DNA of 64,000 nt from Achromobacter sp. Root83 (GTDB taxonomy: Bacteria > Pseudomonadota > Gammaproteobacteria > Burkholderiales > Burkholderiaceae_B), in NCBI RefSeq assembly GCF_001428845.1, contig NZ_LMIU01000027.1:1910-65909 (forward strand), read 5' to 3'. How positions within the stretch are numbered: position 1 is the stretch's first letter; every line of letters begins with the position of its first letter. Under the pieces are notes generated by a model. It saw only the letters and a program-made list of their open reading frames with translations. It had not been told where the DNA came from and searched no databases. This document shows, piece after piece, positions 1 to 64,000 of the stretch. The translations under genes and the position numbers were made by a program.

Positions 1-501
1 GAAGAACCCCTCTTCGGCCGCCAGGCGGGCCAGAAACGCCAGATCGGTTTCTCCAGCCTGCACGCAATACTCGCGCGGCAGGTGCGGGTTGGTCGTGACC
101 TGTTCGTAGTCCGTGATGCCGTGCGACTTGATGATCTGCTCGAGGATCTCGGGCACGGACTGCTGCTGGAAGATGCGCCAGTCCGAGCACAACTCAGCGC
201 GCGCCAACGCGGGTTCCACCACGGCCTGGTAGCGCGTTCTTCTGAAGCCGGTGTCGCCCTGCTCGAAGCTGGAAACCACGCCATGGACATGTCGCACAGG
301 CATATCCCCGCGCCAGATCGTGAACAACGCCGGTTGATCCAGCATCGCGCCAAAATCCACCGCCGGATCGAAGCTCGATAACTCCACGCGCAGAAGGAAG
401 GTCTCGGACAAAGCTTCATCGAGCGTGAATTCGAGCACCTCGAAGTCCACTCCTGTGGCGGACGGGGAAAAGGTAAACCGCACATCGGATAAACGGGGCA
501 T
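1..501 (-). CDS. vgrG: VgrG/TssI spike protein, N-terminal part (truncated by window edge)
   Basis: This is the first 167 codons of a VgrG, the trimeric spike that caps the Hcp tube of a type VI secretion system. The reading frame is open from the ATG at 501 to the left edge. The visible part matches the gp27-like beta domain of VgrG: an opening 'MPRLSDVRFTFSP', a stretch ending 'RHVHGVVSSFEQGDTG', and later 'ILEQIIKSHGI' and 'ETDLAFLARLAAEEGFF', which are typical of the family. AGGA lies 8 bases before the ATG. It is the last visible gene of the leftward clpV operon. The gp5-like needle, any C-terminal effector extension and any downstream effector or immunity genes lie outside the window. 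Confidence 0.9.
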   Translation of the reverse strand, partial: MPRLSDVRFTFSPSATGVDFEVLEFTLDEALSETFLLRVELSSFDPAVDFGAMLDQPALFTIWRGDMPVRHVHGVVSSFEQGDTGFRRTRYQAVVEPALARAELCSDWRIFQQQSVPEILEQIIKSHGITDYEQVTTNPHLPREYCVQAGETDLAFLARLAAEEGFF

Positions 502-518
502 AACGGCATCCTGAGCAA

Positions 519-543
519 GCTGAACGCCTTAGGGGCGTTCAGC
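519..543. repeat. Perfect 10-bp inverted repeat between tssM and vgrG
   Basis: Arms GCTGAACGCC (519-528) and GGCGTTCAGC (534-543) enclose a 5-base loop. On the leftward transcript the hairpin ends 17 bases before the vgrG start codon, just before its Shine-Dalgarno. It has no T-run after it, so it is a poor intrinsic terminator. It may be an intercistronic stabiliser or attenuator. Confidence 0.6.
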
Positions 544-635
544 GCGTATATGAACAAGAAACGGTCCAGACCTGACGCAACTCACCGATCACAAGTCCCG
601 GCTTGAATTGCGTAAACGACTCAAGCCGTTTCAAC

Positions 636-3600
636 TCAACGTCCTGACACCGGCTTGCCCTTGGCCACCTTGGCAGGCGGCGGGACCGGCGGGACGGCCC
701 CGGGTTTGGCTGGAGGGTCCATGAGCAACGTGCGCGGCAGCGCAAAGCCGTCAAATATGGCTTGCGTGAACGGGTTGTTGGATTTTTCAGCCACGATCCG
801 GTAGCGCATCGCGCCGTCGTTGGCGGCAAAGCTGAGATCCACCGCATTGGTCGTGGCGCTGTCGAGCCGCGCCTGGCTAAGCAGGCGGAACATGGACCAC
901 GAACCCCGGTAAACCAGGCTGCTGCTGGTTCCGCTGCCGTTGACCAGCGTGATGCGGCTCTCTGTGTTGGCGGCCAGGCTGTTGGGCCAGATCAGCCCCA
1001 CACTGTTGGACGCGCCATGGCTATAAGAGATCAGTTGCCCCTCGACGCTCAATACGCTGCTGCGCCGTGTCGGCGTCAGGCCCAGGGGCTCGACGCTGAA
1101 TTGAACGCCCAGCGCTCCCCGGCTGTTGAAGAACGCGTCCCGGATCCGGTCCGCCGCTTCAAGCTGCTTCAGGACGTCCATGCGCACCAGATAGCCGCCG
1201 CGCCGCTGGGAATACAAGGCCTCCAGGTTGTCCTCCAGGAACAGCTTCAGGTATTGCTCCTTGAACTGCGCCAACCGGCCTTGCGGCCCGAACATGACGG
1301 TGAAGTCCTCCAGAGACGCGTCGACCCGCCCCGCCGGATTGAACGGGTAGCGATTGGCAAGCCGTTCGTCGTAGTAGCGGTAGACCTCGGTGTTCCAGCG
1401 GCGCTCCAGTTCCTTCAGCGCTTCAATCAGCAACACCTGGGACGATTCGTCAGCAAGCTTCTTGACCTGCGTGTTCAGCGGCTCGGGCATGCCGGCGGCC
1501 ATGCGCTGCAGGTTGCCGATAGGATCCGTTCCCTTCAGCGCAAAGCGGTCCAGCACGATGGTCAAGGCGGCCTTGCCGGGCTCAGGGCTGTCCTGGACGC
1601 TCTTCACGGTGTCGTAGACCCGCGCGATGGCGGCCATGCTTTCGTCCAGATACGAGGGTTTGTTGTCCGCGCCGACCAACACGCCCGTGAGCGGCGCGAA
1701 CGGCCGGGAGATGGCGGCGATCTGCTGGGCCTTGGCGGCGGTGGCCGGCGTCACCGGCGCGGGCTCTGTCTTGGTCCCCGCGACGGCGGCCTCGGCCGGC
1801 TGCAACGTGGTGTTGTCGCGCACCGTCTCCACCAGCCGGCGCAAGGGCGCTGCCGGACTGGTCACGCTGCCCAGCACGCTGACTGCCTGGGAAATGTCCT
1901 CGAAATCGACCACCTCCAGTCGATTCAGGCCGCGTTGCCACGTGTCGATGTAGTCACGGCTGTAGATGGCGCGAACCCGCTCGGCCAGGGCCTGCTTGTC
2001 GGCCTCGGAATAATCGATGCGCTGGCGTTCTCCCAGCGTCCATTGGTCGATCATGGCCAGATCGGTGAAGTCGTTGCTGCGCGGATCGAAGTAGCCGCGA
2101 AAGCCCTTGGCCGTCAGCAGGGCTTCGATGCGGGTGTCCTGCTTGTCCGTGGCGTTCCGAAGCCCTGCCGCGGCGCCGTACACGATATCGAAGGCCGGAC
2201 CGACCTCATTGCGCAGGTCCAGCGGCGCCTGCAGCGCCCGTTCGGCCTGCTCGCGCATGCTCATGTACACCCGCTGCGGCATCGGCACCTGCCGCAGCCG
2301 CTGCTGGACTTCCGCCACGCGTTCGCGATATTGCGGAAGGTCGGTCGCGGCGTATTGCATGGCATACGCAAGATGGCGCATCAGGCCATTCTGCACGGCG
2401 CCATCGCCCGGGTACGCACTCTGCCACTGCTTGCTCATCCAGTCTTGCACGATGGGCGCGCGACGGTTCTCACGGTCTTCGATCATTCGATAGACGCGCA
2501 GGGCGGCAAGCTGCTGGTCGCTATCCGCAGGCGCCGCGTTCACGGCATTCATCACGCCGCCGGCCAGCTCCGGAAGAAACCGCTTGGACAAGAGCTGCAG
2601 GTAGGCCTCGTCGACTTTCGGACCGATCTTCCGTCCTTGGTAGAGGCCCAGGTCCGAAACCACGGGCCAGGCATCCCGGTAGTCGCCGAAGACGGCGACC
2701 GCGCTGCGGATCTGGTCCAGAGGCTCCAGCAGATTGCGGCCGGTCGGGTCGGCGCGGCCATCGATCCGGTTGGCGCTGAATTCCCGGCTCTTCTCCAACA
2801 CCTGGTTGACCAGGTCGCGATTGATGCCGTAATAGTGATACCAGCCGCCAGCCAGCACCAGGCAGCCCAGCGCCGCCACGCCGAAACCAACTCGGAGCAC
2901 GCGCCGCTTGTCGGCGAGGATCTTGAGATTGTCGCCGGCAAGGCCGGCTTCGGGATAAATGATCCGCTGGAATACGCGCTGAGCGAAGTAGACCATGGAG
3001 CGCCCGCTGGGCTTCACGTCCGCCACCGGCTCGCTCAAGCCATACGAATGCGACGCGGCATTGATAAAGGCGTTGCACAGCAAGCCTTGCTGATACACGG
3101 AAGAAAAATACACGCCACGCGGCAGCGCGGGCGTGGTGTAGCGGTCGCTGCCCAGGACATCGGCCAGAAAGCTCAGCAAGACGGGGCGCATGCCAGCCAA
3201 CTGCCTCACCAGTGAAAACAGCGCCTCGCGCGTCTCCACCACGTTGGTGTCGCTCAACGCGTCGAACACCCGCTCGTTCAGACGCGTGATGAAGCCGTCA
3301 TAGCGCCCCGCCAGCTCGTCCAGCCAGGCGTCATAGTTGTTCACGGAGTCCAGCGTGAACGTGAACCCGAAGATGTCTTCGCGCACGGAACGCGGCAGGC
3401 GGGCAAAGAAGGGTTCGAAGCCAGTCAACAGATCGAACTTGCTGAGCACCACGTAGAGCGGCGGACGCGTGCCAAGCTGCCGCCCGAGTTCGCTCAGGCG
3501 GGTACGCAGCAGAATGGCAAGCGCCTTGCGGTCGCTGGCCTTCTGATTCAGCAGGGTGACCATGTCAACCATCAGCACGACGCCGTTGAGCGGGCGGCGG

Positions 3601-4355
3601 CTACGGCTGCGGCCCAGCCAGTCGACCAGGCTTTCCCACAGGCGGCCATGGGTGCCGGGCGGCAGGTCGCGGCGCGGCGCGGCGGGGCCGGCCGCGCGCG
3701 CCCCCGCGTTCGCAGGCGCGTCCGGCCCCGTCGCTTCAACGGGTTCAGGCACCGACTCGATCTGGCTGATCAATTCGCCCGGAGGGTCGATCAGCACGGC
3801 TTCGTCGCCCATCCACCAATCGATGGTGTACGCAAGATCGGGGTCGCCGAATACGCGCCGGCTGGCCGCCTTCAGTTCTCCCGTCAGCGAGAAATTCTGA
3901 TTCGAACGGTTGATGAAGCTGGTCTTGCCCGAATTCTCCTGGCCCAGGACCAGATACCAGGGAAGCTCGTAAAGACCGTTCCGGCCCTTCAGGTTGCCGC
4001 GCAAGGCGCTCAGGCTCAGGTCCAGCGCCCGCTCCTGCGCCTGCACGAATCGCAGGGCGGGGTCCTCCTGCAGCCTTGCCGTCTGTTCACGGTCGGCCTC
4101 CAGGTTGCGGTTACGGCGACGCAGCGTGAGTGCCCAGACCAGCATGGGAACCATCAGCAGGACCAGCGTCGACAGCACGCGCGCCGACAGTTCGGCAAGC
4201 GGCTGCCGTTCGCGCCAGGTCCAGTGCGGGCCGAGCCACCAGATCCCAATAAGAAGAAACAATATGCCCAGCAGCAACAGCACTGGCATTGCGCTCTTGA
4301 ACTGGCGCAGCACGGGCAGCCCAAAGCGCTTCATGAAAGCCCAGATCTTCAACAT
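636..4355 (-). CDS. tssM: TssM/IcmF/VasK inner-membrane core component of T6SS
   Basis: TssM spans the inner membrane and joins TssL in the cytoplasmic membrane to TssJ in the outer membrane. The protein has 1239 residues, normal for the family. Two membrane segments lie near residues 23-44 and 58-78. A cytoplasmic GTPase-like domain follows, with Walker A GQENSGKT at 138-145, an aspartate in VLIDPPGE near 190 and LSKFD at 305-309. A third membrane segment lies at about 487-507, followed by the long periplasmic part that meets TssJ. The C-terminus ends in a proline-rich tail. The ATG at 4355 has GAGGGAA upstream. The gene lies 25 bases after tssA in the same operon. Confidence 0.96.
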   Translation of the reverse strand: MLKIWAFMKRFGLPVLRQFKSAMPVLLLLGILFLLIGIWWLGPHWTWRERQPLAELSARVLSTLVLLMVPMLVWALTLRRRNRNLEADREQTARLQEDPALRFVQAQERALDLSLSALRGNLKGRNGLYELPWYLVLGQENSGKTSFINRSNQNFSLTGELKAASRRVFGDPDLAYTIDWWMGDEAVLIDPPGELISQIESVPEPVEATGPDAPANAGARAAGPAAPRRDLPPGTHGRLWESLVDWLGRSRSRRPLNGVVLMVDMVTLLNQKASDRKALAILLRTRLSELGRQLGTRPPLYVVLSKFDLLTGFEPFFARLPRSVREDIFGFTFTLDSVNNYDAWLDELAGRYDGFITRLNERVFDALSDTNVVETREALFSLVRQLAGMRPVLLSFLADVLGSDRYTTPALPRGVYFSSVYQQGLLCNAFINAASHSYGLSEPVADVKPSGRSMVYFAQRVFQRIIYPEAGLAGDNLKILADKRRVLRVGFGVAALGCLVLAGGWYHYYGINRDLVNQVLEKSREFSANRIDGRADPTGRNLLEPLDQIRSAVAVFGDYRDAWPVVSDLGLYQGRKIGPKVDEAYLQLLSKRFLPELAGGVMNAVNAAPADSDQQLAALRVYRMIEDRENRRAPIVQDWMSKQWQSAYPGDGAVQNGLMRHLAYAMQYAATDLPQYRERVAEVQQRLRQVPMPQRVYMSMREQAERALQAPLDLRNEVGPAFDIVYGAAAGLRNATDKQDTRIEALLTAKGFRGYFDPRSNDFTDLAMIDQWTLGERQRIDYSEADKQALAERVRAIYSRDYIDTWQRGLNRLEVVDFEDISQAVSVLGSVTSPAAPLRRLVETVRDNTTLQPAEAAVAGTKTEPAPVTPATAAKAQQIAAISRPFAPLTGVLVGADNKPSYLDESMAAIARVYDTVKSVQDSPEPGKAALTIVLDRFALKGTDPIGNLQRMAAGMPEPLNTQVKKLADESSQVLLIEALKELERRWNTEVYRYYDERLANRYPFNPAGRVDASLEDFTVMFGPQGRLAQFKEQYLKLFLEDNLEALYSQRRGGYLVRMDVLKQLEAADRIRDAFFNSRGALGVQFSVEPLGLTPTRRSSVLSVEGQLISYSHGASNSVGLIWPNSLAANTESRITLVNGSGTSSSLVYRGSWSMFRLLSQARLDSATTNAVDLSFAANDGAMRYRIVAEKSNNPFTQAIFDGFALPRTLLMDPPAKPGAVPPVPPPAKVAKGKPVSGR

Positions 4356-4380
4356 CGTGATTCCCTCTTCAACTCTAGCT

Positions 4381-5832
4381 TTAGCGTTCTTCTTCCGCGG
4401 CGCGGGGCGCAGGCGCGTATTTGCTCAACGGGCCATACAACTCCGGTTCCCATTGACTGGCGGGCGTGGTCCGCATCGCTCTGCCGACGGACGCATACAG
4501 GTCGTCGGCCAGCCACGACAGCCCGCGCGCGGCGAGCATGTCGGCGGCGATCACCGTGGCATAGCCGCGCTGCCGGGGCGGCGCCGCGCCGCCTTGGCTA
4601 TCCTGCAGCCGCCGCAGCACGACCTCCACGCCCTCCGTTTCCAGTTGCTCCACCAATTCCTTGCGCAGGGCAGCGAACTCCTGGGTAGCGTGCTGTTCCC
4701 CGCTGCGCGAATCCGCGCCACTCAGCCAACCCATGGTTTCGCTGTCGACGAACGGCCGGCCGTCGTTGAACTGCAGTTCCACCAGGACGGGAATCCGCCG
4801 CACGAAGCGTTCGGTGGCCTGCCGTATGGCGACCGCCACTTCCTTCATTTCGAGGCGCGCGGCGATGCTGGCGGCCAGAAAGCTGCCGCGTATCCAATAG
4901 GGCGATGCGACAACGCTCTTTTCCACGCGCTGGAGCAAGGCGGGGTTGATCGTGTTGGCCGACAGCGCCTCGCGGTAGCCCTCCACGATGTCGGCGGGCA
5001 CCGCCATCAGCTCGGTGCGATGTTCCTTGCGGGCCGGCGGGGCCGCGTGCAGATGGCCCCATAACGCAAAGCGGCGCAGTTGGTAGCCGGTGGGGTCGTA
5101 GGCATCCTGCTGATTGATGAACTCCGCGACGCTCAGCAAAGAACGCCGGCTTTCGCGCTCGTCGCCCAGTTTCAAGGTGTCGCCCGGGACGCTGAAGAAC
5201 GCTTCGCTGATCGCCTGACCGCCCTGCTGCCCCGGATTGGGTGCGGCAGCCGCCGGTTCCGGGTAGCGGGCTTGTTCGACGCGGCGAGAGAACTGCGCCT
5301 CCAGCCGGTTCAGCATGGCGACGTCCAGCCTTGCCGCGGCCGCGTTGGCCTGGAGCGTGTCCAGCGCCAGGCGCGCGGCCTCCTGGTGTTCCTTGGCATC
5401 GCCGTCCGCGCTCAGGTCGGCCAGCCCCTCGTAGAGACGGTCGACCTGCAGGGCAACGAGCTTGCGTTTTCCCAGGTAGCCGGTCGGACCCGGCTTGGGA
5501 TAGCCGGTCTCCCAGTACGCCTGCACCATGCATGCCAGCACACCGGCGGCTTCGCCCCACGTGCGCCAGGACTTGACGCGCAGGCGGGCTGCGATCAAAT
5601 GTCCGGCGACGCGGAAGTGCTTGCATTGGCTACCCAGATACTGGCGCGCCGCCTCGTCGACGTAGGCCCAATCCATGCGAGGCTCTTGCAGGCCGCCCAA
5701 CTTGACCATTTCGTGGTCGATGCCCTGAAAGGTCTCGTCCTCTTCATCGAAATAGCCCGCCGGGTCGATTGCATCCAGCGGCGCCAGCAGCCTTTCCAGT
5801 TCGAGCGGTGGATAGTCGATCACCAGTGACAC
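4381..5832 (-). CDS. tssA: TssA/VasJ T6SS cap and sheath-priming protein
   Basis: TssA proteins dock on the baseplate and membrane complex and prime tail tube and sheath growth. The 483-residue product opens with the ImpA_N-type domain (motifs 'DPAGYFDEEDETFQ' and 'RMDWAYVDEAARQYL', then a helical region ending 'QAYWETGYPKPGPTG'), and its C-terminal region 'RFVRRIPVLVELQFNDGRPF' resembles VasJ-type TssA. The start is GTG at 5832, overlapping the end of tagO by 13 bases; GAGG lies almost against it, so the GTG at 5823 is an equally good start. Placement between tagO and tssM copies the V. cholerae vasI-vasJ-vasK order. Confidence 0.88.
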   Translation of the reverse strand: MSLVIDYPPLELERLLAPLDAIDPAGYFDEEDETFQGIDHEMVKLGGLQEPRMDWAYVDEAARQYLGSQCKHFRVAGHLIAARLRVKSWRTWGEAAGVLACMVQAYWETGYPKPGPTGYLGKRKLVALQVDRLYEGLADLSADGDAKEHQEAARLALDTLQANAAAARLDVAMLNRLEAQFSRRVEQARYPEPAAAAPNPGQQGGQAISEAFFSVPGDTLKLGDERESRRSLLSVAEFINQQDAYDPTGYQLRRFALWGHLHAAPPARKEHRTELMAVPADIVEGYREALSANTINPALLQRVEKSVVASPYWIRGSFLAASIAARLEMKEVAVAIRQATERFVRRIPVLVELQFNDGRPFVDSETMGWLSGADSRSGEQHATQEFAALRKELVEQLETEGVEVVLRRLQDSQGGAAPPRQRGYATVIAADMLAARGLSWLADDLYASVGRAMRTTPASQWEPELYGPLSKYAPAPRAAEEER

Positions 5833-6506
5833 GCCTCACGTTGTTGCGCCACAAGTCCATGCAGGTCTTCCGCGCTGAACATCAGCCCGTTGACCGGCGC
5901 GTAGTCGCTTTCCACCCGCAGGCGCCCGCCCGACGAAAACTGCCGCAGTATGTCGATGGCGACCAGCCCCCGGCCGGCGTCGACCACATTGCCCTCGTCC
6001 ACCACCTGCCACGTACTGGCGGGCGCCAGCGCTCTGTGATCGATGTACAAGCGGATGCGCATCTGATTCCGGTCCGCGGAGCGATGCAGCAGCAATTGCA
6101 GGCGGGAGATATTCGAAACGCAGCTGATCGCGAGGTAGTTCGGCCGGGCCGCGCCGTCCAGCGCCGGCGCCGAGATCACGACCTGCGTCTGTCCCGGTTG
6201 CCGGTCGGCAGACCGGGAGATCAGGAACGCAACGTTTCTCTCCTGGCGCCCCACTTCATTGAGCCGGACCAGTTCGGTCACGCCCGGCGCGGTTCCCGCG
6301 GCAGCCGCCTGTGCGGGCAGGCCGGCGGCCGGCGCGGTCAACGTGGGCGAAGGCGGCGTGCCGGCGGCCGCGTCAAAGCAGCCCAGACGCTCCAAGTCGG
6401 AGACGATCGCCGTGCAATCGCCGCCGCTGGCGTGGCCGGAGGCGTGCCCGGTGTGACAGGTGAAGGCGGCCAGCAACAGCGGCAGCAGTGTGCAAAATGA
6501 TTTCAT
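5820..6506 (-). CDS. tagO: TagO/VasI T6SS-associated exported protein
   Basis: The product (228 residues from the ATG at 6506) belongs by sequence and position to the VasI/TagO accessory family of T6SS clusters. It has a Sec-type signal sequence (MKSFCTLLPLLLAAF). The family signature 'DCTAIVSDLERLGCFD' with paired cysteines follows. The C-terminal half contains 'WQVVDEGNVVDAGRGLVAID', typical of VasI. A longer reading frame begins at 6545, but the internal ATG has GAGGA 9 bases upstream, gives a clean signal peptide, and forms an ATGA overlap with the stop of the sigma-54 activator. Role: periplasmic accessory factor, not strictly conserved among T6SSs. The cysteine in 'AAFTC' is not a good lipobox. 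Confidence 0.82.
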   Translation of the reverse strand: MKSFCTLLPLLLAAFTCHTGHASGHASGGDCTAIVSDLERLGCFDAAAGTPPSPTLTAPAAGLPAQAAAAGTAPGVTELVRLNEVGRQERNVAFLISRSADRQPGQTQVVISAPALDGAARPNYLAISCVSNISRLQLLLHRSADRNQMRIRLYIDHRALAPASTWQVVDEGNVVDAGRGLVAIDILRQFSSGGRLRVESDYAPVNGLMFSAEDLHGLVAQQREACHW

Positions 6507-8074
6507 TGAAAGGAGTCCTCGCGGTCCAGATTCCAGGTCTGGCATCGGCGCGCCAGCGTGCGCTTCGGAATGCCGAGACTTTGCGCAGCACGGCTGCGCG
6601 ACCCGTCCAGCGCTTTCAGACGCGCCGTGATCAGCAGACGCTCGAACAGGTCGAGCGCTTGAGGCAGGTTGTCCGTTTGAAGCAGGCCATGCAGATGCGG
6701 ATCAAGGCTGCCCGGCGCGCCGGCGGCCATCGTGTCTTCCGGCAATTCCCGCAGGGCTTGCGCGCCGATGCACCTGCCCCGCGCGGTCCTTTCGGCCGCG
6801 ACCAGCAACAGGCTGCGCAGTTCCCGCACGTTTCCGGGCAGGGGATGGCGTTCCAGCATCGCCAGGGCATCGGGGTCTATGCCTGCCACATGGGTCTGGC
6901 GCTCCCGGTTGTGCTGCAGGATGACGTGCGCCGCGAGCACGGGAATATCGTCGGTCCGCTCCCGTAGCGCGGGCAACTGCAAGGTCTGCTGCCGTATCCG
7001 GAAATACAGGTCTTCCCTGAAGCAGCCTTCGCGTATCAATTGCGGCAGCGGCCGATGGGTTGCGCAGATCAAACGAAAGTCCGATGCCAGTTCGCGCGAG
7101 GCGCCCAGCGGGCGGTATTTCTTTTCGTTGAGCAGCCGCAACAAGGTAGCTTGCAGCGCAAGCGGCATGTCGCCGATCTCATCCAGGAACAGGGTGCCGC
7201 CATCGGCCTCGGCAACCAGGCCGGTGCGCGCCTGGGTTGCCCCGGTGTAGGCGCCGCGGACATTGCCGAACAGCTCCGCCTCGATCAGATCCTTGGGAAT
7301 GGCCGCGCAGTTCACGGGAACAAACTTGCCGCCGCGCGGCGAGGCCTGATGGATCAGCCAGGCGGCGTGGTCCTTCCCGGTCCCCGTCTCGCCGGTGAGC
7401 AGCACCGCCAGCGAGGAGTCCGCGATGCGAAGCATGTCTTCCCGAATGCGCCCTGCCGCCTCGCTGACCCCAATGAATTCGGCCGCCAGCAAACGAGCCG
7501 CGCGCACGCTCCTGCGTTCTTCCTGCGGTTGACGGACGCTGCGCTGATACCGCGCGCTTTCCGTCGCGCTCATCTGCTCGTGCAATCGCGCGGACAGGCA
7601 CTCGTGGATCTGGACGAGCATCTTCCATAGGGGATCGTCCAGCCAGCCACGCAAGGGCTGCGCGTCGCCCGCCAACACCAGCACGGAAAGCGCCTGCTGG
7701 CGGTTGTCCCGCTGCGGCACGGCCACCAGCGCATTCCGCGGCCCGAGGCATTCGGCCAGGCGTTCGAATCCCGCGCCCACGCCAACCACCCCGGACAGGC
7801 GTTCGATGTAGCAGGACTTCCCTCCGGTCAGGCTGTAGACCAGGGGATCGTCGAGCGCGTCCATGCTGATCGCCGGCAACCGGTCCACCGGGAGCGGCAC
7901 GCTGGCCAAAGGCAACAGCTTGTCGCCCGCGGCATCACGTCCATACAGACAAGCGTGGTGCAGGCCGGGATAGCGCGTTGCCGCCATGAGAAACGCGGCA
8001 GCCAGCGCGCCGGGGCCCGGGGCCAGCGCCAGATCTCGCGCAATGCCTGCCACTTCAAGCGCGTTCACCGGCAT
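6503..8074 (-). CDS. vasH: Sigma-54-dependent activator of the T6SS, VasH type
   Basis: This enhancer-binding protein would activate RNA polymerase carrying sigma-54. From the ATG at 8074 it has 523 residues: an N-terminal GAF-like sensor region (about 1-180), an AAA+ domain with Walker A GETGTGKD at 228-235, a sigma-54 contact loop GAYTGA at 274-279 (consensus GAFTGA), Walker B GGTLFLDEIGD at 292-302, and a Fis-type helix-turn-helix near 495-517. No receiver domain is present, so it is not a two-component regulator. A longer frame starting at 8350 would run inside clpV and is rejected; the chosen ATG lies 4 bases after the clpV stop. Position after clpV matches V. cholerae vasG-vasH. Confidence 0.9.
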   Translation of the reverse strand: MPVNALEVAGIARDLALAPGPGALAAAFLMAATRYPGLHHACLYGRDAAGDKLLPLASVPLPVDRLPAISMDALDDPLVYSLTGGKSCYIERLSGVVGVGAGFERLAECLGPRNALVAVPQRDNRQQALSVLVLAGDAQPLRGWLDDPLWKMLVQIHECLSARLHEQMSATESARYQRSVRQPQEERRSVRAARLLAAEFIGVSEAAGRIREDMLRIADSSLAVLLTGETGTGKDHAAWLIHQASPRGGKFVPVNCAAIPKDLIEAELFGNVRGAYTGATQARTGLVAEADGGTLFLDEIGDMPLALQATLLRLLNEKKYRPLGASRELASDFRLICATHRPLPQLIREGCFREDLYFRIRQQTLQLPALRERTDDIPVLAAHVILQHNRERQTHVAGIDPDALAMLERHPLPGNVRELRSLLLVAAERTARGRCIGAQALRELPEDTMAAGAPGSLDPHLHGLLQTDNLPQALDLFERLLITARLKALDGSRSRAAQSLGIPKRTLARRCQTWNLDREDSFQ

Positions 8075-8078
8075 CGCC

Positions 8079-10652
8079 CTATTCCAGCGCGGCGGCGAAC
8101 GCGCCGTCGCGCCACTGCAGACGCGCGGCGCCAAAGGGCGTGCCGCTGGCCAGACGTTGAAGGACCGCCAGGGACAAGGGCGGCAGCAGCTCTCCATCGA
8201 TGCTCGCATCCAGCAGACGCGCGCCGTTCTCGTGGCGGCTGCAACGGCCGCGCAGTTCGTCGCGCGCATCGGCGTCCACGTGCAGCACCGCGCCATAACG
8301 CGAACCGAATTGGTGCTGCAGACGCTGCAGCCGGCCATCGATGATCTCACCCAGTACAGCCTCGTCCAGATAGCGGTACGGGATCAATTGCATGCGCGCC
8401 AGCAGCGCGGGCTTGAAGAACTCCATGAGCCGCTGGCGCAGCGCCGCTTCGGACAAGTCCGTCAAGGCGCCGTCCTGCCGGTCGAAACCCAGGTTCGAGG
8501 TCAGGAAGAACAGGATGTTCTTGCAATCGATCTGGCGTCCCTCGCCATCGGCGAGTTCGCCCTTGTCGAAGGCCTGATAGAAGATATTCAACACTTGCGG
8601 GTGGGCCTTTTCCACCTCATCGAGCAGCACCACGGAATAAGGCTGTTTTCGGATCGCTTCGGTCAGTACGCCGCCTTCTCCATAACCGACATAACCGGGC
8701 GGCGCACCCAGCAGACGGGACACGGTGTGCTTTTCCTGGAACTCCGACATATTGATGGTCGTCAGGAAATTCTTGCCGCCGAACATGGCGTCGGCCAGCG
8801 CCAGCGCAGTCTCGGTCTTGCCCACGCCGCTAGGGCCGACAAGCAGAAATGCGCCAAGCGGCGTGCCTGGCCGGCGCAGATCGGCCATGGCGGTGAGCAG
8901 GTGCTTGTGCACGCGTTCGATCGCCACGCTCTGCCCCTTGACCCGTTCCTGCAACAGAGCCGGCAATTGAGCCAAGCGCTCCATCTGGTTGCGGTTGATG
9001 GTGGTGGCCGGAATGCCGGTCCAATCCGCGATCACCTGGGCGATCTGTTCATGGCCGACATCGGCGTGCAACAAGGCGCCACCGCGTTGAAGTTCGGTCA
9101 ATTGCGCGACCTTCGCGGCCAGCGCGTCGTCGCGGCCCACGTCATCGTCCTCGCCCTGCTGCCCCCGTAGCGCCAGGATCTCATCGATCAGGCTCTTCTG
9201 CTGGGTCCAGGCCTGCCGCAGATGGTCGATCTGCCGCAGCACGTCCTGGCCCGCGATTTCCAGGGTTGCCAGGCGGCCCGGATTGGCTTTTCTGCCTGCC
9301 CGGGCATCGCGCCGCAGCAACGCGATTTCCGCATCGATCTGAATCCGTTCCTGCTCCAGGGCGCCCACGCGTCTGGGCGGCGCCGCCAGGGCGGTCGCGA
9401 CACGCGCGCAGGCCGTGTCCAGCACGTCGATCGCCTTGTCCGGCAATTGGCGCCCGGACAGGTAGCGCGCGGAAAGCGCCGCCGCCGCCTGTAGCGCGTC
9501 GTCTCCGATATAAACGCGATGCGCCTGTTCATAGATCTGGCGCAGCCCGCGCAGGATATGAACGGCCTGTTCCTGGCTGGGCTCATCCAGCTTGACCAGT
9601 TGGAAACGCCGCGCAAGCGCCGGGTCCTTTTCAAAGTACTTTTTGTACTCGGACCACGTGGTGGCGGCTATGGTGCGCAATTCGCCGCGCGCCAGGGCGG
9701 GTTTGAGCAGATTGGCCGCGTCGCTGCCGCCGGCCGCATTGCCGGCGCCGATCAGCGTATGGGCCTCGTCAATGAACAGGATGATCGGTTGCGCGGACGC
9801 CTTGACCTCGTCGATGACCGATTTCAGACGCTTTTCGAATTCGCCTTTGACCGAGGCGCCAGCTTGCAGCGCGCCCAGGTCCAGTCCCCACAAGGCCACC
9901 TGTAGCAAAGGCTCGGGAACACGTTCCTGCACGATGCGCAGCGCCAGGCCTTCGACCACGGCGCTTTTACCCACGCCGGCGTCGCCCACCACGATGGGGT
10001 TGTTTTTTCTGCGGCGCGACAGGATGTCGATCATCAAGTCGATTTCCGCATCCCGGCAGAGCACCGGGTCTATGCGGCCCGCGCGAGCCTGCGCGGTGAA
10101 GTCATGGCCATACTTGGCCAACGCCGTCTCGCCGCCGGAAGGCTGCAAGCCGGGCGTGGGCTCGGATGACCCAGGCGCTTCCGACGAATCCGACAGCAAG
10201 GCCGCGAAGTTCTTGCGCAGCGCTTCGCGGTTGATGCCGTCGAACAGCGTTACCGCGGCCAGCGGCAGATAGCGGGCCGGATTGAGCAGCGCCGCCAGAA
10301 GCAGGCAGCCGCCCCGCAGATTCTGAAAGCCCATTTCAAGCGATCCGAGCAACCAGGCCTCTTGCAGGAGTTCGATCAGCAACGGGGAAAACGTGGGGTA
10401 CTGCCCAGGGTTCTCCTCCTGGAACGGCGCCTCGCTGGACAAGGCCTGGCGCACTGCATCGACATCCAGCCCTGCCTGTTTGATAAGCAGCCGGGCGTCG
10501 CTGAGCGGCTGGTCCAGCAATTTGAAAATCACCAGCGCCACGGTTACTTCGGAACCGCGTTGGCTTATGCAGAGGCTAGCGGCTTCCTCCAACGCCTGAC
10601 GGCAGATGGGGTTCAAGCGTTGAATAACCGCCGGCAAATCAATTCTGATCAT
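8079..10652 (-). CDS. clpV: ClpV/TssH AAA+ ATPase that recycles the T6SS sheath
   Basis: ClpV disassembles the contracted TssB-TssC sheath. The product (857 residues from the ATG at 10652) has an N-terminal Clp_N domain (about 1-160) that in the family binds the TssC N-terminal helix. The first AAA+ module has Walker A GDAGVGKS at 223-230, then the middle domain and a second AAA+ module with Walker A GPSGVGKT near residue 600. An in-frame GTG at 10661 is possible, but the only Shine-Dalgarno-like element sits at the right distance from the ATG. It is the first gene of the leftward operon and is followed after 4 bases by the sigma-54 activator. Confidence 0.95.
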   Translation of the reverse strand: MIRIDLPAVIQRLNPICRQALEEAASLCISQRGSEVTVALVIFKLLDQPLSDARLLIKQAGLDVDAVRQALSSEAPFQEENPGQYPTFSPLLIELLQEAWLLGSLEMGFQNLRGGCLLLAALLNPARYLPLAAVTLFDGINREALRKNFAALLSDSSEAPGSSEPTPGLQPSGGETALAKYGHDFTAQARAGRIDPVLCRDAEIDLMIDILSRRRKNNPIVVGDAGVGKSAVVEGLALRIVQERVPEPLLQVALWGLDLGALQAGASVKGEFEKRLKSVIDEVKASAQPIILFIDEAHTLIGAGNAAGGSDAANLLKPALARGELRTIAATTWSEYKKYFEKDPALARRFQLVKLDEPSQEQAVHILRGLRQIYEQAHRVYIGDDALQAAAALSARYLSGRQLPDKAIDVLDTACARVATALAAPPRRVGALEQERIQIDAEIALLRRDARAGRKANPGRLATLEIAGQDVLRQIDHLRQAWTQQKSLIDEILALRGQQGEDDDVGRDDALAAKVAQLTELQRGGALLHADVGHEQIAQVIADWTGIPATTINRNQMERLAQLPALLQERVKGQSVAIERVHKHLLTAMADLRRPGTPLGAFLLVGPSGVGKTETALALADAMFGGKNFLTTINMSEFQEKHTVSRLLGAPPGYVGYGEGGVLTEAIRKQPYSVVLLDEVEKAHPQVLNIFYQAFDKGELADGEGRQIDCKNILFFLTSNLGFDRQDGALTDLSEAALRQRLMEFFKPALLARMQLIPYRYLDEAVLGEIIDGRLQRLQHQFGSRYGAVLHVDADARDELRGRCSRHENGARLLDASIDGELLPPLSLAVLQRLASGTPFGAARLQWRDGAFAAALE

Positions 10653-10951
10653 TGATTTCACTCGTCCAATGATGTGGGGAACATTTGATTATTGGTCGCA
10701 CTGACAGCCCACCAAGAGAACACTTTTCTTTTCACTGGAACATAAGACCAGTTTGAAAATAAGTGAGGAGGATAGGCGATTATTTTGAAAATAAACAAGC
10801 CTTAATTTTTCGAATTTTTCTTATTTACCGTATATGACCGTAGACCGTAGGATCGCCCCGATTCAGCCTATCTGTGGAGAATCAACTTCAGTATTTCCAA
10901 ATATTCCCACAGCGATTAACGGTATTCTTTTTTTCAATAGAAAGAACCCAA

Positions 10952-10967
10952 TGGCGATGGAATCGCA
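10952..10967 (+). promoter_or_regulatory. Candidate sigma-54 promoter for the tssB operon
   Basis: TGGCGATGGAATCGCA carries the two near-invariant dinucleotides GG (-24) and GC (-12) with the required 10-base spacing. TGGC and four of five bases of TTGCA match the consensus, but the CACG part is poor. It lies about 85 bases before the tssB start. The cluster encodes its own sigma-54 activator, which makes the site plausible. Confidence 0.35.
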
Positions 10968-10994
10968 ATAATCGGTCAACATTGAAAGAAGAGT

Positions 10995-11015
10995 TTGGCC
11001 ATTTTCCGAGGCCAA
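10995..11015. repeat. Inverted repeat TTGGCC/GGCCAA in the tssB leader
   Basis: TTGGCC (10995-11000) and GGCCAA (11010-11015) are perfectly complementary around a 9-base spacer, 37 bases before the tssB ATG. It could be an operator or an mRNA leader hairpin. No T-run follows. Confidence 0.45.
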
Positions 11016-11052
11016 GCCTTTGGTTTTCCCGTGGTTATAACCAGGAGTTCCC

Positions 11053-11559
11053 ATGGCAAAAAAAATGGCGTCAGTCGCCCCGCAAGAACGCATCAACATT
11101 AAATACGTGCCGGCGACTGGCGATCAACAGGCTGAAATGGAATTGCCGCTGAAGCTGCTCATCACGGGCGACTTCAAAGGTCACGGCGAGGAGATGGCGC
11201 TCGAGGAGCGTCCGACCGTCCGCATCGACAAGGACAATTTCGACGAGGTGATGTCGGGCGCGGGCCTGCACTTGGCGATGCAAGTGCCGTCGCGCCTGAG
11301 CGAAGGGCAGGAAGAGGACACGCTCAGTGTCGGCCTGCAGTTCAAGGCGATCAAGGATTTCTCTCCGGACGCGATCGCCCGCCAGGTACCGGAACTGAAC
11401 AAGTTGCTGGAATTGCGTGAGGCGCTGGTTGCGCTGAAGGGCCCGTTGGGTAATGTGCCGGCGTTTCGCAAGCAGCTTCAGACGTTGCTGGCCGACGAGA
11501 AGGCGCGCAGCGCGCTGGCCAAGGAACTGAATCTGGTATTGGAAACGTCGGCTTCCTGA
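11053..11559 (+). CDS. tssB: TssB/VipA small sheath subunit
   Basis: TssB pairs with TssC to form the contractile sheath in the cytoplasm. The 168-residue product is of normal size and shows family signatures 'ERINIKYVPATGDQQAEMELPL' in shortened form at residues 12-33, 'KLLITGDF' and a C-terminal helical region 'PAFRKQLQTLLADE'. AGGAG lies 5 bases before the ATG. It is the first gene of the rightward operon, 49 bases before tssC. Confidence 0.95.
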   Translation: MAKKMASVAPQERINIKYVPATGDQQAEMELPLKLLITGDFKGHGEEMALEERPTVRIDKDNFDEVMSGAGLHLAMQVPSRLSEGQEEDTLSVGLQFKAIKDFSPDAIARQVPELNKLLELREALVALKGPLGNVPAFRKQLQTLLADEKARSALAKELNLVLETSAS

Positions 11560-11608
11560 GTCCGGCTTTGTTTTTCCCTTCGCCCCATCGGTTTAAAAGG
11601 ACAAGAGC

Positions 11609-13081
11609 ATGAAGGCTCAAGCTAGCGTTGCACAGGAAGTGAAGCAAACCCATGGCCTGCTGGAGCAGATCATGGCGCAAACTCGCATTGAACCCAGTCA
11701 CGAAGGATATGCCGTCGCCGAGCGCGGTGTTGCCGCGTTTATTGGCGAAATCCTGAAGAGCCAGGAACGCGAGCAGCAGGTCAATAAGCAACTGGTCGAC
11801 CAGATGATCGCGGAGATCGACCGGAAGATCGGTTATCAAATGGATGCGATCCTCCACCAAAAGCCGCTGCAGGATCTTGAATCCGCATGGCGCGGATTGA
11901 AATTGCTGGTGGATCGCACGGATTTTCGCGAAAACATCAAGATCGAAATCCTGCACGTCACGAAAGACGAAATGCTCGAGGATTTTGAAAGCTGCGGCGA
12001 CATTACCCGCAGCGGCCTCTACAAGCATGTGTATACCGCGGGCTATGGCCAATTCGGCGGCGAACCGATAGCAAGCATCGTCAGCAATTACACGTTCGGT
12101 CCTTCCGCGCCGGACATCAAGCTGCTCAGCTACGCGGCCTCGGTCAGCGCCATGTCGCATGCCCCGTTCCTGGCGGCGGCGGGTCCGGAGTTCCTGAATA
12201 TCAAGAGTTTTCAGGATCTGCCCAACCTGAAGGAGGTGAAGGACATTTTCGAGGGCCCGCGCTTTGCCAAATGGCGCGGCCTGCGCGAATCGGAGGATGC
12301 CCGCTACCTGGGGTTGACGATGCCGCGCTTTCTGCTGCGCCAGCCCTACGATCCGCTCGAGAACCCGGCCCGCAGCTTTGTCTACCGCGAGACGATAGCC
12401 GGCGACCACGAGAATTATCTGTGGGGCAACACGTCCTATCTGCTGGCCAGCCGCATCACCGAGAGCTTTGCCAAATATCGCTGGTGCCCGAACATTATCG
12501 GGCCGCAGTCGGGCGGCAGCGTCGACGACCTGCCGGTGCACCTGTATGAATCCCTGGGCCAGCTCCAGGCCAAGATCCCCACCGAAGTGCTGGTCTCCGA
12601 CCGCAAGGAATTCGAGCTGGCCGAAGAGGGCTTCATCCCCCTGACGATGCGCAAGGACAGCGACAACGCGGCATTCTTCTCCGCCAATTCGGTGCAGAAG
12701 CCCAAGCTGTTCCAGAAGACGCCCGAAGGCCAGGCCGCGCAGACCAATTACAAGCTGGGCACGCAGTTGCCCTACATGTTCATCATCAACCGCCTGGCGC
12801 ACTACATCAAGGTGCTGCAGCGTGAACAGATCGGGAGCTGGAAGGAGCGCCAGGATCTGGAGCGCGAGCTCAATGGCTGGCTCAAACAGTACATCGCGGA
12901 CCAGGAAAGCCCCTCGTCCGATGTCCGCAGCCGCCGCCCCTTGCGCGCTGCCCAGGTCCAGGTCCAGGACGTGGCCGGCAATCCCGGCTGGTATCAGGTT
13001 TCGCTCGCCGTGCGTCCGCACTTCAAGTACATGGGCGCCAACTTCGAGCTGTCGCTGGTGGGACGCCTGGACAAGGAATAA
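11609..13081 (+). CDS. tssC: TssC/VipB large sheath subunit
   Basis: TssC is the main sheath protein, which handshakes with TssB and exposes an N-terminal helix that ClpV recognises. The 490-residue product shows 'LESAWRGLKLLVDRTDF', 'GQFGGEPIASIVSNYTFGP', 'MSHAPFLAAAGPEFL' and 'SFVYRETIAGDHENYLWGN', all characteristic. Its N-terminal helix before residue 30 is intact. AAAAGGA precedes the ATG. The next gene is tssE; the hcp gene often found at this place in other clusters is absent. Confidence 0.96.
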   Translation: MKAQASVAQEVKQTHGLLEQIMAQTRIEPSHEGYAVAERGVAAFIGEILKSQEREQQVNKQLVDQMIAEIDRKIGYQMDAILHQKPLQDLESAWRGLKLLVDRTDFRENIKIEILHVTKDEMLEDFESCGDITRSGLYKHVYTAGYGQFGGEPIASIVSNYTFGPSAPDIKLLSYAASVSAMSHAPFLAAAGPEFLNIKSFQDLPNLKEVKDIFEGPRFAKWRGLRESEDARYLGLTMPRFLLRQPYDPLENPARSFVYRETIAGDHENYLWGNTSYLLASRITESFAKYRWCPNIIGPQSGGSVDDLPVHLYESLGQLQAKIPTEVLVSDRKEFELAEEGFIPLTMRKDSDNAAFFSANSVQKPKLFQKTPEGQAAQTNYKLGTQLPYMFIINRLAHYIKVLQREQIGSWKERQDLERELNGWLKQYIADQESPSSDVRSRRPLRAAQVQVQDVAGNPGWYQVSLAVRPHFKYMGANFELSLVGRLDKE

Positions 13082-13087
13082 CGGGAG

Positions 13088-13516
13088 ATGCCCAGATCGC
13101 CCGGGCAGGGCAGTTTGTTCGAGCGGCTCGAGCCGGACGCGCTGCCCCGGCGCTCCCGGTCGCGCCGGGACCTCGCGGTCGCACGCATCCATGCCATCAA
13201 GCGGCATCTTGAACTCATTCTGAACAGCCGCAGGGGCTGCTCCCAGAGCAGTCCCGAGCTGGGCTTGCAGGACTTCAACGACGCCGCGATCGGCAGCGCC
13301 GATTTACTGGTGCAAGTAAGTCAGGACATCCGTCAGTCGGTGGCCGCGTTTGAACCCAGGGTCAAGGTGATCGGGGTGCATGCGCGCCCCGACGCATTGC
13401 AGCCATTGAACCTGAATTTTCGGTTGGACTGCCTGGTGCCCGTCGCCAACGCAGAAGAAAAGGTGGAGATCGATCTTGTGATCCACCGTCCGGATCGATA
13501 CGCGCGCATCGTTTAG
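13088..13516 (+). CDS. tssE: TssE gp25-like baseplate protein
   Basis: TssE is a baseplate wedge component related to phage T4 gp25 and needed to start sheath assembly. The 142-residue product has the gp25-like core: 'HLELILNSRRGCSQSSPELG' (the segment around residues 40-60), an 'I..F EPR' strand region at 'AAFEPRVKVIGV', and the C-terminal strand. The N-terminus carries the usual 'SLFERL' motif followed by an arginine-rich stretch. GGGAG abuts the ATG, so translation may depend on coupling with tssC, whose stop lies 6 bases upstream. Confidence 0.88.
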   Translation: MPRSPGQGSLFERLEPDALPRRSRSRRDLAVARIHAIKRHLELILNSRRGCSQSSPELGLQDFNDAAIGSADLLVQVSQDIRQSVAAFEPRVKVIGVHARPDALQPLNLNFRLDCLVPVANAEEKVEIDLVIHRPDRYARIV

Positions 13517-13543
13517 CGCAACGCCAAGGGAGGCGGAAAGAAC

Positions 13544-15310
13544 ATGCCGTTGCGGGGGAAGTTCCGCGAGGAAATGGATTATCTGCGCCGGCTCGGCCGC
13601 GAGTTTGCGCGCGACAATCCGCAGTTGTCGCAATTTCTGGGCGACGAGGCGGCTGATCCCGATGTGGAGCGGCTATTGGAAGGGTTTGCCTTTCTTACCG
13701 CCAAGCTGCGCCTGAAGATCGAGGACGATCTTCCGGAACTGACGCATTCCTTGTTGCAGTTGCTGTGGCCCAATTACCTGCGGCCGCTGCCGAGCGCGAC
13801 CATCATGCGCTTCGACCCGATCGATCGGGCCATCACGACGCGGCAGGTGATTCCAAAAGGCACGCGGGTGCTGTCCCGGCCGGTCGAAGGCGTACGCTGC
13901 GAATTCCGTACCTGCTCGGACGTTACGGTGTATCCCCTGCGCATCCTTGAGGTCAGTGACGCGCACACACGCGAGAAATCCATCATGCGGGTGGATCTTG
14001 CGCCCATGGCCGGCAACGCCCTGGACAGCTTCGACTGCGATCAGCTCGATTTTCACCTGAGTGGCGATGACACGACCGCGCTCACCCTGTACCTGTGGCT
14101 GTCCAGATACCTGGCCGAAATACGGATAGAGGTGGGCGGGCAGATGCGCCGGCTATCCGCGCGTCAGATCGGTTTTCCGGGGTTCTCGCCCGACGAGGCG
14201 CTGCTGCCCTATCCGAAGAATGTATTCGACGGGTATCGGATCCTGCAGGAGTACTTCGTTTTTCCGCGCCGTTTCCAGTTCTTCAGCCTGACCGGGCTGC
14301 GCGCCTTGTGGCCCGCCGGGAGCACGGACAATGTACGGGTGGAATTCCACTTCAACCGGCCCATGCCGGTGGATATCCGCCTGCGCACCGCTGACCTGAT
14401 GCTGTACTGCACGCCCGCGGTGAATCTCTTTGAACATGACGCGGAGCCGATCAATCTCAATGGCCGCTCCGTGGACCAGCGCCTTCGGCCCGGCGGGCAA
14501 CGGCAGGACGCCTACGAAATCTTCAGCATCGATGAGGTCAGCGGCTGGCACCGCGGAGCGGATGGACAACGCGGCAAATTCCTGCGCATTTTCCATCCCT
14601 TCGAGTCCCTGCAACATGAAATCGAACACGCGCAAGGACGCACCGCGCTCTACTACCGGACGCGCATCGAGAATGCGCTGACCGAGGACGGCGTGCTGCA
14701 CCGAGTGGCCTTCATCCGCGGCGACGAGACCGACTACATCGACGAAGATGAAACCGTATCGCTGGCCCTGACCTGCACCAACAGGGATCTACCCCTGTCC
14801 TTGGGCGTCGGCGATATCTGTGTCCAGACGCAGACCACCCCCACTTTCGCAAGCTACAGCAACGTCACGCGGCCGACGCCGTCCTATCGGCCCGTCCTGG
14901 ACGGACAGCTTCAGTGGACGCTGATCTCCAACCTGTCGCTGAACTATCTGTCGCTGCTGTCGACGGAACCCTTGAAGGCGGTGCTGCGCGGCTATGACTT
15001 TGCCGCGCTGCATGACATCCAGCGCGCCCGCGCCACGCGCAAACGGCTCGATGGCATTGGCGATGCCATCACCACGCCCACGGACCTGCTGATGAAGGGC
15101 CTGCCCATACGGGGCCTCAAGACGCGGCTGAAACTGGACCCGGAGGCCTTTCTCTGCGAGGGCGACCTTTACCTGTTCGGTACCGTGCTGAGTCATTTTT
15201 TCGCCCTATACGCGAGCATCAATTCCTTTCATCTGCTGGAAGCCACCAATACCGGCAACAACGAGCACTACGAATGGCCATTGCAGAACGGCAAGCAGCC
15301 GTTGATCTAG
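13544..15310 (+). CDS. tssF: TssF/VasA baseplate protein
   Basis: TssF forms the baseplate wedge with TssG and TssE. The 588-residue product opens with the family signature around 'EEMDYLRRLGREFARDNP' and 'DPDVERLLEGFAFLTAKL', followed by 'LTHSLLQLLWPNYLRPLPS'. Length and motifs match VasA/ImpG proteins. The 3' end overlaps tssG by 37 bases, which suggests coupled translation of the two partners. Confidence 0.95.
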   Translation: MPLRGKFREEMDYLRRLGREFARDNPQLSQFLGDEAADPDVERLLEGFAFLTAKLRLKIEDDLPELTHSLLQLLWPNYLRPLPSATIMRFDPIDRAITTRQVIPKGTRVLSRPVEGVRCEFRTCSDVTVYPLRILEVSDAHTREKSIMRVDLAPMAGNALDSFDCDQLDFHLSGDDTTALTLYLWLSRYLAEIRIEVGGQMRRLSARQIGFPGFSPDEALLPYPKNVFDGYRILQEYFVFPRRFQFFSLTGLRALWPAGSTDNVRVEFHFNRPMPVDIRLRTADLMLYCTPAVNLFEHDAEPINLNGRSVDQRLRPGGQRQDAYEIFSIDEVSGWHRGADGQRGKFLRIFHPFESLQHEIEHAQGRTALYYRTRIENALTEDGVLHRVAFIRGDETDYIDEDETVSLALTCTNRDLPLSLGVGDICVQTQTTPTFASYSNVTRPTPSYRPVLDGQLQWTLISNLSLNYLSLLSTEPLKAVLRGYDFAALHDIQRARATRKRLDGIGDAITTPTDLLMKGLPIRGLKTRLKLDPEAFLCEGDLYLFGTVLSHFFALYASINSFHLLEATNTGNNEHYEWPLQNGKQPLI

Positions 15311-16293
15311 CCGGCCATCTGCTGGCTGACGCGAAGAACTATGACTTTTTCCGTTTGCTCGAGCAGTTGCACGGCTTGCACGACGACAATCTGGAAGCCC
15401 CGGAGAGCGCCGACCCGGAGCGCCACCGCGTCCGCCTGAGCAGCTACGCGGGGCTTGGATTTCCGGCCTCGGACGTGGCGCTGGCCGAGCGCATGCCCGC
15501 CGCCGCCAGCAGCGACTATCGGGTGCAGGCCACGTTTTTTGGCCTGCATGGACCGGACTCTCCCCTGCCCGGTTATTACCTGGACCGGCTGGCCTATGAG
15601 TACGGACAGGGTGTCGGGATACGTCCTGCCTTCCTGGACTTCTTCAACCACCGGTTGTTGACGCTGCTGCACCACGCCTGGCGCAAGTACCGCTATTACG
15701 TGCGCTTCCGGCGGGAGGCTCAGGACCGGTTCTCGCGCTATGTCTTTTCCATGGTGGGACTCGGCGACGTCGAGCTGCGCGGCGTCACCCCCATCGCCTG
15801 GAGCCGCCTGCTGAGTTACGCGGGCGCCATCGCCAGCCGCAGCCGCTCTCCGCACGTGGTGGCGGGCATCATCGCGCACTGCTTTGACCTGAAGACCGTG
15901 CAGGTGCGCGAATTCGAACTGCGCTACATGCACATTCCGGCCAATCAGCGGCTGGCATTGGGCAAGCGCAACGGCACGCTGGGCGACAGCTTCGTGATCG
16001 GCGATCGCGTCCGCACCCGCTACAGCAAGTTCACCATCGTCATTCCCGATCTGGATCAGAAGCGCTTTCGTGAGTTCCTGCCCAGCGGCGAAAACTTCGA
16101 GCGCTTGCGCAAACTGATCGACTTTCTGCTGCGCGACCCGGCCGCCTACGATCTTGATCTGGGCTTGCGTCAGGAAGAAGTGCCGCCGTTCAACCTGGGA
16201 CGCGCCAGCGGCGCCCACCTGGGTTGGACGAGCTTTGTTGCGCATACGGCGGTACGCCGCTCTTCCACCGTCAAAATCAAGGCGCGCCTATGA
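15274..16293 (+). CDS. tssG: TssG/VasB baseplate protein
   Basis: TssG is the second wedge partner of TssF. The 339-residue product shows 'NYDFFRLLEQL', 'RVRLSSYAGLGFPASDV', 'FFGLHGPDSPLPGYYLDRL' and 'FLDFFNHRLLTLLHHAWRKY', all diagnostic of VasB/ImpH. The start at 15274 lies within tssF. The stop overlaps the ATG of the next gene as ATGA (16290-16293). Confidence 0.95.
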   Translation: MAIAERQAAVDLAGHLLADAKNYDFFRLLEQLHGLHDDNLEAPESADPERHRVRLSSYAGLGFPASDVALAERMPAAASSDYRVQATFFGLHGPDSPLPGYYLDRLAYEYGQGVGIRPAFLDFFNHRLLTLLHHAWRKYRYYVRFRREAQDRFSRYVFSMVGLGDVELRGVTPIAWSRLLSYAGAIASRSRSPHVVAGIIAHCFDLKTVQVREFELRYMHIPANQRLALGKRNGTLGDSFVIGDRVRTRYSKFTIVIPDLDQKRFREFLPSGENFERLRKLIDFLLRDPAAYDLDLGLRQEEVPPFNLGRASGAHLGWTSFVAHTAVRRSSTVKIKARL

Positions 16294-17654
16294 ATCACAA
16301 TCAAGCCGAGCGCAGCGTCGCGCTCGTCGTGACCAATCCCCAGGCGCTCCAGCACGGCAGCACGCCCCGCCATCGCTTCGACGCCGCGGGCGGGACCATA
16401 GGCGGCGCCGGCGCCAACTGGACCCTGGTCGACCATGCCGGCCGGGTACAGCCTGTCCATTGCGAGATCCGTTTCAGCGACGGTTCCTTCTGCGTGATCG
16501 ACCGGTCCGGCCACACGCATATCAATGACGCCAGCGACCCATTGGGCGCGATGGTCGGCGCGCGCTTGAGCGAAGGCGACATCTTGCGCGTGGGGCCCTA
16601 TCTGGTGGCGGTTCATCTGCATGACGAGCGCCACGAGCTACCGGATGCGTCCCGCCATCTGGCGCAGTACGAGGTCAGCGAACTGCTCAACGAACAGCGT
16701 GGCGCGATGGACGACCTGCCGGCCGGCGCCTATTCGTTTGATCGCGACAAAGGCGGGACCGCCCAGGACGCGGCCTTTCAGGCCCTGGCGACCCATCACG
16801 ATCCGCATTCCGATCTCGATCCCTTGCGGGCGCTGGATGCCGCCGAGCATTCCGCCAGGCCCGCTGCCCCTGCCCTGGACTTTTCCGACGCCGCGCGATG
16901 GAACGTCGCACACACGCCGACCCAGCCGGACCTTGCCTCAACCCGATTCGCTGCCGTCACTGGCGCCCCCAAGACTACTTCCGGAGATCCCCGCATGTCG
17001 AATTCACGCGATCACTTCGTTTCCGACCAGGATTGGCAGGGCTCGCCGCTGCCCATCGGCGGCGACGCGTCGCAGGCAGCCGCGCCCTTGCTGCAGGGAC
17101 TTGGCGTTTCGCTTGGCCCGCTGGACGCGCAATCGAGCCACACCCTGATGCTGGAGGCGGGCCAGGCCCTTGGGGCGGCGATACGCGGGATTGCCGAACT
17201 GTATGGCAGCCAGGCCGGTGAGCAGCGCCGCATGGCGCTGAACGCGCTGACGTTGCAGCCCATCGAGGACAACCCCCTGCGCCTGGGGCAGAGCTATCCG
17301 GATACGTTGCGGGCCATGTTCTCCAGCGAGCGCAGCGTTGTGCATTTGTCGCCGATGGCCGCGATTGACGAGAGCATGGCCCAGCTCAGGGCGCACCACG
17401 CTGCCGTGATCGCGGGGATAGAGGCAAGCCTGGAAGCGTTGCTGCGCGCCTTTTCACCCGAACTGCTGTTGCAGCGTTTTCGCCGTTACCGGCCAGAACA
17501 GCCGCAACAGAGCGGCGGCGACGATTGGGCGTGGCGGATGTACACCCATTACTTCGAAGAGCTGAGTTCCGCCCGGCAGCGCGGATTCGAAAAGCTCTTC
17601 TGGGAGATCTTCGAGCAAGCATACGACCGTGCATTGCGCGCGGCTGCGCAATGA
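16290..17654 (+). CDS. tagH: TagH/Fha-type T6SS protein with a degenerate FHA domain
   Basis: The product has 454 residues. An FHA-like domain occupies about residues 10-100, a variable linker follows, and the C-terminal 150 residues ('RLGQSYPDTLRAMFSSERS', 'FSPELLLQRFRRY', 'FEKLFWEIFEQAYDRAL') match the TagH/VasC C-terminal region. In a functional FHA domain the loop reads IGR and later SxxH; here it reads I37-G38-G39 and V53-Q54-P55-V56-H57, so the arginine and serine that hold phosphothreonine are missing. No PpkA-like kinase or PppA-like phosphatase gene is seen nearby. The start at 16290 is chosen because it forms an ATGA overlap with tssG; the frame extends upstream only within tssG. 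Confidence 0.85.
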   Translation: MNHNQAERSVALVVTNPQALQHGSTPRHRFDAAGGTIGGAGANWTLVDHAGRVQPVHCEIRFSDGSFCVIDRSGHTHINDASDPLGAMVGARLSEGDILRVGPYLVAVHLHDERHELPDASRHLAQYEVSELLNEQRGAMDDLPAGAYSFDRDKGGTAQDAAFQALATHHDPHSDLDPLRALDAAEHSARPAAPALDFSDAARWNVAHTPTQPDLASTRFAAVTGAPKTTSGDPRMSNSRDHFVSDQDWQGSPLPIGGDASQAAAPLLQGLGVSLGPLDAQSSHTLMLEAGQALGAAIRGIAELYGSQAGEQRRMALNALTLQPIEDNPLRLGQSYPDTLRAMFSSERSVVHLSPMAAIDESMAQLRAHHAAVIAGIEASLEALLRAFSPELLLQRFRRYRPEQPQQSGGDDWAWRMYTHYFEELSSARQRGFEKLFWEIFEQAYDRALRAAAQ

Positions 17655-18679
17655 GGCGCGTCCTGTCCGTGCTGGTGGCGAACGCTGTCCTCGCCGGCTG
17701 CGGCACCGTGGGCGATGTCCTGACGAAGACGGGGCAGATACTGATGGATCCCTCCATTCCCGTCGGCGCGCCGGAGGATCAGCCCAGCCAGATCGGCCTG
17801 AGCCTTTATGCGGCGGATGACGTCAACCCGAATCCGTCGAGCGGGGCCGAGCCCCAGGCGGGAATCTCGACGCCGGATGGCGCCGCATCCCGCTCAGGCA
17901 CCGGAGGGCCTTTCGAGGTGAGCCTGAAAACAGGAAGCCGGCGCGAGCTGATCGACAGCCTGCGCGGCCTGCTGGGTGAACTGGAAGAGGACCGCCCCGC
18001 AACCCAGCCCTTGAGCCGCACCGACCGGGGATCTTCCCGCGTGGTGCACACCGCCGGCGCCCCAGGCCCTGCGCCGCTCGATTCGGCACTGCTCCCGGTA
18101 AGCGCCCTTTCGCCCTATTTTCTGCCCAATCGTCGCTTCGGTTCGGGGCCGGCCATGGCATCGCAGGCCGTGACCCGGGCGCCCTTGCCGCTGGCGTGGG
18201 TGTCCGACGAAGAACCGGACGCTGGCGCCGATGGCGACGGGATGGGCCGGGGACTAGGCCAATACAGCCGGGGACCCAGCTTTTCGCCCGTGGAGATCCC
18301 GGCCGCGCCCAAAGGGGTGTCCACCCCCATCGCATTCAAGGTGCTGCAGCTCAAGGACGATTCATTGCTATTGAACGCGGACCCGCAGCAGGTTGAGAAA
18401 GATCTCAAGAAGGCATTGGGCACGACCTTCGTGACCCAGGACGACTACGTCCTTCTGCCGGGGCAGTTCAAGTACATCGATTTCTCGCGGATTCAAGCGG
18501 ATACGCGGTACGTCGCCATCGTCGCCGACTTCCATGATGCGGACGGCGCGGTGTGGAAGCAGGCCTTTCGCCTGGAGCCCAGAGGGCGCAAGTATTCGCT
18601 GCTGCTGACCTTGCGCGGCAACCGCGTCGCCATCACCGACGAAAGCTATCGACCATCGCAACCAGGTTCCAAACCATGA
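17651..18679 (+). CDS. tssJ: TssJ outer-membrane lipoprotein with a large internal insertion
   Basis: TssJ is a periplasm-facing outer-membrane lipoprotein that holds TssM. The product has a lipoprotein signal with LAGC (Cys17). The TssJ fold is recognisable in two parts: 'IGLSLYAADDVNPN' (48-62) and, from about 223, 'STPIAFKVLQLKDDSLL', 'VLLPGQFKYIDF' and 'TRYVAIVADFHDAD'. Between them lie roughly 160 extra residues (62-222), rich in Gly, Pro, Ser, Ala, Arg and Asp. With them the protein has 342 residues, about twice the usual 150-180. The gene overlaps tagH and tssK by ATGA at both ends, and the frame is continuous, so this is not a sequencing frameshift. Function of the insert is unknown. 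Confidence 0.88.
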   Translation: MRRVLSVLVANAVLAGCGTVGDVLTKTGQILMDPSIPVGAPEDQPSQIGLSLYAADDVNPNPSSGAEPQAGISTPDGAASRSGTGGPFEVSLKTGSRRELIDSLRGLLGELEEDRPATQPLSRTDRGSSRVVHTAGAPGPAPLDSALLPVSALSPYFLPNRRFGSGPAMASQAVTRAPLPLAWVSDEEPDAGADGDGMGRGLGQYSRGPSFSPVEIPAAPKGVSTPIAFKVLQLKDDSLLLNADPQQVEKDLKKALGTTFVTQDDYVLLPGQFKYIDFSRIQADTRYVAIVADFHDADGAVWKQAFRLEPRGRKYSLLLTLRGNRVAITDESYRPSQPGSKP

Positions 18680-20013
18680 CTTCACGCAATCCCGTTATCT
18701 GGAGCGAGGGGCTGTTCGTCAAGCCCCAGCATTTCCAGCAGCAAGCCCGCATGTCGGAGCATCACGCCAACCAGCGCGTCAATGGTGTCAGCGAGTATCT
18801 CTATGGCTTCAGTGAGCTTGAGCTCAACCAGGAGTATCTGAGCTTTGGCAAGATCGCGATCGTGCGCGCGCGCGGCGTCATGCCGGACGGCAGCGTGTTC
18901 GACATCCCCAATGATCAGCCGCCGCCCGTGCCCTTGCCGATCACCGACGCGTCCGCGGTCAACCAGACCGTGTATCTGACTCTACCCCTGCGGTCGGACG
19001 GCGTGCTTGAAGTGCAATGGCCCGAGACGTACGCCAATGCGCGCTACCTGACCCGCAACGAAGAGGTCCGCGATACGCACAGCCAGGAAGGCGACTATGT
19101 GCCGATGAATCTGGCCGCGTTGAATCTGCAGTTGGCACTGGAGCGCGACGACCGCAGCGCGTTTACCGGCATAGCGGTGTGCCGGCTGCTGGACCGTCGG
19201 CCGGACGGCAGCCTGCTGCTGGACGAATCGTTCTACCCCACCGGCATTTCGCTGAACGCGATTCCGCCGCTCAAGCGCTACCTCGGGGAGATCGCCGGGC
19301 TGATGCGCGAGCGCGCGAAGAACATCGCCGAGCGCATCGGATCGCCCGGCCAGGCCGGCGTCGCCGACGTCACCGACTTCAACCTGTTGCTGGTGCTGAA
19401 TCGCCTGCATCCGCTGTTCCTGCACCTGTCGCGTCTTCGGCGCGTCCATCCGGAACAGGTGTATATCGCGTTCAGCCAGGCTTGCGGGGAACTCGTGACC
19501 TTTACCGATGAAGGCCGCCTGCCGCAGGAGTACCCGGCCTATCAGCACGACGACCCGCGCGCGTCGTTTCGCGTGCTTGAAGAGACGCTGCGCCGTTCGC
19601 TGAGCACCGTGCTGCAACCGCGCGCGGTGTCGCTGCCTATCGAGCGCCAGCAATACGGCGTGCTGACGGCGGCCGTGCACGACAGGCGCCTGTACGCCGA
19701 CGCCGATTTCGTTCTGGCCGTGCGTGCCCGCATGCCGCTGGACAAGCTGCGCCAGCAGTTCGTCCAGCAGGCCAAGGTGACCTCGATGGAGAAGCTGGGC
19801 GAGCTGGTCAGCCTGCAATTGCCCGGCATTCCGCTCCTGCCCCTGCCGGTTGCGCCACGCCACCTGCCTTTCCACGCCGGGTTCACCTACTTCCAGTTCG
19901 ACCGCAGCCATCCCAGCTGGCAGGCGATGCGCGACACGGCTGGCTTCGGCTTCCATATCGCGGGCGATTATCCGGAGATGGAGTTGCAGTTCTGGGCTAT
20001 CAGGAGCCAATGA
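18676..20013 (+). CDS. tssK: TssK/VasE baseplate-to-membrane connector
   Basis: TssK links the baseplate wedges to the TssJLM membrane complex. The 445-residue product begins 'NPVIWSEGLFVKPQHFQQQ', the classic TssK opening (phage receptor-binding-protein-like shoulder), and has 'HPLFLHLSRLRRVHPEQVY' and 'PGIPLLPLPVAPRHLPFH' later. The ATG at 18676 overlaps the tssJ stop as ATGA; an upstream extension of the frame lies within tssJ and is rejected. Confidence 0.96.
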   Translation: MTSRNPVIWSEGLFVKPQHFQQQARMSEHHANQRVNGVSEYLYGFSELELNQEYLSFGKIAIVRARGVMPDGSVFDIPNDQPPPVPLPITDASAVNQTVYLTLPLRSDGVLEVQWPETYANARYLTRNEEVRDTHSQEGDYVPMNLAALNLQLALERDDRSAFTGIAVCRLLDRRPDGSLLLDESFYPTGISLNAIPPLKRYLGEIAGLMRERAKNIAERIGSPGQAGVADVTDFNLLLVLNRLHPLFLHLSRLRRVHPEQVYIAFSQACGELVTFTDEGRLPQEYPAYQHDDPRASFRVLEETLRRSLSTVLQPRAVSLPIERQQYGVLTAAVHDRRLYADADFVLAVRARMPLDKLRQQFVQQAKVTSMEKLGELVSLQLPGIPLLPLPVAPRHLPFHAGFTYFQFDRSHPSWQAMRDTAGFGFHIAGDYPEMELQFWAIRSQ

Positions 20014-20014
20014 C

Positions 20015-20842
20015 ATGAAGACCATCGAAGCGTCTCCTTCCGGCGGCGGAAGTTTTCTGCGCACGGCCCCCGTCGCGGAGATCGACCAGAAAGAGTCCAT
20101 CGCCTTTGACACCATCGGGCATATCGACCAGGACGAGGATCTGGGGTTTCAACTCCGGGGCCATGGCTACAACCCCCTGGTCGACGGGGCACTCCCTTTG
20201 TTCGGGCTGGTCATCCGTTTACGCAAGCTGACGCATTACGAGGGCATTGAACGCCTCTATGGCACCGTGCGCGATCAGATCGCGGCGCTGGACGAGGAAA
20301 TCCGCCAGCATGGTTACGACGGCGCAACTCAGCTCGCCTATCGATACGCGCTGTGCAGCTTTATCGACGAGGCCGTGATGGGCACGCCATGGGGCGCGCA
20401 TTCCCCATGGGCCGAACGGTCGCTGCTCAGCGTGAACCACAACGAGACATGGGGCGGCGAGAAGTTCTTCACAGTGCTGTCACGCATGATGATGGACACG
20501 GTCAAGTACCGCGATGTGCTCGAGTTCAAGTATCTATGCCTGTGCCTGGGCTTCAAGGGCAAGTACGGCATGCAGCACAACCAGAACGAAGCCCTGCAGG
20601 CCATCATCGTCAAGCTTCACCGCGAGCTTCGCGAACTGCGGGGCGAGGTGCCCGAAGAACTTACCGACGCGCAGCAGAACATCGTGTCGCGCCGGTACAG
20701 CGTGGGCCGCCTGTGGCCATGGTGGACGCCCTGGCTGAGCGCGCTGGTGGTGCTGGTGGTCGTTTATGCCGCTTTCGCGGCCAGCCTGGGCGGCACGAGC
20801 GACCTCGTACTGCATTCCTTGGACGAAGTCCTCAAGAAGTAA
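20015..20842 (+). CDS. tssL: TssL/VasF inner-membrane protein (short form, no peptidoglycan-binding domain)
   Basis: TssL partners TssM in the inner membrane. The 275-residue product has the cytoplasmic DotU-type domain: 'NPLVDGALPLFGLVIRLRKL', 'ALCSFIDEAVMGTPWG', 'GGEKFFTVLSRMM' and 'FKYLCLCLGFKGKY'. A single C-terminal membrane segment follows the 'WPWWTPW' motif (about 233-258). It ends soon after, so the OmpA-like peptidoglycan-binding extension of some TssL proteins is absent. CAGGAG precedes the ATG, one base after the tssK stop. Confidence 0.95.
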   Translation: MKTIEASPSGGGSFLRTAPVAEIDQKESIAFDTIGHIDQDEDLGFQLRGHGYNPLVDGALPLFGLVIRLRKLTHYEGIERLYGTVRDQIAALDEEIRQHGYDGATQLAYRYALCSFIDEAVMGTPWGAHSPWAERSLLSVNHNETWGGEKFFTVLSRMMMDTVKYRDVLEFKYLCLCLGFKGKYGMQHNQNEALQAIIVKLHRELRELRGEVPEELTDAQQNIVSRRYSVGRLWPWWTPWLSALVVLVVVYAAFAASLGGTSDLVLHSLDEVLKK

Positions 20843-20865
20843 CGTGGCGCAAGGAGACTCCCATC

Positions 20866-22173
20866 ATGCCAACCGGCGCGCGCTACACGGCCCCTGCGAC
20901 GTCCCCGCCTTTGGAAGTCCTGGATGTGCTGAGGGTCGGGCTTAGCCTGGATGTGTACCGGCAGGGACAGGCATGGGACGCATTGCGCAGGCAGGACGCC
21001 GCCCAGCCCAATGCGCTGGGCTTGCTCAGCATCCTGCCTACCGGCCCCGGCGGATACCCGGTCACTGCCTATGCGAAGGATATGGCCTATGACAAACGGA
21101 AATCCGATGCGCTGCGATTGGCCCTGCGCGATTTTCTCGAGGGCTGGCCCATCCCCACTGTCACGGTGGTGCGCGGCTGGGACCCGGATGCGCCCGATCC
21201 CAGCCTGACGCCGGCGCAAACCCGGAAAATGCTGTCCGGCATGGTGGACCGGCTGCGCGATCCCGCCGGACTGCATGGACACCAGATCCGGCAATTGGAA
21301 CGCGGCGGAATCGTCTGCGACGACACCCCGGAAGGCGTGGTGGAGCATCTATTCCGGCTCTTCGAGGCAAACCCCGATCTGCCCGCGGTGTTGGTCTACA
21401 GCGTGGATGGCTTCAATATGGCCGCCACCTTGGGCACCCGGGGCAATCAGCCCATCGGCGTCGGCAATGGCCCGCGCCAGCCGGGCGAACTTACCGACAG
21501 CATGGTGGCGATCGTTATCGGCCGATCCGAGCGTTTGAACTGGCTTCGCGAATACGCGCGCCTTACCAAGAGCACCGCGGGCCCTGTCGATCCGCCATAC
21601 CCGGGCTGTCACGGACGCGGCACCTTCGTGCCCTCGCCTTTCGTGCCGCAACCGTGGACGGAGCGGACCTTGACGCAATGGGACGCGCTGCCCGTGCTGG
21701 CCAGAGTGCACCGCCCGGTCACGGCGCCGCTGCGGGACGCAGGGGGCAGACGCCTGCGGAATGACGCGCTCACGGCCGCCCGGGCATTGGCCTGGCGCCA
21801 GGCGACCCAAGGACTGTCCGCGGATCCGGCACGGGTGTTCTACGACGGCGGCCACGACGGCCACGGGGCACTGACCGACTGGACGCCGGCCTTGCGGGCC
21901 GCGCACAGTTCCGTCGATCTGCTGGCGTCGAACCAAAGCTACGACCTGACGCGGCGGCTGGGCGATACGGGTTCGGCATCGCCCTTCGTCGGCCTCGCGC
22001 TGGCAACCATCGCGAGCTGTCTGAACGCGGATACCAGCATGGTCGCGGCGCTGCGCCGGACCGATCAGGCGACGCTGATTGCCGTCAGCTCGCCCACGCC
22101 AGGCACGCCCCCTGGCGTCGACCCCTTTGGCTTGCAACACGCCCCAACCCAAACGAACGCTGCCCGGCCGTGA
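20866..22173 (+). CDS. Probable Tla3-like (DUF2875) T6SS lipase-adaptor protein
   Basis: A 435-residue protein without signal peptide or membrane segment. From memory its pattern fits DUF2875, the family of Pseudomonas aeruginosa Tla3, which loads the phospholipase Tle3 onto VgrG2b: an opening 'LEVLDVLRVGLSLDVYRQG', 'AKDMAYDKRKSDALRLAL' with 'GWPIPTVTVV', 'HLFRLFEANPDLPAVLVYSVDG' and 'DSMVAIVIGRSERLNWLREY'. The ATG at 20866 has AAGGAG 9 bases upstream; the frame reaches back into tssL but has no support there. It sits 23 bases after tssL and 52 before PAAR, so it is probably part of the structural operon. No Tle3-like effector or immunity gene is in the window. The T6SS link is strong by context; the adaptor role is inference. 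Confidence 0.6.
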   Translation: MPTGARYTAPATSPPLEVLDVLRVGLSLDVYRQGQAWDALRRQDAAQPNALGLLSILPTGPGGYPVTAYAKDMAYDKRKSDALRLALRDFLEGWPIPTVTVVRGWDPDAPDPSLTPAQTRKMLSGMVDRLRDPAGLHGHQIRQLERGGIVCDDTPEGVVEHLFRLFEANPDLPAVLVYSVDGFNMAATLGTRGNQPIGVGNGPRQPGELTDSMVAIVIGRSERLNWLREYARLTKSTAGPVDPPYPGCHGRGTFVPSPFVPQPWTERTLTQWDALPVLARVHRPVTAPLRDAGGRRLRNDALTAARALAWRQATQGLSADPARVFYDGGHDGHGALTDWTPALRAAHSSVDLLASNQSYDLTRRLGDTGSASPFVGLALATIASCLNADTSMVAALRRTDQATLIAVSSPTPGTPPGVDPFGLQHAPTQTNAARP

Positions 22174-22225
22174 TGCGAGGCGGACGGCCCGACCTTGCCA
22201 CCCCTGACCAGCGAAGGAGATTGAT

Positions 22226-22489
22226 ATGAAAGAGATCATCCGAGTGGGCGACGCCACCAATCATGGCGGAGTCGTCGTGAATGGCTTCGGCCAGACAAAC
22301 TTGAACGGCAAACCCATTGCCGGGGTGGGACACATGGCCACCTGCCCGAAATGCAAGGGTGTCTTTCCCATCGTGGAAGGCAGCGGGCATCTCCGCGTGG
22401 ACGGCACGCCTGTCGCGTTGGAGGGCATGAAGACGGCATGTGGCGCCAGCCTGATTTCCAGCGGCTCACTGGGCGCGGTGGACGGCTGA
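22226..22489 (+). CDS. PAAR-domain spike-tip protein
   Basis: PAAR proteins sharpen the VgrG trimer tip and bind one zinc ion. The 87-residue product is a stand-alone PAAR with no effector extension: 'RVGDATNHGG' at the start, 'VGHMATCPKCKGVFPIVEGS' in the middle and 'GMKTACGASLISSG' at the end, giving candidate His and Cys zinc ligands. AAGGAG precedes the ATG. It closes the rightward T6SS operon. Cargo, if any, must be non-covalent, which fits an adaptor gene next door. Confidence 0.93.
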   Translation: MKEIIRVGDATNHGGVVVNGFGQTNLNGKPIAGVGHMATCPKCKGVFPIVEGSGHLRVDGTPVALEGMKTACGASLISSGSLGAVDG

Positions 22490-22601
22490 CCACCCGTGGC
22501 TCGAAAGCTGGTGACCAGCCGACTATCGGACCGACTCCAAGGTCGGTAAGGGTATGCCCCAGCAGTCATCGGCGGCGCTTCGGGTTTAACGTACGCATGT
22601 T

Positions 22602-22611
22602 TTGTATACAA
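22602..22611. promoter_or_regulatory. Perfect palindrome TTGTATACAA upstream of dctA
   Basis: This 10-bp palindrome lies 102 bases before the dctA start, flanked by GCATG on the left and CATGC on the right. It fits the TNGTNNNACNA-type operator of FadR/FCD GntR regulators. No GntR gene is visible nearby, so the regulator would be encoded elsewhere. Confidence 0.45.
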
Positions 22612-22647
22612 CTTAAGCATGCACCATAAATTGAGATAACGGTCCGC

Positions 22648-22670
22648 CCGGCGGGGCATCATCCCGCCGG
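22648..22670. repeat. GC-rich hairpin in the dctA 5' region
   Basis: CCGGCGGG (22648-22655) and CCCGCCGG (22663-22670) form a perfect 8-bp stem with a 7-base loop. No U-run follows on either strand. It may end T6SS transcripts weakly or act in the dctA leader. Confidence 0.4.
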
Positions 22671-22712
22671 CGCGGATCCTTTGCCTGCAAAGGGCACCGA
22701 GGGGACATACTC

Positions 22713-24050
22713 ATGCGCGGTTTTGCGAAATCATTATTCGGCCAGGTCGTTATCGCCCTCGTCTTGGGCGTGATACTGGGCTTGGCCGTGCCGGACATCG
22801 CGCCCAAGCTCAAGCCGCTGGGCGACGGGTTCATCAAGCTGATCAAGATGATCATCCCGGTGCTGGTGTTCTGCGTGGTGGTCCATGGCATCGCCGGCGC
22901 GGGGGATCTCAAGCGCGTGGGCAAGGTGGGCGTCAAGGCGCTGGTCTATTTCGAAGTGCTCACCACCCTGGCCTTGATGCTGGGCCTGGCCGTGGCGCTG
23001 GTGTTCAAGCCGGGCGCCGGCATGAACATCGACACCAGCACGCTGGACGCGTCCGCCATGAGCGCCTACGTGTCCAACGCCGACAAGCTCACCAGCGGCG
23101 GTACGGTCGAATTCCTGTTGAAGCTCATCCCCAACACGGCCGTCAGTCCGTTCGCCACCGGTGACGTGCTGCAGGTCCTGCTGTTCGCGGTGCTGTTCGG
23201 CTGCGCGCTGTCGCAATTGGGAGAGCACGGCAAGCCCGTGGTGCGCCTGATCGATGCCACGTCCCAGGTGATGTTCAAGATCATGGGACTGATCATCCGG
23301 CTGGCTCCGCTTGGGGTGCTGGGCGCGGTGGCGTACACCGTCGGACAGTACGGCGTCGGCTCGCTCAAGCAATTGGGCATGCTGGTGCTCGTGTTCTATG
23401 GGTCCGTGGCGGCCTTCGTGTTTGGCGTGCTGGGAATCGTGATGCGCTTGTGCGGTTTCAGCCTGCTCAAGCTGCTTCGCTACCTGCGTGAAGAACTGGC
23501 GGTGGTGTTCGCCACCACCTCGTCGGACAGCGTGCTGCCGCAGGTCATCGCCAAGCTGCGCCACCTGGGCATCCGGGATTCCACGGTCGGGCTGGTGATC
23601 CCCACGGGCTACTCTTTCAACCTGGACGCCTTCTCCATCTACATCACACTGGCCGCGGTGTTCATCGCCCAAGCCACCAACACCCCGGTGTCGATGGTGG
23701 ACCTGATGACCATCCTGGCGATCGCGCTGATCACCTCCAAGGGCGCCCATGGCGTACCCGGTTCCGCCATCGTCATCCTCGCCGCCACGCTGCACGCGAT
23801 TCCCGCCATTCCCGAGATCGGGCTGGTGCTGGTGCTGTCGGTGGACTGGTTCATGGGCATTGCCCGGGCGCTGGGCAACCTGGTCGGCAATTGCGTCGCG
23901 ACGGTGGCGGTCGGCGCCTGGAACGGCGACATCGACCGCGAGCAGGCACATGCCGTGTTGAACGGCGAACGTCCGGTGGACCTGACCCCCGTTCCCGTGG
24001 CGGATGACGAAGAAGCCGCCGGCCTGCCGGGCGTACAGGCCAGGGCATAG
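22713..24050 (+). CDS. dctA: C4-dicarboxylate:H+/Na+ symporter DctA
   Basis: DctA imports succinate, fumarate, malate and aspartate across the inner membrane. The 445-residue product matches the family: 'SLFGQVVIALVLGVILG' as the first helix, 'LIKMIIPVLVFCVVVHGIAG', 'FATTSSDSVLPQVIAKL' (serine-rich re-entrant loop) and 'GYSFNLDAFSIYITLAAVFIAQATN'. The reading frame is intact. GAGGGGA lies upstream of the ATG. It is monocistronic by position, behind a palindromic operator candidate. Confidence 0.96.
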   Translation: MRGFAKSLFGQVVIALVLGVILGLAVPDIAPKLKPLGDGFIKLIKMIIPVLVFCVVVHGIAGAGDLKRVGKVGVKALVYFEVLTTLALMLGLAVALVFKPGAGMNIDTSTLDASAMSAYVSNADKLTSGGTVEFLLKLIPNTAVSPFATGDVLQVLLFAVLFGCALSQLGEHGKPVVRLIDATSQVMFKIMGLIIRLAPLGVLGAVAYTVGQYGVGSLKQLGMLVLVFYGSVAAFVFGVLGIVMRLCGFSLLKLLRYLREELAVVFATTSSDSVLPQVIAKLRHLGIRDSTVGLVIPTGYSFNLDAFSIYITLAAVFIAQATNTPVSMVDLMTILAIALITSKGAHGVPGSAIVILAATLHAIPAIPEIGLVLVLSVDWFMGIARALGNLVGNCVATVAVGAWNGDIDREQAHAVLNGERPVDLTPVPVADDEEAAGLPGVQARA

Positions 24051-24143
24051 CGACCGGGCCGGGGTGCAGGCGTCCCGGGTGGAAAAAAGGCGTGCGCGGG
24101 CGCGCCGGTGGATTATTCTGATCCGGCCACCTGGGAGCGCGCC

Positions 24144-24833
24144 ATGATCACTCTTCATTCCTACCCCGGACTCTACGGCCTGGAAGACAACAATCCGTAC
24201 GGCCTGAAGATCTACGCGTTCCTCAAACTGTGCCGCCTGCCGTTCGACCACGAACATGGCATCGACGTCAGCGCGGCTCCCCGCGGACAACTGCCCTACC
24301 TGACCGACAACGGCCTGGCGATCGGCGACAGCGACGCCATCATCGTCTACCTCAAGCGGCAGTATGAGCTGACCATAGACGCTACGCTGGACCTGGCGCA
24401 GCAGAGCCAGGACCTGATGGTCCGGCGCACCCTGGACGATCTGTACTGGGTGATGTCGTACTCGCGCTGGCGCGACGACCGCTATTGGCCGGTCTTCCGC
24501 AAGGCCCTGCTGGACACCCACCCGGACGTGACGCCCGAGCAGTTGGAAGCCGCCCGGCAATTCAATTTCCAGCGCTACCACTATCAGGGCATCGGCCGGT
24601 ACGCCCCCGAGGAAGCCTATGCCCGCGGCATCGCGGACCTGGATGCGATCGCCAACCTGCTGGGCGATGACGGCTTCCTCTTCGGACCCAATCCCGGCAG
24701 CGTCGACGCCGGAATCTATGGCTTCGTGGCCAACATCTACCACTACGCGATCGATACGCCGCTCAAGCGCCATCTGCTGTCCCGCCCGAATCTGGTAAAC
24801 CACTGCCTGGCGCTGCGGGCGGAACTTGGCTGA
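24144..24833 (+). CDS. Glutathione S-transferase family protein (FAX/metaxin-like)
   Basis: The 229-residue product has a thioredoxin-like N-terminal domain ('ITLHSYPGLYGLEDNNPYGLK', then 'APRGQLPYLTDNGLAIGDSDAII' in the position of the GST cis-Pro and SNAIL-type motifs) and an all-helical C-terminal domain ('LFGPNPGSVDAGIYGFVANIYHYAI'). This pattern is close to the 'failed axon connections'/metaxin-like GSTs rather than to classical detoxifying enzymes. Substrate unknown. The frame starts further upstream at 24108, but the ATG at 24144 has GGGAG 6 bases before it. It stands 93 bases after dctA. Confidence 0.8.
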   Translation: MITLHSYPGLYGLEDNNPYGLKIYAFLKLCRLPFDHEHGIDVSAAPRGQLPYLTDNGLAIGDSDAIIVYLKRQYELTIDATLDLAQQSQDLMVRRTLDDLYWVMSYSRWRDDRYWPVFRKALLDTHPDVTPEQLEAARQFNFQRYHYQGIGRYAPEEAYARGIADLDAIANLLGDDGFLFGPNPGSVDAGIYGFVANIYHYAIDTPLKRHLLSRPNLVNHCLALRAELG

Positions 24834-24956
24834 GGCCGTCCCCCGCTCAACAGGCCATCGAAAAAACCATTATTCTTCTGCCTCGTTCCTGATTCTTCAA
24901 ACCGCGCTGGCGGCCCGGATCCGCGCGCAGCTCGCGCGCCTCGTCCCCCACAGCGG

Positions 24957-25595
24957 GTGACTCGCCCTATCTTGACCTCCCAGCCCTCAGCCCCGCCCTT
25001 TATCGTCCTGGATGCGTGCGTCCTTATGTCCGGCATCCTGCGCCGGTTCTTGCTGCGCCTGGCGGACGCCGGGGTGTTCAAGCCGGTATGGACCGAACGC
25101 ATCGGCGAGGAATGGCGCCGCAACGCGTCTCGCATCTGGGATATCCCCCCTGAGGTGATGACCGAGTTCTGGGCGGATATGAACGCGCGGTTTCCAGACG
25201 CGAACGAAGCCGACACACAGGTCTACGAAGCCTCGCTGCGCTACAGCGACCCCAAGGACTTCCACGTCATCGCGGCCGGGCTGGCGCGGCGCGCGCGCTG
25301 CGGTTTGCCGCTGACGCCCATCGTGCAGGTGCTGACCTGGAACCTGAAGGATTTCAACCGTTCCGAGTTGCGGCGGCAGGGCCTGGATGTCTACAACCCG
25401 GACCGCATGCTGGTGCAGTGGTGGCAAGCCGGCCCCGACCGACTGCGCGACGCCATCGCGCAGATTCCCGCCGACTACATCGCATTGGGCCGGGAACCCG
25501 AGCCGCTGTCCGCGACCTTGCACCGGGAACGCCTGTACGGGCTGAAAAACCTGGTGGCACGCGAGGCAGCCGGCGACCGCCCCAGCCCGCGCTGA
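24957..25595 (+). CDS. PIN-domain protein, probable ribonuclease, solitary
   Basis: The 212-residue product starts 'PFIVLDACVLMSGILRRFLLRL', with Asp19 at the place of the first PIN metal ligand. It continues with 'WTERIGEEWRRN', 'SDPKDFHVIAAGLARRA' and 'VLTWNLKDFNRSELRRQG', giving further acidic residues in the usual order. It resembles the PIN_3 group of VapC-like proteins. The start is GTG at 24957, or TTG at 24972; no strong Shine-Dalgarno is visible. No antitoxin-like gene lies on either side: the upstream 120 bases hold none and the next gene points the other way. Confidence 0.75.
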   Translation: MTRPILTSQPSAPPFIVLDACVLMSGILRRFLLRLADAGVFKPVWTERIGEEWRRNASRIWDIPPEVMTEFWADMNARFPDANEADTQVYEASLRYSDPKDFHVIAAGLARRARCGLPLTPIVQVLTWNLKDFNRSELRRQGLDVYNPDRMLVQWWQAGPDRLRDAIAQIPADYIALGREPEPLSATLHRERLYGLKNLVAREAAGDRPSPR

Positions 25596-25657
25596 ACAAA
25601 AAAGGGGCCTGGGCAGCTTGCGCCGCGCCAGACCCGGAGCCAACTTGTTACGTCGGA

Positions 25658-27163
25658 TCAGTCGACCTCGACGAAAGCCTCTTCACGCTTCTTGCGCAGG
25701 GCCGGCAGCATCACCAGCACCAGCAGGATGGCCGCCATCGCCAGCAGCGTCGCCGACAGGGGCCGCGTGACGAAGGTCGTGAACTCTCCGCGTGACAGCA
25801 GCAGCGCCCGGCGGAAGTTCTCTTCCATCATTGGGCCCAGAACCAGTCCCAACAGCAGCGGCGCGCCCTCGCAGCCCAGTTTGCTCCACACATAGCCGAC
25901 GATGCCGAATATGGCGAACATGAGGATATCGAAGCCGTTGTAGTTCAGCGAATACACCCCGATCGTGCAGAACACCAGAATCGCGGGGAACAGCATCCGG
26001 TATGGCACCCGCAGCAGCTTCACCCAGATGCCGATCAGCGGCAGATTGAGGATCACCAGCATCAGGTTGCCGATCCACATGGATGCGATCAGGCCCCAGA
26101 ACAGATCGGGGTGGCTGGACATCACCTGCGGACCAGGCTGGATGTTGTGGATCGTCATGGCACCCACCATCAGCGCCATGACCGCGTTGCCGGGTATGCC
26201 CAGCGTCAGGAGCGGAATGAACGAAGTCTGCGCGCCGGCGTTGTTCGCGGATTCGGGTCCTGCCAGGCCGGCGGGATGGCCCTTGCCGAAGCGCTCCGGC
26301 TCTTTGGACAGTTTTTTCTCAAGCGTGTACGAGGCGAACGCGGACAGCACCGATCCGCCGCCCGGCAGGATTCCCAGCGCCGAGCCCAGCGCGGTCCCGC
26401 GCAAAATGGCCGGCGCGGCTTCGCGGAATTCCTGGCGGCTGGGATAAAGCGATCCCACCTTGTCGGTGATCTCCACCCGTTTCTCTTTGAGTTCCAGGTT
26501 GTTCATGATCTCCGACAGGCCAAACACGCCCATCGCCACGATCGCGAAATCGATCCCGTCCTGCAGCTCCGGAATGCTGAAGTCGTACCGGGCGACGCCC
26601 GAGTTGACGTCGGTGCCCACCATGCCCAGCAGCAGACCGAGCAGGATCATGCAGATCGCCTTCGGGAGCGAACCCGAGGCAAGCACCACCGCGCCGATCA
26701 GGCCCAGGGCCATCAGCGAAAAATACTCGGCTGGCCCAAACGCGAAAGCCACTTCCGCCAAGGGCGGCGCAAACGCGGCAATCAGCACGGTGGCCACGCT
26801 GCCCGCGAAGAACGACCCGATCGCCGCAAGCGACAGCGCCGCACCGGCCCGGCCGTTGCGCGCCATCTGGTGTCCGTCCAGCACGGTCACCACCGCCGAG
26901 GTCTCGCCCGGCAGGTTTACCAGGATGGCGGTGGTCGACCCGCCATATTGCGTGCCGTAATAGATACCGGCCAGCATGATCAGCCCGGCGGTCGGGGGCA
27001 GCACATACGTGATTGGCAGCAGCATGGCGATCGTGGGCACCGGGCCAAGCCCGGGCAGCACGCCCACCAGCGTGCCCAGCAGGCAGCCAATGAACGCGTA
27101 AGTCAGGTTCTCCGGCGTGAAGGCGACCGAGAATCCCAGCATCAGGTTTTGAAGTAGTTCCAT
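25658..27163 (-). CDS. tctA: TctA, large permease of a tripartite tricarboxylate transporter
   Basis: TctA is the 12-helix translocation subunit of the TTT family. The 501-residue product shows the family hallmarks: 'GCLLGTLVGVLPGLGPVPTIAMLLP', 'GIYYGTQYGGSTTAILVNLPGE', 'GTALGSALGILPGGGSVLSAF' and 'LTLGIPGNAVMALMVGAM', the duplicated signature loops of TctA. AGGAG precedes the ATG. It follows tctB by 10 bases in one leftward operon. A receptor gene (tctC) is missing beside it, so the substrate cannot be inferred. Confidence 0.95.
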   Translation of the reverse strand: MELLQNLMLGFSVAFTPENLTYAFIGCLLGTLVGVLPGLGPVPTIAMLLPITYVLPPTAGLIMLAGIYYGTQYGGSTTAILVNLPGETSAVVTVLDGHQMARNGRAGAALSLAAIGSFFAGSVATVLIAAFAPPLAEVAFAFGPAEYFSLMALGLIGAVVLASGSLPKAICMILLGLLLGMVGTDVNSGVARYDFSIPELQDGIDFAIVAMGVFGLSEIMNNLELKEKRVEITDKVGSLYPSRQEFREAAPAILRGTALGSALGILPGGGSVLSAFASYTLEKKLSKEPERFGKGHPAGLAGPESANNAGAQTSFIPLLTLGIPGNAVMALMVGAMTIHNIQPGPQVMSSHPDLFWGLIASMWIGNLMLVILNLPLIGIWVKLLRVPYRMLFPAILVFCTIGVYSLNYNGFDILMFAIFGIVGYVWSKLGCEGAPLLLGLVLGPMMEENFRRALLLSRGEFTTFVTRPLSATLLAMAAILLVLVMLPALRKKREEAFVEVD

Positions 27164-27173
27164 TGCCAGTCTC

Positions 27174-27632
27174 CTAGTTGCTCAGCACGCTGGGCCACAG
27201 CGGAAAGATCAGCCCCAGGCCGCGTATGAATGCGACGTAGGAAAAGGCCACGAGGAACAGGCCATTCGCAATGGCGACCTTCCAATTGAATTCATGGCTG
27301 GCGAAGCTGCTGATCAACACCAGCAGGAAAACCGAGAGATACAGCCCCAGATAGCGCAGGGTCAGGCCGTAAAGCATCACGGAGCCGACGACAAGAAAGA
27401 GAATGCGGAAATCGTAGCGGCTGACGGTCGTTGTCTGGGCGCGCTTGGACAGCGCGCTCATCAGCACTGTCGCGCCCATCAACGCCAGAACGATACCGAG
27501 CCAGAACGGAAAATAGCCCGGCCCCATGCGGGCCGCGCTACCCATGGAGTACTGGGTGGCTTGCACGGCGAAGCCTCCTCCAAGCGCGATGAACATTGCG
27601 CCGGACCAGAAGTCCTGTCTATTTTTTATCAA
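27174..27632 (-). CDS. tctB: TctB, small membrane subunit of a tripartite tricarboxylate transporter
   Basis: TctB is the four-helix companion of TctA. The product reads 'IKNRQDFWSGAMFIALGGGFAVQA', then 'MGPGYFPFWLGIVLALMG', the family signature. An ATG-initiated frame begins at 27731 but adds an arginine-rich stretch without a Shine-Dalgarno. The TTG at 27632 has GGAG 8 bases upstream and gives 152 residues, the usual size, so a TTG start is proposed. It is the promoter-proximal gene before tctA. Confidence 0.85.
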   Translation of the reverse strand: MIKNRQDFWSGAMFIALGGGFAVQATQYSMGSAARMGPGYFPFWLGIVLALMGATVLMSALSKRAQTTTVSRYDFRILFLVVGSVMLYGLTLRYLGLYLSVFLLVLISSFASHEFNWKVAIANGLFLVAFSYVAFIRGLGLIFPLWPSVLSN

Positions 27633-28076
27633 GCTGCTCTCTCCTGTACTGGCGCGCCGGAAAAATCGTCTCATCGATGGCGCGCGCGTTTCTTCTATTT
27701 GTCCGCCCGGCGCGATCCCCCTGCCCGGCAAACGATGAGAAACGGATGGTATATCGTGCTGCGACCTATCGACTATCCGTATGAACCATGAATTTCCTGG
27801 GGATATCCCTAGGCGTTCTTTTGGACAGAATCAGTGCTTTTGCCGCGAATTCGCGCCCTGGCGGTCTTGCAGGATCGCCGCAATCCCATGCCAGCCCAAA
27901 GTCGCGCCCGCGTCAGGAAAAGTTCCACGGACTTTTGTCCGCGGTACGCCTGAAACGAGTGGATTCATTTTTTTTCTGTGCGAGCGCCGACCGCGCATCG
28001 CTCGGACGCAGAGGACATGCGCGCGCCCGAGCCCGGCAGGCTGCCGCGTGTCAGGCGCCCTGCCCGGCTGGGATTG
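27633..28076. other. 444-bp intergenic region between ilvA and tctB
   Basis: No gene is supported here; the short frames on the plus strand run into the antisense of ilvA. It contains an imperfect 16-bp palindrome centred on GGGATATCCC (27800-27809), a short hairpin CGGAC/GTCCG near 27928-27941 and a T-run at about 27967-27976. The tctB promoter must lie here, but I could not assign a convincing -35/-10 pair. Confidence 0.6.
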
Positions 28077-29294
28077 TCAGTGGTCGTGGTTGCTGGCGGC
28101 GAAGCCCGCGGCGTTCAGGATGTCGATCACTTCCTGGATGTGTTCGGGTCCGCGTGTCTGAAGCACGAAATCCACCTCGACGTTGCGCACCGGCAATGAG
28201 GTGAAGGCCCGCTGATGATGGACTTCGGTGATGTTGGCCTGCGCATCGGCGATGAGCTTGGTGGCATGCGCCAGCGCGCCCGGCAGGTCGCGCAGGTCGA
28301 CGCGGATGCGGGCCAGGCGGCCGGCGCGCACCATGCCGCGTTCGATCAGTTCGCCGAGCATCAGCGGATCGATGTTGCCGCCCGTCAGCACCAGGCCGAT
28401 ACGCTTGCCCTTGTAGCGGTTGCTGCCTTCTTCCTGTGCGCGCAGCAAGGCGGCCAGGCCCGCCGCGCCCGCGCCCTCGACCACGCTTTTCTCGATTTCC
28501 AGCAACACCACGATGGCGTGCTCGATATCGGCCTCGCTGACCAGTTCGATGCGGTCGACGAGCTTGTCCACGATGGGCAGCGTCAGTTCGCCCGGCGATT
28601 TCACGGCGATGCCTTCGGCGATGGTATACAGGCCCTGCGGCATGGTCTCGCCCTTGATCGCCGCGTACATCGCCGGGAAGCGCTCAGTTTGCACGCCCAC
28701 GATCTCGATGCCGGGTTTCAGGGCCTTGGCGGCCGTGGCGATCCCGGAGATCAGCCCCCCGCCTCCGATGGCGATGACCAGCGTGTCGAGCTGCGGCTGG
28801 TCTTCCAGCATCTCCAGCGCCACCGTCCCCTGCCCCGAGATGACCGCCTCGTCGTCGTAGGGGTGGATCATGATCAATCCGCGCTCATTGGCCAGTTCGT
28901 AGCCGCGCGCCTTGGCGTCGTCGAACGTGTCGCCGGCCAGCACCACCTCGGCGCCGAAGCGGCGCGTATTGGCGACCTTGACCGTGGGCGTGAAGCGCGG
29001 CATGACGATCACGGCGGGCACGCCCATGCGCTGCGCGTGGTAGGCCACGCCTTGGGCGTGGTTGCCGGCGGACACGGCGATCACGCCTTTGGCGCGCTCG
29101 TCGTCGGACAGCGTCAGCATGCGGTTCAGTGCGCCGCGTTCCTTGAAGGACGCGGTGAACTGCAAGTTCTCGAACTTCAGCCAGATCTCGGCGCCGAAAA
29201 TGTCGGATAGCGTGCGGGACAAGGTGAACGGGGTCTTCAGCACCTGGCCGCGCAGGTTTTCGCGGGCGGTCTGGATGGAGGCAATATCGATCAC
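28077..29294 (-). CDS. ilvA: Threonine ammonia-lyase with C-terminal ACT domain
   Basis: The enzyme deaminates threonine to 2-oxobutanoate with pyridoxal phosphate, feeding isoleucine synthesis. The 405-residue product has the PLP lysine in 'SFKERGALN' (Lys51), the phosphate-binding 'GGGGLISG' near 177 and a single ACT domain from about residue 325 ('IRVDLRDLPGALAHATKLI'). This is the short one-ACT form, close to TdcB-like enzymes with an added ACT domain, not the long E. coli IlvA. The start is GTG at 29294, with AGGA 8 bases upstream. Confidence 0.93.
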   Translation of the reverse strand: MIDIASIQTARENLRGQVLKTPFTLSRTLSDIFGAEIWLKFENLQFTASFKERGALNRMLTLSDDERAKGVIAVSAGNHAQGVAYHAQRMGVPAVIVMPRFTPTVKVANTRRFGAEVVLAGDTFDDAKARGYELANERGLIMIHPYDDEAVISGQGTVALEMLEDQPQLDTLVIAIGGGGLISGIATAAKALKPGIEIVGVQTERFPAMYAAIKGETMPQGLYTIAEGIAVKSPGELTLPIVDKLVDRIELVSEADIEHAIVVLLEIEKSVVEGAGAAGLAALLRAQEEGSNRYKGKRIGLVLTGGNIDPLMLGELIERGMVRAGRLARIRVDLRDLPGALAHATKLIADAQANITEVHHQRAFTSLPVRNVEVDFVLQTRGPEHIQEVIDILNAAGFAASNHDH

Positions 29295-29306
29295 GATGAA
29301 ATCCTG

Positions 29307-30035
29307 TTAACGCACCGGCAGGAAATTGAACAGCAAAAGGCCCTGCGCGTAATTGATTCCGATGCGCCTGGAATTCTCGCCGAGCAGATTGGCGATCAGG
29401 TCGAGCCGGCCGATGATGGCGCCGAACTCGCGCTCGAAGCTGAGGTTCGTGGCGTTTTCGGACATTTCATTGGCCAGCAGCAAGAGCTCGCCTTGATTAT
29501 TGCGGCGCGATGCCAGCAGCCACGCTGCGGCCTCGACGTTCCGTGCGGCATTGTAGACCCGCTGCCCGTCCAGCGCGTCGGTGGCGTACAACCGGGTCTT
29601 GCCGTTATGCGCGGCGATGATGGTGTCGGCCAGGCCGTAGACGAATGCGGCGACCCGGTCGCCTGAATAGTTGGGATCCAGCGACACGGCCAGGATCTGG
29701 ATGTCGCGCAGCCCGGACATGTCGCTGGGGGGAACGCGGACCTCGATGGCGTGTTTGACGCGGTTCACTGCCGTGGCATGGTCGGGCAAACCGGTCTTGC
29801 GCCATTCGCGCGGATTGCGCCGGTAGAGCTTGTCCAGCAGCGAATACAGGCTGCCAAGGTTGTCGCGGACTTCCAGCGTGACGGTGCGGTTGAAGTCGGT
29901 CTGGCCGAACTGGTCCGCCGACATGCCTTCGCTATGGGGCCCTCGCTGCCCGGGCGCAGGGCTGGACATGCAGCCGGTCAGCAGCAACGCCGCAAGCAGC
30001 GCCGCGGCGCCAGCGGTGGTCGGCCGCGCGATCAT
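29307..30035 (-). CDS. Predicted lipoprotein of unknown function
   Basis: The 242-residue product has a lipoprotein signal ending LTGC (Cys22), so it should be anchored in the envelope. The mature part contains 'NLGSLYSLLDKLYRRNPREWRK', 'DIQILAVSLDPNYSGDRVAAFVYGLADTI', 'YNAARNVEAAAWLLASRR' and ends 'YAQGLLLFNFLPVR'. I do not recognise a named domain. The ATG at 30035 is preferred over 30062 because it opens the signal peptide and has AAGG nearby. It lies 12 bases before ilvA on the same strand, and ilvA is probably read through from it. Confidence 0.75.
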   Translation of the reverse strand: MIARPTTAGAAALLAALLLTGCMSSPAPGQRGPHSEGMSADQFGQTDFNRTVTLEVRDNLGSLYSLLDKLYRRNPREWRKTGLPDHATAVNRVKHAIEVRVPPSDMSGLRDIQILAVSLDPNYSGDRVAAFVYGLADTIIAAHNGKTRLYATDALDGQRVYNAARNVEAAAWLLASRRNNQGELLLLANEMSENATNLSFEREFGAIIGRLDLIANLLGENSRRIGINYAQGLLLFNFLPVR

Positions 30036-30199
30036 GCCTTGCTCATCCGTACGCCCCCTCAAGAATGCGTCGAGGCCGTCCCTCAGGCTCGGGCGGCGCC
30101 GCTCTCGCGCAAGACTTTACAGGAAGGCCGCCGAAGTTGGGAGACGTCCGCCGGACCAACAGGCAAGAAGATGAATCAAAACCGGCTGGAGCAACCAAG

Positions 30200-30228
30200 A
30201 AAAACGGCGCCTCGCGGCGCCGTTTTTT
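30200..30228. terminator. Rho-independent terminator after pnp
   Basis: CGGCGCC (30205-30211), loop TCGC, GGCGCCG (30216-30222), with A-run before and T-run after. It serves pnp on the minus strand and can work both ways. Confidence 0.85.
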
Positions 30229-30247
30229 CGATCAGAACCTTGCAGGC

Positions 30248-32410
30248 TTATTCAGCTTGCGGTTCCGACTGAGGAGCTGCCTCGGGAGCAGCACCGGCTT
30301 GCTGCTGCTCGATGCCGCCGATCGCCTTGATGGACAGGCGCAGACGGCCCTTGTCGTCGGCCTCGATGACCTTGACGCGGACTTGCTGGCCGACCTTCAG
30401 CACATCGTTGATGTTCGCGATGCGGTAGTTGGCGATTTCGGAGATGTGCAGCAGGCCGTCGCGGCCCGGCAGCACTTGCACGATGGCGCCGAAGTCCAGC
30501 AGACGCAACACCGAGCCGTCGTAGATCTGGCCAACTTCAACGTCGGCGGTCAGCTCGACGATACGGCGCTGGGCTTCCTTCGCCTGCGTTTCGTCGACGC
30601 TGGCGATCACGATCGTGCCGTCATCGGAGATGTCGATCTGCGTGCCGGTCTCTTCGGTCAGCGCGCGGATGGTGGCGCCGCCCTTGCCGATCACGTCGCG
30701 GATCTTCTCGGGGTTGATCTTGATGGTCAGCATGCGCGGGGCGAATGCGGACAGTTCGCCGCGCGAACCGTCCAGCGCTGCCTTCATCTCGCCCAGGATG
30801 TGCAGGCGGCCTTCGCGGGCCTGAGCCAGCGCCACCTGCATGATTTCCTTGGTGATGCCCTGGATCTTGATGTCCATCTGCAGTGCGGTGACGCCGTTTT
30901 CGGTGCCCGCAACCTTGAAGTCCATGTCGCCCAGATGATCTTCGTCGCCTAGGATGTCCGTCAGCACGGCGAACTTGCCGCCGTCCAGGATCAGGCCCAT
31001 GGCCACGCCGGCCACGTGATCCTTGACCGGCACGCCGGCGTCCATCATGGCCAGCGAGCCGCCGCAGACCGAAGCCATCGACGACGAGCCGTTGGACTCG
31101 GTGATTTCCGACACGATACGGATCGTGTACTGGAAGTCTTCGGGAGCCGGCAGCAGCGGGATCAGCGAGCGCTTGGCGAGGCGGCCGTGGCCGATTTCGC
31201 GGCGCTTGGGCACACCGATGCGGCCCGTTTCGCCGGTGGCGAACGGAGGCATGTTGTAGTGCATCATGAAGCGGTCGCGGTATTCGCCCATGAGCGCGTC
31301 GATGATCTGCTCATCCTGCTTGGTGCCCAGCGTGGCCACGACCAGCGCCTGGGTTTCACCACGGGTGAACAGCGCGCTGCCGTGCGCGCGGGGCAGCACG
31401 CCCAGACGCACGCTGATGGGGCGCACGGTGCGGGTGTCGCGGCCGTCGATACGCGGCTCGCCGTTCAGGATCTGGCCACGGACAATGGCCGATTCCAGCG
31501 AGAACATGATGTTGTCGACCGTCACGGCGTCCGGCAGCGACTCGCCCTTTTCAGCGGCGGCGGCAGCCAGCTTGGCCGACACGTCGGCCGACACTTCACG
31601 CAGCTTGGCCGTGCGGGCCTGCTTTTCGCGGATCTGGTAGGCGGCGTTCAGGCCTTCCTGGGCAGCGGCGGTCACCGCGGCGATCAGGGATTGGTCCTTG
31701 GCAGGCGCTTGCCAATCCCAGTCGGGCTTGCCAGCGTCCTTCACGAGTTCGTGAATGGCGTTGATGACGGTCTGCATTTGCTGGTGGCCATAGACCACGC
31801 CGCCCAACATGACTTCCTCGGACAGCTCTTGGGCTTCCGATTCAACCATCAGCACGGCGTTTTCCGTACCGGCGACAACCAGGTTCAGCTTCGACGACTT
31901 CAGGTCCGAGGCGGTCGGGTTGATGGTGTATTGACCATCGATGTAACCCACGCGAGCGGCGCCGATCGGGCCCGAGAACGGGATGCCCGAAATGGCCAGC
32001 GCGGCGGACGCGCCGATCATGGCGGCGATGTCGGGATCGATTTCAGGATTGACCGACAGCGTGTGGATGACCACCTGGACTTCGTTGTAGAAGTCTTCGG
32101 GGAACAGCGGACGCAGGGGACGGTCGATCAGGCGCGAGGTCAGCGTTTCCTTTTCGGAGGGCTTGCCTTCACGCTTGAAGAACCCGCCCGGGATACGGCC
32201 GGCGGCGTAGGTTTTCTCGATGTAGTCGACGGTCAGCGGGAAAAACGTCTGACCCGGCTTGGCCTTCTTGGAAGCCACGACGGTGGCCAGGACGACGGTG
32301 TCCTCGATCGACACCACAACGGCGCCGGAGGCCTGGCGAGCGATTTCGCCAGTTTCCAGGACGACCGTATGCTGGCCGTACTGGAACGATTTTGTCACTT
32401 TGTTGAACAT
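30248..32410 (-). CDS. pnp: Polynucleotide phosphorylase
   Basis: PNPase degrades RNA 3' to 5' using phosphate and is a degradosome partner. The 720-residue product opens '[25 protein letters not shown]', carries two RNase PH-like cores ('[27 protein letters not shown]' and '[20 protein letters not shown]'), then a KH domain ('[21 protein letters not shown]') and an S1 domain ('[34 protein letters not shown]'). Complete and of standard length; each quoted motif is part of a longer conserved block. AAGGA precedes the ATG. It lies downstream of rpsO across a strong hairpin. Confidence 0.98.
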
Positions 32411-32434
32411 GACGATTATTCCTTACAAATGAAA

Positions 32435-32474
32435 AACCGTGGCCGCTGCGACGTACGTCGCACCGACCACGGTT
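32435..32474 (-). terminator. Nested hairpin between rpsO and pnp (attenuator or processing site)
   Basis: An outer stem AACCGTGG (32435-32442) with CCACGGTT (32467-32474) encloses the 14-base perfect palindrome GCGACGTACGTCGC (32448-32461). On the rpsO-pnp transcript the outer stem is followed by a run of five U. It therefore looks like a partial terminator, and the long double-stranded arms also resemble an RNase III target. In E. coli the same interval carries both a terminator and the RNase III site used in pnp autoregulation. Confidence 0.7.
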
Positions 32475-32500
32475 GCGTCATGGGGAGCCAGCCCCGTCGA

Positions 32501-32770
32501 TCACTTGCGCAGACCGAGTTTTTCGATCAGTGCGCGGTACGAATCGGGATTGCGGCCCTTGAGATAGTCGAGCAGCTTGCGGCGACGGCTGACCATACGC
32601 AGCAGACCGCGGCGCGAGTGATGGTCCTTCATGTGTTCTTTGAAGTGACCGGTCAGTTCGTTGATACGGGCGGTGAGCAGAGCCACCTGAACTTCGGGGG
32701 AGCCGGTATCGCCTTGAGCGCGTTGGAACTGCGCAACGATATCGGATTTCTTGATGTCAGCTACAGACAT
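32501..32770 (-). CDS. rpsO: 30S ribosomal protein S15
   Basis: S15 binds 16S rRNA early in 30S assembly. The product is the standard 89 residues: '[21 protein letters not shown]', '[33 protein letters not shown]' (the rRNA-binding helices, a conserved block) and '[12 protein letters not shown]' at the end. The frame runs further upstream to 32902, but the ATG at 32770 gives the canonical N-terminus. A promoter and a leader of about 210 bases lie upstream. Confidence 0.98.
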
Positions 32771-32988
32771 TGATGACCTCTTCGGACATGCGACAGGGCC
32801 GAGGTGCCCTGACGTGGTTTGAAAAATTTGCGCAAGACCAGGCTGAATTCGCTTTCTCACTGCTGCCCATGATGACCTAGGCAGTACCGGGGCATCAGGC
32901 AAAAGCGCCTTGTTCCAGGTAGCTGCGTAAGTATCTGCGGCTGGCGCAAAATATCTTGCAGAATCAATACATTTGATAAAGCTCGACG

Positions 32989-33018
32989 ATTATAGCCGAT
33001 TCGATAGAATTACCTCAA
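32989..33018 (-). promoter_or_regulatory. Sigma-70-type promoter for rpsO
   Basis: On the minus strand TTGAGG (33013-33018) is followed after 18 bases by a consensus TATAAT (32989-32994). Transcription would start near 32982, giving a leader of about 210 bases before rpsO. Confidence 0.65.
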
Positions 33019-33083
33019 TGGCGGCTTGGCCCACCCGGTGGCGCGCCGACGTTGCCCGTCCGGCACCGGTAAGGAGCAAAATC

Positions 33084-33602
33084 ATGACAGACCATTTCCC
33101 ACGCGCCCGCGTCGCCCTGGCATGCCTGGCACTGGCCGGGCTGACGGCCTGCGCCAACATGGCCCAGGTGCCGCCAGGCACCCCGCTGGCCGACGTCCAG
33201 GCCCAGTTCGGCTCCCCTAATTTTGAATGCCCGCAGGCCGGCGGCGGCCGCCGGGTGATCTGGACCCAACAGCCCATGGGCCAGTACGCCTGGGGCGCCA
33301 ACGTAGGCACGGACGGCAGGGTGGACCGCGTGCAGCCGCTCCTGACCGACGCCCACTTCAAGGTGCTGGCGGTCGGCGACTGGGGCCCCGAGCGGGTCCG
33401 TTGCGAATTCGGGCCACCCGCCCGCATCGACGTGGTCGGCCTGGGGGAACGGCGCGAAGTCGTCTGGTCCTACCGCTACAAGGAAAACAGCGTCTGGAAT
33501 TCGCTGATGTACGTCTACATGAGCCGAGATGGCAGCAAGGTGACCCACTTCCATCCCGGGCCCGACCCCATGTACGACGATGACAGATTCATGTGGCACT
33601 GA
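33084..33602 (+). CDS. Small outer-membrane lipoprotein, SmpA/BamE-like fold suspected
   Basis: The 172-residue product has a lipoprotein signal with LTAC. The mature start 'VPPGTPLADVQAQFGSPNFE' resembles the SmpA/OmlA/BamE element that describes how a parameter pair or envelope domain folds, and this 'G..L..V...FG.P' pattern occurs twice: again at 'ERVRCEFGPPARIDV'. The rest is rich in Trp, Tyr and Arg ('RREVVWSYRYKENSVW'). AAGGAG precedes the ATG. It is a single gene ending at a bidirectional terminator. Assignment to BamE itself is not claimed. Confidence 0.75.
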   Translation: MTDHFPRARVALACLALAGLTACANMAQVPPGTPLADVQAQFGSPNFECPQAGGGRRVIWTQQPMGQYAWGANVGTDGRVDRVQPLLTDAHFKVLAVGDWGPERVRCEFGPPARIDVVGLGERREVVWSYRYKENSVWNSLMYVYMSRDGSKVTHFHPGPDPMYDDDRFMWH

Positions 33603-33617
33603 ACCGCCCCCCAAAAA

Positions 33618-33641
33618 CAAACCCGCCTGACGGCGGGTTTG
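33618..33641. terminator. Bidirectional terminator between the lipoprotein gene and pssA
   Basis: CAAACCCGCC and GGCGGGTTTG form a perfect 10-bp stem with loop TGAC. A-rich sequence lies to the left and T-rich to the right, so it can serve both converging genes. Confidence 0.85.
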
Positions 33642-33651
33642 CTTTTGGGCT

Positions 33652-34425
33652 TCAGGACGAATGATTGCGGCGTTCCTGCTGCAGGCGGCGGACCTTGTTC
33701 CAGCGCCAGCCCCACGTGATCCAGCCCGACAGCCCGTACAGCACGAACAGGCCGAACAGCACGACCGGAGGATCGCTGGACACGAAAACGAACACGGCCA
33801 CGACCAGCAGGATGCCCCAGAACGGCACGCTGCGGCCCAGGGCGAAGCTCTTGCCGCTGAAGAACGGCGCGTTCGACACCATGGTGATGCCGGCATACAT
33901 GGTGAGGGTGAATGCCACCCAGGCCATCAGGCTGTCGTGGATGGGCAGCTTGTTGTCCACGGCCAGCCAGACGAAGCCCGCCACCAGCGCGGCCGCGGCC
34001 GGGCTGGGCAGCCCCTGAAAGAAGCGTTTGTCGACGACGGCGATATTGGTGTTGAAGCGCGCCAGGCGCAACGCGGCGCCGGCGACGTAGACGAAGGCGG
34101 CCAGCCAGCCCCAGCGGCCCAGATCGTTCAGGATCCATTCGTACATGACCAGCGCGGGAGCCACCCCGAAGGACGTCATGTCCGACAGCGAATCATATTG
34201 CTCGCCGAAGGCGGACTGCGTGTTGGTCAGCCGGGCAACCCGCCCATCCATGCCGTCCAGCACCATGGCCACGAAAATGGCGATGGCGGCGACTTCGAAG
34301 CGGTCGTTCATGGCCTGCACGACGGCATAGAACCCCGCGAACAAAGCGGCGGTGGTGAACGCGTTCGGGAGCAGGTAGATGCTCCTGTGGCGGTTCTCGG
34401 AATCGCGCATGGAAAAATTGGGCAT
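33652..34425 (-). CDS. pssA: CDP-diacylglycerol-serine O-phosphatidyltransferase
   Basis: PssA makes phosphatidylserine, the precursor of phosphatidylethanolamine, in the inner membrane. The 257-residue product has the CDP-alcohol phosphotransferase motif: 'DGMDGRVARLTNTQSAFG' followed by 'EQYDSLSD', giving the DG-AR-G-D-D pattern. Several hydrophobic helices follow and the tail is basic. This is the multi-helix type II enzyme. The Shine-Dalgarno is weak. It lies downstream of ilvC on the same strand but behind a strong terminator; a psd gene is not seen beside it. Confidence 0.95.
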   Translation of the reverse strand: MPNFSMRDSENRHRSIYLLPNAFTTAALFAGFYAVVQAMNDRFEVAAIAIFVAMVLDGMDGRVARLTNTQSAFGEQYDSLSDMTSFGVAPALVMYEWILNDLGRWGWLAAFVYVAGAALRLARFNTNIAVVDKRFFQGLPSPAAAALVAGFVWLAVDNKLPIHDSLMAWVAFTLTMYAGITMVSNAPFFSGKSFALGRSVPFWGILLVVAVFVFVSSDPPVVLFGLFVLYGLSGWITWGWRWNKVRRLQQERRNHSS

Positions 34426-34513
34426 GGTCTCAATAACTTACAACGGACTTTGAAAGGTTAACCCATATGGCCCCGCTTGCGGGATTGAGCAAGGATCGTG
34501 CCTGAGCCAAATA

Positions 34514-34550
34514 GCAAAAAAAACGGCACGCCCTCGCAGGCGTGCCGTTT
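34514..34550 (-). terminator. Rho-independent terminator of the ilvIHC operon
   Basis: AAACGGCACGCC (34521-34532), loop CTCGCA, GGCGTGCCGTTT (34539-34550): a perfect 12-bp stem. On the minus strand it is followed by a T-run (A-run at 34516-34523 on the plus strand). Confidence 0.9.
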
Positions 34551-34591
34551 GGATCCGAACGGTGCGGGGCCGGGCCCCGCGTCGGCCGGGA

Positions 34592-35683
<1,092 letters not shown>

Positions 35684-36175
35684 TCAAATCTTCAAAATCC
35701 GTTCACCGCGTCCGATGCCGGACACGCCGGTGCGCACGGTTTCAAGGATGGCACTGCGGTCCAGGGCCTCCAGGAAGGCCTGTACTTTTTCCTGCACCCC
35801 GGTCAACTCAATGGTGTAGGACTTGTCGGTGACGTCAATGATGCGGCCGCGGAAGATGTCCGCCATGCGCTTCATTTCCTCGCGTTCCTTGCCCACGGCG
35901 CGCACCTTCACGAGCATCAGCTCGCGCTCGATGTGGGCGCCTTCGGTCAGGTCCACCACCTTCACGACATCCACCAGGCGGTTCAGGTGCTTGGTGATCT
36001 GTTCGATGACTTCATCGGAACCGGTCGTCACGATGGTCATGCGCGACAGCGTGGAGTCCTCGGTGGGCGCCACGGTCAGGGTTTCGATGTTGTAGCCCCG
36101 CGCGGAAAACAGGCCGACCACGCGCGACAGCGCGCCGGGCTCGTTTTCGAGGAGGACGGAAATCACGTGCTTCAT
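35684..36175 (-). CDS. ilvH: Acetolactate synthase small (regulatory) subunit
   Basis: The regulatory subunit activates the catalytic subunit and senses valine. The 163-residue product starts 'MKHVISVLLENEPGALSRVVGLFSARGYNIETLTVAPTED', a standard ACT domain (residues 1-75 or so), and has the C-terminal ACT-like half. AAGGAGG precedes the ATG. It lies 11 bases after ilvI in the same operon. Confidence 0.97.
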   Translation of the reverse strand: MKHVISVLLENEPGALSRVVGLFSARGYNIETLTVAPTEDSTLSRMTIVTTGSDEVIEQITKHLNRLVDVVKVVDLTEGAHIERELMLVKVRAVGKEREEMKRMADIFRGRIIDVTDKSYTIELTGVQEKVQAFLEALDRSAILETVRTGVSGIGRGERILKI

Positions 36176-36186
36176 GGGTGGCCTCC

Positions 36187-37902
36187 TTACAGGTCTTCAG
36201 AGCCGAGCAGCATATCGGTCAGGCCGCGGCCGGCCTTGACCATCGGCCACACGTTTTCGGTGCGGTCGGTGATGAAGTCCAGGAAGACCAGGCGTTCCTT
36301 GTGCTTGCCGAAGGCTTCGCGCAGCGCCGGCTCGACGTCCGCCGGGCGCTCGATGCGCAGGCCCACGTGGCCATAGGCTTCAGCCACCTTGACGAAGTCG
36401 GGCAGCGAATCCATGTACGACTCGGAATAGCGCGAGCCGTAGTCGATCTGCTGCCACTGGCGGACCATGCCCAGGAATCGGTTGTTCAGGCAGATGATCT
36501 TGGGCGTCAGGCGGTACTGGTGGCAGGTCGACAGTTCCTGGATGTTCATCTGGATGGAACCCTCGCCGGTGATGACGGCGACGTCGTGCCCCGGATTGGC
36601 CATCTGCACGCCCATGGCGTACGGCAAGCCAACGCCCATGGTGCCCAGGCCGCCGGAGTTGATCCAGCGGCGCGGCTTGTCGAACTTGTAGTACTGGGCC
36701 GCCCACATCTGGTGCTGGCCCACGTCGGACGTGACGAAGGCGTCGCCGCCCGTCACTTCCCAGAGCTTTTCCACCACGTACTGCGGCTTGATGACTTCGT
36801 CCGAATTGGCGAACTTCAGGCATTCCTTGCCGCGCCAGGTCTCGACCTGCTCCCACCACCGGGTGATCGAGGCGGGCTTGTGCTCGGCGGCGGCAATGTC
36901 GTACTGCGCGCTGAGATCGGCCAGGACGTCCTTGACGTTGCCGACGATCGGGACATCCACGCGCACGCGCTTGGAGATCGACGACGGGTCGATATCGATA
37001 TGGATGATCTTGCGGGCGTTCTGCGCGAAGTGCTTGGGATTGCCGATCACGCGGTCATCGAAGCGGGCGCCGATGGCAAGCAGCACGTCGCAGTGCTGCA
37101 TGGCCATGTTGGCCTCGTACGTGCCGTGCATGCCGGGCATGCCCACGAACTGGCCGCTGCTGGCCGGGTAGCCGCCCAGACCCATCAGGGTGCTGGTGCA
37201 GGGCGCGCCAAGCTGCGACACGAGCTTGTTCAGCTCGGGCGCGGCGTTCGACAGGATGACTCCGCCGCCCGTATAGATCATCGGCCGCTCGGCGGCCAGC
37301 AGCATCTGCACGGCTTTCTTGATCTGCCCCTGGTGGCCCTTGGTGACGGGCGCGTAGGAACGCATCGAGATCTCGCCCTTGGGCGGCGTGTACTTGCACT
37401 GCGCGATGGTGATGTCCTTGGGGATATCCACCAGCACCGGGCCGGGACGGCCCGTGCGCGCGATGTGGAACGCGCGCCGCATGGTTTCGGCCAGGTCCTT
37501 GACGTCGCGCACAAGGAAGTTGTGCTTGACGCAGGGACGCGTGATGCCGACGGTGTCGCATTCCTGGAAGGCGTCCTCGCCGATGGCCGCAGTGGGCACC
37601 TGCCCGCTGATGATGACCATCGGGATGGAATCCATGTAGGCGGTGGCGATGCCGGTGACGGCATTGGTCACTCCCGGGCCGCTGGTCACGAGGCAGACGC
37701 CGACCTTTTGCGACGAGCGCGAATAGGCATCGGCGGCGTGCACGGCGGCTTGCTCGTGACGAACCAGGATATGCTGAAATTTGTCTTGCTTGAAGATCGC
37801 GTCGTAGATGTAAAGCACTGCGCCGCCGGGGTAGCCGAAAACGTGTTCCACGCCCTCATCGGCCAGGCAGCGCACGACGATATCGGCGCCATTCATTTCC
37901 AT
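36187..37902 (-). CDS. ilvI: Acetolactate synthase large (catalytic) subunit
   Basis: This thiamine-diphosphate enzyme makes acetolactate and acetohydroxybutyrate. The 571-residue product begins 'MEMNGADIVVRCLADEGVEH', with the catalytic Glu in 'VRHEQAAVHAADAY', the FAD/central domain, and the ThDP motif near 'VITGEGSIQMNIQELSTC' to 'LNNRFLGMVRQWQ'. The frame runs upstream to 38124 but the ATG at 37902 (AAGGAA upstream) gives the family N-terminus. First gene of the operon. Confidence 0.97.
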   Translation of the reverse strand: MEMNGADIVVRCLADEGVEHVFGYPGGAVLYIYDAIFKQDKFQHILVRHEQAAVHAADAYSRSSQKVGVCLVTSGPGVTNAVTGIATAYMDSIPMVIISGQVPTAAIGEDAFQECDTVGITRPCVKHNFLVRDVKDLAETMRRAFHIARTGRPGPVLVDIPKDITIAQCKYTPPKGEISMRSYAPVTKGHQGQIKKAVQMLLAAERPMIYTGGGVILSNAAPELNKLVSQLGAPCTSTLMGLGGYPASSGQFVGMPGMHGTYEANMAMQHCDVLLAIGARFDDRVIGNPKHFAQNARKIIHIDIDPSSISKRVRVDVPIVGNVKDVLADLSAQYDIAAAEHKPASITRWWEQVETWRGKECLKFANSDEVIKPQYVVEKLWEVTGGDAFVTSDVGQHQMWAAQYYKFDKPRRWINSGGLGTMGVGLPYAMGVQMANPGHDVAVITGEGSIQMNIQELSTCHQYRLTPKIICLNNRFLGMVRQWQQIDYGSRYSESYMDSLPDFVKVAEAYGHVGLRIERPADVEPALREAFGKHKERLVFLDFITDRTENVWPMVKAGRGLTDMLLGSEDL

Positions 37903-38373
37903 GTTGTATTTCCTTTCAGTACCGGCCCTGCAACCCTGACTGCTGCTCGCCCGGATACGGCGGCAACGGAACCCATACCGGCTACGACAACATGATCCGG
38001 CGCTTAGCGGCTCACGGAGCCACGCCACCCGGACACCTTGCCGACCCGGCACACGCTCGACAGAACGCAGTGCAAACGCCCCTGGGGGACGCTGGAGGTC
38101 GAAATGGAAGCCTTGGCAACACACGCTTGTGGCGCGGCCAACGGCAGGTGTGACTGTTGCAAGAGGGCTGGGAGGTGACCCTGGCCCTCTGCATCAACGC
38201 CCCGGTATCGGATATGCAGACCGGAGCAAGTGGAGGAATTTACCGCGTTGCGTCAAAGGTGGCAAATCGGCTTTTTTCCGACCGTTGCGCGGAAGGTTCG
38301 GTAACTATCCGGCCCCAAAAAAGCCGCGTGCGTCTCTATACTTGTTCCGTTGTCCAGAACCGAGCCGCAGCCC
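37903..38373. other. 471-bp divergent region between ilvI and the FUSC gene
   Basis: No gene is supported. On the ilvI strand a hairpin with arms AGAGGGC and GCCCTCT (38162-38190) lies about 260 bases upstream of ilvI. The small frame at 38012-38197 has no run of Val, Leu or Ile codons, so it is not an attenuation leader peptide. A TTGACG element near 38250 lacks a good -10. Confidence 0.6.
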
Positions 38374-40599
38374 ATGGATTTGCGCATTGCCAGCATTCGC
38401 CGCTTCCTCTATAGCCACTACTTCTTCGGAGGGGTGCGCCAGGGGGTCGGCATGCTGTTGCCCGTGCTGGTGCTTGGGGGCATTTTCGGCAACTACACGA
38501 CGGGCCTGGTCGCCACATTCGGCGCGCAATGCCTGGCCATCATCGACCAGCCGGGCGGCCCACAGCGCCACCGCACCAACGAGATGCTGGGCGGCGCGGC
38601 GCTGGGCACCATCACCGTCATCATCACCGGGCTGGCGTCCACGCACCCCGTGCTGATCTGGCTGGTGGTCATTGCGCAGTGCTTTGTCTATTCGATGTTC
38701 ACCGTCTTCGGCAAGCGCGGCGGATTGATCGGCTTTGCCGGCCTGCTGCTGATGACCTTGACCATGCATTCGCCGCTGGAGCCGCACGAGGTGCTGGCCC
38801 ATGCGGCCGCCACCTTGGGCGGCGCGCTCTTCTATGTGGTGTTCAGCCTGGGCTTTTCCCGGCTGTTCTGGCTGCGCGAAGAGCAGCAGGCCATGTCGGT
38901 GGCGCTCTTCGCCACGGCCGACTACGTCGCCGCCCGCGCCTCCTTCTATGACGAAACCGCCGATCTGGACGAGGCCTACCGCAACCTGATCCAGCGCCAG
39001 TCCGTCATGACGGAAAAGCACCAGGCCGCCCGCGACATGGTGCTGCGCGCCCTGCCCCGCGGCAAAGGCCTGGGGGACCGCCAGCGCGTCATGATCTGGA
39101 ACATGTTCGTGGACATGCTGCAACTGCTGGACACGCTGGTGGCCACGCACACCGATTATGCGGCCCTGCGCCGCACGCTGGCCGGCAACGACTGCCTGAT
39201 GTTCATGCGCGACGCGCTGGTGAAGATGTCGCTGGAACTCAACCGCATCGCGCTGGACGTGTCGCGCGGGCGCAAGGTGCAGTACCGCAGCAGCGCCAAG
39301 GCGGAACTGCGCGCCATCGAATACGAGATCGAGCAGCTCAAGCAGCAGGGCCTGGGCGAGCGCGACCCGGAGATACTGGCGCTGATCATCCAGGTGCTGC
39401 GCCGCCTGCGCAACTCGGCGCGCATCGTCGACCGGCTTGCCGACCACACCGCGGCCTCGCCGGACGCCAAGCCCACCGACGTGCTCCGCATCAACAAGTC
39501 GCTGACCCGGTTCATTTCGCGCCAGGAGTTCCGATTCGGCCTCCTGACCAGCAACCTGCGGCTGGATTCGCCTCATTTCCGCTACGCGCTCCGGGTAACC
39601 GCCGCCGCCGCGATCGCCATGACCCTGGCCAGCCGGTGGCTGTCGCCGGAGTTCTCGGCGCACAACTACTGGATCATGCTGACCATCGTGATCATCATGA
39701 AGCCGGGCTTCGCGCTGACGCGCCAGCGCAATGGCTGGCGGCTGATGGGCACCCTGATCGGCTGCATCTGCGCCTTGCTGCTGTTCAACGTCACCGATCG
39801 ACCCGGCATCCTGTTCGCGGTGCTGCTGGGCGCCTGCATCATGGGCAACAGCCTGGTTCAGCTGAACTACATGGCCAGCGCCATCTTCAACACGCTGTTC
39901 GTGGTGCTTGTCTTTCACTTCGTGTCGCCGGGCACCGTGTCCATGGCGGTGATCGGCGAACGCGCCATCGACACCCTGCTGGGCTGCGCGCTGGCGCTGA
40001 TCTGCAGCTATATCCTGCCCTGGTGGGAGGCCCGCTACCTCAAGCCCCTGGCCTCGGCGGCGACGCGCGCCAATCGCGAATACCTGCTGGCGGGACTGCG
40101 CTACGCCGAGGCCATGCAGGCGCACGGCGCCCCGGTGGGCGAGGCGGCCGCCGAGACGCCCGCGGTGACGGACGCGGATCTGGCCTGGCGCCTGGCCCGC
40201 AAGAACGTGCATATCGCATTCAGCAATTTCGCCGAAGCGTTCTACCGGATGATGAGCGAACCCAAGTCGCACCAGGTAGATGTGCCGGAACTGAACAACC
40301 TGCTGATCCAGAACCATGTGCTGGCGTCCCAGATCACCGCGGCGGTCCCCATCCTGGCAGCGCTGCCCAGGACGCCCGAATCCATTCAGCAGGCCTTGAA
40401 CGGCATGGTCACGCTGCTGGACGAAAGCCGCCCGCAGGCGCCCGCGAATCTGCCGGCGCATTTCGACACCGACGGCGAACAGGCCGCGCTGGTCTATCCC
40501 GTCAAACAGATGCTGAAGGCCAGCCACATGATCCGGCAGGAACTCCAGGCGCTTGCCGACCCCATGCATGCGCCGCCGATGGCGGCGGCCGCCTCCTAG
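38374..40599 (+). CDS. FUSC/YccS-type inner-membrane protein
   Basis: The 741-residue product has two clusters of membrane helices, each followed by a soluble region, as in YccS/YhfK and the PET-type FUSC proteins. The first cluster (about 20-150) includes 'LLPVLVLGGIFGNYTTGLVATFGAQCLAIID'; the second (about 395-540) includes 'NYWIMLTIVIIMKPGFALTRQRNGWRLMGTLIG', which is the FUSC signature. Soluble helices follow each. Role unproven; related proteins are linked to aromatic acid efflux. A TTG at 38350 is possible; the ATG is preferred though neither has a good Shine-Dalgarno. Confidence 0.88.
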   Translation: MDLRIASIRRFLYSHYFFGGVRQGVGMLLPVLVLGGIFGNYTTGLVATFGAQCLAIIDQPGGPQRHRTNEMLGGAALGTITVIITGLASTHPVLIWLVVIAQCFVYSMFTVFGKRGGLIGFAGLLLMTLTMHSPLEPHEVLAHAAATLGGALFYVVFSLGFSRLFWLREEQQAMSVALFATADYVAARASFYDETADLDEAYRNLIQRQSVMTEKHQAARDMVLRALPRGKGLGDRQRVMIWNMFVDMLQLLDTLVATHTDYAALRRTLAGNDCLMFMRDALVKMSLELNRIALDVSRGRKVQYRSSAKAELRAIEYEIEQLKQQGLGERDPEILALIIQVLRRLRNSARIVDRLADHTAASPDAKPTDVLRINKSLTRFISRQEFRFGLLTSNLRLDSPHFRYALRVTAAAAIAMTLASRWLSPEFSAHNYWIMLTIVIIMKPGFALTRQRNGWRLMGTLIGCICALLLFNVTDRPGILFAVLLGACIMGNSLVQLNYMASAIFNTLFVVLVFHFVSPGTVSMAVIGERAIDTLLGCALALICSYILPWWEARYLKPLASAATRANREYLLAGLRYAEAMQAHGAPVGEAAAETPAVTDADLAWRLARKNVHIAFSNFAEAFYRMMSEPKSHQVDVPELNNLLIQNHVLASQITAAVPILAALPRTPESIQQALNGMVTLLDESRPQAPANLPAHFDTDGEQAALVYPVKQMLKASHMIRQELQALADPMHAPPMAAAAS

Positions 40600-40625
40600 C
40601 GCCCGAACTCGGCGGCCCGCACGCG

Positions 40626-40654
40626 AAAAAAAATCCGGCCAGGCCGGATTTTTT
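40626..40654. terminator. Bidirectional terminator between the FUSC gene and yaaA
   Basis: ATCCGGCC and GGCCGGAT flank one base, with A-run before and T-run after, so the stem ends converging transcripts of both neighbours. Confidence 0.85.
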
Positions 40655-40675
40655 GTTGGGACGATACCCTGCCGT

Positions 40676-41449
40676 TCAGGCCAGCTTGCGGCGGAACACC
40701 AGCTTGTCCGCCGACGACGCCGATGCGTCATGGGCATAGCCTTCCAGATCGAAGCCATGCAGGCCTTCCGGCTTGGCGACCTTGTGCTGGATGGCATAGC
40801 GGGCCATCAGGCCGCGCGCACGCTTGGCATGGAAGCTGATGATCTTCCAGGCCCCATTCTTCCAGTCCTGGAACACGCACTGCACCACGCGCGCGTTCAG
40901 GGCCTTCAGGTCGACCGACTTGAAATACTCTTCGGACGCCAGGTTGACGATCACCGGAGACTTCTGGCCGGACTGCCGTTCATTCAGGTATTCGGAAATG
41001 GCGCCGCCCCAATACTCGTACAGGTTCTTGCCCTTGGCGGTCGCCAGGCGCGTGCCCATTTCCAGGCGGTACGGCTGCATCAGGTCCAGGGGCCGCAGCA
41101 CGCCGTACAGGCCGCTGAGGATGGCCACATGCTCTTGCGCCCAATCCAGCTGCTTGGCCGACAGGGTGGCGGCATCCAGACCTTCGTAGACATCGCCATT
41201 GAAGGCCAGCACGGCCTGGCGCGAATTGGCCTGCGTGAAGCTGCGCTTCCAGTGCGCATAGCGCTGGACGTTCAGTTCGGACAGGGCCGGGCTCAGGCTC
41301 ATGAGAGCCGAGATGTCCTCGGCGGTCTTGGTCTTCAGGACCTTGATCAGACCCGCGGCCTGGTCGACGAACAGTGGCTGGGTGTGCGTCTCGATGTGGA
41401 GCGGCGAGTCGTAGTCCAGCTTCTTGGCGGGGGAAAGCAAAAACAGCAT
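40676..41449 (-). CDS. yaaA: YaaA-family peroxide stress protein
   Basis: YaaA lowers free intracellular iron during peroxide stress in E. coli. The 257-residue product opens with the diagnostic 'MLFLLSPAKKLDYDSP' and has 'AVLAFNGDVYEGLDA', 'ILSGLYGVLRPLDLMQPYRLEMGT' (conserved block) and 'VNLASEEYFKSVD'. Length is normal. It is the only gene between a bidirectional terminator and bdhA, which it follows by 15 bases on the same strand. Confidence 0.95.
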   Translation of the reverse strand: MLFLLSPAKKLDYDSPLHIETHTQPLFVDQAAGLIKVLKTKTAEDISALMSLSPALSELNVQRYAHWKRSFTQANSRQAVLAFNGDVYEGLDAATLSAKQLDWAQEHVAILSGLYGVLRPLDLMQPYRLEMGTRLATAKGKNLYEYWGGAISEYLNERQSGQKSPVIVNLASEEYFKSVDLKALNARVVQCVFQDWKNGAWKIISFHAKRARGLMARYAIQHKVAKPEGLHGFDLEGYAHDASASSADKLVFRRKLA

Positions 41450-41464
41450 TCGGGGATTCCTTTA

Positions 41465-42247
41465 TTAGCGCGCCGTCCAGCCGCCGTCGACAGAGATGGT
41501 GGTGCCGGTGATTTGCGCGGCGGCGTCCGAAGCCAGGAAGACGGCAGTGCCGCCCAGTTGCTCGGGCGTCACGAATTGCAGCGAAGGCTGCTTTTCGCTG
41601 AGCAGGTCGCGGGCGGCGGCTTCCTGGTCCACGCCATTCTTTTCAGCCAGCGCGGTGATCTGTTTTTCAACGAGCGGGGTGCGCACCCAGCCCGGGCAGA
41701 TGGCGTTGGCGGTGATGCCCTGGCCAGCCGTTTCCAGCGCCGTGACCTTGGTGAAACCCACCACGCCATGCTTGGCGGCCACATAGGCGGACTTGCTGGC
41801 CGAGGCCACGAGGCCATGCGCGGATGCGATATTGATGATGCGTCCGGAGCCCTGCTTCTTCATGTGCGGCAGCGCCGCGGCAGTGCCATGGAACACGGCC
41901 GACAGGTTCAGCGCCAGGATGGCGTCCCATTTCTCGGCGGGAAAGTCCTCGATCAGCGCGGTGTGCTGGATGCCGGCGTTATTGACCAGGATGTCGATGC
42001 GGCCCATCTGGCGGACCGTGTTCTCGACCAGTTCACGCACGGCCGAACCCTTGGACAGGTCCGCGCCGTCGTAGATCACCTTCACGCCATGCTGTTCGGC
42101 CAGGCTGGCGCGCAGCGTTTCGATTTCGGCCGCGTCGCCAAAGCCGTTCAGCACGATATCGGCGCCCTGTTGGGCGAAGGCCGTGGCGATACCCAGGCCG
42201 ATGCCGCTGGTGGAACCGGTGACGAGTGCTACTTTTCCTTTGAGCAT
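41465..42247 (-). CDS. bdhA: 3-hydroxybutyrate dehydrogenase (short-chain dehydrogenase)
   Basis: This NAD-dependent enzyme interconverts 3-hydroxybutyrate and acetoacetate in polyhydroxybutyrate turnover. The 260-residue product has the cofactor motif 'TGSTSGIGLG' (10-19), 'NNAGIQH' and the catalytic triad Ser142, Tyr155, Lys159 within 'SAHGLVASASKSAYVAAKHG'. The stretch 'HTALIEDFPAEKWDAILALNL' and the C-terminus 'GTTISVDGGWTAR' match known 3-hydroxybutyrate dehydrogenases. CAGGAG precedes the ATG. Confidence 0.93.
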   Translation of the reverse strand: MLKGKVALVTGSTSGIGLGIATAFAQQGADIVLNGFGDAAEIETLRASLAEQHGVKVIYDGADLSKGSAVRELVENTVRQMGRIDILVNNAGIQHTALIEDFPAEKWDAILALNLSAVFHGTAAALPHMKKQGSGRIINIASAHGLVASASKSAYVAAKHGVVGFTKVTALETAGQGITANAICPGWVRTPLVEKQITALAEKNGVDQEAAARDLLSEKQPSLQFVTPEQLGGTAVFLASDAAAQITGTTISVDGGWTAR

Positions 42248-42353
42248 GAGCTTTCTCCTGTGAGCTGGCGCATAAATCGGGAAGCGAAAACGGGCTTCAA
42301 GTGTAGCTGCCCGGCAAGGCGGTCATCATGCCATGTCCCCGCGCGCCGCAGGG

Positions 42354-43571
42354 TCAGGCGGCAGGCGGCTTGTCCGCCGGGGAGGACGGCGACGGCTCCG
42401 TCGCCTGCTCCGCCTCCGCCACGGGCAGGCCCGCCATGCCGCCCATCCTTTCCGGCACGCGCTCGAGCAGCTTGATCAGCATGGGCACCACGCCCATCGA
42501 CACCGCCACGATCACCGACAACACGTCGCGCTGCTCCAGGTTCACCAAATGGTTGTCCCAGGCTTCGTTGAAGATGGCGAAGCTGAACTCCCCGCCCTGC
42601 GCCAGCACGACGGCAAACAGCAGGCGGTGGTAGCGGGGCAAACCCAGAAAGCGCGCAAAACCGTACAAGACCACGGACTTGACCACGAGCAGGGCGGCCA
42701 CGCCGGCGAAAATGAACATCCAGTGATGGGCCACTACCTTCAGATTGATGGACATGCCGATCGCCACGAAGAACAGGCCCAGGAGCAGCCCCTTGAACGG
42801 GTCGATCGCCTTTTCCAGTTCATGCCGATAGCGCGATTCGGCCATCAACACGCCCACCAGGAATCCGCCCAGGCCCGCCGACAAGCCGGCATAGTCGAAC
42901 AATTGGGCGGCGCCCACCACCATCAGCAGGGCGGCCGCGGTGAAGAGTTCATTCAGTTCCGCCTTGGCCGCCCAGCCCAGCAGCCGCAGCCGGTACGCCA
43001 GCGCCACGACGGCCACGGCCACCAGCGCTTCCTTGAAGGACGGCGCCGACGAGCCGTCCGCCCCCAGAAGGCCGGCCGCCACCAGCATGGGAATCGCCGC
43101 CATGTCCTGGAACAGCAGCACCCCCAGCGCGGAGCGCCCCAGTGGAGTGCGCGTCAGCGCGCGCTCGTCCAGCAGCCGCAACGCCACCGCCGTGGACGAC
43201 AGCGCCAACGACAAGCCGCACAGCACCGCCGCCTGCCATTCCATGCCCGCCAGATGCCGCAGGGCCGCGCCGAACACCAGCCCCAGCAGCAGGCCGCAAG
43301 CCAGCATCTGCAGGGAACCCAATATGAAGACCTCGCTGCGCATGGCCCACAGGCGCTTGGGCGACAGTTCCAGGCCGATGATGAACAGCATCATCACCAC
43401 GCCCCACTGCGAGACGCCAATCATCGTGTCCACATTCGTCACGAGCTTCAGGCACGAAGGCCCGACCAGCACGCCTGCGATCAGGTAGCCCGGAATGGCT
43501 CCCAGGCCCAGCCGCTGGGTGATGGGCACACACAGCACGGCCGCAAGCAGAAGAATGAGGATGAGGTCCAT
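42354..43571 (-). CDS. Kef-type cation/proton antiporter (CPA2) without a regulatory domain
   Basis: The 405-residue product is one CPA2 membrane domain: 'GYLIAGVLVGPSCLKLV', 'LGLSLALSSTAVALRLLDERA'-like segment, 'LLFQDMAAIPMLVAAGLLG' and 'LGGFLVGVLMAESRYRHELE' are KefB/KefC signatures. It stops after the last helix with a short acidic, proline-rich tail. The RCK/TrkA-N nucleotide-binding domain of full KefB/KefC (about 600 residues) is absent. The start is uncertain: ATG at 43571 gives a clean first helix, ATG at 43610 is also open; neither has a strong Shine-Dalgarno. Confidence 0.88.
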   Translation of the reverse strand: MDLILILLLAAVLCVPITQRLGLGAIPGYLIAGVLVGPSCLKLVTNVDTMIGVSQWGVVMMLFIIGLELSPKRLWAMRSEVFILGSLQMLACGLLLGLVFGAALRHLAGMEWQAAVLCGLSLALSSTAVALRLLDERALTRTPLGRSALGVLLFQDMAAIPMLVAAGLLGADGSSAPSFKEALVAVAVVALAYRLRLLGWAAKAELNELFTAAALLMVVGAAQLFDYAGLSAGLGGFLVGVLMAESRYRHELEKAIDPFKGLLLGLFFVAIGMSINLKVVAHHWMFIFAGVAALLVVKSVVLYGFARFLGLPRYHRLLFAVVLAQGGEFSFAIFNEAWDNHLVNLEQRDVLSVIVAVSMGVVPMLIKLLERVPERMGGMAGLPVAEAEQATEPSPSSPADKPPAA

Positions 43572-43678
43572 GGGACGAGAGATAGACTGAATGGGGGGAA
43601 TTCTGGCCAAAGAATGGCCTGGCTGGAAGCCGGTTGAAACCCGCTGTGGTCCTTTTACCCGTGCTCTTTTCCTACCGC

Positions 43679-43708
43679 TTTACACAAACAAAAAAAATCC
43701 TGTAGAAT
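43679..43708 (+). promoter_or_regulatory. Sigma-70-type promoter for tRNA-Ser
   Basis: TTTACA (43679-43684) and TAGAAT (43703-43708) are separated by 18 bases. Transcription would begin near 43715, giving about 115 bases of leader before the mature tRNA. Confidence 0.65.
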
Positions 43709-43775
43709 TGCGGGCTTCGCTGCTCCGACAACGATGATCCTTCCGACCAGGGATCTGTGTGAGAGACCCGCCCTA

Positions 43776-43807
43776 ATCAGGCAGTAATGTCCTGATCAGG
43801 CAGTAAT
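43776..43807 (+). repeat. 13-bp direct repeat in the tRNA-Ser leader
   Basis: ATCAGGCAGTAAT occurs twice with a 6-base gap (coordinates approximate by a base or two for the first copy). The second copy overlaps the palindrome CCTGATCAGG. The repeats lie in the 5' leader removed by RNase P. Confidence 0.6.
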
Positions 43808-43831
43808 CTCAACGTTACGGAATCCAGCCAC

Positions 43832-43923
<92 letters not shown>

Positions 43924-43935
43924 TATTCAAGAACG

Positions 43936-43963
43936 AAGCCCCTGAGAAATCAGGGGCTTTTTT
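43936..43963 (+). terminator. Rho-independent terminator of tRNA-Ser
   Basis: AAGCCCCTGA, loop GAAA, TCAGGGGCTT followed by a T-run; the stem begins 14 bases after the CCA end. Confidence 0.88.
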
Positions 43964-44116
43964 CTTTGGGCTGCGGGGATGCGGGGGGATACGGATGCGC
44001 TCAGTCCAAAACAAACTCCAAAGCAAAAATCCAAAGCAAAAGAGCAACTGAGGCAAAGCAACAACGCAACCACAGCGGGAGGACGCAAGGCGCCCTTGCC
44101 CGCCCTGGCCCTTGTC

Positions 44117-45724
44117 CTAGTAGGCTGCGAGCCGCAACGCCGCCGACGACCTGGGCGCCGCGGCGGGGATTGCGCCCTGCCCGCCACCCGGCAGTTTGAA
44201 AGCGCTGACCGCCCGTGTCAGTTCCGCTGCCTGGTCCTGCATCGAACCGGCCGCGGCGGCGGCTTCTTCGACCAGCGCGGCGTTCTGTTGCGTTACCTCG
44301 TCCATCTGGGATACGGCGCGGTTGACCTGCTCGATGCCGTCGGCCTGTTCGGCGGAGGCGGCCGCGATTTCGCCCATGATGTCCGTCACGCGTTGCACCG
44401 AGCTCAGGATCTCCTGCATCGTCGACCCGGCGCGCTCCGCGCTGCCCGAGCCCTGGCTGATCTTCTGGACGGTGTCCTCGATCAAAATCTTGATTTCCTT
44501 GGCGGCCTGGGCGCTGCGTTGCGCCAGGGTGCGCACTTCGGCGGCGACCACCGCGAAGCCCTTGCCCTGCTCGCCCGCCCGCGCCGCCTCTACCGCCGCG
44601 TTCAATGCCAGGATATTGGTCTGGAAGGCGATGCCGTCGATGACGGACACGATATCGGAGATCTTGACGGAACTGGCCGCTATCGCGCTCATGGTGCTGA
44701 CGACTTCAGACACCGTTGCACCACCCCGTGACGCGGTGTCCGACGCCGCCGCGGCAAGCTGGTTCGCCTGCTTGGCGCTATCGGCATTCTGCTTCACCGT
44801 GGACGACAACTGCTCCATCGATGCGGCGGTCTCTTCCAGGGAAGCGGCCTGCTGTTCGGTGCGCGAGGACAGGTCGGTATTGCCGGCCGCGATCTCGCCT
44901 GACGCGGACGCGATGCTGTCCACGCCGGTGCGGATCCGGGCGACGGTGCCGGCCAGGTTGGCGTTCATGGATTCCAGCGCCCGCATCAACTGCCCGATCT
45001 CGTCGCGCGAGGTCGCGACGATCGTGCTGCTCAGGTCGTTGGCGGCCACCGTGCGCGCGACGCGCACGGCTTCGGACAGCGGCCGGGTGATGCCGCGGGT
45101 CAGCAAAACGGCCAGCAGCAGACCGCTGACGACCGCAATGGAGCCGATCGCGATCATCCAGAAATTGGCCGAGCGGTAGGCATCCTCGATTTCGGCGGCG
45201 CGGGCGTCGATATCGGCGCGCTGCAAGCTGGACAGGCGGGTGATCTGGTCAATGAACTGGCGGGTGGCCGGCAGGAATTCCTGAGAGAAGACCTTGTTGG
45301 CCGTCTCGACGTCGCCGTCGGTCTTGGCCTTGAATATCCGGTCGCGCGTGCTGAGGTAGGCGGCACGGGACTTGCCCACCCCGTCCCAGAGCTGCTTTTC
45401 CTCGTCGGTCTGGATCAGCGGCTCGATCTTCTGCTGCAATGCAGAGGAGTTGCGCGAGGAGGTCGCCGCTTCTTCGGAAAAGAATCCCGCCAGTCCGGCA
45501 TCGGCGCTCTTGGCGATGGCCGTGGTCCGGGTGACCCCGGTCTGGATGTTGCGCGCCCAATCGTTGATCAGGCGCTCCTTGGTCAGCGAACGTTGTGTGA
45601 CGGTTTCAACCGACTCGTGGATGTTGGCCAGGCTGACCAGGCCCACGATGCACATGACCATGATCATGGCCAGCAAGACGGCGAATCCACCCGCTAGGCG
45701 GGTTCCAAGCTTCATGTTTTTCAT
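44117..45724 (-). CDS. Methyl-accepting chemotaxis protein
   Basis: The 535-residue chemoreceptor has an N-terminal membrane helix (about 8-30), a four-helix-bundle periplasmic sensor (31-190), a second membrane helix near 190-210 ('[21 protein letters not shown]'), a HAMP linker ('[22 protein letters not shown]') and a cytoplasmic signalling hairpin with the tip '[38 protein letters not shown]' (conserved block). No C-terminal NWETF-type CheR-binding pentapeptide is present. The ATG at 45724 has GGAGG upstream; a longer frame to 45916 is rejected. No chemotaxis signalling genes lie nearby. The ligand cannot be inferred. Confidence 0.93.
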
Positions 45725-45994
45725 ACTGCCTCCGGCTACTTCCAGGGCAAGTGTGAATGCGGGCTCGAGCGGAAGCGTCAGCGCCGGCCAAACGCCGCCG
45801 CCAATGCCAGCCAGATGCCCGCAAGCCCCTGGATATCCGCCCCCAATAATGGTGTCCGTTATGTCGAAATAGTGCCGCCGGAGGGCTCGGATGCGAGGGG
45901 TTCTCGCGACGGTCAAAGGGATGCTAGCAGCCCGGATTTGACGGGCATCCGGCGAAATGGAGAACTTATTGACTCAAGCTCTTCCCTTTGTGCG

Positions 45995-46015
45995 AAGCGG
46001 CCGCATCGGCCGCTT
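45995..46015. repeat. Inverted repeat downstream of the flavin-reductase gene
   Basis: AAGCGGCCG, loop CAT, CGGCCGCTT: a perfect 9-bp stem 7 bases beyond the flavin-reductase stop. It lacks a clear U-run on the minus strand, so it is at best a weak terminator. Confidence 0.5.
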
Positions 46016-46021
46016 TGCTTG

Positions 46022-46639
46022 CTATTGCGGCGCCGTCGGCCGGGCCAGTTGAAAGGTATCGGTACTGCGCGCATACCACCCGCCGCCGTGCATGCGGGCG
46101 ATCAAACCCAGGGCCGGCGCGTCCACATGGCCACGCGCCGCGTCCCGCACAAACGCGTCGTCGACATGCGCTCCCAGCACCCGGCCGATGACCACGATCT
46201 GGCGCGGACCGGTCACGACCGTTGCTTGGCTGACACACTCCAGCGACACCGGGCTGCCCTGGATCAGGGGCGGACGCACATGCGACGCGGGAAGCGCCGT
46301 CAGGCCGGCTGCCTCCAGTTCGTCGACGTCGGCGGGGTAGTCGGCGCAGGTCTCGTTCATCTGCCGGACCAGCGACTCCGGCACCAGGTTCACCACGAAC
46401 TCGCCGGTCTCGATGATGTTGGCGCCGGTGTCCTTCAGTTCTCCGCTGGCATGGCGCATCAGGCCGATGGCGACCGTGGGCGGCTGATGGCCCATGACGT
46501 TGAAGAAGCTGAAGGGGGCCGCGTTGACGACGCCCTTGCCCGAAACGGTGGTGACCCAGGCGATCGGGCGGGGCGTGACGGTCGAGGTCAACACGTTGTA
46601 GACCGTCTGCGCCGGCAAGGCGCTGAAATCAAAGTGCAT
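46022..46639 (-). CDS. Flavin reductase family protein (FMN-binding split barrel)
   Basis: The 205-residue product opens 'VYNVLTSTVTPRPIAWVTTVS', has 'NAAPFSFFNVMGHQPPTVAIGL' and 'FVVNLVPESLVRQMNETCADYP', the pattern of the FMN-binding split-barrel flavin reductases, including the PRPIAWVTT motif. Such proteins supply reduced flavin to a monooxygenase or act as small oxidoreductases. No monooxygenase gene is nearby. It is the last gene of the MFS-nitrilase operon, 3 bases after the nitrilase stop. CAGGAGG precedes the ATG. Confidence 0.9.
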   Translation of the reverse strand: MHFDFSALPAQTVYNVLTSTVTPRPIAWVTTVSGKGVVNAAPFSFFNVMGHQPPTVAIGLMRHASGELKDTGANIIETGEFVVNLVPESLVRQMNETCADYPADVDELEAAGLTALPASHVRPPLIQGSPVSLECVSQATVVTGPRQIVVIGRVLGAHVDDAFVRDAARGHVDAPALGLIARMHGGGWYARSTDTFQLARPTAPQ

Positions 46640-46642
46640 TGC

Positions 46643-47602
46643 TCAGGCCTCCTGCGGGCCGGTGTGGGTGATGGCGGATACGGGGCGCTTTTCGCGGGTG
46701 TCGACCTGCAACTGGAAGACATCGGGCCGGGCATAGTGGCCGGACACGTCGAAGTCGTACTTGCCGCGCAGGATCTGGTTGGGGTCGATGTCGGCGTACA
46801 GGATGGTCTCGTCCGAGAAATCCGGTCCGGCCAGCACCTCGCCCAGGGGGTCGATGATGGCGCTGCCGCCGCGCATCAGTACGGTGTCGGGCGCGTCGCC
46901 CAGCGCGCATTCGAAATCCTCGGGGTAGGCGCTGCGGCGCAGGTGCTGGCAGGCCGTGAGCACATAGCAGCGGCCTTCCAGCGCAATGTGGCGCATGCTG
47001 GGGATCCAGCTATCGCGATCGTCGGCGGTGGGCGCGCAATACAGCGCCACGCCCTGGCTGTACATGTACATGCGCAGCATGGGCATGTAGTTTTCCCAGC
47101 AGATGACCGCGCCGACCTTGCCGTAGGGGGTATCGAAGACGGGCATGGTCGAGCCATCGCCAAAGCCCCAGATCAGCCGTTCGCCCGCCGTGGGCATCAG
47201 CTTGCGGTGCTTGCCCGCCAGGCCCTGCTGGCCGTTGAAGTACAGCACGGTGCAATACAGCGTGCCGCCGTCCGCCTCGATGCAGCCCATCACCACGAAG
47301 CTGTCGGTGTCGGCCGCGGCTTGCGCCACCAGCGCGACTTCCTCGCCGTCCAGACGGATGGCCTGCTGGTGGTAGCTGGCGAAGGCGTCACGGCCTTCGG
47401 GCTTGCGCATGCCGATGGGCGCGCCAAAGGAATTGCCCTTGGGATAGCCGCCCAGGAAGGCTTCCGGAAAAACCAGCACGCGAGCGCCCTGCTCCGCGGC
47501 CTGGCGGATCAGCGAGGCGGCCTTGGCGGCGCAGGCCACGCTGTCGGTGGGGATGGACGCCGCCTGGATGACGGCGGCCTTGAAACGCTGATGCACGGAC
47601 AT
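46643..47602 (-). CDS. Nitrilase (carbon-nitrogen hydrolase)
   Basis: Nitrilases hydrolyse nitriles to carboxylic acids and ammonia using a Cys-Glu-Lys triad. All three are present: Glu47 in 'VFPEAFLGGYPKG', Lys134 in 'KHRKLMPT' and Cys168 in 'VICWENYMPMLR'. The CWEN context and 319-residue length place it with true nitrilases rather than amidases. The substrate is unknown; neighbours (MFS importer, flavin reductase, IclR regulator) suggest inducible use of a nitrile. AAGAGAGAAGAGAC lies before the ATG. Confidence 0.93.
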   Translation of the reverse strand: MSVHQRFKAAVIQAASIPTDSVACAAKAASLIRQAAEQGARVLVFPEAFLGGYPKGNSFGAPIGMRKPEGRDAFASYHQQAIRLDGEEVALVAQAAADTDSFVVMGCIEADGGTLYCTVLYFNGQQGLAGKHRKLMPTAGERLIWGFGDGSTMPVFDTPYGKVGAVICWENYMPMLRMYMYSQGVALYCAPTADDRDSWIPSMRHIALEGRCYVLTACQHLRRSAYPEDFECALGDAPDTVLMRGGSAIIDPLGEVLAGPDFSDETILYADIDPNQILRGKYDFDVSGHYARPDVFQLQVDTREKRPVSAITHTGPQEA

Positions 47603-47617
47603 GTCTCTTCTCTCTTG

Positions 47618-49270
47618 TTAGTGGACCGGGTCTTCGTCGATGGCCTGGGCGCGCGTGTTGGGCAGGAACAGACTGCCGATAATGCCCACGATCACCATCA
47701 CCGCGACCGGATACATCAGCCCGCCGAAGATATTGCCGCTTGCCTGGGCCAGGTAGGTGGCGGTAAAGGGCACGATACCCCCAAAGATGCCGGCGCCGAT
47801 GTGATACGGGAACGACAGCGCCGTGTAACGGATGCGCGCCGGGAACAGTTCGACCAGATAGGACGCGACCGGCCCGTAGACCATGGCGACCACCGCGGTC
47901 ATCAGCACCAGGATCAGGATGATGGTGCCGCGGTCGACGCGCGCGGCATCCGCCCGGTCCGGGTAGCCGGCGGCAGCCAGCGCTTTCGCATAGCCAGCGC
48001 GGTCGAAGCCGTTGACGGTGACGCCGCCCACGCTCATGGCGATCTCGTGGCCCGGCAGCGGGGCCGCGTATTCAAAATTGATGCCCTTGCCGACCAGGAA
48101 TTTCTTGGCCTGCACGCAGACCTTCTTGTGGTCGGCGTGGCTGCCGATCATTGCCGCCTGCAGCCCGAAATCGCAGGCGCCGCCGCTGGTGTCCGCATGC
48201 ACGCGGACGGGGGTGGTCTGCATGGCCTGAGCCAGCGCGGGATTGCCGGCGTTCAGCAGGACGTCGAACATGGCGTGATAACCCAATGCGCCGATGAACA
48301 GCCCGGCCATCATGATCCACTTGCGGCCGATCTTGTCCGACAGCCACCCGAACAGCACGAAGGTCGGCGCGCCGATGATGAAGCCGATCAGGATGAGCGT
48401 GTAAACGGTGGTCTGATCGAGCTGCACGGCCTGCTGCAGGAAGATCATGACGTAGAACTGGCCCGTGAAGTAGGTGGCGCCCTGCCCGGCGGTCACGCCG
48501 ATCAGCGCCAGCAGCACGAGCCGCAGGCTGGGCCACTGGCCGAAAGTTTCCTTGACGGGATTCTTGGACAGGCGGTTCTGCTGCTTCATCCGCGTGAAGA
48601 CCGGGGACTCGTGCAGCTTGGCGCGGACGTAGATCGAAATGGCCAGCATCACGATCGACAGGATGAACGGCAGACGCCAGCCCCACTGCCGGAAATCCTC
48701 GGCGCTCATCGAGGCCTGGGTGCACAGGATCACAACCAGGGACAGGATCAGGCCGGCCGACGAGGTGATCTGGATCCAGCCGGTCAACAGGCCGCGCCGC
48801 TTGGGTTCGCAATGTTCGGCGACGTAGATGACGGCGCCGCCGTACTCTCCCCCGACCGCCAGGCCCTGGACCACGCGCAACGTCAGCAACAGGATCCACG
48901 ACAGGTGGCCCGCCGACTCATAGGTGGGCAGGCAGCCGATCAGGACGGTGGCCCCGCCCATCATGACGACGGTGATCAGAAAGGTGTACTTGCGGCCCAG
49001 CTTGTCGCCCAGGTAGCCGAACATCACGGCGCCCAGCGGCCGGATGATGAAGCCCACCGCCAGCGCGCCCAGCGCGGCCAGCAGCGCCACCGTGGGATTG
49101 TCCTGGGGGAACAGCACCTGGCTCATGAAGACGGCGAGCGTTCCGTAGATGAAGAAGTCGTACCACTCGAACAGCGTGCCCAGGGTCGAGGCCACGACGA
49201 CCTGGCGTTCTTCTTTCCGGCTGAGCGTTGGCCCGTCATCGATCCTGGGCATTGCGATGTTTGCTTCCAT
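47618..49270 (-). CDS. MFS transporter, metabolite:H+ symporter subfamily
   Basis: The 550-residue product is an MHS-type major facilitator: 'GTLFEWYDFFIYGTLAVFMSQVLFP', 'IRPLGAVMFGYLGDKLGRKYTF' and 'QGLAVGGEYGGAVIYVAEH' are subfamily signatures. It is longer than the usual 430 residues because of about 100 polar residues between two helices in the second half, roughly 345-445, containing two cysteines ('SGGACDFGL', 'KKVCVQAKKF'). The ATG at 49270 has GGGGA upstream; the frame upstream to 50005 is antisense to the regulator. First gene of the operon with nitrilase and flavin reductase, whose substrate it probably imports. Confidence 0.9.
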   Translation of the reverse strand: MEANIAMPRIDDGPTLSRKEERQVVVASTLGTLFEWYDFFIYGTLAVFMSQVLFPQDNPTVALLAALGALAVGFIIRPLGAVMFGYLGDKLGRKYTFLITVVMMGGATVLIGCLPTYESAGHLSWILLLTLRVVQGLAVGGEYGGAVIYVAEHCEPKRRGLLTGWIQITSSAGLILSLVVILCTQASMSAEDFRQWGWRLPFILSIVMLAISIYVRAKLHESPVFTRMKQQNRLSKNPVKETFGQWPSLRLVLLALIGVTAGQGATYFTGQFYVMIFLQQAVQLDQTTVYTLILIGFIIGAPTFVLFGWLSDKIGRKWIMMAGLFIGALGYHAMFDVLLNAGNPALAQAMQTTPVRVHADTSGGACDFGLQAAMIGSHADHKKVCVQAKKFLVGKGINFEYAAPLPGHEIAMSVGGVTVNGFDRAGYAKALAAAGYPDRADAARVDRGTIILILVLMTAVVAMVYGPVASYLVELFPARIRYTALSFPYHIGAGIFGGIVPFTATYLAQASGNIFGGLMYPVAVMVIVGIIGSLFLPNTRAQAIDEDPVH

Positions 49271-49295
49271 GCTGGCTTTCCCCTGTCGTTTTAGA

Positions 49296-49327
49296 TTGAT
49301 AGTGCTGTACGCATTAACTATTATCAA
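49296..49327. promoter_or_regulatory. Interrupted palindrome in the MFS/IclR intergenic region
   Basis: TTGATA (49296-49301) and TATCAA (49322-49327) lie 20 bases apart, next to further complementary AGT and ACT. It is a candidate operator for the divergent IclR-type regulator. Confidence 0.35.
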
Positions 49328-49441
49328 ACTTAAAACCGGACCTGAAATAGCTAGGGATAACCCGGCGGCAGGGGCCCGCCTTGGCCTGGAGGCCGGCGGG
49401 GCCGCTGCTACACTGCCGCCACGGAGACTGTGGAGGCAGTA

Positions 49442-50290
49442 ATGGCAAGGCCCGCCGGCAAGGTTGAAAAGAACACGGAACAGACGCCGGCCACGGCGCG
49501 CAGGGGCATCCAGTCGATCGAGGTGGGGTTCAGGATCCTGGACGTGATCCGCAAGACCGGCCGCCCGATGCCCTTGAAGGAAATCGCGGACGCCTGTGAA
49601 CTGACCGTTCCCAACGTGCATTACTACCTGGTGAGCTTTCAGAAGGTGGGCGTCGTGCAGCAGCATGCCGACACCGGGCACTACGGCCTGGGCCCCTATG
49701 CCCTGCGGTTGGGCCTGGCGGCGCTGGAGCAGTTCGACGTGTTCACCACGGCGCGGCCCATCATGGCCGAAGTGGCCGCGGCCACCGGACACACCGTGTT
49801 TTTGGGCGTGTGGGGAAACAAGGGCCCCACCATCGTCTACCGCGTGGAAGGCAGCCGCAGCCGGCCTTTGCTGGAACTGCGCGTGGGAACCGTGATGCCG
49901 CTGCTGTCGTCCGCACTGGGACGCAATTTCCTGGCGCATCTGCCGGCCGCGCTCACCCGCGAACTGCTCGAACAGGAAATGGCTTCGGCGGTGCCCGAAA
50001 GCCACGGCGGCATGGCGGGCAATTCATACACGATGAAGGATGTGGAGGCGATCCGCGACGAAGTGCGGAAACACCACATCAGTCGTTGCCGCCACGCGCT
50101 GCTGCCGCACTTCACGTCGCTGTCGGCGCCCATCTTCGACATGCTGGGCGAAATGAAGGCGGCCATCACCCTGATGGGCCCCGTGGGCGCCGTGGATGAC
50201 GACCTGGAATCCGATACCGCACGGCTGCTGAGCGAGAAAGCCCGCTCGATCTCGGCGACGGCGGGCTGGGTGGATCCCGAGGCACGCTGA
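49442..50290 (+). CDS. IclR-family transcriptional regulator
   Basis: The 282-residue product has an N-terminal winged helix-turn-helix ('GIQSIEVGFRILDVIRKTGRPMPLKEIADACELTVPNVHYYLVSF', residues about 22-67) and a C-terminal IclR ligand-binding domain ('VGTVMPLLSSALGRNFLAHLP', 'RRHALLPHFTSLSAPIFD'-like end). The ATG at 49442 has GGAGG upstream; the in-frame GTG at 49430 is less likely. It is divergent from the MFS-nitrilase-reductase operon, and by the usual rule regulates it. Confidence 0.92.
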   Translation: MARPAGKVEKNTEQTPATARRGIQSIEVGFRILDVIRKTGRPMPLKEIADACELTVPNVHYYLVSFQKVGVVQQHADTGHYGLGPYALRLGLAALEQFDVFTTARPIMAEVAAATGHTVFLGVWGNKGPTIVYRVEGSRSRPLLELRVGTVMPLLSSALGRNFLAHLPAALTRELLEQEMASAVPESHGGMAGNSYTMKDVEAIRDEVRKHHISRCRHALLPHFTSLSAPIFDMLGEMKAAITLMGPVGAVDDDLESDTARLLSEKARSISATAGWVDPEAR

Positions 50291-50357
50291 TCGAAGCGCG
50301 CTGATCGGAGCGCGCGGGTCGGGACGCGCGAGTCGGAACGGGCTGGGCGGGACGCGC
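50288..50357. repeat. Five imperfect 14-bp tandem repeats
   Basis: Units start at 50288, 50302, 50316, 50330 and 50344, for example TGATCGAAGCGCGC, TGATCGGAGCGCGC and TGGGCGGGACGCGC, each ending in GCGC or GGGC. The array starts on the stop codon of the IclR gene and fills most of the gap to the Bug gene. Confidence 0.75.
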
Positions 50358-50399
50358 CGGGCGGTGGCCTGCTCGGCGGCGCGCCCGGAGGGTTGGGCG

Positions 50400-51380
50400 T
50401 CAGCCTTCGGCGACGATCTTCGCGTCCTGAATGGTCTTGGCGTACTTCTGCTGTTCGCTCTTCATGAATTCAGCAAAGCGCTGCACGCTGCCACCGCCAT
50501 CTTCCGCGCCCACCTGCGCCAGCTTCTCCTGCACATCCGCCATCGCCAGCACCTGGTCGATATCGCGGTTCATGCGCTGGACCATGGCGTCGGGCATCTT
50601 GCCCGGCCCCACCATGCCGAACCAGATGCTGGCCTCGAAGCCCGGATAGCCCTGCTCGGCCACGGTCGGCACGCCGGGCTGGCTCTTGGATCGTTTCTGC
50701 AACGTCTGCGCCAGGGCGATCACCTTGCCGGACTGCAGCAGCGGCGTGGCGGTCGTCATGCCTTCAAAGCAATATTGCACGTGGCCGCCCATCAGATCGT
50801 TCATCAGCGGCGCCGACCCCTTGTACGGCACGTGCAGCACGTCGATCCCGGCGCGTGCCTTGAAGATTTCCAGCGCCAGGTGCTGAGCGGAGCCGCTACC
50901 GGCGGAACCGAATATGATCTTGCCCGGTTGCGCGCGGCATAGCTTGACCAGGTCGGGCAAGGTCTTTGCCGGCTGGGCGGCGCCGCCGATCAGGATGGTG
51001 GGCGTCTTGCCCACCAGGGCGATGGGCGTGAAATCGCGATCGACCGAATAGGCCAGCTTGGGCTGCAGGCCCGGCGCAATGCCGTGGCTATTCACATGGG
51101 CCATCAGCAGGGTATTGCCGTCGTTGGGCTGACGCGCGACCTGTTCGGCGGCGATGATGCCCGCCGCGCCGGCGCGGTTCTCGACAATGACCGGGATGTT
51201 CCACAGCACGCCCAGCTTCTGGCCCAGCAGTCGCGCCAGCACATCGGTGCCGCCGCCGGCGGGAAATCCCACCACGATCTTCACGGGTCCCGAGGGCATG
51301 TCCTGCGCCCGTACCGTTGCCGGCAGGACGAGCGCCGCCCCCAGCGCCGCGGCGCCGGTCATGAATTGCCTACGTTGCAT
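50400..51380 (-). CDS. Bug-family (TctC-type) periplasmic solute receptor
   Basis: Bug receptors capture carboxylates or related solutes in the periplasm for tripartite TctABC transporters. The 326-residue product has a Tat-like or Sec signal (MQRRQFMTGAAALGAALVLP) and the family motifs 'VKIVVGFPAGGGTDVLARLL', 'VENRAGAAGIIAAEQVA', 'DFTPIALVGKTPTILI' and 'FGSAGSGSAQHLALE'. No TctA/TctB genes lie beside it. It follows the DapA-like aldolase gene by 138 bases on the same strand, so it probably serves the sugar-acid cluster. Confidence 0.92.
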   Translation of the reverse strand: MQRRQFMTGAAALGAALVLPATVRAQDMPSGPVKIVVGFPAGGGTDVLARLLGQKLGVLWNIPVIVENRAGAAGIIAAEQVARQPNDGNTLLMAHVNSHGIAPGLQPKLAYSVDRDFTPIALVGKTPTILIGGAAQPAKTLPDLVKLCRAQPGKIIFGSAGSGSAQHLALEIFKARAGIDVLHVPYKGSAPLMNDLMGGHVQYCFEGMTTATPLLQSGKVIALAQTLQKRSKSQPGVPTVAEQGYPGFEASIWFGMVGPGKMPDAMVQRMNRDIDQVLAMADVQEKLAQVGAEDGGGSVQRFAEFMKSEQQKYAKTIQDAKIVAEG

Positions 51381-51518
51381 AGTTGTCTCCTCGCGCGCCG
51401 ATCCAAAGGCCGGCGACTGGTTATGGATGCACTGCCTGCCTCTGTCGCATCCGGCCGTCTGACGCGGCCTGGATGCTGCACTGCTGTACTACGCCTGCAT
51501 GAACGCCATCGAACGCCG

Positions 51519-52430
51519 TCAGCGCGCGGCCGGCGCGGCCAGCCGCTGCGCCAGTTGCGCCGACTGCACGCTGTCCAGCTCCACCAGCGGCGGCCTGACG
51601 GTGGCCCACGCCGGATCCTGCCTGCGCTGCGCGATGGCGGCCTTCATGGCGGGAATCATCGGATAGGACTGGAAGATCGCGCGCGTTTCGTTCAAGGCGC
51701 GCTGCCTGTCGTCGGCGCCGTCCTCGCGCCAGTTGCGGTAGAGGTCCACGATAGGCCCCGCGTTGACGTTGCCGGTAGCGGTGATGCAGCCGGCTCCGCC
51801 GGCACGCATGGTATCGAGCAGCACGGCCTCGGTGCCGGCGAACACGTCGAAGCCCCGCGGCTGGAAGTCGCGCAGCATCGCCTGCGTGTTGGCCCAGTCG
51901 CCCGAGCTGTCCTTGATCCCCGCGATGATGCCGGAGAATTCGTTCAGCAAGCGGTCGATCAAGCCGAGACTGATGCCCACGCCCGACACGGGCGGGATGT
52001 GATACAGATAAATGCGCAGGCTGTCGTCCGCGACCCTTTCGATCACGTGCGCGAAGGCCCGGAACAGGCCTTCGTCGCTGACGCCCTTGTAATAGAAGGG
52101 GGGCAGCATGAGCACCCCGCCGCACCTCGCGGCAACCGCGTGCCGCGTCATCTCCACCGCGTCGGGCAGCGCGCAGGCGCCCGTGCCCGGCATCATGCGG
52201 CCGGGGGGCAGGCCGGCCTCCAGCAAAGCGTCCAGCAACTGGCGCTTTTCCGCCACGCTCAGTGAGTTGGCCTCGGAGTTGGTGCCGAAGATCGCCAGCC
52301 CCGCGTCCTGCTCCAGCAGCGCCCGGCAATGTTCGACAAACCGCGGCGTGCTGGGCGACAGGTCCGCATTGAATGGCGTGAGGACGGGCGAATAGACGCC
52401 CTGCGGGCGATCGGCGGCAACAGTGCTCAT
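51519..52430 (-). CDS. DapA-family aldolase or dehydratase
   Basis: The 303-residue TIM barrel has the Schiff-base lysine (Lys173 in 'GIKDSSGDW'), the phenolic Tyr143 in 'YLYHIPP' and 'GTNSEANSLSVAEK' in place of the DapA GTTGE loop. Family members split or dehydrate 2-keto-3-deoxy sugar acids as well as making dihydrodipicolinate. Pairing with an enolase-superfamily dehydratase suggests the former. GGAGAACCTC precedes the ATG at 52430; the upstream frame is rejected. It lies 16 bases after the dehydratase. Confidence 0.9.
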   Translation of the reverse strand: MSTVAADRPQGVYSPVLTPFNADLSPSTPRFVEHCRALLEQDAGLAIFGTNSEANSLSVAEKRQLLDALLEAGLPPGRMMPGTGACALPDAVEMTRHAVAARCGGVLMLPPFYYKGVSDEGLFRAFAHVIERVADDSLRIYLYHIPPVSGVGISLGLIDRLLNEFSGIIAGIKDSSGDWANTQAMLRDFQPRGFDVFAGTEAVLLDTMRAGGAGCITATGNVNAGPIVDLYRNWREDGADDRQRALNETRAIFQSYPMIPAMKAAIAQRRQDPAWATVRPPLVELDSVQSAQLAQRLAAPAAR

Positions 52431-52446
52431 GAGGTTCTCCGGTGTA

Positions 52447-53574
52447 TCAACGGGCGACGCGGGTCCACTTGCCGTACCGTTCGACCATGCGTTCGTCAAA
52501 ACCGAACCCCAGTCCCGGCTCCTGATGCAAGACCACGCGACCCTGCTTGTGGGTCAATTGGCGATCGACCAGCTTGCGGAAATTCAGGACCTGGTCGTCC
52601 CAGAAAAATTCGACATAGCGCGCATTCGGCGTCGCGGCCACCAGCGGCGCATGCACGTCGTGGAACCAATGCGGGCAGACCACCACGCCATAGCTGGCGG
52701 CGGTGGCGGCGATGCGCTTCCACTCCGTGATGCCGCCGCAAACCGCCGCATCCGTCTGCAGGATGCCAGCAGCGCCCTTGTCCAGCAATTCCTTGTGATA
52801 CCAGCGGCCGTAGCCGATCTCGGCGGTGGCGATCGGCAGGTGTGTCAGGCGCGCCAACTTGGCGTGGCTGTCGATGTCGTCGGGACCGAAGGGTTCTTCG
52901 ATGAAATAGGGTTCGTACTGCTCGAAGCGCCGGATGTATTGCATGGCCTGGGTCACGTCCTGCCAGGCGTTGTTGCAGTCCATCATCAGTTCCACGTCCG
53001 GACCGACGGCCTCGCGCGCGGCCTTCAGGCGCGCCTCTTCCTCGCGCGGCGACAGGCGGCCCGTCTTCATCTTGACGGCGCGGAACCCCTTGTCCACATA
53101 GCTGGCCATTTCCTCGCCCAGGTGCTGCGGCGTCTTGCCGTCCAGGTAGTAGCCGCCGCTGGCATAGGCCGGCACGGTTTCGAGTTCCACGGCGCCCAGG
53201 AATTTGTGCAGCGGCAGGCCCGCCGTCTTGGCATTCAGGTCCCACAGCGCGATATCCAGCGCGCTCAGCGCCCGCATCACCGTGCCCTGGCGGCCTTGCA
53301 GCAGCGCTTCCTGGTACATGGCGTTCCACAGGCCCTCGACGGCGTGCGAGTCCTTGCCCAGCAGCACCGGGCCCAGCAGGCTCTGGACGGCCGCCTCGAA
53401 GATGGCGCCGCCGGCGCTGCCGACATAGCAAAAACCGATGCCTTCCACGCCGTCGGTGGAACGCACCTTGACCAACCCATAGTGGCGCGTGGAGACGGTG
53501 CGATTCGAAAACGAGGTGACTTTATCCAGGGGCACCGCGGCGGCGCATACGTCTATGGATTCAATGATGGGCAC
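52447..53574 (-). CDS. Enolase-superfamily dehydratase or racemase (mandelate-racemase type)
   Basis: The 375-residue product has the capping domain and barrel of the mandelate-racemase group. Visible catalytic elements are Lys168-x-Lys170 in 'VKMKTGR', metal ligands Asp199 ('MMDCNNAW'), Glu226/227 ('IEEPFGPDD') and Glu252 ('AEIGYG'), and the Asp275/His302 dyad ('QTDAAVCGG', 'PHWFHDVHA'). With this set it probably dehydrates a sugar acid, but the exact substrate is not predictable by eye. First gene of the leftward operon, divergent from a LysR regulator. Confidence 0.9.
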   Translation of the reverse strand: MPIIESIDVCAAAVPLDKVTSFSNRTVSTRHYGLVKVRSTDGVEGIGFCYVGSAGGAIFEAAVQSLLGPVLLGKDSHAVEGLWNAMYQEALLQGRQGTVMRALSALDIALWDLNAKTAGLPLHKFLGAVELETVPAYASGGYYLDGKTPQHLGEEMASYVDKGFRAVKMKTGRLSPREEEARLKAAREAVGPDVELMMDCNNAWQDVTQAMQYIRRFEQYEPYFIEEPFGPDDIDSHAKLARLTHLPIATAEIGYGRWYHKELLDKGAAGILQTDAAVCGGITEWKRIAATAASYGVVVCPHWFHDVHAPLVAATPNARYVEFFWDDQVLNFRKLVDRQLTHKQGRVVLHQEPGLGFGFDERMVERYGKWTRVAR

Positions 53575-53651
53575 GGTGGCTCCTTGGTAGCTGGGTTGTT
53601 TCGACAGGGCTTGGTCGGCGCGCCTTGCGCTGCCTCAATGCCATGGACGTA

Positions 53652-53671
53652 TTCTTCCCTCCACCAAAGAA
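53652..53671. promoter_or_regulatory. Candidate LysR-type operator
   Basis: TTCTT (53652-53656) and AAGAA (53667-53671) form an interrupted palindrome containing a T-N11-A element, in the gap between the dehydratase gene and the LysR gene. Confidence 0.3.
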
Positions 53672-53736
53672 AACAACAATTATCTTCACCCATCTTTAGA
53701 ATATGAAAAAAGCATCTTTTAAAGAGACGGACGGCC

Positions 53737-54615
53737 ATGGATTCGCGTTTTCTTCAAACCTATGTGCATGTGGTGGAACTGGGCTCCATTGCGCAGGCCG
53801 CGAGGCATCAGGGACTGACGCCGGCCACCGTGCAGCAACGGCTGCGGGCGCTGGAGGCGGATGTGGGCAGCGCGCTGATTGCGCGCTCGGGACGCACCGT
53901 CAAGCCCACGCCGGCCGGCGTCCGCATCCTTGAACGCGCGCGCGGCATTCTGCGCGATGTCCGCGACCTGCGGTCCGCGGCCTCGGATACGGAACTGCCG
54001 GCAGGCCCGCTACGGCTGGGTGCCACGCCCACGGCGCTGACGGGCATCATGCCGCCCGTGCTGCGCACCTGGGTGGCGCGCCATCCGCGCACCGAGATCT
54101 ACATCGAGCCGGCGCCCACCACGCTGCTTTATGGCAAGGTGCTGTCCGGCGAACTGGACGGCGCGCTACTGGTGCATCCGCTCTTTTCCATTCCCAAGAC
54201 CTGCGCCTGGCGCGACCTGCGCCACGAACCGCTGGTGCTGGTGACGCCTGCGGGCATGAAAGTGCAGGACCCCTTGGCCATCATCGCGCGGGAGCCTTAC
54301 ATCTGCTACGACCGCAGCGTAGTGGGCGGCAAGATGGCCGACGATTACCTGCGGGCGCGCAATCTGCGGCCGACGATAAGATTTGAACTCGATGGCATCG
54401 ACTCCATCGCCAAGCTGGTGTCGGAAGGCCTGGGCGTGGCGCTGTTGCCGGATTGGGCCACCACTGGAACGCCATCGGCGCGCGTCACGCGCTGGGCGCT
54501 GCCCGCGCCCTGCCCGGTGCGTACCGTGGGCGCCATCTGGCTGCGGTCAGGGGTGCGTTCGGAATTGATGCGGGCTTTCGTGGAACTGACCGAGTCGCAG
54601 CTCGGCCTGGACTGA
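53737..54615 (+). CDS. LysR-type transcriptional regulator
   Basis: The 292-residue product begins with the LysR helix-turn-helix ('FLQTYVHVVELGSIAQAARHQGLTPATVQQRLRALEADVG' within residues 5-45) and has the periplasmic-binding-like effector domain ('ELDGALLVHPLFSIPKTCAWRDL', 'LVSEGLGVALLPDW'). It is divergent from the dehydratase-aldolase-Bug operon and is its likely regulator. The Shine-Dalgarno is weak (GAGACGGA). Confidence 0.93.
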   Translation: MDSRFLQTYVHVVELGSIAQAARHQGLTPATVQQRLRALEADVGSALIARSGRTVKPTPAGVRILERARGILRDVRDLRSAASDTELPAGPLRLGATPTALTGIMPPVLRTWVARHPRTEIYIEPAPTTLLYGKVLSGELDGALLVHPLFSIPKTCAWRDLRHEPLVLVTPAGMKVQDPLAIIAREPYICYDRSVVGGKMADDYLRARNLRPTIRFELDGIDSIAKLVSEGLGVALLPDWATTGTPSARVTRWALPAPCPVRTVGAIWLRSGVRSELMRAFVELTESQLGLD

Positions 54616-54635
54616 AACACCCATAACCAGCGCAG

Positions 54636-55826
54636 CTAGGCGATGGCGTCCTGGCCATTGCGGGCGACGATCGCCCCGCCGGACACCACCAGGCGGCGGG
54701 GCGCCGGTTTGACCACGGCCTCGGCCACGCAACTCGCGTCGGCCAGAACCAGATCGGCGCGAGCGCCCGGGGCCAGGCCGTAATCGGCAAAGCCGCAAGC
54801 GCGGGCGGCGGCGCCGGTCACGCATTCGAACGCCCATTCGATCTCGTCGTCGCGGCGCAGGTCGTTGCGCAGACCGATCAGTGCGGCGCGGGCCAGCATG
54901 TCGGGACTGCCGTATGGCGTCCAGGTATCGCGGATCCCATCGTTGCCGCCAAAGAGCGTCACCCCTGCCTCGCGGCACGCACGCACGGACGGCACGGGCC
55001 GCGACGCGGGCGCCGTGGTCAGCAAAGCCACATCCAAAGCGGCCAGGCGCTGGAGCAGGCCGTCCAGCCGCCTGGCGTCGACGCTGCCCAGACAGAAGGC
55101 ATGGCTGATGACGGCCTTGCCGTTCATGCCCAATGCCTGGACGCGGTCCAGGATGAGCTCCAGCGTGAAGGCGCCCAGCTCGCCGGGCTCGTGCAGATGA
55201 ATGTCCACCGGCTTGCCATGTTTGCCGGCCAGCGCGAACAACAGGTCCAGGGATCTTGCGGGATCGCGGTCGATGGCGGATGGATCCAGCCCGCCAAGCA
55301 CATCCGCGCCCTGCGCCAGGGCCTGATCCAGCAGTTCCGCCGTGCCGGCGCGCGCCAGCAGGCCGGATTGCGGGAACGCAACGGTTTGAATTTCAATGCG
55401 GCCGGCAAGCTCCTGCCGCGTGGCGTGCACGCCATCCAGATGGCGCAGGCCAGCGTCGGTGTCGATATCGACGTGGGTCCGGATGCGGGTGGCGCCTTCG
55501 CGCAGAAAGGCCAGGGCCAGGGCGCGCGAATGGCTCGCGGCATCATGCCCCGTGCCGGCGCGCCAGGCGCGTTCATTGTCGATGCGGTCGGTCAGGGCCG
55601 GGCCGACCTCGTTCACGTACCAAGGCGAACCCCAGGTCGTTTTGTCCAGATGGGTGTGCCCTTCGATCAGGCCAGGCAGCAGCAAGGCGCCGCCGCCATC
55701 TTCCACCGGTACGTCCGGGCCGGCCTGGAGACGAGGCCCGATCTGCTGGATACGTCCATCGCGCACCAGCACGTCCACGGCACCGCCTTGCGGCGCGCGG
55801 ACGTTCTGCAGGAGCAGATCCGCCAT
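54636..55826 (-). CDS. Cytosine-deaminase-like amidohydrolase
   Basis: The 396-residue product is a metal-dependent amidohydrolase with 'GLIEGHTHLDKTTWG' (His57, His59), 'THVDIDTD', 'HLHEPGELGAFTLELI', 'VISHAFCLGS' and 'FGGNDGIRDTWTPYG', the set found in cytosine deaminase and related N-acyl or cyclic-amide hydrolases. The ATG at 55826 lies one base after the stop of a small upstream gene, so translation is coupled. A longer frame to 55970 is rejected. Substrate unknown. Confidence 0.88.
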   Translation of the reverse strand: MADLLLQNVRAPQGGAVDVLVRDGRIQQIGPRLQAGPDVPVEDGGGALLLPGLIEGHTHLDKTTWGSPWYVNEVGPALTDRIDNERAWRAGTGHDAASHSRALALAFLREGATRIRTHVDIDTDAGLRHLDGVHATRQELAGRIEIQTVAFPQSGLLARAGTAELLDQALAQGADVLGGLDPSAIDRDPARSLDLLFALAGKHGKPVDIHLHEPGELGAFTLELILDRVQALGMNGKAVISHAFCLGSVDARRLDGLLQRLAALDVALLTTAPASRPVPSVRACREAGVTLFGGNDGIRDTWTPYGSPDMLARAALIGLRNDLRRDDEIEWAFECVTGAAARACGFADYGLAPGARADLVLADASCVAEAVVKPAPRRLVVSGGAIVARNGQDAIA

Positions 55827-55827
55827 T

Positions 55828-56025
55828 TCAGAGTTGAGGCGGTTCGATCCAGAAGAAGCGCTCGCCCTGGCGGACCATGTCGGCAACGCCTTCCGCGCCG
55901 ATGCGATAGTCCGTGCCCATGAGCGTGGCGCCGCCGTCTTCATGGATATGGATGACGGCCAGCGGGTCATTGGCCATGGTGTACCAGTAGTAACCGGGCT
56001 TGAGATCGTGCAGGTCTGTATTCAT
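55828..56025 (-). CDS. 65-residue small protein coupled to the amidohydrolase
   Basis: The product opens 'MNTDLHDLKPGYYWYTMAND' and ends 'GERFFWIEPPQL'. It is rich in aromatic residues, acidic and soluble, with a plausible small beta fold ('LAVIHIHEDGGATLMGTDYRIG'-like stretch). The ATG at 56025 has CGAAG upstream; an alternative ATG at 56061 has no Shine-Dalgarno. I do not recognise the family. Its one-base spacing to the amidohydrolase start suggests a shared function or a dosage link. Confidence 0.65.
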   Translation of the reverse strand: MNTDLHDLKPGYYWYTMANDPLAVIHIHEDGGATLMGTDYRIGAEGVADMVRQGERFFWIEPPQL

Positions 56026-56098
56026 GCTTCGAGTATACAAATAACCTCGCGCTGTTTTCAAAAAGACAACACAAATTCAGACGGCGCCTGACATGAGG

Positions 56099-56111
56099 GA
56101 CGTGACACGTC
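56099..56111. repeat. Perfect 13-bp palindrome GACGTGACACGTC
   Basis: GACGTG and CACGTC flank a single A, 108 bases before the phage-type gene at 56219. It could be an operator. No regulator gene is adjacent. Confidence 0.45.
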
Positions 56112-56218
56112 ATACTCCCCCTGCGAGGCTTGAATCAAGCTCACTTAGTTGGCACGTGTCGACTCGGCCGCAACGGCAATAGCGCGCAAGCGTTGATCCT
56201 GAGGGGAATAGCGAGCAC

Positions 56219-56734
56219 ATGAAAAGGCAGTCACTCCAATTCAGCGAACCGCACAAGCAAGCCATTCTTGAAGGCGCCAAGGTGCAGAGCCGGCGTATCC
56301 TCAAACCCCAGCCGACCAAATTCACGACGGCCTGGTATGCGGATGCCGCGGATTCCGGCAGATGGGTGGCCATGGGCCCGTCGCCGGACAATCCTTCTGA
56401 GTTGCGCAGAACCTCAAGCTGGGTCAGATGCCCGTACGGAAAATCCGGCGAAACCATCATGCTGGCCGATGAAGCCGGCGAACCCTTTGCAACCGCCGTC
56501 GTCGTGGGCGTGCGTATCCAACGCCTGCAGAACCTGACCGAATCCGACGCACGCGCGGAAGGCACGCAAGCGCTCTATCAAAGTTCGGCATTGCTGCCTG
56601 GGGTTCCCCTGCAAACTGCGTTTGCATTGATGTGGTGCGAGCGCTATGGCTCGCATGCGTGGGCCGCGAATCCGTGGGTCTGGGTCGTGGAATACCGCCA
56701 CTCATCCCCGTACGAAAACCTGGAAAGCCAATGA
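56219..56734 (+). CDS. Phage-type protein with ASCH-like fold suspected
   Basis: The 171-residue product resembles small phage and prophage proteins that open with an 'ILEG.K.QTRR..KPQP' block: here 'QAILEGAKVQSRRILKPQP' at about 14-32. It continues 'CPYGKSGETIMLADE', 'VVGVRIQRLQNLTESDARAEG' and 'FALMWCERYGSHAWAANPWVWVVEYR', an order typical of ASCH-related RNA- or nucleotide-binding folds. No other phage gene, integrase or att site is seen, so it appears as a lone remnant or a domesticated gene. The start lacks a strong Shine-Dalgarno (GAGGGGA about 14 bases upstream). Confidence 0.7.
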   Translation: MKRQSLQFSEPHKQAILEGAKVQSRRILKPQPTKFTTAWYADAADSGRWVAMGPSPDNPSELRRTSSWVRCPYGKSGETIMLADEAGEPFATAVVVGVRIQRLQNLTESDARAEGTQALYQSSALLPGVPLQTAFALMWCERYGSHAWAANPWVWVVEYRHSSPYENLESQ

Positions 56735-57027
56735 AGCTGGCGCGCCGGCGCCACACCGTTACTGCTGCCCGCGCGCAGATGGTGACGACGTGTAACGCGG
56801 GCGAATAACTTCACCTCATTCCAGCTTATTTCAATCGACTTCAATGCAGGGTTCGCCAGGGTGAACGCCCGCTGCCGCAATGCAGCACCCGCACGGCTTG
56901 TATCAAAGGGACGGTTGCGGATTGTCGCTATTGAACCGGGCTCGCTTACGAATACCTGGCGCAAAGCACCGAAAATAGGGCCAACGAATACTCAACTTTG
57001 CTGCGTCAGGCAGTAGGCAGGTGCAAC

Positions 57028-57354
57028 ATGAAAAAATGGCTTATCGCAGGTGTGGGTGCCGCGGGTTTGCTGATCTCCAGCGTCGCCCTGGCTCGCGTGG
57101 ACGTGGGTATTTCCATCGGCGTGCCCGGAATCGTTTATCCCGCGCCGGTTTACGTCGCGCCCCAGCCTGTGTACGTGGCGCCACCTCCCCCCGTCTACTA
57201 CCGTCCGGCTCCCGTGTATATGGCGCCGCCGGTAATCTACCCGGCGCCGGTTTATTATCGCGGCGGCCGGCATTACGATCGCGGGTACTACCATGGACGC
57301 GGCCGTGGGCATGACCACGGGCATCACCGCGGCCGCGGCCATGATCGCGACTGA
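57028..57354 (+). CDS. Exported low-complexity protein, Pro/Tyr-rich then His/Gly/Arg-rich
   Basis: The 108-residue product has a signal peptide (MKKWLIAGVGAAGLLISSVALA). A middle section repeats short units such as PAPVYVAPQPVYVAPPPPVY, and the end repeats 'GRGHDHG' and 'RGRGHDRD' type units. The tail is strongly basic with many histidines, which may bind metal ions. It would be secreted to the periplasm or cell surface. No cysteine lipobox and no domain recognised. It is followed by a good terminator. Confidence 0.75.
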   Translation: MKKWLIAGVGAAGLLISSVALARVDVGISIGVPGIVYPAPVYVAPQPVYVAPPPPVYYRPAPVYMAPPVIYPAPVYYRGGRHYDRGYYHGRGRGHDHGHHRGRGHDRD

Positions 57355-57374
57355 TCGCGAACGGTGAATAAAAC

Positions 57375-57402
57375 AAAGGCCACTTTCGAGTGGCCTTTTT
57401 TC
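57375..57402 (+). terminator. Rho-independent terminator of the exported-protein gene
   Basis: AAAGGCCACT, loop TTCG, AGTGGCCTTT followed by further T residues. Confidence 0.9.
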
Positions 57403-57438
57403 CGGCAGGGCAATGTCCGGTGCCCTGTGGGGATACCC

Positions 57439-57597
57439 TCAGCCCGCGGGGGGCTGAACGGGTTTTCCGGTCAACACGACCGGTTGCTGCGACGCCTGCT
57501 TGGCTTTGTTATCGGCCCAGCGCGGCGATTCCTGAACAAGATCGATCCATCGGCGCGGCGCGCTCGACGCCCGCCACCAGCCATTATGCGGACGCAT
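57439..57597 (-). CDS. Possible 52-residue small protein
   Basis: An open frame from the ATG at 57597, with GGAG 7 bases upstream, overlaps the end of the 82-codon gene by 14 bases. The product begins 'MRPHNGWWRASSAPRRWIDL' and ends 'LTGKPVQPPAG'. Composition is unremarkable and I recognise no family. It is listed because ribosome binding and the overlap resemble a coupled gene pair; it may be spurious. Confidence 0.4.
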   Translation of the reverse strand: MRPHNGWWRASSAPRRWIDLVQESPRWADNKAKQASQQPVVLTGKPVQPPAG

Positions 57598-57832
57598 GAG
57601 CAAACTCCGGTTCGCCGTTGAAGCGCACGCCATTGATTCCCTGGAACAATTGACGGCTTTCCTGTTCCGCTTCGTGCAAGTTCGTGAACGGCGCCTGTCC
57701 CGGCACGGTCCAGCATTTTTCCGGTGCGGTTCCGCCTACGCGGCGGGTCCATATTTGCACACGGTAGCCCTGCTCGTCTTCATGAGCCACAGAGCATCTC
57801 ACACGAAAATCTCCAATCATTCTTGAAGTCAT
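57584..57832 (-). CDS. 82-residue protein of unknown function
   Basis: AAGGAG lies 7 bases before the ATG at 57832. The product opens 'MTSRMIGDFRVRCSVAHEDE' and includes 'YRVQIWTRRVGGTAPEKCWTV' and 'LHEAEQESRQLFQGINGVRF'. It is soluble and has no signal peptide. I recognise no family. The frame extends upstream to 57922, but there is no start signal there. Confidence 0.65.
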   Translation of the reverse strand: MTSRMIGDFRVRCSVAHEDEQGYRVQIWTRRVGGTAPEKCWTVPGQAPFTNLHEAEQESRQLFQGINGVRFNGEPEFAHASA

Positions 57833-57995
57833 GGACAACTCCTTGTTATATAAGTGAATGAAGCGTGTAGAACGCGGGTGTATTGTGCCGCAACTATCTG
57901 GCCCTTTTATTGAAATACACAATTGCTCACATCAAAATCAAGCACTTATGCCGGCAGAATAGCGTTCTAAAGCGACATGATTATGTCGCAATGAT

Positions 57996-58022
57996 AAAAA
58001 AAAACGGAGCCCGAAGGCTCCG
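57996..58022 (-). terminator. Rho-independent terminator of serS
   Basis: CGGAGCC (58005-58011), loop CGAA, GGCTCCG (58016-58022). On the minus strand a long T-run follows (A-run at 57996-58004 on the plus strand). A second, U-less hairpin GCGACAT/ATGTCGC lies just beyond (57972-57989). Confidence 0.85.
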
Positions 58023-58029
58023 CCTTTTT

Positions 58030-58047
58030 ATCGGCCATATGGCCGAT
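58030..58047. repeat. Perfect 18-bp palindrome ATCGGCCATATGGCCGAT
   Basis: It lies between the serS stop codon (58062) and the serS terminator, on the same transcript. As RNA it could only form a short-loop hairpin; as DNA it is a strong candidate for a dimeric protein-binding site. Confidence 0.65.
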
Positions 58048-58061
58048 GGACAACGGTTTTG

Positions 58062-59447
<1,386 letters not shown>

Positions 59448-60788
59448 TTACCGGTTCCTGGCACGTTCCTGCGCGTCCAGCTCACGCAGGAATGCCAGCT
59501 TTTGCTGGATTTTAGCCTCCAGGCCGCGATCGGTCGGCCGATAGAAGGAGGGATTGAGTCCATCAGGGAAATATTGCTCGGCCGCGGCGTAGCCGTGAGG
59601 CTCGTCGTGCGCGTAGCGGTAAGCCTTGCCATGGCCCAATTGCTTCATCAATTTGGTGGGCGCATTGCGCAGGTGGATGGGCACCGGCGCGCTGCCGTGT
59701 TCCGCGGCGAATTTGCGCGCCTGGTTATACGCGTTGTAGACCGCGTTCGACTTGGCCGCGCAGGCCATGTAGACCACCGCCTGCGCCAGCGCCAGCTCGC
59801 CTTCGGGCGAACCCAGGCGCTCGTAGATATCGGCGCCGTTCACCGCCAGGTCCGTGGCGCGCGGATCGGCCAGGCCGATGTCCTCGACCGCCATCCGCAC
59901 CAGCCGGCGCGACAGATACTTGGGGTCGGCGCCGCCGTCGATCATGCGGCAGAACCAGTACAGCGCGGCATCGGGGTTGGAGCCCCGCACCGATTTGTGC
60001 AGGGCGCTGATCTGGTCATAGAAGGCGTCGCCGCCCTTGTCGAAGCGCCGCAGGTTCTGCGACAGCGAGATCTCGAGCCAGGCGGCGTCCACCGTGTCGC
60101 GGCCCGCGGATTGCGCGGATTCGGCCACGACCTCCACCGCGCTGATCAGGCGGCGCGCGTCGCCATCGGCCCAGGCCGCCAACTGCTCGCGGGCGTCGGC
60201 CTCGACGCGGATGGTGTCGCCCTCGTCCATGCCGTCATTGAGCGCCTGCACGGCCCGATCGACCAATTGCTGCAGTTCTTCGGCCGTCAACGACTGCAGC
60301 ACGTAGACGCGAGCTCGCGACAGCAATGCCGAGTTGACCTCGAACGAGGGGTTCTCGGTGGTCGCGCCGATGAAGGTGAAGAGCCCGCTTTCCACGTAGG
60401 GCAGGAACGCGTCCTGCTGCGCCTTGTTGAAGCGATGGACCTCGTCGACGAAGAGGATGGTGCGGCGGCCCTGGCCTTGCGCCACCTGAGCCACCGTGAC
60501 CGCCTCGCGTATGTCTTTCACACCGCCCAGCACGGCGGATATGGCGATGAACTGGGCGTCGAACCCGTCGGCCATCAGGCGCGCCAGGGTGGTTTTGCCC
60601 ACGCCCGGCGGCCCCCAGAAAATCATGGAGTGCGGACGGCCGGATTCAAACGCGACGCGCAAGGGTTTGTCCGGCCCCAGCAGATGCGATTGCCCGACCA
60701 CGTCGGACAAGGTGCGTGGGCGCAGGCGCTCGGCAAGGGGCACATAGGGCCGATGCGCAGGATCGGCCGCGAAGAGATCGTTGCTCAT
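59448..60788 (-). CDS. rarA: Replication-associated recombination protein RarA
   Basis: RarA is an AAA+ clamp-loader-like ATPase that acts at stalled replication forks. The 446-residue product has '[22 protein letters not shown]', Walker A '[15 protein letters not shown]', Walker B '[20 protein letters not shown]', '[19 protein letters not shown]' and a C-terminal helical domain '[26 protein letters not shown]'. Complete, normal length. The Shine-Dalgarno is weak. Confidence 0.97.
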
Positions 60789-60915
60789 TGGCAGCAGATG
60801 AAGGAAGACAGCAAGGATTTCAAGTCAGCATTACACCATGTCCCGGGCCGGGCGAATCCCTGTCCACCCGCCGCCGGGACGCCTCCCATGCCCGGCGTGG
60901 CGGCCCGCGGCGGCC

Positions 60916-61707
60916 CTAGCCCAGTGCGGGCGGGGAGAAGCGGCGGTTCGCCAGCACCGGCAGCACTTTCCGCGCATGAGCCAGGCGGTCGGGATCGATA
61001 TCGGCGAACAGCAGCGCCGGGGCTTCGCCCGCCCGCGCCGTCACCACGCCCAGGGGATCCACCACCATGCTGCAGCCGATGTTGCGCTCGCCGCATTCGC
61101 CGGCGGCAGCGACGTAGCAGGTGTTTTCCAGCGCGCGCGCGGTGACCAGGACCTCCCAGTGCATTTCCTTCAGCGGACCGCGCACCCAGGCGGCCGGCAA
61201 CACCAGCAGATCGGCGCCGTCCAGCGCCAGGCGGCGGGCCAGTTCGGGAAAGCGCACGTCATAGCAGGTCATCAGGCCCACGCGCAGCCCCGCGATCTCC
61301 AATAGCGGCGGGATCTCCGTGCCCGGGGTGACGTTGGTGGATTCCTTCATGGTGAAGGCGTCGTACAGGTGCAGCTTGCGGTACTGCGACAGGATCTTGC
61401 CGTCGCGCAGCGTGACCAGCGTGTTCCACACCCGCCCTTCTCCGGTCGGGACGTGGATGCACATCATGGTCGATAGCGGCGACCCCCGGCTGGCTTCCAG
61501 CAGGCGCGACATGAAGGGGCCATCCAGCGGTTGCGCAGCCTTCAGCACGATCTGCGGATCCGTGATGTCGCGGGCCAGTATCCCTTCAGGCAGGACCAGG
61601 AGGTCGGCCCCGCCCGCGCGGGCGCGTTCCATCAGGTCGACGCAGACCTGGGCGTTCTCTTCCCAGACGCGGCCGACGGCGAACTGACCCAAAGCGACTT
61701 TCAGCAT
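60916..61707 (-). CDS. Nitrilase-superfamily amidase (Nit2/YbeM-like)
   Basis: The 263-residue product has the C-N hydrolase triad Glu41 ('LPEGILARD'), Lys111 ('YRKLHLYDAF') and Cys148 ('MTCYDVRFPELARRL'). The YDVRFPE context marks the amidase branch that includes deaminated-glutathione amidase, not nitrilases. AGGAAG precedes the ATG at 61707; the longer frame to 63117 is antisense to the neighbour. It is divergent from the D-serine-dehydratase-like gene across 177 bases. Confidence 0.9.
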   Translation of the reverse strand: MLKVALGQFAVGRVWEENAQVCVDLMERARAGGADLLVLPEGILARDITDPQIVLKAAQPLDGPFMSRLLEASRGSPLSTMMCIHVPTGEGRVWNTLVTLRDGKILSQYRKLHLYDAFTMKESTNVTPGTEIPPLLEIAGLRVGLMTCYDVRFPELARRLALDGADLLVLPAAWVRGPLKEMHWEVLVTARALENTCYVAAAGECGERNIGCSMVVDPLGVVTARAGEAPALLFADIDPDRLAHARKVLPVLANRRFSPPALG

Positions 61708-61824
61708 GGTTCTTCCTCTGTGTGGGGCGGCCAGCACGTACGCCGTGCGCGGCGCTGCGACTATTTTCCCATTGTCGCGGCAGCCCCGACTACGGGAAAC
61801 TCCTAGCTCCCGCTTGTAAATTTC

Positions 61825-61840
61825 TTTCACGATAATGAAA
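61825..61840. promoter_or_regulatory. Interrupted palindrome between the amidase and the DSD-like gene
   Basis: TTTCA, 6 bases, TGAAA, in the AT-rich part of a divergent promoter region. It is a candidate operator of an RpiR- or LysR-like dimer; no regulator is adjacent. Confidence 0.35.
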
Positions 61841-61884
61841 AAAATCTGATTTGACGTAAATATTTTCCAAGACAGGCGACCGCC

Positions 61885-63153
61885 ATGACGAACTCCTCTT
61901 CCCCTGCAGCCCCCCTGGACGCGAACGGCAAGGGCCTGGGCGCGTTCCCCGAGTCCTGTACCACCGCCGACGTGGCGGCGCTGAACTGGAACCTGCTGGA
62001 CGAGGACGTGAGCCTGCCCGTCGCGGTGCTGTACGAAGCCCGCGTGCGCCACAATCTGCAGTGGATGCAGCAGTTCATGGAGGCCTACCACGTCAAGCTG
62101 GCGCCCCACGGCAAGACCACGATGAGCCCGGCGCTGTTCAAGCGCCAGATCGACAACGGCGCCTGGGGCATCACGCTGGCCACCGCGCCGCAGGTGCTGG
62201 CGGCCTATCAGCACGGCATCCGCCGGGTGCTGATGGCCAACCAGCTCGTGGGCCGCGCCAACATGGCGATCATCGCGCGCCTGCTGCGCGATCCCGCCTT
62301 CACCTTCTTCTGTATCGTGGATTCGCCGGCCAACGCCGCGCAGCTGGGCCAGTATTTCGGAGAGCAGGGCCTGATCCTGCCCGTCCTCATCGAACTGGGG
62401 CCCGCCGGCGGCCGCACGGGCGTGCGCGACGACGCTCAGCTCCAGGCCGTGGCCGACGAAATCGGCCGGTGGCCGGGCCTGGCGCTGGCGGGTATCGAAG
62501 TCTATGAAGGCGTGCTGCAGGAAGAGACCGCCATCCGCGCCTTCCTGCGCCGCGCCACCGACGCGCTGCGCGGGCTGGCCACGGCAGGCAGGCTGCGCAA
62601 GGGCGCCCCCGCGCTGATCTCCGGGGCGGGCTCCGCCTGGTTCGACGTCGTGGCCGAAGAATTCTCGCAGTTGGATATCGGCACCGCCCTGGAAGTGGTG
62701 CTGCGTCCTGGCTGCTACCTGTCGCACGACGTGGGCATCTATCGCACGGCGGCCGAACGCATCAACGCGCACAACCCGGTGGCCCGCAAGATGGAACCGG
62801 GCCTGCAGCCGGCGCTGCAGGTCTGGGCGTACGTGCAATCGCTGCCCGAGCCCGGCCGCGCCATCATCGCCCTGGGCAAGCGCGACGCCGCCTTCGACGC
62901 GGGCCTGCCCACGCCCGCCCTCCTGTACCGTCCCGGCCAGCAGGCGCCCGGCGCGGCGCCCGCGCACTGGAAGCTCTCGGCCATGATGGACCAGCACGCC
63001 TTCATGCAGATCGGCGAGGGCGACGACATCCAGGTCGGCGACATGATCGCCTTCGATATCTCCCACCCCTGCCTGACGTTCGACAAGTGGCGCCAGGTCT
63101 TGCTGGTGGACGAGCAATACCGCGTCACCGACGTGGCCGAAACCTTCTTCTAG
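61885..63153 (+). CDS. PLP-dependent D-amino-acid deaminase or aldolase (DSD/D-threonine-aldolase fold)
   Basis: The 422-residue product has an alanine-racemase-like barrel with the PLP lysine Lys77 in 'KLAPHGKTTMSP', a phosphate-binding area near 'LISGAGSAWFDV' and a C-terminal metal site (His371 in 'DQHAFMQ', His394 and Cys396 in 'SHPCLTF'), which is the Zn-type ligand set of D-serine dehydratase and D-threonine aldolase. It would cleave or deaminate a D-amino acid. Its neighbour downstream is a family-5 binding protein on the same strand. The start has GACAGGCG upstream. Confidence 0.88.
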   Translation: MTNSSSPAAPLDANGKGLGAFPESCTTADVAALNWNLLDEDVSLPVAVLYEARVRHNLQWMQQFMEAYHVKLAPHGKTTMSPALFKRQIDNGAWGITLATAPQVLAAYQHGIRRVLMANQLVGRANMAIIARLLRDPAFTFFCIVDSPANAAQLGQYFGEQGLILPVLIELGPAGGRTGVRDDAQLQAVADEIGRWPGLALAGIEVYEGVLQEETAIRAFLRRATDALRGLATAGRLRKGAPALISGAGSAWFDVVAEEFSQLDIGTALEVVLRPGCYLSHDVGIYRTAAERINAHNPVARKMEPGLQPALQVWAYVQSLPEPGRAIIALGKRDAAFDAGLPTPALLYRPGQQAPGAAPAHWKLSAMMDQHAFMQIGEGDDIQVGDMIAFDISHPCLTFDKWRQVLLVDEQYRVTDVAETFF

Positions 63154-63263
63154 CCCCTGCCCGCGGCACCGCGCCAGGCCCGAGGGGGCAAGAAAGACCT
63201 GGGATCCCGGCGCTTACCTGTTACCACGCGACAACCTGTTTTTGACCCTCTGGAGAGAGAATC

Positions 63264-64000
63264 ATGAACTTCCGTACCTCCCGGCGAGGCGGGCTGAAGA
63301 GCCTGCTCGCGGCCGGCGCAATTGGCTTGACCGCATTGTCGACCCCCGCCCTCTGTGCCACGCCGGTCAAGGGAGGCACGATTTCGGTCGCCACCATTGG
63401 CGAGCCGCCGACGCTGGACCCGATGAGCAGCACCGCCGACCTGGTGGGCATCCTGACCCAGCATTTCTTCGAAACGCTGTACACCTTCGACGCCCAGTGG
63501 AACCTGACGCCGCTGCTGGCCGACAAGATGCCGGAGGTGACGCCGGACGGCCTGATCTACACCATCCCGCTGCGCCAGGGCATCACATTCCACGACGGCT
63601 CCAAGATGGATTCCTCGGACGTGCTGGCTTCGCTCAAGCGCTGGACCGAAACCGCCACGCGCGGCAAGAATGCCGCCAAGATCATCTCCGGCATGGAAGC
63701 CCCGGACGCCAACACGATCCGCATCACGCTCAAGCAGCCCGATGCGCCCTTGACCGCGTTGCTGGCGATGAACAACAGCGCGGCCGTCATCATGCCCAAG
63801 GGCAAGATCGCCCCGGCGCTGACCGAATTCGTGGGCACGGGCCCCTATCAGCTCAAGGCGCGCGTCCCCGACCAGTACATTCAGCTTGTCCGCTTCGAAG
63901 GCTACAAACAACGCGAAGGCGAGCCCAACGGCTACGGCGGCGCACGCAAGCAATACCTGGACGAGATCCGCTTCGTGCCGGTGAGCAATGCCAACACCCG
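63264..64000 (+). CDS. ABC transporter substrate-binding protein, family 5 (truncated at window end)
   Basis: Only the first 245 codons are visible; the frame is open to the right edge. After a signal peptide (opening MNFRTSRRGGLKSLLAAGAI) the protein shows 'GGTISVATIGEPPTLDPMSS', 'VGILTQHFFETLYTFDAQW', 'LRQGITFHDGSKMDSSDV' and 'VGTGPYQL', the DppA/OppA-type family-5 signature. GGAGAGAG lies 4 to 5 bases before the ATG. The permease and ATPase genes are expected beyond 64000. It starts 110 bases after the DSD-like gene and probably forms an operon with it. Confidence 0.92.
   Translation, partial: MNFRTSRRGGLKSLLAAGAIGLTALSTPALCATPVKGGTISVATIGEPPTLDPMSSTADLVGILTQHFFETLYTFDAQWNLTPLLADKMPEVTPDGLIYTIPLRQGITFHDGSKMDSSDVLASLKRWTETATRGKNAAKIISGMEAPDANTIRITLKQPDAPLTALLAMNNSAAVIMPKGKIAPALTEFVGTGPYQLKARVPDQYIQLVRFEGYKQREGEPNGYGGARKQYLDEIRFVPVSNANT

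Follow-up and report, generated by a model that had tools for sequence, protein, structure and literature searches.

The lipoprotein TssJ anchors the type VI secretion system (T6SS), a machine with which bacteria inject toxins, and grips TssM through the loop between its beta strands 1 and 2 (L1-2). In TssJ of enteroaggregative E. coli (EAEC), this loop is needed both for TssM binding and for Hcp release, and the described TssJ subfamilies have L1-2 loops of 5 or 8 residues (PMC3213119), a length that has been proposed to set the specificity of the TssJ-TssM pair. Here we analysed a TssJ from Achromobacter sp. Root83, encoded in a stretch of 64,000 nucleotides (the window), in which a much longer segment lies at this position.

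A TssJ protein interrupted between strands 1 and 2

The tssJ frame runs from ATG at 17651 to TGA at 18677-18679 and overlaps both of its neighbours by ATGA, the upstream FHA gene (stop at 17652-17654) and the downstream tssK (ATG at 18676) (Table 1). Cys17 of the lipobox was invariant in 48 aligned sequences, and the Pfam model LPAM_1 matched the signal region with an E value of 0.0097, under that model's cut-off. The product matched PF12790 with 84.4 bits (cut-off 27) and TIGR03352 with 94.8 bits (cut-off 31.6). An AlphaFold2 model of the monomer, made from a 48-sequence alignment (mean pLDDT 71, pTM 0.55), had a core with pLDDT mostly above 90, and Foldseek with this model returned ten significant PDB matches, all of them TssJ entries (3zhn, E 3.2e-11). 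The modelled core and the Foldseek matches display the transthyretin-like beta-sandwich with the TssJ helices, and the gene lies in a T6SS cluster with tssK, tssL and tssM. By all criteria tested the protein is a TssJ. It departs from the described size classes in loop length only, its L1-2 loop being outside the 5- and 8-residue classes, which are classes of size and not a criterion of membership.

Table 1. Features of the tssJ locus in the window, and FHA-TssJ fusions in other genomes
Feature	Position	Strand	Basis or remark
tssM (IcmF), presumed partner of TssJ	636..4355	-	1239 aa
FHA-domain protein (TagH/Fha) ORF	16224..17654	+	stop overlaps tssJ start
tssJ, T6SS outer-membrane lipoprotein with enlarged L1-2 loop	17651..18679	+	342 aa; PF12790, TIGR03352, Foldseek
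Signal peptide and lipobox of TssJ	17651..17701	+	LAGC, acylated Cys17 then Gly18
Beta strand 1, residues 47-54	17789..17812	+	AlphaFold2; aligned with 3zhn
Conserved N-P-N, residues 59-61, immediately before the insert	17825..17833	+	alignment
Insert in L1-2 loop, residues 62-222	17834..18316	+	profile, alignment, AlphaFold2
Module A, residues 86-113: GPFEVSL (extended) and amphipathic helix 97-113	17906..17989	+	conservation; AlphaFold2
Variable low-complexity spacer, residues 114-201, predicted disordered	17990..18253	+	15-19% identity in main parts; pLDDT <50
LGQY motif, residues 202-205 (G-x-Y = 203-205)	18254..18265	+	conservation
TssJ core domain, residues 220-323	18308..18619	+	PF12790 match
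tssK	18676..20013	+	profile match
tssL/DotU ORF (longest frame)	19850..20842	+	DotU domain from residue 109; no OmpA domain
FHA-TssJ fusions	L134-L139, L143		genomes G536, G554, G526, G448, G513, G447, G531
FHA-TssJ fusion, coordinates	L149:5813-7162	-	
FHA-TssJ fusion, coordinates	L150:5537-6922	-	

The PF12790 match begins only at residue 220, at profile position 17. With phmmer, residues 38-68 and 219-328 aligned one after the other along 3zhn (TssJ1 of P. aeruginosa), the first of them weakly when taken alone, indicating that the TssJ core is interrupted by residues 62-222. In the AlphaFold2 model strand 2 spans residues 227-234, and 164 residues separate N-P-N from the P-I-A-F start of this strand. 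The initial annotation had placed the insert between strands 1 and 2 at exactly the position found here with phmmer and AlphaFold2. It had also put the insert in the loop that contacts TssM, which agrees with the sequence comparison and with the role of the EAEC loop (PMC3213119); judged by sequence, the insert takes the place of L1-2. Its reported richness in Gly, Pro, Ala, Ser and Arg was found as well (13% Gly, 13% Ser, 12% Pro, 12% Ala and 8% Arg in residues 62-225).

Directly 3' of tssL lies a gene for a Tla3-type lipase adapter (20353-22173, +). Its listed frame begins within tssL, and its true start is probably downstream of the listed one. As this gene adjoins tssL, it may be followed by an effector module that includes a lipase.

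Conserved elements of the insert and their distribution

Two conserved elements, overlooked in the initial annotation, stand out within a largely variable insert, one on either side of a spacer. The pattern P-[YFL]-x-[VLI] ... L-x3-[LV]-x2-LL-x2-L, a variable spacer and G-x-Y was common to 34 diverse insert-bearing members. Residues P87, L100, L107, L108, L111, G203 and Y205 were each kept in about 30-34 of these 34 (Tyr205 in 34/34, Gly203 in 33/34). Mean pairwise identity was 44% in residues 86-115 and 41% around LGQY compared to 15-19% in the spacers. In codon comparisons between species pairs, the whole insert had a dN/dS of about 0.2-0.4, well under 1, indicating that it is under purifying selection. 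Most values for residues 86-115 lay at 0.1-0.35, and those for the core at about 0.1. Across the clade the insert varies in length from 54 to 220 residues, and the shortest inserts hold both conserved elements near the TssJ core.

Helix 97-113 is the sole confident element that AlphaFold2 placed within the insert (pLDDT about 79-87), and pLDDT was <50 over most of residues 74-85 and 116-209, consistent with a disordered spacer. L100, I101, L104, L107, L108 and L111 share one face of the helix, which is preceded by an alternating extended segment; together they would have the usual appearance of a tethered docking peptide. No Pfam family was found in the insert alone at E values up to 0.1, and a search of nine genomes found module A in TssJ only; we therefore rejected an origin of the insert from another known protein. 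One PDB match, between the insert and a docking helix of a polyketide synthase (E 0.046), was regarded as chance.

Insert-bearing TssJ proteins (335-398 aa) were present in nine of about 40 sampled Achromobacter genomes, the window's included. Among 121 genomes searched (the window's own and relatives), the same nine and no others encode a TssK that shares 70% identity or more with that of the window, whereas every other TssK among the 121 reached 41% identity at most. The association of the insert with this TssK type in Achromobacter was thus full (9/9), and the remaining TssJ proteins recovered were without the insert. A scan of genome collections found further insert-bearing TssJ proteins in Pseudomonas, Burkholderia, Cupriavidus, Azoarcus, Dyella, Acidovorax and Paucimonas, and close relatives without the insert in Halomonadaceae. 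In a sample of 200 Pseudomonas genomes, 28 were carriers (full or two-part matches counted), many of them from a divergent branch in which the insert is about 90 residues long. The near outgroups without the insert were Halomonadaceae, Vibrionaceae, Rahnella and Proteus. In a class-wide sample, late entry into the PF12790 profile was seen in the window TssJ alone, the other late starters resembling truncated pieces. With carriers in nine Achromobacter genomes and in other genera, and with conserved elements, the insert is not the unconserved peculiarity, absent from all close relatives, that the initial annotation had allowed for. The other case considered there, that such inserts are common and already described, holds in its first half only: they are common within one T6SS clade, but an enlarged L1-2 loop was not found described in the literature searched, mostly papers outside subscription journals.

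In the TssK tree the insert-bearing systems formed one clade with a support of 100/100, and the TssJ core tree, based on a shorter alignment, did not reject a single insert clade (p-AU 0.47). Every clade member seen retains at least part of the insert, whose history is most simply explained by one gain. Achromobacter harbours two distinct insert-bearing T6SS lineages (L005, L006 and L008 versus L001-L004, L007 and L009); one of them groups with L038, a sequence from Pseudomonas, suggesting that the cluster was transferred horizontally. The viral contigs searched contained no relatives, and the plasmids searched contained insert-free TssJ relatives only.

In at least seven Pseudomonas genomes, an N-terminal FHA domain is fused in frame to insert-bearing tssJ (Table 1). 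The fusion proteins (449-461 aa where measured) are encoded between tssG and tssK and do not contain the T6SS_FHA_C domain that is usual in the FHA protein. They keep an internal lipobox (GGC), ahead of which there is no conserved start codon. Such an arrangement predicts either a protein with FHA in the cytoplasm, TssJ in the periplasm and a membrane segment between them, or a precursor that would be cleaved at the lipobox. No description of an FHA-TssJ fusion was found in the literature searched.

Possible roles of the enlarged loop

We tentatively favour, at a little short of an even chance, the possibility that the insert serves for docking, as a bipartite element tethered at the TssJ apex that makes an extra contact with either TssM or another TssJ next to it. 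An elaborated L1-2 loop would have been gained once in one T6SS lineage and then retained. Its working parts would be the extended segment with the amphipathic helix (86-113) and G-x-Y (203-205), linked by a flexible spacer that may drift in both sequence and length. The loop would project from the membrane-distal apex of TssJ toward the periplasmic domain of TssM, with TssM and other TssJ copies as its likely neighbours. From this placement, the loop most likely adds a second contact, either to TssM or to an adjacent TssJ in the multi-copy membrane complex. Several results argue for docking: the position in L1-2 (PMC3213119), the low identity of the spacer (15-19%) against the conservation of P87, L100, L107, L108, L111, G203 and Y205, the helix predicted at pLDDT 79-87 amid a region below 50, and the purifying selection together with the one origin in the TssK tree and the 9/9 association in Achromobacter.

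The lack of a matching change in TssM argues against a contact with this protein. Coevolution with TssM, named in the initial annotation as a possible sign of function, gave no signal when tested; the C-terminal region of TssM was not enriched in shifts between the insert-bearing and insert-free clades, and no partner insertion was found in TssM. Within the C-terminal domain, a loop near residue 1146 is two residues shorter in TssM of the insert clade (GNSS--SL versus VNRSPRSL in Halomonas). In Pseudomonas plecoglossicida, TssJ (L053:6001-6720) has lost module A along with most of the spacer and keeps an insert of only 54 residues, GQY included, yet tssM is an intact 1230-aa frame without unusual changes in residues 1061-1140. 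The system of this species can thus do without module A, which also counts against docking.

A serious rival, albeit one that we consider somewhat unlikely, is that the strand-helix and G-x-Y fold onto the beta-sandwich of their own TssJ and so enlarge or stabilise the lipoprotein without contacting a partner. The helix has moderate-to-high confidence in a model of the monomer, TssM shows no covariation signal and both elements lie close to the core in the shortest inserts, all of which favour such capping; the core nevertheless folds without the insert in the Halomonas and Vibrio relatives, and without module A in P. plecoglossicida. Distinctly unlikely, in our view, is a contact of the insert with another envelope component, be it peptidoglycan, the outer membrane or a system-specific accessory protein. 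Peptidoglycan anchoring is common in T6SS accessory proteins (PMC7614798) and the window TssL is without an OmpA-type domain, but the insert-free Halomonas clusters are equally without OmpA domains and the insert matches no known peptidoglycan-binding family, whether OmpA, LysM or SH3b. OmpA-type domains were absent from the T6SS contigs checked, insert-bearing and insert-free alike, and since the two clades do not differ in this respect, there is no sign that the insert compensates for a peptidoglycan anchor. The peptidoglycan binding proposed in the initial annotation was thus not borne out.

We hold as more doubtful still the proposal that the loop is a second docking or gating element, one that takes the place of the canonical L1-2/TssM contact or regulates it, and that the FHA fusion of the Pseudomonas sub-branch could wire phosphothreonine signalling to the lipoprotein. 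A mere spacer or entropic bristle of irrelevant sequence, tolerated in a surface loop, would suit the mostly low-complexity, variable (54-220 residues) and predicted disordered character of the insert. This is very unlikely given the two conserved elements (Y205 in 34/34), the dN/dS under 1 and the fact that no clade member seen has lost the insert entirely. Finally, there is next to no chance that an assembly error, a frameshift or an unrelated antisense gene has been mistaken for an insert. An ORF of 170 aa (17823-18335, -) does overlie the insert, but its frame is not conserved in relatives and we dismissed it as a by-product of high G+C. An assembly error had already been doubted in the initial annotation because of the ATGA overlaps, and it is ruled out, as is a frameshift, by a tssJ frame that is unbroken in 28 further species.

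Comparison with known systems

The extra piece of the loop is probably a real and undescribed part of the T6SS machine. A T6SS clade spread across beta- and gammaproteobacteria rebuilt L1-2 with a conserved strand-helix and G-x-Y, and the TssJ-TssM interface thereby becomes variable in a manner that can be tested. The natural deletion in P. plecoglossicida and the insert-free Halomonadaceae offer comparisons for this, and caution is advisable in modelling insert-bearing systems on the E. coli structure.

Like TssJ, the accessory proteins TagV (Serratia) and TagL are envelope-side supports of the T6SS membrane complex (PMC7614798); they are, however, separate proteins with peptidoglycan-binding domains of their own, and the TssJ insert matches no such family. 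The nearest T6SS lineages, Halomonadaceae and Vibrionaceae, have TssJ proteins with about 40-45% core identity to that of the window and the same neighbouring genes, but only a few residues lead from N-P-N to the strand-2 motif. With the TssJ/SciN/VasD/Lip family (PF12790, TIGR03352), represented by structures from EAEC (3rx9, 4y7o), Serratia (4a1r) and P. aeruginosa (TssJ1, 3zhn) and by the T6SS membrane core complex (6ixh), the window protein shares the lipobox, the beta-sandwich core and the gene order fha-tssJ-tssK-tssL. Whereas the described proteins have an L1-2 of 5 or 8 residues (PMC3213119), the loop of the window TssJ comprises about 160 residues with conserved sub-motifs.
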